Part shown: positions 1 to 37,397 of the stretch, piece by piece | Position numbering within the stretch: the stretch's first letter is position 1 | Layout of the letters: every line of letters starts with the position of its first letter | DNA from: Stramenopiles sp. TOSAG23-2 | Taxonomy: Eukaryota > Sar | Assembly (NCBI GenBank): GCA_900128395.1 | Contig: LT649326.1 | Location: 1-37,397, forward strand | Direction of reading: 5' to 3' | DNA: 37,397 nucleotides | Notes under the pieces: model-generated | The model's database searches: none | Seen by the model: the letters and a program-made list of their open reading frames with translations, nothing else | Told to the model about the DNA's origin: nothing | Position numbers and translations under genes: made by a program

Positions 1-421
1 CTTTTAATTCTTTATTTTTCAAGTCGCTTTCAAAACATTCAATAAAATTATAATATTTATTTACAAACATTTCATTGTTCATTTCCCATATATCTTTTCG
101 TTTTAACATTTGTTCCAATTCATTTTTTACATTAATATTATTATCCTTATTATTTTTTACCATCAATGCTTTTAAGAAATTTGCACCAAGATATCTTGCC
201 AATTTTCCAGAGATACAATCAGATGCAGATGATGGAATCTTTTCAATATATCCAATTAATTTTCGCATTTTTTTAACAGTTATTTTATCTTGTACGCGAG
301 TCCATCTTCTAGCTAAACGAAAGGCTGTATTTGTTGCTTTATATTTTTCATTATTTTGGCTTTTAAGATAGTTATTATTAATGTTGTTGGAGGATTGATC
401 TAATTTGCGCTTTTTATTCAT
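1..421 (-). CDS. Unknown protein, N-terminal part (cut by window edge)
   Basis: Reading the minus strand from an ATG at 421 gives about 140 codons with no stop up to the left edge, so the 3' part lies outside the window. The peptide begins MNKKRKLDQSSNNINNNYL and is rich in Lys, Asn and charged residues. A tract near residues 33-75 (TAFRLARRWTRV, KKMRKLIGYIEKIP) looks like amphipathic helix, and the remainder is predicted helical. The basic start (NKKRK) could be a nuclear signal, but that is inference. I recognise no family. The plus-strand frame over the same bases (75-371) looks like a shadow. The gene is transcribed away from the tRNA and diverges from the kinesin. Confidence 0.55.
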   Translation of the reverse strand, partial: MNKKRKLDQSSNNINNNYLKSQNNEKYKATNTAFRLARRWTRVQDKITVKKMRKLIGYIEKIPSSASDCISGKLARYLGANFLKALMVKNNKDNNINVKNELEQMLKRKDIWEMNNEMFVNKYYNFIECFESDLKNKELK

Positions 422-819
422 TGAGAATTTTGATGCAAGAATAATTATTATTGAGAGAAATTGGGCTGGGTTGATAAAAATAAAGTTGATGACTTAAAAT
501 TGATAAAGAATTGATGTATGCTAAAAGTTCATAACACTTGATGAAATGTGCAAATTTAATTTTATTTTTGATGATGCTAGGATGATAAAAAAAGAAGTGT
601 AGTGCTGTACATGTTTATAATGTATGCCAGTATGTGTATTTATTATTATTTTCGTCTTATTATTTCGATTTGATGCGCAGCAGGCATATACCATTGAGTT
701 AAGGTATTATGATGCATAAAACTATATATATCATTTTTTCACACTTTTCAATAATCAGTGAACACCATCAGTAAAGCAATTTACTTTTCACCTGAACGCA
801 ATTTGCAAATTTTGCAATT
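422..819. other. Intergenic spacer, divergent promoter region
   Basis: AT-rich spacer between the left-edge gene and tRNA-Thr. It holds short poly-A/T runs and no reading frame that looks coding. It presumably contains the minus-strand promoter and the upstream flank of the tRNA, but no specific element is recognised. Confidence 0.4.
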
Positions 820-892
820 GCCGCTATAGCTCAGTTGGTAGAGCGTAAGTTTAGTAAGCTTAAGGTCTCGAGTTCAAATCTCGATGGTGGCT
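820..892 (+). tRNA. trnT-AGU: tRNA-Thr (anticodon AGT)
   Basis: A complete cloverleaf can be drawn by eye. The acceptor stem GCCGCTA pairs with TGGTGGC (two G-T wobbles), the D arm is GCTC-AGTTGGTA-GAGC, the anticodon stem is TAAGT/GCTTA with loop TTAGTAA (anticodon AGT, Thr), and the T arm is TCGAG-TTCAAAT-CTCGA. It has no intron and no encoded CCA, as in eukaryotic nuclear tRNA genes. A34 would be deaminated to inosine to read ACU, ACC and ACA. The D-arm and T-arm sequences serve as the internal A and B boxes for RNA polymerase III. Confidence 0.93.
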
Positions 893-894
893 TC

Positions 895-924
895 AACGGA
901 AATTCCTTCCGTTAATTTCTTTTT
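895..924 (+). terminator. Pol III termination region after tRNA-Thr
   Basis: Five T residues at 920-924 (after TTTC) follow the tRNA and match the oligo-T terminator used by RNA polymerase III. Just before it, AACGGAA (895-901) and TTCCGTT (907-913) form a 7-bp inverted repeat with a 5-nt loop, so the 3' trailer could fold. The hairpin is not a required part of a Pol III terminator. Confidence 0.6.
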
Positions 925-1290
925 GGTATTTTAATGAAAATTTAACAGGAAAATACCATGGATAAAAAAATTAAGTATTTTTTTTTTGGAAAATTGCTAC
1001 AAATTTTTTTATCCCGTAAATTGATATCCCTTAAATGCACATATAGGAAAGAAAGAATAATAAGTACAATTAAATTGTATACTATTATTACCAGTAGTTT
1101 TCTTGTGTGCCGTTATAATATATACCAGACGACTGGCAGAATGCCAGAGATGATAGATAAAAAAAGAATTAAAAAATAAAATTGTATATTTACAAATATA
1201 TATTCTACATGTCAAAGTGTAAAGAACCAAATACTAAAATGCACCTCGGCATGGAAACAAATAATATATACACACCTTCGATTCACAAAC
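925..1290. other. Intergenic spacer upstream of the kinesin
   Basis: AT-rich sequence with no convincing gene. Short frames exist on both strands (for example 958-1179), but they consist of low-complexity Ile/Lys/Tyr codons. It probably carries the kinesin promoter and 5' UTR. The kinesin ATG at 1291 is the first in its frame and sits in the context AAACATGG. Confidence 0.4.
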
Positions 1291-4200
1291 ATGGCGGATG
1301 AGAAAAGAAAAACATCTAGCAGTGCTTCAGTACAAGTTGCAGTACGAATGCGATGTTTTATACATGCATATGAAATTGATAAAAAAACGGGTGTTCCACA
1401 CCCACATGTGAAAAAAATAGTACATATGGATCCACCATCAACGGTAATTACACATCCAGACACAGGGAAGGAGCATACGTTTACATACGATTATAGTTAT
1501 GATTCCTCTGATCCTAAATCAGATAACTATGCATCACAAGAAACGGTTTGGAATGATTTAGGTACAGTTGTATTGGATAACGCGTGGGATGGATATAACG
1601 TTACTTTATTTGCATATGGTCAAACTGGTTCTGGTAAAAGTTATTCAATGACTGGTGGGAATACACCAGATTCGGCAGGTATCATGCCACGTGCTACACG
1701 TGAAATTTTCCGTCGTATAAGCGAAAACAAAGATCCAGAGTTGACATATTCCGTTGAAGTCTCTATGTTGGAAGTTTATATGGAAAAAATACATGATTTA
1801 TTTGATCCAAAAAATGGTGGTAAAAATGGCTTGAAACTACGTGAAAATCCGAATATAGGTGTATACGTTCAAGGTTTAGAAGCAAGATTGGTTAAAAGTT
1901 ACGATGAGATAACAAATTGGATGGAAATAGGTATATCCAATCGTACAAAAGCGTCTACTCAAATGAATGCAGATAGTTCACGTGCACATACTTTATTAGA
2001 AGTTACGGTGAAACAAACACGTTGTAAAAAAGGTGAGAAAAAAGGTCAAGTGAAAAAAAGTAAAATTAATTTAGTGGATCTTGCCGGTAGCGAACGTTTA
2101 AATAAAACAGGTGCATCTGGGAAAACGATGAAAGAGGGACAAAAAATTAATTTATCCTTAACTACATTAGGACGTGTTATTACCCAATTAGCTATAAATT
2201 CAGATGAAACAAAAAAAGCTAGTCCAGTACCATATCGTGAAAGTAAATTAACATATTTATTGAAAAATTCTTTAGGTGGGAATAGTAAAACAATTATGAT
2301 AGCAGCGCTTGCGCCTAGTAATGTAAATTACGATGAAACACTTGGTACGTTGCGTTATGCATCACGTGCGAAAAAGATTAAAAATAAAGCTGTTGTTAAT
2401 GAAGATAGTACGACTAAATTGGTAAATAATTTAAAAGCTGAAATTGATGCATTAAAAGCACAATTAATGGGAGGTAATAATAATAATAATAATAATAATA
2501 ATGGTGGTGGTGGTGGTAAAAATGCTGATGAAGAGCGTAAAAAATGGGATGAAGAGAGAGAGGCATTGTTAGCGAAATTGAAGGAAAGTGAACAATTAGC
2601 ACAACGTGCTTCTATGACAGATGATGAGAGAGCAAAAGAAACTGCATTAGCTGCACAAGATCAAGGCATGGCGGAATTAGTTGCACAACGAGAAAAAGCA
2701 AAGAATACACCATGTTTATTGAATTTAAGTGAAGATCCGCAGATGGATGGTCGAATTATACATTTCTTAGAATATAAAAAAGATATATCATTTGGACGTA
2801 AAGATGCAAATCCACAACCAGATATTATTTTAGCCGGTTTAAATATTGCAAAGTTGCAATGCATTATACATTGTGGAAAAAATGCTAAAGCTGGGTTTAA
2901 AATTTCTAATCCTAATGGATCGAAAACGTATGTAAATGGTATACCAGTGAAAAAAGGTGCAAACGTCGATTTGAAGCCACATGATCGTATTATATTTGGT
3001 AGTAGTAATATATATCGAATACAAATACCTGGTTCATTGTTAAAAAGTAAATTAGGAAGACCGGAACATGTTACATGGACCCATGCCATTGAGGAATTGA
3101 ATCAAGGTCAAATGGCCGCATTTTCCGAGCAACATCGAGCAGAACGAGAAGAAGCAGAGCGAATGAGGAAAGAAATGGAAACGAAATTGAGGGAGATGGA
3201 ACAGATGATAAACCAAGAACGGCAAAAGGGTGGTACGTAATCAATAACCAACCGTGAACCAACTTGCACCGTGTTTGTGAAGCTACCAACCTGCACCGTC
3301 TACAACTAATCTTGCACCAGCTTCTTGACACTCACACAACCAACCTGCACCGTGTTTGTGAAGCAACCAACCTGCACCGTCTACCACTAATCTTGCCCAG
3401 CTATATATATATATACATACTACATCATAAATATATATTTTTTTTTTTTGCTCCACCAATATATATGCTTCCAACCTCCCCGTATCACTCCACCAACCTC
3501 AGGCAGGTCGTATCGCTACCAACCTCAGGCAGGACTAACACATTATAATCCATCTATCTATATTTTATACAGGTACTCGAGCCGCTGAATTAGAGGCACA
3601 ATTGGAGGAGCAACGCGAAAGGGCAGAACGATTGCAGCGTAGAAAAGCAAAGGAAGCACAGCAAGGTACTCGAGCCGCTGAATTAGAGGCACAATTGGAG
3701 GAGCAACGCGAAAGGGCAGAACGATTGCAGCGTAGAAAAGCAAAGGAAGCACAGCAACGATCGTTGATGGATCAACAATTGTTAAAAGCAATTGGTATGG
3801 TAGAAGAAGCAAATTCAATAGCACTTGAATTGGACCAAGGCATGTGCTTTAGTATTAAATTACGCGTGAACCAATCGCAAGCTGTTAGGGAAGCTACGGA
3901 GGATGATTTCGTAGCTGAAAAAGAAGTACATATTAAAGTAGATTATGATAAAGTAAATGTGCCATCTGCCATGTGGGAATATGAATCAAAATTTGTCAAT
4001 CGTCTATATTCAATGCGCGAATTGTATCAAGATTATGTCGATGTTGGTCGTAACTTATCAATGATTATGGACAATCTTCCAGTAGAAGACAACCCATTTA
4101 TTGATGATGCGACAGATCAATCCATTGGCAAAGCATTGATATATTTAGAACCATTAATGTACTTAATGGATGTTGAGGAACGCACATCGATTTATGATTT

Positions 4201-4846
4201 TAAAGGAAAATCAATGGGTGATTTAAGTGTAGAAATACGAGTATATGCAAATGAGCAATGTACAAAACGATTTGGAGAAATTGAAATGAGCGATGGTGTT
4301 GAAGATGAATTAACCATGTTGGCAGGTAATACTATTTACATCGCGGTGTTTGTTGATAAAGCACAAGGTTTACCACCTGAATTAAGTCGTGATGTATATG
4401 TTAAATTTTCATTTTGGCCTGCAGAAGGAAATGCATATGAAATACCACGATGTAAGACAAAAACTATTAATCCTGTTTTTAACCATACAAAAGTATTTGC
4501 CATTCGTGTTACAGATGATTTTATTAAACATGTACAACAAACTGCATTAGAATTTGATGTGATGGGAAGTGGTGGTGATGATAATCATAATAATATCAAT
4601 ATGACACGAAATGGTATTGGTGGCAGTATGTCAGGTAATAATACCATGGCTGGTAATAAATATAATGAGGATGATAAGAAACGTATTGCAGAATTGGAAG
4701 CACAAGTTGCGGAAATGAAACGTCAAGAAGAAGAGATGAAAAAAATGCAAAATAAATTAATGTCTCACCCAGAAGCAAAAAAACATGTACAAGCAGCACT
4801 GGAAGTTGCTGGAGTTGATAATTCAAAAGTATGTGTTGTTATGTAA
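1291..4846 (+). CDS. Kinesin-3 family motor with FHA and C2-like domains and C-terminal CaaX box (two exons)
   Basis: Exons are 1291-3232 and 3573-4846; the joined product is about 1071 residues. The motor domain (residues ~13-370) shows the P-loop GQTGSGKS (110-117), switch I NADSSRAH (~227-233) and switch II VDLAGSE (~262-268). SSRAH replaces the usual SSRSH. A poly-Asn/Gly linker follows, then LLNLSEDP and an FHA domain (~475-580), the order typical of kinesin-3 (KIF1/Unc-104) vesicle motors. Exon 2 encodes a Glu/Arg/Gln coiled coil containing a perfect 31-residue duplication. It continues with a C2-like region (NTIYIAVFVDKAQGLP onward), a second coiled coil and the end SKVCVVM. CVVM fits a CaaX prenylation box. 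The splice joint G|GT is in phase; without splicing the frame ends at TAA 3238-3240, giving 649 residues. Cargo is unknown; membrane anchoring is inferred. The family assignment is confident and the gene structure is likely. Confidence 0.9.
3233..3572 (+). other. Intron of the kinesin gene
   Basis: The donor is G|GTACGT at 3232/3233 and the acceptor TTTTATACAG ends at 3572, 340 nt in all. The intron contains stops in the kinesin frame. Splicing joins the phase-1 G of exon 1 to GT of exon 2, giving an uninterrupted frame through GTRAAELEAQ. A pyrimidine-rich, A-interspersed stretch (3549-3570) precedes the acceptor. The intron interior is unusually repetitive. Confidence 0.75.
3257..3402 (+). 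repeat. Imperfect tandem repeat inside the kinesin intron
   Basis: A unit of about 66 bp beginning AACCAACYTGCACCGTG occurs at 3257-3322 and again at 3338-3402 (offset 81 bp) with only a few mismatches. Within each unit the word ACCAACCTGCACCGT recurs. Farther on (3491-3536) a shorter pair built on ACCAACCTCAGGCAGG occurs. The intron has therefore grown by local duplication. Confidence 0.8.
3572..3757 (+). repeat. Perfect 93-bp tandem duplication at the start of kinesin exon 2
   Basis: Bases 3572-3664 and 3665-3757 are identical by eye. Each encodes 31 residues (GTRAAELEAQ ... AKEAQQ), so the frame is kept and the coiled coil is lengthened by a multiple near four heptads. Both copies begin with GGTACTCGAG preceded by A, so both junctions read AG|GT. 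Confidence 0.9.
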
Positions 4847-5059
4847 TATATATGTGTACGAAACTTCGTATAATATTGTACAAGATCCTCTTGTTTGGCA
4901 ATGCTTTGAAAAAATGGGGTGGTATGATATGTGTGTATGATAATATTTAAATTTAACGCACATCATTAATTTATACTTTTTTTAAGTAAATTTACGAAGC
5001 TCACAGCAGCAAATTCCTACTTCCATGGGGATATATATCCTCTTTTCGTATTTTTTTTT

Positions 5060-5692
5060 TTACAATCCTGTTGTCTTTACAACTTTAGTTGCTATTAATC
5101 CAAGCATCCATTTAGGCGCAGGTAGACCAATTTGTACCATATTTTTAAATGCTTCCAATGACATACCTGAAAATATACCATTATTATCATCACCAGTTTT
5201 CACAATTAATGCATAGAAATCATTATTGTTTTTTCCAGAAACAGGTTGAAAACGCCATCCTATATGTGTATTCTTTCCGTTACAATCACTGCAAATTAAA
5301 ATTGACCAACGATAATTAACAAACCAACTATCCAAACCTTGTTTATCGTCAACTTCGATATCAATAACTTCATTTAAATTTGGTAGACTGGATTGCAATA
5401 CTATCTTAAATGGCAATTGCAAAGAACTAATACGTTCTGGCTGTTTAAATTGATAAATTGGTACGGTAAATTCAGCAATTTTCACTTTTTCCATTGATAA
5501 GAATGTATCTGGTTGCAATTGTGTTGGCGATACAATAGTATTTTTTGCTTGAAGAGCTTGTGCTGTACATAAACATTGACCATTATTCGAAGACATATGT
5601 GGATTTGGTATTGGTTTCACTGTACTAGCAGCGAATGTATTTGTGAAACATATTGTCGCAATGATATATAATATTATTGTTAAACGATTCAT
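5060..5692 (-). CDS. Secreted single-domain CULT (cereblon-type thalidomide-binding fold) protein
   Basis: 210 residues. The start NRLTIILYIIATICFTNTFA is a clear signal peptide with cleavage likely after ~21, so the product should be secreted or lumenal. The mature part matches the CULT domain. It has an SWF..Y.W block (W123, W129), then CSDC (C134, C137) and HIGWRF (W146), aligning with the cereblon C-terminal region in which three tryptophans form the glutarimide/uridine pocket and four cysteines hold zinc. C40 and C42 (CLC) would supply the first cysteine pair, with CxC rather than CxxC spacing. Stand-alone secreted CULT proteins are known in eukaryotes, with no established function. It diverges from CCT1 and converges on the kinesin. 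No cereblon LON domain is present. Identification is by motif only. Confidence 0.75.
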   Translation of the reverse strand: MNRLTIILYIIATICFTNTFAASTVKPIPNPHMSSNNGQCLCTAQALQAKNTIVSPTQLQPDTFLSMEKVKIAEFTVPIYQFKQPERISSLQLPFKIVLQSSLPNLNEVIDIEVDDKQGLDSWFVNYRWSILICSDCNGKNTHIGWRFQPVSGKNNNDFYALIVKTGDDNNGIFSGMSLEAFKNMVQIGLPAPKWMLGLIATKVVKTTGL

Positions 5693-6439
5693 TTTGTTTG
5701 TTTAATGGTTCTTTGTTTTTATATGTATAATATATATATTATTGTTTCTTCTACTATATCGATATATAGACAGTAAGACTTCCATTTATTAATATTATTA
5801 TATTTGTAAATACATTTTAATCCACTTATTATTTAGACTTATGCAACAACAAAAACAACAATTATTTATTATTTTTTCTGATTCGTGCATTCTTCCGCAA
5901 CAAACGTGCAAACGTGCAAACCCCAGCAAAATTCAGCATCACCACATCACCACCTCTTTTTTCTTCTTTCTTCTTCTCGAGATCCAGAGATCCCACGGCA
6001 CAGAGGATCTTCCTATACTGTATTGTACATTTCATACAATAACGATGAAATATACTGAAATCTTAGTCATTTCCCCCCTATATCAATACCTCATCTCCTT
6101 CTATGTACATTAACATGGAGATACTATTGTTTTGCATTCTATCCCCATGTTAATGGAACCTTTAGCCAGTCAATTTGAATTCATTATTTTTTGAAAAGTT
6201 TTATCAAGTTTTATCCCTATATATATAGTGCCCTCTACCACCAGGTTAATACTATTTAGTATTACAAACATATAGATTATTTAGAGTTTAAATATTTTAA
6301 AAATATAATATAGAACAACACAAACATATCTATCTATCTATATCTATATATATATTATTCAAATTATTTGAAGAAGCATTATATATATATATATATATAA
6401 TAAGAAGAACATATAAATAATAATAAATACAAATACATA
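5693..6439. promoter_or_regulatory. Divergent promoter region, CULT protein / CCT1
   Basis: 747 bases between two start codons with no convincing gene; the frame 5841-6113 is low-complexity. It holds a perfect 10-bp inverted repeat, ATTAACATGG at 6109-6118 and CCATGTTAAT at 6145-6154, with a 26-nt loop. Near CCT1 there are TCTA/TA microsatellites (about 6330-6400). Both promoters must lie here. Confidence 0.45.
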
Positions 6440-8065
6440 ATGAGTGGACAATATTTAGGTATCGATGGAACACGGGAATCTGGACAAGATGTTAGAGAAG
6501 CAAATGTTACTGCAGCTGGTGCCATTGCTAACGTTGTAAAATCTTCTCTTGGACCAGTTGGTTTAGATAAGATGTTAGTAGACCAAATTGGTGACGTAAC
6601 CATTACCAATGATGGTGCCACGATTTTGAAGCAATTGGAAGTTGAACATCCTGCGGCGAAAGTTTTAGTAGAGTTATCTCAATTACAAGACCAAGAAGTT
6701 GGTGATGGTACAACAAGTGTTGTTATCATTGCTGCGGAGTTATTACGTCGTGCAAACCAACTTGTTAAAAATAAAATTCACCCTACTAGTATTATTGCTG
6801 GGTATCGTCTTGCAATGAAAGAAGGTGTGAAATATATCAAAAAGAACATGACTGTAGCAGCGGATACGTTAGGCCGCCAAAATTTATTAAATGCTGCAAA
6901 GACATCCATGTCCAGTAAAATTATTGGTAACGAAGAAAATTTCTTTGCTGAAATGGTTGTGAACGCTGTAACTTCAGTTAAATATACGAAAAGCAATGGA
7001 AAAATTGTATATCCCGTACGTTCTATTAACATTTTGAAAGCACATGGTCGTAGTGCTTTGGAGTCGAAATTAGTAGATGGTTATGCATTGAACGGTACAC
7101 GCAGTGCACAAGGTATGCCACGTCGTGTTGAAAATGCTAAAATTGCATTTTTGGATTTCAACATTACGAAACATCGTATGCAAATGGGAGTGGAAATTTT
7201 ATTGAATAATCCAGGTGAAGCAGAAAAAATTATGCAACGTGAGAAAGATATTACGAAAGAAAGAATTCAAAAATTATTAGCTGCAGGTGCCAATGTTTTT
7301 TTGACTACCAAAGGATGCGATGATATGGCACTTAAATATTTCGTAGAGGCAAAAGCAATTGCCATTCGCCGTGTGAACATCCAAGACATGAAACGTTTAG
7401 CAAAAGCTACAGGTGGTAAAATCTTGAAATCATTATCAGATATGGAAGGTGAGGAAACCATTGATCCTGCATGTTTAGGTACTGCACGTGAAGTGGTGGA
7501 GGAGAAAGTTGGTGATGGTGAATTGACATATATTAAAGGTTGCGTATCTAAACGCGCAGCTACCATTGTTCTTCGCGGTGCAAATGAATTTATGTTGGAC
7601 GAGATGGATCGTTCATTGCATGATGCATTGATGATTGTCAAACGTATGTTGGAAAGCAACACATTGACTGTTGGTGGTGGTGCAGTAGAAGCGGCATTGT
7701 CCATTTACCTTGAAAATTTTGCAACAAGTTTAGGTTCAAGGGAACAATTGGCAATTTCCGAATTTGCTGAAGCATTACTAGTTATCCCACGTACATTGGC
7801 AGTTAACGCTGCACAAGATGCGACGGAATTAGTGGCTAAATTACGCGCATACCATCATAAATCACAAACAAAAGAAGATTGTGGCGATTTGAAATGGATG
7901 GGTTTGGATTTGATCAATGGTGTTGTACGTGATAATATGAAAGCAGGTGTAGTTGAACCAGCTATTAGCAAAGTTAAAAGTATACGTTTTGCAACTGAAG
8001 CTGCGATTACAATTTTAAGAATTGATGATATGATCAAATTGAATCCACCACAACAACAACAATAA
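6440..8065 (+). CDS. CCT1: T-complex protein 1 subunit alpha (CCT1)
   Basis: 541 residues, the usual length for this subunit. CCT1 is one of eight paralogous subunits of the cytosolic group II chaperonin TRiC/CCT, an ATP-driven double ring that folds actin, tubulin and WD-repeat proteins. Visible signatures are SSLGPVGLDKMLV (35-47), ITNDGATIL (55-63) and the nucleotide-binding GDGTTS (88-93). The apical domain follows (LDFNITKHRMQMGV near 240), then the C-terminal equatorial half (TVGGGAVEAALS, about 412-423). The N-terminal GQYLGIDGTRESGQDVREANV and overall pattern fit the alpha subunit rather than other paralogues. The tail is a short Gln run (PPQQQQ). The frame is intact with no intron, and the ATG follows an AT-rich leader. 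Confidence 0.96.
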   Translation: MSGQYLGIDGTRESGQDVREANVTAAGAIANVVKSSLGPVGLDKMLVDQIGDVTITNDGATILKQLEVEHPAAKVLVELSQLQDQEVGDGTTSVVIIAAELLRRANQLVKNKIHPTSIIAGYRLAMKEGVKYIKKNMTVAADTLGRQNLLNAAKTSMSSKIIGNEENFFAEMVVNAVTSVKYTKSNGKIVYPVRSINILKAHGRSALESKLVDGYALNGTRSAQGMPRRVENAKIAFLDFNITKHRMQMGVEILLNNPGEAEKIMQREKDITKERIQKLLAAGANVFLTTKGCDDMALKYFVEAKAIAIRRVNIQDMKRLAKATGGKILKSLSDMEGEETIDPACLGTAREVVEEKVGDGELTYIKGCVSKRAATIVLRGANEFMLDEMDRSLHDALMIVKRMLESNTLTVGGGAVEAALSIYLENFATSLGSREQLAISEFAEALLVIPRTLAVNAAQDATELVAKLRAYHHKSQTKEDCGDLKWMGLDLINGVVRDNMKAGVVEPAISKVKSIRFATEAAITILRIDDMIKLNPPQQQQ

Positions 8066-8439
8066 AGGAAAAGTTGGATGGAGATGTGATGTGATTTCGT
8101 AATGTTTTACGTACATTAATATTTTAAATGTGATCTGTGTACATGAAAATTTTCAACACATTCAATTTTAAAAATAATACACACACGTGTATTTTTATAT
8201 ATAAAATATATATATATATGTTCGTAGTAATGGACAAGAGAGTATATTTAAAAAGACGGTTCGCAAGTTCCTCGAATTTTTTTAAATAACGTGCTAAAAA
8301 TTATTTTTATAAAAAAATATATACGAGAGAAGAGGGGTATAAAAAATATACACACGTCGTACGAAGCGTAAAATATTAAAAATATCTTTTTTATAATATT
8401 ATATTATATTATAATATACATATACTCTTCCTCAACACT
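8066..8439. other. Convergent 3' spacer, CCT1 / archease
   Basis: No gene seen. AT-rich sequence with scattered CpG-containing words, including CGTCGTACGAAGCGTA at about 8355-8370, a word also seen in other convergent spacers. It probably holds both 3' UTRs and polyadenylation sites. Confidence 0.4.
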
Positions 8440-8825
8440 ACCAAAAAGCATCAAATTTTTAAATATCTACAATTACATAAATTTCAGATGGTGCACCTGC
8501 TCTTTCTTGTATTTTTGCTTTGACTTTTCCATTCATTTCCTCCTCCTCATTCGTCTTCTTATTATTATCAGATGATGTATTCAATAGTACATGATTTGAA
8601 TAAATTTGCATATGGCTATATGTAATCGCTTTACCAAAAAGCATCAAATTTTTAAATATCTACAATTACATAAATTTCAGATGGTGCACCTGCTCTTTCT
8701 TGTATTTTTGCTTTGACTTTTCCATTCATTTCCTCCTCCTCATTCGTCTTCTTATTATTATCAGATGATGTATTCAATAGTACATGATTTGAATAAATTT
8801 GCATATGGCTATATGTAATCGCTTT
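8440..8825 (-). repeat. Perfect 193-bp tandem duplication of the archease 3' end
   Basis: Bases 8440-8632 and 8633-8825 are identical by eye. The upstream copy (8633-8825) is the functional C-terminal coding part and stop of archease plus a few 3' bases. The outer copy (8440-8632) repeats the last ~60 codons (KAITYSHMQIYSNH to YVIVDI) after the stop. The outer copy has no promoter-proximal start region and should be only 3' UTR or a gene fragment. Confidence 0.9.
8459..8632 (-). pseudogene. Duplicated C-terminal fragment of archease
   Basis: This is the second, downstream copy of the archease C-terminus, ending in the same EIYVIVDI-stop. It lies after the intact gene's stop, so it is unlikely to be translated. 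Its open frame (8459-8647, with MMLFG at its head) is a by-product of the 193-bp duplication. Perfect identity suggests a recent event. Confidence 0.75.
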
Positions 8826-9377
8826 CACTTCCGTGCCAACTGGTGCGTGTTTTTTTACATCAAACAATTCTCCATAACCAATTGCTTCTATATTAAATGA
8901 TTTTATATCCAATTTTGTAATGCATATATGATTGCATACAATACCTTCTCCAGAAAATAGATACAAAAATTCATTTAGATAGTTATAAAGTAAGGATAAA
9001 ATATCATGTCCCGAAGCTGTTATTTTGTATTCATTTGTTAATTCTACATTATCTAAAGTTGTTTCATATGCAAACATAGCTATGGCAACTTGCTCAAAGG
9101 ATTCTATTAAATGTTCGCCCCAAGCATGCAGTTGTACATCTGCTGGATGATCATTTGTATATTCAAACTTTGGGGAGAAGTAGGATGAGCCACCTTGTAT
9201 ATTTGTAATTAAATTATTATTATTATTATTATTATCATCTTGCTCTTCTGTTTTCAATTTTTTATCATTATTACTATCATCATTACCTTTGGTATCATTT
9301 TCTATTTGTTCTCCTTCTCTTCTTCTTCGCCTTCTTCGTGTATTATGGCGTTGTGGCAATGGGAAATTGTTCGACAT
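8652..9377 (-). CDS. ZBTB8OS: Archease (RtcB tRNA-ligase activator)
   Basis: 241 residues. Archease accelerates guanylylation and turnover of the RNA ligase RTCB, which joins tRNA exons and XBP1-type mRNAs. The core begins FEYTNDHPADVQLHAWGEHLIESFEQVAIAMF (~85 onward), where DHPADV carries the metal/ligand acidic residue and the HAWG motif is characteristic. It runs through GEGIVCNHICITKLDI, EAIGYGELFD, GTEVKAITYSHMQIY and the end YVIVDI, all typical of eukaryotic archease. Two lineage-specific parts are a basic, Asn-rich N-terminus (MSNNFPLPQRHNTRRRRRRR, ~70 extra residues) and a low-complexity insertion (SSDNNKKTNEEEEMNG) before the last strands. Both gene ends lie in tandem duplications. 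It follows LMBRD1 on the same strand with a 392-bp gap. Confidence 0.93.
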   Translation of the reverse strand: MSNNFPLPQRHNTRRRRRRREGEQIENDTKGNDDSNNDKKLKTEEQDDNNNNNNNLITNIQGGSSYFSPKFEYTNDHPADVQLHAWGEHLIESFEQVAIAMFAYETTLDNVELTNEYKITASGHDILSLLYNYLNEFLYLFSGEGIVCNHICITKLDIKSFNIEAIGYGELFDVKKHAPVGTEVKAITYSHMQIYSNHVLLNTSSDNNKKTNEEEEMNGKVKAKIQERAGAPSEIYVIVDI

Positions 9378-9537
9378 TATCTTTTACACTTTTTTATTTA
9401 CAATTTGTTTATTTGTTGTTTTATTTTTTGTTTTTCTGGTATCATGGCGTTGTGGCAATGGGAAATTGTTCGACATGTTCTTTTACACTTTTTTATTTAC
9501 AATTTGTTTATTTGTTGTTTTATTTTTTGTTTTTCTG
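9345..9537 (-). repeat. 99-bp tandem duplication around the archease start codon
   Basis: The unit starting ATGGCGTTGTGGCAATGG (plus strand) lies at 9345-9443 and again at 9444-9537. The two copies differ at a couple of bases next to the start codon (CATTAT versus CATGTT). Each copy carries CGACAT, i.e. a minus-strand ATG, so the archease start region has been duplicated into its own 5' leader. Confidence 0.88.
9384..9476 (-). CDS. Upstream short ORF of archease, created by duplication
   Basis: From the duplicated ATG at 9476 the minus strand reads MSNNFPLPQRHDTRKTKNKT and on to VNKKV, then TAA: 30 residues. The first 11 residues equal the archease N-terminus. The stop lies 6 bases before the archease ATG. 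If it is included in the mRNA leader, this uORF would reduce or gate archease translation. The transcription start is unknown, so this is inference. Confidence 0.4.
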   Translation of the reverse strand: MSNNFPLPQRHDTRKTKNKTTNKQIVNKKV

Positions 9538-9769
9538 TTTTCTAGGTTTTCTATAAATTGTTTTTGGATAAATATTTATTTTTTGATGACCTCCGATTCC
9601 ATTATAATATTATTGCCGCACATTTTATTAGATAATATGGCCATATATTTTGTTTTTGATAATACGGGTAGTGTATATAAAATATGTGATGCTATGTTCA
9701 TGCTAATTTGTATAAATAATTAGCTATAATATAAAATAAAAATTAATATACAACACGAATATAATAATT
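9538..9769. other. Spacer between LMBRD1 3' end and archease 5' region
   Basis: AT-rich. A 46-codon plus-strand frame at 9584-9721 exists (MTSDSIIILLPHILL...), but it lies antisense in a UTR-type region with no family resemblance. I do not call it a gene. Confidence 0.3.
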
Positions 9770-12013
9770 TTAATAATTAGCACCCCATTCTTCATCACCA
9801 TAATCAACTTTATCCCCACTACCACTACCACTACCATTCTCTAAATCATCTTCTTCACTTGATGGTTCATCCTTATACTTTCCAAATTTACTAGTAGCAC
9901 TCATTCCACCACCACGATAGCCACCTGTATAATCGCTGCGCCTATTATGATCAAAGCTATCTGTACCAAATTTACTAGTAGCACTCATTCCACCACCACG
10001 ATAGCCACCTGTATAATCGCTGCGCCTATTATGATCAAAGCTATCTGTATTTAAACTACGTGTATCAAAACCATCTTTGGTTTGGCGATTATTTCTATTA
10101 TTACGACGACCGCCAATTGAATTTTTAATAATACGATCACGACCAGAATTACGATCATCGCCACCAAAATCATTATCTGTATCATCGTCGCTACTTCCAA
10201 ATAAATAACCACCTGATTCTCCATTACTTCTTCTAGTCGTGCGCATATCTCCACGTGCATTTAAACTTATTCCAATATCTTCATCATCTTCAAAGTCTGT
10301 TGTTAAAAAATTTGGTGATTTTTTACCACACATACCATTACAGGTAAGACTTACGATAAAAATTAATACAAAGAACCATGACGAGGCGAAAAATACATGA
10401 GAAAATATTGGATATATTTTAACCATTTGGATCAACAACAACGCAACTTGTGACATTGTACAATGCTTCATGCCTTTACCAATGTTGACACCTTTTTCGT
10501 TCAATACAATACCTTCAAGATCATTTTCCAAAGTGCATCGTTTAACTTTCACAGTACCTTTTGCACCTGGTACTGCCATATCATCACTAAAGTGCTGTGG
10601 ACCAAAGGTAGTGTATTGTGGAGCAATGGAACCAAGTTGCACAATAATTGCCAGGCTTATAAACATAAAAATAGCACTTAAGACTAAAACAGCAGTGCCA
10701 CTTGATTGTTTCTTACGATAGCTGTATACTGAGCAACATAGACAACGTATACCCATTCTAGTCAAACCGACGAAAGATGCCAACGCTAAATAAATTAAGC
10801 ATATACCAAGCAAAACTAAATCTAATGGGAAAGAACTTGCTAAATCTACTAATAAATGATCCAATGGGTTATACATACGTTTTTTATGCACTAAGGTTCC
10901 TAAATATCCTGTATTCATCGCACATAAAATACCATTTGGATCATCTAAACATGCTTTTGGCACATGACCTTTCCCATTTGCCTGTTGCCCTTTCGTTGTT
11001 GCTTTGCTATTTTTATTACCACCTGGATGACCCATTGCTTTCAAGTCATTGCTGCTAACACCACTGCCTAATCCGGTATCATTCGCACTTAAAAGTAAGG
11101 CGGATGTAATTAAAATCGATACCAATAATAAAAACATACCTAATATCACTTTTGAACGTTTACCACATCCGTTTAATGCCCCGTACCCACCCCCAAATGT
11201 ACTTGCATCTTGTAAATCTTGCAATGCTTGCGTATGCCTTTTTAATGCATGGGATTTACGCTTCAATTTAATTGCACTTGCTTTTTCATATTCGCTAGTA
11301 TAACTTGATGATTTGCGTTTCATTTCAAGTGTTCTTTCCCTTGATTTAATTTTCAACAATTTAGTTTCTATTTCTAAACGCTCTTCTTCTAATGAACGGT
11401 AGCCTCTAATCAAATTCAATGGAATCACTGCAAGTCCATACGCAGTAAATGTCATCCATGCGCATACACCCGCACTGGATAACATCCCTACTACAAATAA
11501 CATAGCAGATGCACCTGCATGTTTTGTATCAAATAATTTATTTGCCCAATGTTGTGTATCAGCTTCTTTCGCCCATTTTGTATGGCCAGGTCGAAATGCA
11601 AGACCAAGTAAAAATGCTGTTAACAAACCAGCAGCAAATATCGTCGTCCGTTTCATTGCACTAGCAAAACGTTGGCAACAACCTATTTCATTTGAATTTT
11701 GACGGTAAAAAAATATAGTAAATGGAATCACAATACCAATATACCCTGCTATCGTCGAAAATATAGTGTAATATAATTGTTTCACATTATCTGACGCAGT
11801 TTTATATTGACTAGTGGAAACATGCGTCGCTACGTATAAATCAAACGGTGGCATGGCACAACACGCAAAAGCAACGATCAAAGATGTTGTTGCAGTAAAC
11901 ACAACAAATGGATGCTTTTCTGGTCCATCTTTTAGAAAGTATTGTACCGTTTGGTATGAAACAAAAATAATTATTAAAAAAATTACAATAACTGATACGG
12001 AAAAGATTAGCAT
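9770..12013 (-). CDS. LMBRD1: LMBR1-family membrane protein, probable lysosomal cobalamin transport protein LMBD1
   Basis: 747 residues. LMBD1 cooperates with ABCD4 in exporting cobalamin from lysosomes. The order of membrane segments and several motifs fit. The first segment is at 2-22; PPFDLYV (~55-61) corresponds to the PVDIFLV region. TFTAYGLAVIPLNLIRGYRS (~188-207) matches the family signature, followed by a charged Lys/Arg/Glu helix. SIAPQYTTFGPQHF (~466-480) matches the second signature. I count about nine hydrophobic segments. The C-terminal ~170 residues are hydrophilic, rich in Asp, Asn, Arg and Gly, and hold a perfect 28-residue duplication. The human protein is ~540 residues and lacks this tail. 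Other LMBR1 members (LMBR1, LIMR) are possible but less similar. The function depends on whether the organism uses B12. Confidence 0.85.
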   Translation of the reverse strand: MLIFSVSVIVIFLIIIFVSYQTVQYFLKDGPEKHPFVVFTATTSLIVAFACCAMPPFDLYVATHVSTSQYKTASDNVKQLYYTIFSTIAGYIGIVIPFTIFFYRQNSNEIGCCQRFASAMKRTTIFAAGLLTAFLLGLAFRPGHTKWAKEADTQHWANKLFDTKHAGASAMLFVVGMLSSAGVCAWMTFTAYGLAVIPLNLIRGYRSLEEERLEIETKLLKIKSRERTLEMKRKSSSYTSEYEKASAIKLKRKSHALKRHTQALQDLQDASTFGGGYGALNGCGKRSKVILGMFLLLVSILITSALLLSANDTGLGSGVSSNDLKAMGHPGGNKNSKATTKGQQANGKGHVPKACLDDPNGILCAMNTGYLGTLVHKKRMYNPLDHLLVDLASSFPLDLVLLGICLIYLALASFVGLTRMGIRCLCCSVYSYRKKQSSGTAVLVLSAIFMFISLAIIVQLGSIAPQYTTFGPQHFSDDMAVPGAKGTVKVKRCTLENDLEGIVLNEKGVNIGKGMKHCTMSQVALLLIQMVKIYPIFSHVFFASSWFFVLIFIVSLTCNGMCGKKSPNFLTTDFEDDEDIGISLNARGDMRTTRRSNGESGGYLFGSSDDDTDNDFGGDDRNSGRDRIIKNSIGGRRNNRNNRQTKDGFDTRSLNTDSFDHNRRSDYTGGYRGGGMSATSKFGTDSFDHNRRSDYTGGYRGGGMSATSKFGKYKDEPSSEEDDLENGSGSGSGDKVDYGDEEWGANY
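9882..10049 (-). repeat. Perfect 84-bp tandem duplication in the LMBRD1 tail
   Basis: Bases 9882-9965 and 9966-10049 are identical. Each encodes 28 residues beginning TDSFDHNRRSDYTGG and ending SATSKFG, so the frame is preserved. The unit contains RGGG and Tyr/Ser-rich sequence, giving two copies of the same possible interaction motif. Confidence 0.92.
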
Positions 12014-12798
12014 ATTATTTTAATTTTTTTTAATAAATAATATATATATATATATAAATTATTAGTTGTAATATTTACGTAAAATTGTAAATATATATAT
12101 ATATATATATATCTAAATTGAAATTATAAATATATAATAATTGATTCTTAGTAATTATTGTATGTTTGTTCTTTAGTTGGTAATGTTTGTCTATATGATG
12201 ATAAACGAGAAACTCAATATTAATTTTTTTGGGAGATATATATATATTTTAACTGTATCATCACTATTATTACATGTGATGATGGGATGATCATCACAAT
12301 ATTAGTACTAATATGTAGGAGTTAGAAATTGTATTACAGATGTAGTAGTTATATTGTGCTATTTGGTTTTTCAAAGTATAAAAGTATTAAAATAGACGAC
12401 TACTAAAATAATATAGTCTAAGAATTTACCAGGTACATAGTATTAATATTATAGTATTATAGTGGGTCTGGCAGTGTTTTAGTTTTAGTGAAAAATAAAA
12501 ATAGCTGGAAAGTTGGAAAGCCTGGAAAGCCAGAAAGCGGAAAGCTGGAAAGCTGGAAAGCCATAATAGTGTACTATACTAATAAACATATTATAGCTGG
12601 ATAGCCAGGCGGCTAGAGCTAGTATTCCTTTTATGTACATCATACACATGTGGTATGCCAGGTATGCCTGGTATATGCTGCAAATTGTTGCAAAAACAAT
12701 AACGTCTATTACTTCAATAAATAAATAATAATACCTTTCTGTTTAACATTTTTCTAACAAGAAGCGTTTAACAATAATACTTAGGGACAAAATACAAG
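12014..12798. promoter_or_regulatory. Divergent promoter region, LMBRD1 / FHA-LRR protein
   Basis: 785 bases with no gene. TA microsatellites lie near the LMBRD1 start (12041-12113). A GC-richer patch sits about 240-300 bp before the FHA-LRR start, with a GGAAAG-type repeat (12503-12562), then AGCTGGATAGCCAGGCGG and CTAGAGCTAG (12596-12621). The patch stands out strongly from the surrounding AT-rich sequence. Confidence 0.5.
12503..12562 (+). repeat. GGAAAG(C/T) short tandem repeat in a divergent promoter
   Basis: About seven imperfect copies of a 7-10-bp unit, GCTGGAAAG / CCTGGAAAG, run head to tail. The same word in inverse orientation (CTTTCCAGC, CTTTCCTGG) recurs in the divergent promoter at 30990-31135. 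Confidence 0.75.
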
Positions 12799-15321
12799 AT
12801 GGTAGATGTGGATAAGAAGCATTTCCATTGGAAATCGCTGAAATATGATGGTGATCCATCGTCAAGGCCAGTGGAAGGACCATCTTTTACATCAATTGTC
12901 CCACGTTTTTTATTGCGAATTGAAGTATATAATAACGTGGAAGATAAAGTACCAATTGCTGTTGAAAGATGTCATAAATATGGTTTAAATGTCATTGGTA
13001 CATCACCGATGGATTCAACATATCGCTTACAACATCCTACCGTAGACGCTGTCCATGCAATAATAGCAATACATGAAAGCGATAATGATAATACATGTAT
13101 ATTATATGATTTCAAAAGTTTTAGAGGCACTTATGTTGGTACAATACGCTTTAAAACATTTGTAGCAAGAAAAATAAAACCATTTTATCCAATAGTATTA
13201 AAAGAAAAAACGGCAATTAAATTTGGTGGCGACCCAAAAATATATCTAATAAAAGGTGTACATAATCCTATAAGCAATGTGAAAACTGATAGAAATACAA
13301 CGAATGATGCTATACGACAATTTAGAATCGGTCCAACATTAGGTAGGGCAAATGAAGAAACGTGGACTGCTAGACATATGAATTCATGGCATTTACGTAG
13401 TAAAATAACATCGAAACTTACATTAAATCAATATGATAAAGTATTTCGAGCGTATAAACATCCAAGACAGGAAGATTTTATTAAAGGAATTGAAGTATTA
13501 TCATGTTTTACTTTTGATTGTTCAAAAATATTACAAGTGATATCAAATTTAAATGCTGATAGAGGTACGAAAACAGCAGCAAAGCGTGATTTATATGAAA
13601 TGGTTAATGTTGCATTTCGAGCTGGCAAATCTACCAAAGATGATAAGCAAGAGAAAGGGAAAAGTCGTCCAACTATCGGAGCATTACGCCGCTTTAAAAT
13701 ATTTTACAAATGTAAAAACATGCAACATGTAAGAGATTTATTACAAAAACTTGCCGATGGTATCGTGGCAACAGAATGGAGGCCAAAAGATGTTGATCAA
13801 AAAGGTATTGGTAAACGAACAGCTTGGAATTGTTTAGATGGGATGTACATGGATGACAATAAGAAGGAAAATATCAATGGAAATAATAACAACACAACGA
13901 CAGTATCAACAGCAATTATATTAAAAGAATCGTTAAAAATACCAAAATCATATTTAATACAATCAGTCGATAAAGATATATTGCGTCCAGAATACTTTCA
14001 ACATGTTCAACAACCAGAATATCCTATGTCTTTGACATTAACACGTAGAGATTTAAATGAAAAATGGGAAAATACTACTGTTAAAACAATCTCATCTAAT
14101 GGTAAAATTATAGATGCAATTGACTTATCTGGTTCTTCTTTAAGTGGTAAAATACCATGTCAAAAAATATTTAAATTACTACAAACAACGCAAAGTAATA
14201 ATTTACGAGTTTTAAGCTTGTCAAATTGTAAATTAATGCCAAAATCTGTTACTATACTTTCCAATGTATTGTTGAATAAAACGAATAAGCAATTATTAGT
14301 CTTACGAATTGGAAATAATCGAATAGTACAAGGTGAAAAAATTGATCCTGGGGATCCAAATTCTACATATCATTACGATTCCTCTGGTATTACTGCATTA
14401 TTTAGTGCATTGGGTAAAAATAAATTTTTACGTGTTTTAGATATTAAACGTAATAATATAGGCCCAAGGGGCGTAAAATTGTTTACTACATGGATGAAAG
14501 GTAATAAATCCTTGACAGAGTTAGATGTATCATCAAATGGCATTGGTAATAAAGGTGCATTAATGTTGGATGGTATGACACGAGGACCAAATAGTACATT
14601 AGCACATTTATTTATCGGTCGTAATCAAATAGAACATCATGGCTTCCATGTTCTCTTTCAACCTCCTGCACCGATACCAGCTTCAAGAGATTTATATGAA
14701 AGGCGTTCTTTGCGTTGTTTATCAACACGTGCAAATAAAGGTTTAACTGGTGAAATGGTAGCAATTTTAGTTACAAATTTAAAATATGGATGGAACGACT
14801 TAGTTGCAATTGATTTTTCATGGTGTACCATCGGTTCACGTGGTGCGACACAATTAACATTTTTGCTTCGTCAATGTAAATGTTTAAAATCATTAAATGT
14901 AGGACATTGTAATTTAACAGATCAAATGACATTTTTTGAACCAATGATCAAGTTAGTAGATTCATTAAAGAGAAACCAAACATTAACTGATTTAGATTTA
15001 TCATACAATAGCCTTGTACATAGAAAATTAGGTTATAAAAACGATGGTGAAGATGTTATTAAACATTTAATTATTTCTTTGGAAGAAAATGCATCTTTAA
15101 TCACTTTAAATTTAAAAGGCAATGCTATAGGCAATGCTATTAGACTTCGATTGCAAAAGTTATGTTTGAAAACGAATCGCTTGCCATTACCAAATCGCAT
15201 AGCATTTTGGATGGTAACCCAACCACGTTTAGGATATAATAGCCCAGCAAAAATTTTGCATCGTGGATTAATTTTGTATATTTTATCTTTTTGTGATAGT
15301 TATCGCGTTATATCTGTTTGA
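12799..15321 (+). CDS. FHA domain plus RI-type leucine-rich repeat protein
   Basis: 840 residues. Residues ~55-155 fit an FHA phosphopeptide-binding fold: YRLQHPTVDAVHAII, then LYDFKSFRGTYVG and a final FGGDPKIYLIKG. The Ser/Arg that normally follows HP-V is altered (VDAVH instead of VSRxH), so phosphothreonine binding may be weakened. The middle (~200-330) is basic and helical with no family I recognise. From ~450 to ~800 there are RI-like LRRs, e.g. LRVLDIKRNNIGPRGVKLF, LTELDVSSNGIGNKGA, LAHLFIGRNQIEHHG and LTDLDLSYNSL. Such proteins act as protein-binding scaffolds; a ciliary or signalling role is speculation. The stop is TGA at 15319-15321. The start is chosen as the first ATG after an AT-rich leader (AAGATGGTA). 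Confidence 0.82.
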   Translation: MVDVDKKHFHWKSLKYDGDPSSRPVEGPSFTSIVPRFLLRIEVYNNVEDKVPIAVERCHKYGLNVIGTSPMDSTYRLQHPTVDAVHAIIAIHESDNDNTCILYDFKSFRGTYVGTIRFKTFVARKIKPFYPIVLKEKTAIKFGGDPKIYLIKGVHNPISNVKTDRNTTNDAIRQFRIGPTLGRANEETWTARHMNSWHLRSKITSKLTLNQYDKVFRAYKHPRQEDFIKGIEVLSCFTFDCSKILQVISNLNADRGTKTAAKRDLYEMVNVAFRAGKSTKDDKQEKGKSRPTIGALRRFKIFYKCKNMQHVRDLLQKLADGIVATEWRPKDVDQKGIGKRTAWNCLDGMYMDDNKKENINGNNNNTTTVSTAIILKESLKIPKSYLIQSVDKDILRPEYFQHVQQPEYPMSLTLTRRDLNEKWENTTVKTISSNGKIIDAIDLSGSSLSGKIPCQKIFKLLQTTQSNNLRVLSLSNCKLMPKSVTILSNVLLNKTNKQLLVLRIGNNRIVQGEKIDPGDPNSTYHYDSSGITALFSALGKNKFLRVLDIKRNNIGPRGVKLFTTWMKGNKSLTELDVSSNGIGNKGALMLDGMTRGPNSTLAHLFIGRNQIEHHGFHVLFQPPAPIPASRDLYERRSLRCLSTRANKGLTGEMVAILVTNLKYGWNDLVAIDFSWCTIGSRGATQLTFLLRQCKCLKSLNVGHCNLTDQMTFFEPMIKLVDSLKRNQTLTDLDLSYNSLVHRKLGYKNDGEDVIKHLIISLEENASLITLNLKGNAIGNAIRLRLQKLCLKTNRLPLPNRIAFWMVTQPRLGYNSPAKILHRGLILYILSFCDSYRVISV

Positions 15322-15619
15322 GAATGAAAAACGGGAGACGAAATATATACTTAAGAGACGGATCATGTGTAGGTGTATCATATATGCATATGATATTACC
15401 TAAACTTGACGTGTTACAAAAGAGAAAAATTTGTGTTTACACCCGATATACAAACGTCGTGTATATATACGTTCGTAATATTTTGTACTCTCGTAAAAAA
15501 TATTTTTCAGAATTTTTAACAATATCACAAAATACACAATACTTCACTTTATCTCTCTCTAATTTTATACGAAGCTTCTTTACGAGAAACGTAAAAGTTC
15601 TCTTCTAGAAATAAAGTTT

Positions 15620-16717
15620 TTAGCAATAACCTCGATTCCATCCCCTACTCTCTATTTCCTTTAATTGTGACTCCAATACACCTGTTAAATTTTCTGTATC
15701 AGCAAGTATTTGTTTTAATTCTAATAATACTTGTGGTCTGGAACGTTGTGATGGTCTTAAATTTTTTTGCTTTTCCTTATCACTCCCTTCACCTTTTGCC
15801 GCTGCAAACAAACCTTGCGCAATTGCATGTTTTTGTAACTTTGCATGTTCACGTTGAAATATTGCAGTTGATATAATACTTATATCTCCATCTTCCTCAA
15901 TTTTAATCTGTAAATTACCTTCAGCATCAAATATATGTTTGTATTTTTTATCTAAATTTAATACACGAGCGTATTTGGTTGCTTCTTGCGTACGTGAGAT
16001 TAAATCTTGTTGTATTAAACGTTCCTCTTCTGCCATTTGCATTGCAAAGTCTTGCGCTGCTTTTCTTCGTGCAGCTGCTCTACGACGTATATGATCACGT
16101 GAACTGATTGGTCTTTTTTTACTTTCCATTTGTATACGTGCCATGAAATCATTTGCATTTTGTCCAGTCATATTCATTCGAGCAACTAAATTTGCTTGTG
16201 CACTACCGGGCTTCGCATTACGTTTGCCACCCGGTGCAGACGATGGGCGGCCACTGCCGCGACGGCCACTGCGGTTGTTCCTGCGTCTATTATTCGCAGT
16301 TGGATAATGTAAATCATCTCTGCTCCTACTATCACTCATACTATTATTGTTATTACTGTTGTAAGTTGCAGCACTTTTTGGTCTTCGTCTATTACTATTA
16401 TTTTTTTTTGAAGCAGCCATGCGTGAACGTGACTCTTCGATGCGTTTTTGTTCTTGCCTTTCCTTGTAAAATTCACTAAAATTATCTGGATCAATCCCTG
16501 TCAATGGTTGTCCATCCAACATAACTGTATGTGATTTTGCCGTACGCCTTTGTCTTGTTCCACCAGCTGTATTTGGCCGTCTATCGTAATTTACATTAGC
16601 AGGTTTGAAACCTTGCATAATATTACCATTATCTACATATTGTTGTTGTTGCCCAGGAGGACGATTATGTCGAGTGACGACGGCACTCATCGGCCTTTGC
16701 TTTCTTCTACGTGGCAT
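15620..16717 (-). CDS. Basic protein with repeated RPxSA/TA motifs, function unknown
   Basis: 365 residues from the preferred ATG at 16717 (MPRRRKQRPMSAV). An in-frame ATG at 16807 would add 30 residues (MIRRDTKQYIYIIHTI...), but those codons look like AT-rich leader. The protein is strongly basic and Asn/Arg-rich. It repeats a short motif: RPMSA, RPNTAGG, RPKSAAT and RPSSAPGG. Such R-P-x-S/T-A words are frequent in ciliary/flagellar and microtubule-associated proteins, which is weak evidence. The second half is helical (RRRAAARRKAAQDFAMQMAEEERLI) and ends in a coiled-coil-like ELKQILADTENLTGVLESQL. No enzymatic motif is seen. It diverges from the MT-A70 gene and converges with the FHA-LRR gene across a spacer of ~298 bp. 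Confidence 0.75.
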   Translation of the reverse strand: MPRRRKQRPMSAVVTRHNRPPGQQQQYVDNGNIMQGFKPANVNYDRRPNTAGGTRQRRTAKSHTVMLDGQPLTGIDPDNFSEFYKERQEQKRIEESRSRMAASKKNNSNRRRPKSAATYNSNNNNSMSDSRSRDDLHYPTANNRRRNNRSGRRGSGRPSSAPGGKRNAKPGSAQANLVARMNMTGQNANDFMARIQMESKKRPISSRDHIRRRAAARRKAAQDFAMQMAEEERLIQQDLISRTQEATKYARVLNLDKKYKHIFDAEGNLQIKIEEDGDISIISTAIFQREHAKLQKHAIAQGLFAAAKGEGSDKEKQKNLRPSQRSRPQVLLELKQILADTENLTGVLESQLKEIESRGWNRGYC

Positions 16718-17285
16718 ATTGTCACTTGTTTGCGTATCTACGTATGTAAGTATGTATATGATTGTGTGTATAATATATATATATTGTTTTGTATCTCTTC
16801 TTATCATTTAATAATCAGAATCAAATAATATTAAATATATGAGGAACGAAAATTTTAACCGTCGTTGATGAGCACGCATGATTTGCACATTATTTGTTGG
16901 CCTTTTGTGTTTTTTTCCTCCTCCTGGTTTTAAAGCTTCTAGCCAAACCAACGTATAATATATGTACTTGGGAATTTAAAGTATACACAAGATATAGGAA
17001 TATCATTATACTCAATCCACCAAAAGCTGATATCCTCACACACTATTTTACAGCAATGATGTGCCGATATTAAATATGTTAATGTAGTAATATCATTATC
17101 CATCATCAATCTGGCGGTAAATTCCTAATTATATTGCATATTACTATCATTTTCAAAAAATATATAGATTTAGATGTACATGTAGAGAATAATAGAAAGA
17201 TATATATATACAAAGCATGATCTATATATACATATATACATAGAAATATACATATCATTATATCAACCAAAGCAGGAAAAAACAG
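16718..17285. promoter_or_regulatory. Divergent promoter region, RPxSA protein / MT-A70 methyltransferase
   Basis: 568 bases without a recognisable gene. It includes the AT-rich leader that could extend the minus-strand gene to 16807, a T-rich/GC patch (16895-16955) and TA repeats just before the methyltransferase ATG. No defined element is identified. Confidence 0.35.
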
Positions 17286-18524
17286 ATGGGGAAACGTTCG
17301 AAAGTAGTAGCAAAGAAAAGCAAAACAGATGAGGTACCCAAAAAAAAAGTAAAAACAAATGGTCACCATGCTGCTGAAAATGGTAGTAAAGATAGTGGCA
17401 ACAGTGATAATAGTAAAAGAGGAAGGGCAAAAAAAGATGACCGTAAAAACCCTAGACCTGAAGGCATAGATGCAGATTTATGGCCAGAAGAAGACGATTT
17501 TGTACAATCAGACCTTGCAAATATGAAAATTGTTCGATCGGTATTGATTAAACAGATGAAACGAATTGAACAAGAATTATTTCGTGAAGATCATAATAAT
17601 GAACTAGCTGGAATTCAAACCCAAGTTGAATCTCCAAGCAAAGGACCAATAACAAAACCAAACGATGCTGAAAAGGATACGGGAAATAAAAATAATAATA
17701 ATAATGACAAAGGTCAAAATGCCAGCAGTAGCAGTAGTAGTTCAACAACGACAACAACTACCACTACCACCACCACTACGGCCACGGCGGTGACGACAAC
17801 AACAGCAAACTCAAATGCTCCAACACCAGATTCAGTAAAAGAAAATAAAGATTCTACAACATCTAAATCGAAAACGGAGGATGACAACAAGAAAGAAGAT
17901 GATATGTATGATGAATGGAAACCACCACCATTTAGTGTACCAATTTGTACCGATGTACGTCATTTACCAGTACAGCGTTTGAAAGACCAAATGTTAAAAA
18001 CACGTGGTCAATTGTTCGATGTAATCATGATGGATCCACCATGGCAATTAGCAACTGCTAATCCAACACGTGGTGTAGCAATTGGTTATCAACAATTAGC
18101 TGATTTTCATATTAAAGAATTGCCTGTTCGTGAATTACAAACAGATGGTTTTATCTTTATTTGGGTAATTAATGCTAAATTTAGATTTGCATTGAGTTTG
18201 TTGGAATATTGGGGCTATGAATTAGTAGATGAAATTGTTTGGATAAAACAAACAGTAAATCGTCGAATGGCAAAATCACATGGATTTTATTTACAACATG
18301 CAAAAGAAACTTGTTTAGTTGGAAGGAAAGGAAAACATCCAAAGAATATGGTTGGTGGAATTGCTAGTGATGTGATTTATAGTATACGACGTGGTCAAAG
18401 TCAAAAACCTGAAGAGATTTACAAATATGTTGAGCAACTAGTACCAAATGGACATTATTTAGAAATATTTGGTAGAAGAAACAATTTACATGATTATTGG
18501 GTAACTGTTGGTAATGAATTGTAA
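17286..18524 (+). CDS. MT-A70 family N6-adenine methyltransferase, MTA1-like (candidate DNA 6mA enzyme)
   Basis: 412 residues. The C-terminal ~200 residues are an MT-A70 methyltransferase domain with the catalytic DPPW at about 250-253. It continues NPTRGVAIGYQQL, DGFIFIWVINAKFRF, GYELVDEIVWIKQTVN, HGFYLQHAKETCLVG, SQKPEEIYKYVEQL and LEIFGRRNNLHDYWVTVGNEL. METTL3 has DPPWDIHMELPYGTM and WLNHGKEHCLVG at the matching places. The NPTRGVAIGY and HGFYLQHAKE wording agrees with my recollection of the MTA1 clade, which in ciliates makes DNA 6mA at ApT together with MTA9 and accessory proteins. The N-terminal ~210 residues are Lys-rich (likely nuclear), with Asn, Ser and Thr homopolymers (12 Thr). 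Its partner is not in the window. MT-A70 membership is certain; the clade is likely. Confidence 0.92.
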   Translation: MGKRSKVVAKKSKTDEVPKKKVKTNGHHAAENGSKDSGNSDNSKRGRAKKDDRKNPRPEGIDADLWPEEDDFVQSDLANMKIVRSVLIKQMKRIEQELFREDHNNELAGIQTQVESPSKGPITKPNDAEKDTGNKNNNNNDKGQNASSSSSSSTTTTTTTTTTTTATAVTTTTANSNAPTPDSVKENKDSTTSKSKTEDDNKKEDDMYDEWKPPPFSVPICTDVRHLPVQRLKDQMLKTRGQLFDVIMMDPPWQLATANPTRGVAIGYQQLADFHIKELPVRELQTDGFIFIWVINAKFRFALSLLEYWGYELVDEIVWIKQTVNRRMAKSHGFYLQHAKETCLVGRKGKHPKNMVGGIASDVIYSIRRGQSQKPEEIYKYVEQLVPNGHYLEIFGRRNNLHDYWVTVGNEL

Positions 18525-19015
18525 TATAAAATGAATGCGCGTATTTGTTTTTGTTGTAATATTATCTATCATATATGCCATAAAATTAATGATTTGATAA
18601 ATGCATAGTATGCATATGCAAATGATAAATATATTTAAAGTTTTCATTATGTATATTTATATAAACGGGGAGATGAATGTAAAATTAGGAAAATATACAT
18701 ATATCACATATCATATAATATTTTAATAAATTGTGTTGTTGAATGGCGCTTGATACACATGCACACATGAGCGTCTTGTTTGATTTTTTAGTTTTTATAT
18801 AGCGTGTGCTCTCTCTCTCACGAGAACAAAAAATATTTTTTCTAGTCGTCTTCACCATATAAAATATATTCCACTTGAATGATATTTTTTAGTAGAGGAG
18901 AGAATATTTTAGTGTTGTACAATGATATATGTATGTTAAAATATTTTATAATAACAAAAATAATTATAAAACTTTTGACTATTTTATATTTATATATATA
19001 TATATAGCTTTTTAT
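18525..19015. other. Convergent 3' spacer, MT-A70 gene / RPS6
   Basis: AT-rich, no gene. It holds a CT run (18810-18819) followed by ACGAG and AAAAAATATTTTTT (a palindrome), and a TA run close to the RPS6 stop. Both 3' UTRs lie here. Confidence 0.35.
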
Positions 19016-19753
19016 TTATTTTGCAGCTGCAGCTTTACGGCTGGATCTACGACTAGAGCGTCTTTTAGCTATTTCAGACAATCTGCTTTGTCTTGCTTCC
19101 TTTTGTCTTTGTGCAAAAAGACGTGCATATTCAGCAGCATCAGCACGGGTTTGTGCTAATTTAGCTTTCTTTGCATTAGCTAAACGACGTTTACGTTGTA
19201 ATACAACTGGTGTCACCAATCTTTGGATTTTTGGTCTTTTTTGGTATGTTTTACCATTCTTTCTTGTTACTTCTCTGGATACAACAAATCTTCGTACATC
19301 ATCCTCTTTTGTTAAGTTGAACAATTTGCGGATTTTATTTGCACGTTTTGGTCCAAGACGACGTGGCTGTGCCTCGTCAGTTAATCCAGCTACTTCACCT
19401 TCACCAACTTCGGATACTACTAAATTTAAGATAGAAATATCTGGTCCAACAATACAACCACGAACACTTTTACGTTTACGTTCACCAGCGCGGCGGGAAC
19501 GGTAGCATGATGCACCTTTTTTCATCAAAAGTGATACACGTTTTTGTGCAAGTACACCTTGTTTCATTGGGAAACCTTGTTTGTCATTACCTCCACTGAT
19601 TCTGAAAACATAACCTTTAAATTCGTCACCTAGTACACCACCATCAACTTCTGCTCCCATACGTAAATCATAGAAAGCAGCAAGTTTTTTTTCATCATCA
19701 ATATCCAACAATTTTTGTTGTGCAGTTGCAGGGTTTGCAATATTAAACTTCAT
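19016..19753 (-). CDS. RPS6: 40S ribosomal protein S6 (eS6)
   Basis: 245 residues, a normal length for eS6, a small-subunit protein and the classic phosphorylation target of S6 kinases. The start [19 protein letters not shown] is characteristic. [44 protein letters not shown] and [16 protein letters not shown] are all highly conserved blocks. The C-terminal helix ends in [18 protein letters not shown], where the RRSS pairs match the RxxS consensus of basophilic kinases. Codon use is less AT-biased than in neighbours, as expected for a highly expressed gene. It has no intron. It diverges from an unknown gene across an 834-bp spacer. Confidence 0.97.
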
Positions 19754-20587
19754 CTTAATTAAATAATAATTTTGTTGTTGTTGTTATTTATATATATATG
19801 TGTTGTTGTGTTGTTGATCTATTTCCACATCTATTGTTGTTATTATATATATCTAGTATTATTGTATATCTACTAATATATATTTAAATCTATGTAATCT
19901 TGATGGTAATCCTATGGTAGCTAGAGCTAGCTAGAGCTGGTGGTATTATTGCTAAGAACACCTGATCAAATGCAATTGGTGGTGGGGAGGGATCACCAGT
20001 GCTAATGTCATGGTAATTGATTGTTGATGGTTAGGATTAGGGTTCATACGATATCGGAATACCATTACAACATCGACACAGCACTATATATAGGGCTAGC
20101 TCTAGCTGGCTCAAATATCGTACGAGGATCCAACTCGGCTGGGTGGAAAATAGCATCCATCACTATACTACTGCACTGTATTCGCATGCTAGCTGGCTAG
20201 AGCTAGCTAGCTCTAGCTTAAGCTCCTACTGTATATTGTACTGTAGAAGAGAGAGAGACTGACTGCTGGACTGAATGAAGCAAACAGGCAAACCTTTTTA
20301 CGTTATAATGCAACTGCTATAAACTAAATATATTGTCAAAATCAGAAGTGGGATGGATGCCCAGGATGCAAAATGTTGAGACAGAAGAGGGAGAGACGAC
20401 AACAAAACAACAACTACTAAACTGCCAGGACTATAACAACTATAATAACAAAAAATCTACTATAAAAGAATTCAAAAAATAGAAACAATACAGTAGTGAA
20501 CTATATTATAGAACAATCAATCCAATCAAATCATTTTAATCAAATATAAACCGAAAAAAAATAATCAATATTCAAATATATACAAAT
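19754..20587. promoter_or_regulatory. Divergent promoter region, RPS6 / unknown helical protein, rich in CTAGAGCTAG words
   Basis: 834 bases with no gene. Clusters of GCTAGAGCTAG/CTAGCTCTAGC occur at 19918-19940, 20094-20112 and 20188-20226. The last contains a perfect 22-bp palindrome (20196-20217, half-site GCTAGAGCTAG). A telomere-like word GGTTAGGATTAGGG lies at about 20029-20042 (only about two imperfect units). The patch is GC-richer than its surroundings. As RPS6 is expected to be strongly expressed, these may be transcription-factor sites; that is inference. Confidence 0.5.
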
Positions 20588-22267
20588 ATGAATAACAATC
20601 CAATAATCATCAACAAAATACCATCTACATTATTTCAACAATTATTATCTGCAACATCAACGGTTGAACGTCAAGTAATATTAAAAAAATACAACGAGTT
20701 ATCATTATCAACACCAACAACATTAACAGAAATTACCCAATCAAAATATTTAAAATGGATGGACGATTTCATAGAATCAATGAATTCAGAAAATTTAAAT
20801 AAAATTGAAACATTATTAAAAACATTTAAAGATAATAGCAATGATGATGATAATAATAATAATAATAATACCACGTTGATGAATGCTGAAAATATACCAA
20901 AATATTTAATTGAAACAAAATTATTATCAGAAGAAAATAAAGATAAATTTTATAGTTTACTTGTATCTAGTTTTGAAAGACGTCAACATCAAATCGAATC
21001 ACTTTATATTGAAGTTGAAAATCAATTAAATTTATGGTTATCATTATGTAAAGAAAATGAAACATTATCATTTTTACTAAAAACTGCTTCAAAAAATAGT
21101 ATAAATAAATTGATTCAATTGATACAAGATAAAATTACGTCCTCCAATAATAATAATAATAATAATAATAACGATGATGATGTATTAAACGAAATCAAAG
21201 AAGAGGAAGAGCTGCAACAACAAGATACGGATATTATTATATATGATTTAATTAAAAATCATGGTGAAAAATATCAATTTTTAATTTATCACATCAATAT
21301 ATTAACATCTATATGCAACATGTATGTACAAATTCAAAATTATGATAAATCAATTGTATTGAAAATTAATGATATTTTACAAATATATCAAGACAAATTA
21401 ATTGAGAACCGTATGCTACACATGAATAATCTTGTCATTCAATCGATTTTATCGGAAGAATGGAGTCATTTTAAAGATCCAAGGGATAAATTTAAACGTT
21501 ATTCAAATGGTTTGGCAATGTATATTGTGCATATGTCTACATTATGCAATGAATTGAATGATTTGAAGGTATATTCCAATATTTTTATTCAGATTTTTGA
21601 AGCTACGTTTCATAAATTGACATTATTATATGTTCATTTAGTAAATGTTGTAAATCGTGCACGTGTAGTTCAATATCGTGTAGATATTTTATCCTTAATT
21701 TCAATTGGTTTGCATTTTTTATATAGTGATTATGGTTGCTCAATAACTAATAATATTAATAAAATGTTGAATAAATTAATGATAACATTAACATTATTTG
21801 TTGGTCCCGTTGAACCAATTATACAATATTTAAAATCAAAACCTAATAGTAACGACACAAATGTTACTGATGATAATAATGACATTAGCTTTTTACAACA
21901 AAATGATTTCAATAATATATTTGATATTGAATATATATCGATGGATCAACGATTCCAAAATAGACGAAATAGTAATCCTATTCAACTTGTACAAACAATA
22001 TTTTCCAAAGGTAAAAAAATAAAATTGGAAAATATAATGGAAACAATTGATTTAAATCATTCATTATGGTCAAAAACATTAATAGCTGCTATGGAACATA
22101 CGAGTGATAATTATATTAATCTTAGCAAGGCGGACAGCATCTTAATTGTTTCACGTAGGCATGAATTACAAGATATTGAATATCCACCTATGACAAAAGA
22201 TGATGAAATAGTGAAAAAAAAATTAGAGATGTATTTTAAAAGTATTGGTAATAATCAGACGATCTAA
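20588..22267 (+). CDS. Unknown helical protein with Asn-rich linkers
   Basis: 559 residues. I do not recognise the family. The sequence is almost entirely predicted helix, with blocks such as FYSLLVSSFERRQHQIESLY, YQFLIYHINILTSICNMYVQ and FEATFHKLTLLYVHLVNVVN. Asn/Asp homopolymer linkers lie near residues 78-96 and 180-200. There is no signal peptide, no clear membrane segment and no enzyme motif. An all-helical rod with many Leu/Ile and low-complexity linkers would suit a tethering or scaffold subunit, but this is only a guess. The frame is intact from an ATG preceded by an A-rich leader and ends in TAA close to the convergent Tim17-family gene. Confidence 0.8.
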   Translation: MNNNPIIINKIPSTLFQQLLSATSTVERQVILKKYNELSLSTPTTLTEITQSKYLKWMDDFIESMNSENLNKIETLLKTFKDNSNDDDNNNNNNTTLMNAENIPKYLIETKLLSEENKDKFYSLLVSSFERRQHQIESLYIEVENQLNLWLSLCKENETLSFLLKTASKNSINKLIQLIQDKITSSNNNNNNNNNDDDVLNEIKEEEELQQQDTDIIIYDLIKNHGEKYQFLIYHINILTSICNMYVQIQNYDKSIVLKINDILQIYQDKLIENRMLHMNNLVIQSILSEEWSHFKDPRDKFKRYSNGLAMYIVHMSTLCNELNDLKVYSNIFIQIFEATFHKLTLLYVHLVNVVNRARVVQYRVDILSLISIGLHFLYSDYGCSITNNINKMLNKLMITLTLFVGPVEPIIQYLKSKPNSNDTNVTDDNNDISFLQQNDFNNIFDIEYISMDQRFQNRRNSNPIQLVQTIFSKGKKIKLENIMETIDLNHSLWSKTLIAAMEHTSDNYINLSKADSILIVSRRHELQDIEYPPMTKDDEIVKKKLEMYFKSIGNNQTI

Positions 22268-22477
22268 AATAGATACGAACGTATACGTATTATTATAATT
22301 AATTTGGGTGGCTCAGTCACTGTATGTACTCTTTTGAGAGTAGGAATTGTCATGTGAGTAGAAATAAAAAATAAAATTATATAGCGTATATATACACACA
22401 TTTTTTTAAAAAATATTGTACGTATCATACAAAATATACATTCCACACTATGTACACACGCACACATATTTAAATTA

Positions 22478-23011
22478 TTACCCGCCCTCATCATCACTTC
22501 TTGGTTTTTGTGTTAATTTTTCTTTTACATTTTTTTCTTGTTGTTGTTGTATTTTTAATTTTTTTTCTAATTCTTCATCAATAATTTTAAATGTATCTTT
22601 TGCCATAACAAATGCATACGATAACCCAGCACCAATAATAGAGCCCTGTAACGCAACTGCTGGGCCGCCTCTTAATGAAAACAACAAACCAGTTATACCA
22701 CCTGATGTAATTTTATTTACCACATTATCAGGTTTATTATTACGTATATATTCTAATCCAAAATCAAGTGCAAGATAAGTTGTTAAAAATGCAGAGATCT
22801 TAATACCTCCTAAACAACTTTTACTAGCCATACGCATTAACCGTTCATTTCGAATGGCTTTACTATTTGGTGGCTTTTGTATATTCAATTCAGCATTCTC
22901 ACGCAAAGCTGTAAATCCATAAATCATACTACCAAATACCATGCTACCAGCAACAAGTGCTTTCCATTCAGCAATTCTTGAATCTTTCACTTCTTTATCA
23001 AATATTTTCAT
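22478..23011 (-). CDS. Tim17/Tim22/Tim23-family mitochondrial membrane protein (TIMMDC1-like?)
   Basis: 177 residues. The centre carries the Tim17-family pattern of glycine-rich membrane helices. GSMVFGSMIYGFTALREN (~22-39) is followed by CLGGIKISAFLTTYLALDFGLEYIRNNKPDN (~66-96). Then comes SGGITGLLFSLRGGPAVALQGSIIGAGLSYAF (~103-134), with the RGG turn and GxxxG spacing. A charged coiled tail (EELEKKLKIQQQQEKNVKEKL) follows. A charged C-terminal tail after the fourth helix resembles TIMMDC1, a complex I assembly factor of this family, but a translocase or other member is also possible. It would sit in the mitochondrial inner membrane. Its 3' end lies about 210 bp from the convergent neighbour. 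Confidence 0.78.
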   Translation of the reverse strand: MKIFDKEVKDSRIAEWKALVAGSMVFGSMIYGFTALRENAELNIQKPPNSKAIRNERLMRMASKSCLGGIKISAFLTTYLALDFGLEYIRNNKPDNVVNKITSGGITGLLFSLRGGPAVALQGSIIGAGLSYAFVMAKDTFKIIDEELEKKLKIQQQQEKNVKEKLTQKPRSDDEGG

Positions 23012-23351
23012 TTTATAACAAAAAACGTTTTATTATAATATCACCCGTATCGTATATGATAGCCTTATTAAATTAAAGGGTTACAACGCCAATATCATAA
23101 GTAGATCCCTATCTATGTACAGTATATGTTGATATAGATAAAATGAATATTTGGAGATGTATTTGGAGGTTGGCCTGTGGTTGATAATCAAAGTTGAGTT
23201 GATTATGTCGAAGAATGTTGATTTGTCGATTAGAATCTAATAAATGTTCGATTTATGTTTAGTGTTGCCAGTTTACCTTAAAATAATTCCAAAAATGTAT
23301 ATATAACAAAAGTATACACTGTGAAGCGGGTTCCTCTGATCAACGGAGTTC
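23012..23351. promoter_or_regulatory. Divergent spacer upstream of the Tim17-family gene and a small membrane gene
   Basis: 340 bases, no gene seen. AT-rich, with no distinctive motif. It would hold the two start regions. Confidence 0.3.
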
Positions 23352-23789
23352 ATGATGAACCAATATGATGGAGCATCAGCAACATCTATTCTAACAACAC
23401 CATTTAAAGAATCCATGTAGTTTCTACTTTCTATATCATTATGATGGTATGATATAATTATCGAAAAATGTAAATAATTTTTTTATTGTTTTTACTTCAA
23501 TGAACCAAGTGTAACATCATTTATAATACAGACTATATATATTGGATTGTATGGCATATCATCAATATTGCAAGTGTTTCAAGCTCAAGTAGATGGTTCA
23601 TTGAGTACATCTGCGCAATGGATTCTTTTAGCAGGATCTTTTGCTGGCGTAATATTTTTTATCATGACAAAAAATTTTATGTTACTTTTACCACCATTAA
23701 TGAATATACTGTATTGTTTTTTATTACTTTGGGGAATATATTGTAATGAGAATGAAAATATTCAATGTTTGTTGCCTAATTTTTTTTAA
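23352..23789 (+). CDS. Small three-helix membrane protein, probably two exons
   Basis: The open frame ending at 23789 has no ATG of its own, only TTG at 23547. It can be extended upstream through an intron. Exon 1 (23352-23416) reads MMNQYDGASATSILTTPFKES plus AT. The donor is AT|GTAGTT and the acceptor CCAAG|T, giving an intron of 23417-23509 (93 nt). Exon 2 continues in phase as IVTSFIIQTIYIGLYGISSI. The product of 114 residues has three hydrophobic segments: IVTSFIIQTIYIGLYG, WILLAGSFAGVIFFIM and NFMLLLPPLMNILYCFLLL. An alternative acceptor is TACAG at 23531, which would need another exon 1. No family is established. The first two helices recall small oligosaccharyltransferase subunits (KRTCAP2 type), but this is a weak impression. 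Exon 2 is likely real; the model is tentative. Confidence 0.45.
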
Positions 23790-23993
23790 CCTAATAAAAG
23801 TGGAAATTTTTATTTATTTTATTTTTTTGACGAAACAGAATTCAAAAGAGATAAAATGGAATATTTATGACATTGTATTTTTTATTATATGATATATTCA
23901 TCTAAAAGTTTATTTTAAAAAGTGGAAATTTATTACTTTTATATCTGAAAATATATTTTATTCTATGTAAAGATTATGACATATTTAGTACGA

Positions 23994-24265
23994 ATGAGTA
24001 TGCTAAGTATAATATTTGTTAAACAAACGTCATTTTCCTATATGTGCAAAATAATCGGTAAAAAAATAGCAGGTAAATATGCCCAAAATAAAATGCCACA
24101 CCAAGTGTAATTTTTGATAACACTGTGTACATGCTAAAATAAAAATCAATCAAAAAACTCGACTGGAAACCCCATTTCCAAGGTCTGTAAAAAAAAGTTT
24201 GAAAAAAAAAAATAGACTTGTGCCAAAACACGACTGGAAACCCCATTCCCAGTCGTGTTTTGAAG

Positions 24266-24307
<42 letters not shown>

Positions 24308-24908
24308 CTAGACTGGAAACCATGTTTACAGTCGTATTTTTCATCCTTAAATATTATTTAGGCTTACACATCATCTTTTAATTATTACACTTGGTGTGGC
24401 ATTCGGTTTTTTCATTTTTTTAGCATAATCATACCATGAAAAATCCAGAATCAAGTTTTAGATACTATTTTTATGCTAATATAATTTTAAGTATTTTTTG
24501 ATGGATTTTCACCAATTTTCAAGCAAAACTCGACTGGAAACCCCATTCCCAGTCGAGTTTTGTTCTACTCTGATTTATTTAGTAAGACATTATCATTGAC
24601 AGCAATTAAAAAAAGTGTGACATTTAAAGAAAAAAATAAGCATAAAATGTCATACTCTTTTCCTTCTTTATTTACTTTTTTAAATTATCCTTAAGAGGAT
24701 CAAAGATTTGTATGAATATGCTGAGAAAAAATTAAACAGTTCTGAAAAAAAAGAAATAGATAGGCTGAAACTACATTTGCAAGATTCATTAAAAGGATTA
24801 CAATCTTTACAAAAGACATATGAAGACGATGTCACATTGAAAGCAAGAATAGATTGTCTCATAGACTATGTAAACACTCTTTTAGAAACAGAGAGTATTA
24901 ATAAATAA
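23994..24908 (+). CDS. Small charged helical protein split by an intron that contains the inverted-repeat element (tentative)
   Basis: The frame 24684-24908 encodes a coiled-coil-like peptide (DLYEYAEKKLNSSEKK ... ARIDCLIDYVNTLLE) without an ATG. It follows a strong pyrimidine tract (24652-24680), so it looks like a 3' exon. A matching 5' exon is 23994-24072 (MSMLSIIFVKQTSFSYMCKI..IA), with donor CAG|GTAAAT. Joined to the acceptor CAAAG at 24705, the phase is kept (G|AT). The product is 93 residues if it ends at 24906-24908. The alternative is a further donor TAT|GTAAAC at 24869/24870 joined after 24990, adding the basic tail DQNLKTSSN ... FRNNKKKKK and ending at 25125. No family is recognised. 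The exon-2 coding sequence is fairly convincing; exon 1 and the joins are inference. Confidence 0.35.
24154..24185. repeat. Degenerate copy of the hairpin motif
   Basis: AAAACTCGACTGG followed by AAACCCCATT, with a decayed right arm (TCCAAGGTC). It shares the left arm and loop with the two perfect hairpins. Another degenerate copy lies at 24301-24340 (GACTGGAAACCATG ... CAGTCGTATTTT). Confidence 0.7.
24224..24262. repeat. Perfect hairpin A (14-bp stem, 11-nt loop)
   Basis: CAAAACACGACTGG and CCAGTCGTGTTTTG flank the loop AAACCCCATTC. A sister hairpin at 24524-24562 has the same loop and the same stem except one base pair changed on both arms. Confidence 0.9.
24266..24303 (+). repeat. Poly-A run of 38 bases
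   Basis: An uninterrupted run of A directly after hairpin A. This is the longest homopolymer in the window. Its true length is uncertain because such runs are error-prone in sequencing. Confidence 0.85.
24524..24562. repeat. Perfect hairpin B (14-bp stem, 11-nt loop)
   Basis: CAAAACTCGACTGG and CCAGTCGAGTTTTG flank AAACCCCATTC. It lies exactly 300 bp after hairpin A and outside the 19-bp inverted repeats. Compared with A, one stem pair differs as T-A for A-T, keeping the stem perfect. Confidence 0.9.
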
Positions 24909-24984
24909 AAAAACCAAAATATTAAATAAAAAATATTATATAATTTTTTTTTGTCTGATCCCCCCACCAAATTTTCAACCATGG

Positions 24985-25125
24985 ATGAAGGATCAAAATT
25001 TAAAAACAAGCAGCAATCGAAATAGCAACAAAGCATCAAATCTTATTGTAGCAAAAAAGAAAAAGTCCAGTGGATGGGGTGCGTTAAAATCGTTATTTAG
25101 AAATAATAAAAAAAAGAAGAAATAA
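24985..25125 (+). CDS. Basic 46-codon frame, either a small gene or the last exon of the preceding gene
   Basis: ATG at 24985 opens MKDQNLKTSSNRNSNKASN, then a Lys-rich run, SSGWGALKSLFRNNKKKKK and TAA. GWGALKSLF next to lysines would make an amphipathic, acidic-membrane-binding tail. The region follows a T9 tract (24944-24952), so it could be an exon starting after 24990 (AAG|GAT). It is shorter than normal genes here, and its status is uncertain. Confidence 0.25.
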   Translation: MKDQNLKTSSNRNSNKASNLIVAKKKKSSGWGALKSLFRNNKKKKK

Positions 25126-25586
25126 AAAAGAATATTAGGAAACTCGCAGTCATATTTCATACAAATGTAATGCATACGCGTATTTTTATATATATATTAT
25201 ATTGAGGAACAAGGGAGAGCGAAGAGCGAGGGAAAAGGACTCAGGGGGTGAGTTTAAGAGTGTTAATATTGTGACACAATTTAAAAAATATTATTTAAAC
25301 ACACCTCAGAGTTTTAATTGAGAGTATTTTTTTTTTGGAGAGTGGAGAGTCGTATTCAGTAATAAAGAATTTTATCAAATGAGTTACCGATTCGCGTATT
25401 TAAAAAATTTAAAATAAAGGCGCGCAAGAAAAAATATTTTTTGTGATTTCCAGTTATAAAAAATAAAATATTTTACACGAAAGCACTAAAAATATGATAT
25501 CATACGAACGCGAATTATATAATATTATATATCACCGCCGCGCGCGTGTATTTTTACTTTTCATCCCTCTCTCTTTCCCCCTTTGT
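25126..25586. other. Convergent 3' spacer before the double NMNAT-like gene
   Basis: 461 bases without a gene. AT-rich with interspersed CpG-containing words (GCGCGC, CATACGAACGCG at about 25501-25512). Confidence 0.4.
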
Positions 25587-27506
25587 TCATAAATGCAATG
25601 GGCTCAATGGGCGATTATCTCCTCGTACATCATTATCATTAAAAATAGCAGTATTTAATGGAGATGTAATCGTATGTTTATGTGCTTGTAATTTTGCAGA
25701 TTCGCATATAATACCAATTTCATCATCTAAATTACGTGGATTCGATGAATATAAGTTATATCGTCTAATGTGATTCAAAACTGTTGCTGGAACTAATCCT
25801 TCCAACGATCTCGGTACAAATCCATCAATATCCGCTGTTACTGCTAATCGCCTTCTAACTTCTGAACTGCTATTATTAGATAAAATAATGTTACCACCAG
25901 GTAATGGACTGTCAATCATCGCTATGTTTGGTTCATTTTTCCATTTATCACTTACTGGATATTCAGGTCGTTCTATGATTAAAAAATTTTCTTTTAAATA
26001 CCAATCTTTATCATCCATCCCTGTAGCCCAATTATGGAAATCATTTAATAGATCCGAACCGCCAATAAATGAAAAATCGATTTCTGGATATCGTACATGT
26101 AATAATTTCAACAACGCAGGTGTTGTCTTTGCTTCATCTTCAAAAATTTCAATTGGGCTTACTTTAATTGGGAAATTCGATGAAAAAGTTGTATGTATTG
26201 CAAGATGGCACATAATATATCTATCAATAGGAGATGTTTTCAAATCTGGTAAATCTTTACGTGGTCCACAAGGTACTAGCCATACTTCATCAACTGCATT
26301 TGCATGTAAACATTCTGCAGCCATTTTACAATGACCATCTGTAATTGGATTAAAAACACCACCAAAAATACCAACTCGTCTCCTATTTACACTATCATCA
26401 CTTCGATGAATCGTAATATTTAATGCTCTTGTACCAACACGTATTTTTCCATCCATTGATACAGAACGCAACAATGATACATTTTTATTTTTATTCTTAA
26501 TACCATCTTTATTACCATCAGCATCGTCAGTCTTATTATTGTTATTATAGTCATTATCATTATTATTAGACAATGCACTTTTTTTCTCCGGAGTGCCAAC
26601 AATGTCACTTAATAATGTATATTTTGCTATATGTTGATTCACAGATAATGGTAATAAACCTTCAACTTTACGTGCAGTTTGTCCTAATACAGTTTCCAAA
26701 TTACCATTCATGCTTGTTACACGACGTCTGATTTCAGAACTAGATAAATTACTACTTATAATCTTTCCAGCTTTTGCAACTGGTTTCAATATTTTCACCG
26801 TACCTCGTTGTGCCCATTCATGTGGTATAGTATATCCAGGCCTTGAAATAACAATAAATTCTCGTTTCCAATACCATTGATAATCTTTTACTGGATCACC
26901 TCCAGTCCAACCAGGTATGCCTTCCAATAAATCACTACCAACTACGAAACAAATTTCATATTCCGGATATCGCCTATCTAACTCTGGCAAAAGTTCAACG
27001 GTAGGTGCGGCAGCTGGTCTACCAAGCTCAACGCCACTGACTTTGACAGGAAATGTGCTACTAAATGTCGTATTTACTGCTAAATGACACATTAAAAAAC
27101 GATCCAATGCTGATGTTTTTAATGAAGGTTTATCTGGACGACTACCACACGGTGTTATCCAAACTTCATCTGCTACACTTGCATGTATAACTTCCGCTGC
27201 CATTTTTAAATGTCCATCTGTTATTGGGTTAAAACTGCCTCCTAAAATTGCAACACGTCTTTTTCTTCCACCATTTGTCTTTATCATAGAGCTATTGTTT
27301 TTTATATTATTATTATTGTGGTTTGTATTATTATTTGTATTATTATTATTGTTATTATTAACAATAGACGAAGAACTTTGCATTAATGCATTTAATATAT
27401 TATTTTTCACTTCATTATAATCATCTTCTTGAATTAATTTCTCATCTAACATGGAACGTGCAGCTCTTAATTTTTGTATTAATTTTTCTTCCTCCATGGC
27501 TGACAT
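25587..27506 (-). CDS. Tandem double NadD/NMNAT-like nucleotidyltransferase with N-terminal SHOCT-like segment
   Basis: 639 residues. Two complete nucleotidyltransferase domains of the nicotinate/nicotinamide mononucleotide adenylyltransferase superfamily lie in one chain. Domain 1 (~84-297) has GGSFNPITDGH (89-99) and SSSEIRRR (255-262). Domain 2 (~377-585) has GGVFNPITDGH (382-392) and SSSEVRRR (546-553). These are the (H/T)xGH and ISSxxIR-type motifs that bind ATP phosphates, and both domains keep them. Residues ~4-42 resemble a SHOCT helix pair (LIQKLRAARSMLDEKLIQEDDYNEVKNNIL). Asn-rich linkers separate the parts, and a ~50-residue tail ends the protein. The likely activity is adenylylation of NMN/NaMN in NAD synthesis, though a related cytidylyltransferase-like substrate is possible. 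Bacterial NadD and human NMNATs are single-domain. The stop is TGA. Confidence 0.85.
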   Translation of the reverse strand: MSAMEEEKLIQKLRAARSMLDEKLIQEDDYNEVKNNILNALMQSSSSIVNNNNNNNTNNNTNHNNNNIKNNSSMIKTNGGRKRRVAILGGSFNPITDGHLKMAAEVIHASVADEVWITPCGSRPDKPSLKTSALDRFLMCHLAVNTTFSSTFPVKVSGVELGRPAAAPTVELLPELDRRYPEYEICFVVGSDLLEGIPGWTGGDPVKDYQWYWKREFIVISRPGYTIPHEWAQRGTVKILKPVAKAGKIISSNLSSSEIRRRVTSMNGNLETVLGQTARKVEGLLPLSVNQHIAKYTLLSDIVGTPEKKSALSNNNDNDYNNNNKTDDADGNKDGIKNKNKNVSLLRSVSMDGKIRVGTRALNITIHRSDDSVNRRRVGIFGGVFNPITDGHCKMAAECLHANAVDEVWLVPCGPRKDLPDLKTSPIDRYIMCHLAIHTTFSSNFPIKVSPIEIFEDEAKTTPALLKLLHVRYPEIDFSFIGGSDLLNDFHNWATGMDDKDWYLKENFLIIERPEYPVSDKWKNEPNIAMIDSPLPGGNIILSNNSSSEVRRRLAVTADIDGFVPRSLEGLVPATVLNHIRRYNLYSSNPRNLDDEIGIICESAKLQAHKHTITSPLNTAIFNDNDVRGDNRPLSPLHL

Positions 27507-28144
27507 GTTATTCTTCTCTATTATTATTTTTCAGCCGATGTAAATATGTATATTGTATATAATTATGTTCAATATATAGTTTCTTTCTTTGCATAGACGA
27601 CTAAGTATGTATTTTTTAATTTTTATTCTTGCTCTTCTTTATTCAAGAAAAAGTTCGGAAGAAGAGAAGAGGAGTTGCATCGGAGGAGGAGGAGGAGCTC
27701 TGGAGCTCCAGACCACCTGCTCACATCATTTTTCCATTGGTTTCAATAGTTCCGATCATCAGCACTGAAATACCATTATATCCTTATTGGAGATGATATT
27801 TAAAATTATAATCCAAAAATAATGAATAATAATGAATAATACTATAAAGAAGACAACAACAACACAGCACCAAAAAATATTAAGTATTTTTTATATATTT
27901 ATATGTATTATACAGTATAGTTGTTGGTGGTGAGTAAATACATGTATATGTAGATATCCATACAGAGGTAAAATATTGAAATAGAACCAAATACATATAG
28001 AAAATTGTGAATATCTTCATTGCTTCATTTCTTTCATTCATTTGTGAAATATAGAAAGTGTGCGTGTGTGTTTGTGTATATATTATATTTTATATTATAC
28101 AACATTATTACATAAATATAAAATATAATAGTATATTCAAAAAG
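27507..28144. promoter_or_regulatory. Divergent promoter region, double NMNAT-like gene / PP2A
   Basis: 638 bases, no gene. A purine-rich patch GGAGGAGGAGGAGG (27681-27695) runs into the perfect 14-bp palindrome TCTGGAGCTCCAGA (27699-27712). Nearer PP2A there is a GTGTGTG/TATA-rich leader that accidentally opens the PP2A frame upstream to 28058. Confidence 0.4.
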
Positions 28145-29098
28145 ATGGATTTAACAACAGGTAAAGGTGATCCAGAAGGTATGGTCTTTTCAGTGGAGAT
28201 TGAAAAATTATATAAAGGTGATACATTAACTGAAGAAACGTTGAAATCAATATGCGCATCATGCCGTGAAATATTAACCGAGGAGAAAAATGTTGTTGAA
28301 GTTGCTTGCCCAGTAACTATTGTTGGTGATATACATGGACAGTTTTTTGATTTGTTAGAACTTTTCCGTATTGGTGGTAAAATGCCGGAAACAAATTATT
28401 TGTTTCTCGGCGATTATGTAGACCGTGGATATTATTCATTACGTTGTATAGCATTACTAGCATGTTTGAAAGTGCGCCACAAAGAGAGGATTCATATGTT
28501 GCGAGGTAACCATGAAAGTCGTCAAATTACACAAGTCTACGGGTTTTATGACGAGTGTATGCGTACATATGGCAACGCTAATGTATGGCAATATTTCACG
28601 GACTTGTTTGATTGTCTACCAATAGCAGCAAGTGTTCAATCGTCATATAATTTATTTTGCCCACATGGTGGCCTATCGCCATCTCTTGATACACTTGATC
28701 ATATACAAAATTTACAACGAAAAATGGAAGTACCACATGAAGGGCCATTGTGTGATTTGGTTTGGTCAGATCCAGATGATCGTTGTGGATGGGGTATCTC
28801 TCCAAGAGGGGCAGGATATACATTTGGTGAAGATTGTTCACAACAATTTAATCATATAAATAAATTTTCAAAAATTGTAAGAGCGCATCAATTAGTTATG
28901 AATGGATATCAAAACACACATAACGATCAAGTAGTGACACTATTTAGTGCACCAAATTATTGTTATCGTTGTGGAAATAAAGCTGCAATTATGGAGATTG
29001 ATGAGACTGGAAAACAGGATCTTATATCATTTAATCCAGCACCACGAGATGAAACTACAAAACCAACAGAGAAAAGAATTCCAGATTATTTTATGTAA
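28145..29098 (+). CDS. PPP2CA: Serine/threonine phosphatase catalytic subunit, PP2A type
   Basis: 317 residues from ATG 28145 ([12 protein letters not shown]). The frame opens further up at 28058, but those codons ([10 protein letters not shown]...) are GT/TA microsatellite and most likely 5' leader. All PPP-family metal and catalytic motifs are present: [61 protein letters not shown] and [11 protein letters not shown]. The wording is closest to PP2Ac, with PP4/PP6 more distant. The C-terminus is RIPDYFM rather than TPDYFL. In PP2A the last Leu is carboxymethylated by LCMT1 and governs B-subunit choice. LFCPHGG replaces the common FC(L/V)HGG. The gene acts in the cytosol or nucleus with A/B subunits encoded elsewhere. 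Confidence 0.9.
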
Positions 29099-29466
29099 AA
29101 AACAAATTGTTTCTATCTTTGCTCTCTTTCTCTCTAAACAACACCAAAAAAAAAGGTGTGTGTGTGTGCGCGCGTGTGTGTATGAATATTGTGCGTGCGT
29201 GTGTATTGAACAGGACGTGATTTCGTGTTAGTGTATTTATTTATCTAGTTTAATATTACAATTTTTTTTTCTGTTAAGAGAAAGGTGTGTGTAGTGAGTG
29301 TGTGTGTATTGGAAAATATATTTCGTATTTAAAAAATTTACGTATTTAGATAGATCTATTTTTTAAATTAATTTTAATAAATATAAAATATTAACGTATA
29401 TTATTATTTTTCAAGTAAAAAACCAAACAGCACTGTATTATACGCTTCGTACACACACCTCTCAAA
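29099..29466. other. Convergent 3' spacer with GT/GC microsatellite
   Basis: No gene. It holds a (TG)n(CG)n(TG)n run at about 29156-29181 and a second GT-rich run (29285-29309). TACGCTTCGTAC lies at 29441-29452 near the PHD gene stop. Both 3' UTRs lie here. Confidence 0.45.
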
Positions 29467-30750
29467 TCAATCATCAAAAGATTTCAAATATTGTCGTTTT
29501 TGTTCAATAATTTTCTTTTTTTGTTCTATCCAACGATTTAATTTTAACAACATTTTATTTTGTATGATAATCATTTCTTGTGGATTGCGTCTTGTTGGAT
29601 CTACCATTTGTTCATGCCTTTGTATATTTCTAGCTACGATAGCGGCACGTGCAGCAGCAGCAGCTTTTTCATCCGCTTGTTGTTTTCTGAAATCAGCCAT
29701 TATTTTTCTTCTTTTTGCAGCTTGGTCTCGTTTAAACCGGCTCTCATCAATATTAGCAAATTGTTTACTAGAATTATTGGTATATTGGCTTCCACTATTA
29801 TTTTGCTTACTATCTGAAAACAGAGGCGAAGATGATTTAATATCATTGATTGGTGTATTAAATACAATTTCTGTAGTTGTATTTGTATTGCCCCAATCTA
29901 TTGTTTTCTCTGCCTTTTGTTTTTTCCCATTATTACTACTACCATCATCATTTATGCCAATGCTACTACTACTGCTATTATTATCATTCATACTTGGTAC
30001 ATTATTATTATCAGAAGCACGTGGTGGCAATGATGACGATTCCCCAGAAATAAACTTCGAACTAATTTTTAAACCATTTAAATTTAATATTACACTTTTT
30101 CGACCTTTCGATGGAAATAATTTAGACATTTGACGACATCGATGTTCTAATTTTATCGGTCGTATACGTTTATACATATTTGAAGGAATTGAACCAAGGT
30201 TATTCGATTCAATAGTATGTTTTGCACATATAAATTTTGTTGTGGACAATTCTAAAATAGCTCTTGGAATGCATTTTCGACAATATGCTGCCGTACATCG
30301 AAAGCATTTTAACAATTTTCCTTTATCATCATCTTCCGGTATTTTACAAGTTTGGCATTGATGCATTGGACAAATATATTTGCTAAAAAACTCATCTTCA
30401 TTTAAAGGTTCGGGTTTTTCATCCTCCCGCAAAGTTTTTAGAATACATTTTTTATGAAAACGATGTCCACAAATTTTATTACATTGAACGACTGATCTTT
30501 GTTTATCATGGGCGTATTCTTTACATATGAAACAACGATGTATCCCATGGGTGCAATCAAAACATGCCCAATATTCATTTTTATCATCAGATGGTCTTCC
30601 ATCACCAACTTCAATACAATCAGAATGATAACTTTTTAAACAATATCCATCACATGTTTTTAAATCATCAGTTGTTTCACATATTGCACATATATCATCT
30701 GCAAAATTATTCGTAATTTCTTGTGGCACGTCCATTGCTAATGTTGCCAT
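29467..30750 (-). CDS. PHD-finger array protein (NSD/EDM2-like), nuclear reader
   Basis: 427 residues. The first ~190 residues hold an array of Cys/His zinc fingers. CAICETTDDLKTCDGYCLKSYHSDC with W.CFDC (~21-66) is PHD 1. HRCFICKEYAHDKQRSVVQCN.ICGHRFHKKC (~71-105) and CPMHQCQTCK...CFRCTAAYCRKC (~125-165) are a second, extended set ending FICAKH. This order, with a CF.C start and CGHxFH, resembles the PHD arrays of NSD methyltransferases and plant EDM2, but there is no SET domain here. The middle is Ser/Asn-rich and disordered. The tail is a basic, Ala/Lys/Gln-rich helix (RFKRDQAAKRRKIMADFRKQ) that could bind nucleic acid or a partner. A chromatin-reader role is inferred from the fold. It diverges from the kinase gene. 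Confidence 0.8.
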   Translation of the reverse strand: MATLAMDVPQEITNNFADDICAICETTDDLKTCDGYCLKSYHSDCIEVGDGRPSDDKNEYWACFDCTHGIHRCFICKEYAHDKQRSVVQCNKICGHRFHKKCILKTLREDEKPEPLNEDEFFSKYICPMHQCQTCKIPEDDDKGKLLKCFRCTAAYCRKCIPRAILELSTTKFICAKHTIESNNLGSIPSNMYKRIRPIKLEHRCRQMSKLFPSKGRKSVILNLNGLKISSKFISGESSSLPPRASDNNNVPSMNDNNSSSSSIGINDDGSSNNGKKQKAEKTIDWGNTNTTTEIVFNTPINDIKSSSPLFSDSKQNNSGSQYTNNSSKQFANIDESRFKRDQAAKRRKIMADFRKQQADEKAAAAARAAIVARNIQRHEQMVDPTRRNPQEMIIIQNKMLLKLNRWIEQKKKIIEQKRQYLKSFDD

Positions 30751-31356
30751 TTTCCCCGTCTTTTTTCGTCACTAAATCGATGATAGCCTATATATACTAG
30801 ATATATAATTATCTTTTCTGTTGTTCTTTGTATATATATCTTGCCATGGTTGCTCTTCCTTTTTCCAACTTCTTCCAACAACATCTCTCATTGTTGTGCA
30901 CTTTTGTTGGTTAGGATGGGGCCACCATAGCCGTTATAATAGGATGAGCTAGTCTCTTTAGATTACAATACCAGGCACCAAGTACAGTATAGCTTTCAGC
31001 TTTTTGGCTAACTTTTATAGGCTTTCTGAGCTTTCCAGCTTTCCTGGCCTTAGGGCTGGCCCAGCTGGCTTTCCTGGCTTTCCTGGCTTTCCATCAGCTT
31101 TCCGTGTGGCTTTTCCTGGAGGCTATATAGCTTTTTTCAGCAATTTTATACTTGGTACATATCACTTGCACACTTCAATATTTATTCTATTGCTAATATG
31201 CTGATGCCTTTATTTAGGGCTGGATTGAATATATATATATGTATACTATTTATTTAGATATACACAATATTATATTATATTATATACATACATACATACA
31301 TACATACATACACAAACACAAACACAATCAGTAAACACTTATCAATAGAATTCATC
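30751..31356. promoter_or_regulatory. Divergent promoter region, PHD protein / PX-AGC kinase
   Basis: 606 bases, no convincing gene. The frame 31004-31204 is an artefact of the repeat. The GC-rich patch 30990-31135 is built from CTTTCCTGG/CTTTCCAGC words. A CATA microsatellite at 31286-31311 sits in the kinase leader. Confidence 0.5.
30990..31135 (-). repeat. CTTTCCTGG/CTTTCCAGC repeat patch in a divergent promoter
   Basis: About ten imperfect copies of GCTTTCC(T/A)GG and AGCTTTC occur, including three in a row of GGCTTTCCT near 31068-31094. On the opposite strand this is the CCAGGAAAGC / GCTGGAAAG word found at 12503-12562. Confidence 0.75.
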
Positions 31357-33225
31357 ATGGCAACGTTAATCGTTCATACCGTTAGAAATATTCAAGACAT
31401 ACGTCAAAATACAGAAGAAGGCGGCATTCAAGTTGATATCAAAACGACAGGTAAGCGTAAGAAACAAATTAAAAATTTCTTCTATCGTATGTTGTTACCA
31501 AATAAAACGTATACATATTATACAATTGAAGTAACTTGTCCTGGTCATGAAACTTATACAATAGAGAGGCGATATAGTGAATTTTATATTTTAAATACAT
31601 TATTAAAAAGAAAATTTTCTATGGTGAAGTTTCTAAATTTTCCGGGTAAAATGTATTTCTTTTTTAATACATTAAAGGAAAGTACAATAGAACAAAGACG
31701 AAAAAAATTTATATTATATTTGCGAGGATTATTAACTTTGCGCCCCCGTCCTTTTGATTTGAGAAGATTTCTAGCGTTACCTGATACGCATACAGAATAT
31801 AATGTTACTGCCGGCAAGCCATTTGCTACAGATGAAGAAAGGGCGATGATGAACACTACAAAACCTACTAGAAAGAAAGATAAATATTCCATCGATGATT
31901 TTGAACTTCTACGTATGTTAGGGAAAGGTGCTTATGGTAAAGTATTTTTAGTACGACTATTGGAAACCAAAGAAGAATTTGCTATGAAAGTTTTACAAAA
32001 AGATATAATTAAAAAGAAAGATCAAGTCCAACATACAAAATCAGAAAGAAATGTAATGGCAAGTAATACATATCATCCATTTATTGTTACATTACGATTT
32101 GCATTTCAATCAACAGCACATTTATATATGGTAACCGATTTCATGCGTGGTGGTGAATTGTATTATCATATAAATAAATTTCTAAAAAAAGGTAGAGTAT
32201 TTACAGAAAAAATGGTATTATTATATTTAGCTGAAATTACATGCGGCCTATTGCATTTGCATAAACATCAAATCGTGTACCGGGATTTAAAACCAGAAAA
32301 TGTGTTAATGGACGAATTTGGTCATGTACGTATAGCAGATTTTGGATTAGCGCATGACAATTTAACAGATGCGGAACATGGAGCGACAACTTTCTGTGGG
32401 ACACCTCACTATGTATCCCCAGAAATGCTTGATAATCATTATTATAAGAATGATCTTGCAGGATATGGAACAAGTGTTGATTTTTGGGCACTAGGTGTGA
32501 TGGCATATGAAATGTCTCAGGGTGCATTGCCATTTTATGATAAGAATTATAAAAAAATGTTTATCAAAATATTACGTCAACCCTTAACATATAGGAGAAA
32601 TGTTAGTAGGAATTTAGAAGATTTAATTGAGTCATTATTAGAACGCAACGTGGATAAACGATTAAATGGAGATGATATTATGGATCATATTTTCTTTAAA
32701 TCTATTGATCCTGTTAAATTGTATAATCGAGAAATTACTCCAACGTACATTCCATCCAAAGGCATAAATGTTGATGCAAAACAAGTACCACAAGGCAAGG
32801 CGCCTTCAAAGTTAAGCGATGCAGAAGAGATAGCAAAGCTGCGTGATTCTGAATTGCCACATTTTGATAATTTTACATTTACTGATGGTGTGCTTGCAAA
32901 TGCTGATGGTAATGATGATTTGAAAACACAACAAGATGAAGATAATTTAATTGATTATTTAGTAAAAAGTTTAGAGAAAGAGGATGAAGCAATATTTAAA
33001 CAACGGGAGATGGAAAATGAAATTGATCAGAAATCACGCAAGGATTCTTTAGCTGCATATAGGGAAGTTAGAGCCTCCATTAAGGAAGTTTACGCATCTG
33101 GGGGAACACCAAACAAGGAATTTTTTGAGCGTGTAACTAGTCAAGATCAATCTGAAAGGAGTAGTGAAAATGAATATGTTTACAAAACACCGCCAGAACC
33201 TGTATCGTTGTTGAAAGAAACGTGA
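31357..33225 (+). CDS. PX-domain AGC protein kinase (SGK3/CISK-like)
   Basis: 622 residues. N-terminal PX domain: RRYSEF (71-76), a PGK turn (96-98) and RRKKF (114-118), the phosphoinositide-binding pattern for endosomal targeting. The kinase domain (~180-450) shows GKGAYG (189-194), FAMKV (K211), YRDLKPEN (308-315), DFG (328-330), the activation-loop TFCGTP (345-350) that PDK1 would phosphorylate, and DFWALG. The AGC hydrophobic motif FDNFTF (503-508) follows, with Thr as phospho-acceptor. PX plus AGC kinase is the SGK3 arrangement. The extra ~110-residue acidic/coiled tail beyond the hydrophobic motif (NLIDYLVKSLEKEDEAIFK) is not in human SGK3. SGK-type kinases act downstream of PI3K/TOR. 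eS6 in this window has basophilic sites, but no direct link is shown. Confidence 0.9.
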   Translation: MATLIVHTVRNIQDIRQNTEEGGIQVDIKTTGKRKKQIKNFFYRMLLPNKTYTYYTIEVTCPGHETYTIERRYSEFYILNTLLKRKFSMVKFLNFPGKMYFFFNTLKESTIEQRRKKFILYLRGLLTLRPRPFDLRRFLALPDTHTEYNVTAGKPFATDEERAMMNTTKPTRKKDKYSIDDFELLRMLGKGAYGKVFLVRLLETKEEFAMKVLQKDIIKKKDQVQHTKSERNVMASNTYHPFIVTLRFAFQSTAHLYMVTDFMRGGELYYHINKFLKKGRVFTEKMVLLYLAEITCGLLHLHKHQIVYRDLKPENVLMDEFGHVRIADFGLAHDNLTDAEHGATTFCGTPHYVSPEMLDNHYYKNDLAGYGTSVDFWALGVMAYEMSQGALPFYDKNYKKMFIKILRQPLTYRRNVSRNLEDLIESLLERNVDKRLNGDDIMDHIFFKSIDPVKLYNREITPTYIPSKGINVDAKQVPQGKAPSKLSDAEEIAKLRDSELPHFDNFTFTDGVLANADGNDDLKTQQDEDNLIDYLVKSLEKEDEAIFKQREMENEIDQKSRKDSLAAYREVRASIKEVYASGGTPNKEFFERVTSQDQSERSSENEYVYKTPPEPVSLLKET

Positions 33226-33571
33226 GGAAGAGAGAGAGAGTGCGTGTGTTGTGGTTCTCCAGTACGAGTCGTAAATTACACAAATAAATATTAGTATATT
33301 ATCTATAATGTGTATCATGTATGATATGCATATATATAGTATGATATCATATATATATTAGTGCACCTGGGATATATACGTGTATATTTTATATATTTTT
33401 TTAGATTTTAACCATCATTTATTATTAATATTTTTTATAAATAATAATTTTATATATATATCTCATTTTTATTTATTATTATTAATTTAAAATATTTAAA
33501 TAATTTATAATTATACGAAGTCGTAAAAAAAACATCATTACGCACACGGAATAATATTATCCCTCCATTTT
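33226..33571. other. Convergent 3' spacer, kinase / quinone oxidoreductase fusion
   Basis: 346 AT-rich bases with TATA repeats and no gene. TTATACGAAGTCGTAAAA lies at 33511-33528, the same word family as in other convergent spacers. Confidence 0.4.
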
Positions 33572-35557
33572 TCAAATTCGACTATAATTTGGCGCATTCG
33601 GGTCACGTATAGCATCAGCTTTATCTGGTTGTATTGCTATCAATGCTTGTACGGCTAAACCAGCTGTACGTAAGTCTTTTCTTAATTTACCAGCTTTTTT
33701 AGCTTCCTCACTTAGTTGGCCTTTTTGTTGGCTACCTTGTGAATTTGCAAACGCAACAAATGCATTTCTTGAAGGATATTGCATTGTTGCAATTTGATCA
33801 TAGTGAACGTCGCCTACAAGAGTATAAACATGTCTACCAGAAGAGAATTTTAAGCCACCACTACCACCTTCATGTCCTGGAACCTTACCCGAAGTTATAA
33901 CGCCACTAGCACGTTTACCATATTGTGCATAAAATGAGTTATCTTCCAATTTTAACAAATTTAATTTCCATATTCTACCTTCACTAAATTTATTATCTTG
34001 AATATATTTAATAAATGGTCCCGGCGATCCACCAATTTGCTGCATGAGTTGTTTGTTTTTTGCTTTTTCCTCTGCAAGATGCGTTGCTTCTGCAAAATCA
34101 ATATCAGTTTCCACCTGGGCGTTTTCCATCAAGGGGGTTCTTTTCCCCTTACTTGGATCAATCCAAAACCCATCAAATGCATGTACTTCATATACATCAG
34201 TAAATTCTGTATGTGATCTATGAGAACTATCTCCAGACCATGTTTTGAATGCATCAATTGATGGAAATTCTACAATTGAAACTCCATCCCATTCTGGTAC
34301 TAATCCTCCTCCATTTACCACTGTTCGAACATAGTCAAATGCTTTGAATATTGTTTTTCCACCAGCATTACGAACAACTGATTCTTGATTATCGAAATAT
34401 GTATTATACGCTGCAGCCAACTCATTACTTTTAAATTTTACTAAAGTCATAACCCAAAAAGGAGTATGATTAGGAAACACTTTCCCATTTACAAAATCAT
34501 TCATACGACTATTTGATGATGCTGATGATGATGCAGTAAAATTTTTAGAAATGCCATATTCTTCCTCGTATTTTGGAGTAACAAACATCAATTTCCCTGT
34601 TACTTTTCTATTTTGAAACATATCAAAACCTTCGATGGCACTTTTAAATGGCAATACATTTGTTACCAACGGTTTGTATTTCCCATCCCGAAACATATCT
34701 AATACTTCTTGCCGCTCAGCTTGTGTTTGCTCTGGGTATACACGTTGAGATTCTGCCAATGCAGAGCCTAATATACTAGCTTCTTTCAATAACAATAAAT
34801 TAATAGGAATTCTTGGTATTTCTCCAGCTGCAAAACCAATCACAATAAGTCTTCCTCGAAATGCTAATGCTCTAACAGCAGGCTCGCAATATTTATCCCC
34901 AACAGGATCATAAACTACATCAGCACCTTTCCCATTTGTCAACTCGCGTACTTTTAATTTAAGATTTTCTGAGTCATAATTAATTAAGTGATCTGCGCCA
35001 AGGTTTTTGCATACGGATAGTTTTGCTTCTGTTGATGCACAAGCAATTACAGTTGCTCCCAATATTTTGCCAATTTGTATTGCAGTACTTCCAACTCCAC
35101 CACTTGCTCCTAAAACAAGTAATGTTTCCCCTGCTTTTATTTTTGCGCGATATTTCAATGCATGCAAAGAAGTGACATAAGAATATGGGGATGGTGCATA
35201 TATTGGATCAATATCACGGTCCAGCTTTAATACACCTAAGCTATTTAAAATTTTGTATTCACAAAACATTCCATTACCTGCACCTATAACCATATCTCCC
35301 ATTTCAAGTCCTTTCACATCTGTTCCTAGTGCTATAATGCGCCCACAAGCTTCGCCTCCCAGCGTAAACGGCGGTTTCTGTTTCAATTGATATTTATTTT
35401 GCATCAATAATAATTGTACAAAGTCACATCCACACGCCAACACTTCAACAAGTATTTCTAGTGGTTTTAACTCATTTTTTGTTGGTTTTCTTATTAAATT
35501 GGATTTCACTGCTTCTGATGCAGTCGGTCCATAATTGATACATTGTATACTTTGCAT
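33572..35557 (-). CDS. Quinone oxidoreductase (zinc-less MDR) fused to two DUF1330-like domains
   Basis: 661 residues. Residues ~1-330 form an NADPH-dependent medium-chain reductase of the quinone oxidoreductase (Qor/p53-inducible TP53I3-like) group. They show PPFTLGGEACGRIIALG, the Rossmann GASGGVGSTAIQIGK (~150-164), ADVVYDPVGD, GRLIVIGFAAGEIP and a terminal NRKVTGKLMFVTPK. No zinc-site cysteines are seen. After a Ser-rich linker (~342-350), the remaining ~310 residues contain ferredoxin-like repeats. TPFWVMTLVKFK...DGVSIVEFPSIDAFKTW (~365-460) resembles DUF1330 dimeric alpha-beta barrels. A second, more diverged unit follows (RIWKLNLLKLEDNSFYAQYGKR to DQIATMQYPSRNAFVAFA). The fusion suggests an oxidoreductase with its own ligand-binding or dimerisation module. 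The substrate is unknown. The stop is TGA. Confidence 0.85.
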   Translation of the reverse strand: MQSIQCINYGPTASEAVKSNLIRKPTKNELKPLEILVEVLACGCDFVQLLLMQNKYQLKQKPPFTLGGEACGRIIALGTDVKGLEMGDMVIGAGNGMFCEYKILNSLGVLKLDRDIDPIYAPSPYSYVTSLHALKYRAKIKAGETLLVLGASGGVGSTAIQIGKILGATVIACASTEAKLSVCKNLGADHLINYDSENLKLKVRELTNGKGADVVYDPVGDKYCEPAVRALAFRGRLIVIGFAAGEIPRIPINLLLLKEASILGSALAESQRVYPEQTQAERQEVLDMFRDGKYKPLVTNVLPFKSAIEGFDMFQNRKVTGKLMFVTPKYEEEYGISKNFTASSSASSNSRMNDFVNGKVFPNHTPFWVMTLVKFKSNELAAAYNTYFDNQESVVRNAGGKTIFKAFDYVRTVVNGGGLVPEWDGVSIVEFPSIDAFKTWSGDSSHRSHTEFTDVYEVHAFDGFWIDPSKGKRTPLMENAQVETDIDFAEATHLAEEKAKNKQLMQQIGGSPGPFIKYIQDNKFSEGRIWKLNLLKLEDNSFYAQYGKRASGVITSGKVPGHEGGSGGLKFSSGRHVYTLVGDVHYDQIATMQYPSRNAFVAFANSQGSQQKGQLSEEAKKAGKLRKDLRTAGLAVQALIAIQPDKADAIRDPNAPNYSRI

Positions 35558-36080
35558 GTTGAAAATTTATATATAAAAGAATATATATTTGTTTGTGCGT
35601 TTATTTCGTATAAATTTTTGTATACCCTATATATACCTTTTATATTCCTTCTTTTTCTTCTTTTATTACGGTATATGTGCATGCATATAAAATATTCATG
35701 TTGTGTGTTGGCAACAACAAAAGAAGGGTAGGACATTAACATTGACATTAAGATTAAGAATTAAGAGGATCACAGCACCAATTTTTTATTATTATAATAT
35801 AATAAATTATATATACAGTATACACCAATTTATACATGTATAATACCCGTACCTTAATTCTAGAAGAAGAAGAATATATATACATTCGAAATACATGTAG
35901 TACTGTATAAAATAAATCACTGAATAATACTTTTGTTGTTTTCTTGTTGTTATATTGTGTGCATCAATGTATACCAGGTATTATAATATGTATGTTATGT
36001 ATTGTAAAGATTTACATAATATTCATACATACCATATTTGATTTCATATTATTTATATCATCATTAGAAACAATATAATC
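35558..36080. promoter_or_regulatory. Divergent promoter region, oxidoreductase fusion / LarE-like
   Basis: 523 AT-rich bases. No gene or distinct repeat patch is seen, in contrast to the GC-rich divergent regions elsewhere in the window. Confidence 0.3.
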
Positions 36081-37031
36081 ATGCGTCGTGCCGCTGCTAT
36101 TAATGTTGCTTCTGCTGGAAAGCAACAACAGTTTAAAGGAAGGAATGCTAATTATTTAATATCAATGTTATTAAACAAAATTGCAAAATATGGTGTTTTA
36201 CCATCTGTTGGTAAAAATATCATCGCTTATTCAGGTGGTATTGACTCTACTGTTACTGCAGCATTAGTATATCGTATGTTTCCACAAAATACCATTGCAG
36301 TCACTGGTATATCGTCGTCTTTGTCACAAACGCAGCTAGATCAAGCAAGAGATGTTGCAAAATTTATTGGAGTGAAACATGTAGAAACTGAAACAAATGA
36401 AGGAGAAAAAGAAGGTTATATCAAAAATGTAGGTAATGCTTGTTATTATTGTAAAACAACTTTATATGAACGATTGAAACAAGTTCAAGAATATGCGATT
36501 GCAGAAACAATGGACATGAAAAATAATAACGATAATAATGATAATGCAATTGGTAGACAACCAGAAGTTGTCTTATTTAATGGTACAAATAGCGAAGATT
36601 TATTAGATGATACTCGCGTTGGTTTAATTGCTGCTAAAGAATTTTCTGTGTTTTCACCATTGGAAAATATAACAAAAGATGAAGTACGAATAGTTGGGCA
36701 ATATTTAAATTTACCAAATTATAATGCAGCAGCAAGTCCATGTTTGAGAAGTAGATTAGCATTTGGTATTGAAGCAACTGAGGGGCATTTAAAAGCAGTT
36801 GAATTAGCGGAAGATAAAGTTAGGTTACAAATGAAATTATTACCTGAAGAGAATATGCGTGTACGACTATTACCGAAACATCAAGCTGCATTAGAAGTAC
36901 ATGAAGATAGACTGATTGATGCTCAAGAGACATTGAAGATCATTCAAGATGATTTGGAAATATTAGGATTCACCAATATATATGCAAGAGCTTTTAAAAG
37001 TGGTAGTGTTAGTGGTTATGTAAAAAAGTAA
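36081..37031 (+). CDS. larE: LarE-family ATP-dependent sulfur transferase (PP-loop)
   Basis: 316 residues. PP-loop ATP pyrophosphatase motif AYSGGIDSTVTAAL (49-62), then NACYYCKTTLYERL (~119-132), FNGTNSEDLLDDTRVG (~166-181), FSPLENITKDEVR and ASPCLRSRLAFG (~218-229). This order is that of LarE, which sulfurates the pyridinium ring during assembly of the nickel-pincer cofactor. In Lactobacillus LarE the Cys of the ASPC-type motif donates its own sulfur; here C221 is in that place. The N-terminus (MRRAAAINVASAGKQQQF) is basic and lacks acids, so a mitochondrial presequence is possible. An Asn/Asp insert (~148-155) is lineage-specific. No larB/larC is in the window, so a different sulfur acceptor cannot be excluded. 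Confidence 0.87.
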   Translation: MRRAAAINVASAGKQQQFKGRNANYLISMLLNKIAKYGVLPSVGKNIIAYSGGIDSTVTAALVYRMFPQNTIAVTGISSSLSQTQLDQARDVAKFIGVKHVETETNEGEKEGYIKNVGNACYYCKTTLYERLKQVQEYAIAETMDMKNNNDNNDNAIGRQPEVVLFNGTNSEDLLDDTRVGLIAAKEFSVFSPLENITKDEVRIVGQYLNLPNYNAAASPCLRSRLAFGIEATEGHLKAVELAEDKVRLQMKLLPEENMRVRLLPKHQAALEVHEDRLIDAQETLKIIQDDLEILGFTNIYARAFKSGSVSGYVKK

Positions 37032-37397
37032 AAAAAAAAAGTGGCATGTTAACATATATATGATACACACATGTTTTAAAAGTAATATGTATACATTTTA
37101 TATTGATTAAGACCCGATGTATCTGAGAGAGGACTTTTCTGGCCGATATTGATAAATAACATATTATATAGGTAAATATCTCTAGTATACAACTACTCCG
37201 TACTTAGACCAGAGATTTCAACCAATATTTGAGGGGAAAAATAAATAATTAAAAAATAAAAAACAAACATGTAAATATGATGGGAAAGTGTGAAAATGTC
37301 ACCAATGTAACTTTTGTGTGATGGATTACTTAATGGAGATGCACAACTTCACCATTGTGTCATTTCACTTTCTGTTGATCAAAAAAAATATTCTTTA
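37032..37397. other. Right-edge spacer
   Basis: 366 AT-rich bases after the LarE-like gene to the window end. No gene on either strand is supported. It probably holds the 3' UTR of the LarE-like gene. Confidence 0.35.

What the first reader, a model, noticed from the sequence alone, without database searches (positions are those of the whole stretch)
17286..18524. MTA1-like MT-A70 protein: candidate DNA N6-adenine methyltransferase
Seen: DPPW followed by NPTRGVAIGYQQL, DGFIFIWVINAK, HGFYLQHAKE and RRNNLHDYWVTVGNEL. Known: METTL3 has a different loop after DPPW (DIHMELPYGTM), and the MTA1 clade, described from ciliates, algae and early fungi, methylates DNA at ApT with MTA9 and small partners. 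Inference: this AT-rich protist may carry 6mA. The long homopolymer N-terminus is lineage-specific.
Basis: partly seen in the sequence, partly recalled or inferred. Interest (0 to 1): 0.75.

Follow-up and report, generated by a model that had tools for sequence, protein, structure and literature searches.

The report
DNA adenine methyltransferase of uncultured protist
This gene is a clear relative of the enzyme (MTA1/AMT1) that puts methyl marks on adenines in the DNA of ciliates and many other single-celled eukaryotes, and the same partial genome also encodes two of its three known partners, so this uncultured protist very probably marks its DNA in the same way.

Summary
Observation and core interpretation hold. 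The 412-aa ORF at 17286-18524 is an MTA1/AMT1-type MT-A70 protein: PDB scores 285 bits to Tetrahymena MTA1, 123 to METTL3, 44 to METTL14. It has the RGVAI loop that human METTL3 and METTL14 lack, DPPW, nine of nine SAM contacts and the YLQH loop that binds MTA9. My small tree does not by itself separate MTA1 from METTL3/METTL14. The same incomplete assembly encodes an MTA9-like protein (6.8e-16) and p1 (9.5e-38). p2 was not found; 6mA cannot be tested here. The homopolymers form a linker between a predicted helix and the catalytic domain. This is a new member of a known kind: AMT1 is reported as ancestral to eukaryotes (PMC12695648). Less expected: p1 ends in a weak Tudor-like stretch, and the MTA9-like protein keeps DPPW where Tetrahymena MTA9 has NALW. 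Not seeing METTL3, METTL14 or METTL4 says little, since only 7 proteasome and at most 2 CCT loci were found (14 and 8 expected, recalled).

The parts
17286..18524 (+). MTA1/AMT1-type MT-A70 gene, one open frame of 412 aa
17511..17630 (+). predicted N-terminal helix (residues 76-115), candidate for the MTA1 'helical arm' that holds p1 and p2
   Evidence: AF2 helix, block pLDDT 72-92 up to residue 110, then 57; hydrophobic in register with Tetrahymena L139/L142/I146/I150/Y153 (M80/V83/L87/M91/I94), but 195 of 2000 shuffles score as high, so not proven by sequence
17637..17900 (+). low-complexity Asn/Ser/Thr/Lys linker (residues 118-205), fast-evolving, low-confidence in the model
17901..18521 (+). 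MT-A70 methyltransferase domain (residues 206-412)
18033..18044 (+). catalytic DPPW motif (residues 250-253)
   Evidence: the same in 120 of 120 listed homologs
18063..18083 (+). PTRGVAI loop (residues 260-266), present in Tetrahymena MTA1 (PSRGVAI), absent in human METTL3 and METTL14
18288..18299 (+). YLQH (residues 335-338), the loop through which Tetrahymena MTA1 binds MTA9 (Y294-H297; passages of PMC9174199)
   Evidence: the same in 120 of 120 listed homologs

Best explanation
The gene encodes the catalytic subunit (MTA1, also AMT1) of an MTA1c-type DNA N6-adenine methyltransferase in an uncultured stramenopile. The MT-A70 domain binds SAM and transfers the methyl group through DPPW (inferred from conserved residues). 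It pairs through the YLQH loop with the MTA9/AMT6-7-like protein on contig C375 (pairing inferred; the partner gene is shown). Its N-terminal helix is expected to hold p1, found on contig C429, and p2, not found. The complex most likely writes symmetric 6mA at ApT just after transcription starts of active genes, as in other AMT1-encoding eukaryotes (inferred from the family; no 6mA data here). The homopolymer linker is probably a flexible tether of variable length. A Tudor-like stretch in p1 may help read methylated histones (inferred, weak).
For: PDB sequence match to MTA1 9e-84, METTL3 1.9e-34, METTL14 1.6e-10. 53 against 11 of 103 discriminating columns. 61 / 38 / 28% identity to MTA1 / METTL3 / METTL14. 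Nine of nine SAM-contact sites tested, four of four DPPW and four of four YLQH positions are identical to the Tetrahymena-type row. Foldseek: the 16 best-ranked chains are MTA1, best 5.4e-30; the best METTL3 chain is rank 17 at 1.6e-21. MTA9-like partner: 6.8e-16 to MTA9, 0.0011 to MTA1, no METTL14 at E<=1. p1: 9.5e-38. Among 18 species profiled, robust 6mA was reported only with AMT1 (PMC12695648, abstract and section 7).
Against: p2, which opens the SAM pocket of Tetrahymena MTA1 (PMC9174199, passages), was not found. In the tree the 100/99 branch parts MTA1 plus METTL3/METTL14 from the MTA9-like rows; METTL3+METTL14 (89/90) hang from the unresolved base of the MTA1 rows, so no supported branch parts MTA1 from METTL3/METTL14. 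AU tests do not reject query+METTL3+METTL14 (p 0.239), query+METTL3 (p 0.254), the query outside the other MTA1 rows (p 0.243) or query+P0004+P0005 outside the rest (p 0.248). Three of eight p2-contact positions differ (D174 to P, Q195 to M, H198 to T) and the MTA9-stacking Y258 is F. The N-terminal helix is not significant by direct sequence comparison. No methylation data.
Confidence: 0.88

Rival explanations
1. It is a METTL3-type mRNA m6A methyltransferase (the name several databases give to its homologs).
For: Same Pfam family and DPPW; METTL3 is the second-best PDB family at 123 bits; some homologs are labelled 'mRNA m(6)A methyltransferase'. The tree and the AU tests, with one METTL3 row, do not exclude METTL3 joining beside it.
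Against: 38% identity to METTL3 against 61% to MTA1; loop, YLQH and 53-to-11 columns follow MTA1; no zf-CCCH domain in the Pfam scans; p1 and an MTA9-like protein are present in the assembly, and no METTL14 was seen (partial assembly).
Confidence: 0.05
2. It is MTA1 by descent, but the complex is idle or has another substrate in this lineage, so there is little 6mA.
For: p2 not found; no 6mA data. Two Naegleria species encode AMT1 yet show detectable methylation in only 3% of genes (PMC12695648, section 7). A 2026 review says it is unclear whether MTA1c stays active in lineages with low 6mA (PMC13297926, passages).
Against: The SAM and catalytic residues tested are kept; the MTase domain keeps 202 of 207 residues in P0003 while the linker diverges; the assembly is incomplete, so a missing p2 says little.
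Confidence: 0.07

Closest known systems
MTA1/AMT1 of Tetrahymena thermophila (PDB 7YI8, 7F4L, 8XYL and others)
   Same: MT-A70 domain 61% identical; DPPW, SAM contacts, RGVAI loop, YLQH interface loop; basic patch K321/R327/K330 against K/K/K; a helix before the domain
   Different: 146 residues from the helix register to DPPW against 46 in the T. utriculariae row (register not significant); homopolymer tracts; F for Y258; three of eight p2-contact positions differ
MTA1c complex (MTA1-MTA9-p1-p2)
   Same: MTA1, an MTA9-like and a p1 protein are encoded in one partial genome
   Different: p2 not found; the MTA9-like protein keeps DPPW where Tetrahymena MTA9 has NALW (PMC9852454, passages); p1 ends in a Tudor-like stretch
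METTL3 (human)
   Same: fold, DPPW, SAM-binding loops
   Different: 38% identity; lacks the RGVAI insertion and YLQH; METTL3 has CCCH zinc fingers (PMC9174199, passages), none found here
MTA1-type proteins with an N-terminal PHD finger (P0107 Blastocystis, P0021 unnamed)
   Same: same catalytic family; a chromatin-reader-type domain tied to the 6mA writer
   Different: there the reader domain sits in MTA1 itself; here a Tudor-like stretch sits in p1

Membership tests
MTA1/AMT1 | MT-A70 domain with intact DPPW | tested here: met
   Pfam 127.7 bits, cut-off 23.9; DPPW at 250-253
MTA1/AMT1 | closer in sequence to MTA1 than to METTL3 or METTL14 | tested here: met
   285 / 123 / 44 bits; 61 / 38 / 28% identity; 53 against 11 of 103 columns
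MTA1/AMT1 | (T/S)RGVAI loop after DPPW | tested here: met
   (compared with one MTA1, one METTL3, one METTL14)
MTA1/AMT1 | SAM-contact residues D182, V183, S332, K334, R357, N359, N360, N370, E371 (positions from passages of PMC9852454 and PMC9174199; numbering by the 372-aa T. utriculariae row P0095) | tested here: met
   9 of 9 identical
MTA1/AMT1 | YLQH interface loop to MTA9 | tested here: met
   residues 335-338
MTA1/AMT1 | N-terminal helical arm for p1 and p2 | tested here: inconclusive
   AF2 helix 76-115, but 195 of 2000 shuffles match the direct register score
MTA1/AMT1 | falls in the MTA1 clade of a maximum-likelihood tree | tested here: inconclusive
   query with P0004 and P0005 at 99/93; the 100/99 branch parts 34 MTA1 rows plus METTL3/METTL14 from 6 MTA9-like rows, and METTL3+METTL14 (89/90) join at the unresolved base of the MTA1 rows; four AU tests p 0.239-0.254; no METTL4, one METTL3 and one METTL14 row
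MTA1c complex | MTA9/AMT6-7 partner gene in the genome | tested here: met
   C375, L010:1315-2442:-, E 6.8e-16 to MTA9
MTA1c complex | p1 gene in the genome | tested here: met
   C429 frame, E 9.5e-38 to p1
MTA1c complex | p2 gene in the genome | tested here: inconclusive
   no p2 sequence to search with; 2 homeodomain and 61 Myb hits listed, of which 4 proteins were compared with the PDB: apart from p1 itself none matched a chain named as a part of MTA1c; assembly partial
MTA1c complex | 6mA at ApT in genomic DNA | not testable with these tools
   needs native long-read data
METTL3 | nearest relative is METTL3 and CCCH zinc fingers present | tested here: not met
METTL4 | nearest relative is METTL4 | not tested
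   no METTL4 reference was in hand; none is named among the 35 PDB sequences at E<=0.01, but whether the PDB copy holds one was not checked
MTA9/AMT6-7 (C375 protein) | eroded catalytic motif as in Tetrahymena (NALW) | tested here: not met
   own protein and P0122 read MDPPWK; this erosion may be a Tetrahymena trait rather than a family one

The most novel reading that the evidence does not exclude
In this lineage the 6mA writer complex carries its own histone-methyl reader: the p1 subunit ends in a Tudor domain, parallel to the PHD finger reported in ichthyosporean p1 and to the PHD finger in Blastocystis-type MTA1 seen here. That would mean that readers of methylated histones were joined to the 6mA writer several times independently, and that histone marks guide adenine methylation directly. 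The MTA9-like partner with intact DPPW might also keep a second, at least partly working, active site.
Probability: 0.3. Interest if true: 0.6.

Novelty: new member of a known kind. Interest (0 to 1): 0.4.

Why it matters
It extends the AMT1 6mA pathway, with two of its three known partners, to an uncultured stramenopile (lineage inferred) with a partial genome, which fits the view that 6mA linked to transcription is ancestral in eukaryotes.

Tried and rejected
METTL3 assignment: rejected on scores, loop and discriminating columns, not by the tree. Absence of METTL3, METTL14, METTL4 or YTH as evidence: rejected, because PF00227 gave 7 hits where 14 proteasome genes are expected and PF00118 gave one full and one weak hit where 8 CCT genes are expected (expected numbers recalled; six-frame search that ignores introns), and the YTH search rang in no control either. 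p1/p2 by homeodomain: L011 (Myb plus homeodomain) matched REST corepressor and homeodomain chains, not p1/p2; the L012 exon matched mostly homeodomain chains, not p1/p2; L052 (Myb plus HMG-like) did not match p1. Match of the p1 leucine helix (Tetrahymena p1 residues 161-184) to own p1: 958 of 2000 shuffles as high, so no evidence. AF2 of the MTA9-like protein: mean pLDDT 40.5 with 7 sequences, not used. Full-length MAFFT set the Tetrahymena helix against the query's linker, so the helix was compared by a gap-free slide instead. P0125 was left out of the tree because it lacks the DPPW region. AU tests left the attachment of the outgroups unresolved.

Full report
What is there. Pfam MT-A70 covers residues 244-411 at 127.7 bits. 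Neighbouring frames look like ordinary eukaryotic genes: kinesin, TCP-1, archease, ribosomal protein S6e, a PHD protein and a protein kinase among others. Its TCP-1 alpha is 95% identical to an unnamed EukProt protein; among the 120 listed hits that name an organism, the best is one labelled Quercus suber (68%), followed by oomycetes at about 70-73%. I read this as an uncultured stramenopile, possibly a marine MAST lineage. That is inference; published MAST co-assemblies run from 9.13 to 47.80 Mb at 46% mean completeness (PMC8163842, passages).

Which family. Against PDB sequences the protein scores 285 bits with Tetrahymena MTA1, 123 with METTL3, 44 with METTL14 and 19.5 with the MTA9 of entry 7f4s. 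Of 899 candidates in the large protein database 765 pass E 1e-3; the best 120 were listed and all 120 carry DPPW and YLQH. They were retrieved with this protein, so they are no independent test. Independent columns: of 103 ungapped positions where Tetrahymena MTA1 and human METTL3 differ, the protein sides with MTA1 at 53, METTL3 at 11, neither at 39, and it has the RGVAI insertion that METTL3 and METTL14 lack.

The tree. It used 42 rows: 34 MTA1 (32 chosen of the 120 listed, plus Tetrahymena and the query), 6 MTA9-like (P0125 left out), one METTL3 and one METTL14. A 100/99 branch parts the MTA9-like rows from all others. The query sits with P0004 and P0005 at 99/93. METTL3 and METTL14 pair at 89/90 on a branch of 1.66 that joins at the unresolved base of the MTA1 rows, so no supported branch parts MTA1 from METTL3/METTL14. 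By path the query is 0.25-0.78 from its five nearest rows, all MTA1. Results against: AU tests do not reject query+METTL3+METTL14 (p 0.239), query+METTL3 (p 0.254), the query outside all other MTA1 rows (p 0.243), or query, P0004 and P0005 outside the rest (p 0.248), at log-likelihood costs of 1.5-5.6. The assignment therefore rests on similarity and diagnostic residues, not on the tree.

Working parts. Contact residues named in two structure papers (PMC9852454 and PMC9174199, passages seen) were mapped through a 372-aa Tetrahymena-type row. DPPW (4 of 4), SAM contacts (9 of 9) and YLQH (4 of 4) are identical. The basic patch is K, R, K against K, K, K. Y258 is F, as in 7 of 120 homologs. Of 8 p2-contact positions, 5 are identical and D174, Q195 and H198 differ. 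AF2 gives a mostly confident catalytic domain, a helix at 76-115 and a low-confidence linker, mean pLDDT 69.2. Foldseek ranks MTA1 chains 1 to 16 and the first METTL3 chain at 17. The helix is a fair candidate for the arm that holds p1 and p2, but sequence alone does not prove it (195 of 2000 shuffles as good). The homopolymers lie in the linker after that helix. Of 118 rows that could be scored out of 121, 8 (the query among them) have as long a distance from helix to DPPW, though the helix register is unsure in distant rows.

Partners in the same genome. The MT-A70 model finds two loci at E<=0.1: the window gene and C375. The C375 protein matches MTA9 at 6.8e-16, AMT7 at 6.9e-16 and the chain 8xyl_B ('Methyltransferase MT, putative', an MTA9-type chain by my reading) at 1.7e-12, MTA1 only at 0.0011, and no METTL14 at E<=1. 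Its frame runs to the contig end and its nearest relative P0122 is 640 aa at 67% identity, so its N-terminus is probably missing. It reads MDPPWK where Tetrahymena MTA9 is reported to have NALW. Of six relatives, P0122 and P0127 have DPPW, P0126 DPPY, P0123 SPPW, P0124 TPPW, and P0125 starts too late to show it. The stretch that I read as matching the MTA1 RRNN loop differs (ASPWSQKKGW), so I expect no SAM binding; untested.

p1. A 345-aa Myb-type frame on C429 matches PDB p1 at 9.5e-38 over residues 18-155. A second copy lies 5162 bases on; all 522 differences in the 2063 compared bases lie at or before position 3098, and the frame starts at 3214, so the two frames are the same. That may be a tandem duplication or an assembly artefact. 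The whole frame gives Tudor_3 at 0.0018; the C-terminal piece cut out gives 1.4e-4, 22.1 bits, below the curated cut-off of 25.8. In the PDB the piece matches 2ldm (2e-4), 3p8d (3.3e-4) and 3qii, named PHD finger protein 20 (5.3e-4); I recall all three as PHF20 Tudor chains. Designed repeat proteins scored higher there by summing many weak repeats. The Tudor call is suggestive only. p2 was not found.

What cannot be said. METTL3, METTL14, METTL4 and YTH were not seen, but the assembly shows only 7 proteasome and at most 2 CCT loci, against 14 and 8 expected (recalled). 6mA cannot be read from the assembly.

Against the literature. Nat Genet 2025 (PMC12695648; [quoted passage not shown] It includes stramenopiles (Aurantiochytrium) and says p1 has a PHD domain in ichthyosporeans but lacks one in most eukaryotes. 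So the window gene is an expected new member. A search for 6mA plus MT-A70 plus 'marine stramenopiles' found 0 papers; one for any three of AMTP1, Tudor, 6mA and H3K4me3 found 12, and the 8 listed all lacked AMTP1 (listing only). These searches cover open-licence PMC papers only.

Noticed in passing
G000 C429, L046 and L047 (p1 frame at C429:3214-4251 and a second copy 5162 bases on): p1 ortholog with a C-terminal Tudor-like stretch, present as two identical frames on one contig
   Followed up: partly
P0107 (Blastocystis) and P0021: MTA1-type proteins with an N-terminal PHD finger above the Pfam cut-off
   Followed up: partly
L010:1315-2442:- and P0122: MTA9-like proteins that keep DPPW, unlike Tetrahymena MTA9 (NALW)
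   Followed up: partly
L060:1486-2676:-, L061:1426-2742:+, L062:865-3516:-: three C5 cytosine methyltransferase loci in the same genome; L060 and L061 hold PPCQPxTR, which I recall as typical of the tRNA enzyme Dnmt2; L062 is longer and different
   Followed up: no
L043, L048 and other loci: some frames in this genome seem to combine C2H2-like fingers with single Myb repeats, perhaps a lineage-specific expansion
   Followed up: no
window 29467-30750 (-): 427-aa protein with PHD fingers of the NSD type
   Followed up: no
window 1291-3240 and 3602-4846 (+): kinesin motor with FHA domain, then a separate frame with a C2 domain and a KIF1B match below its cut-off: perhaps one KIF1-type kinesin gene split by an intron or a frame break
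   Followed up: no
window 5060-5692 (-), 15620-16807 (-) and 20588-22267 (+): 210-, 395- and 559-aa frames without any Pfam family over its cut-off
   Followed up: no
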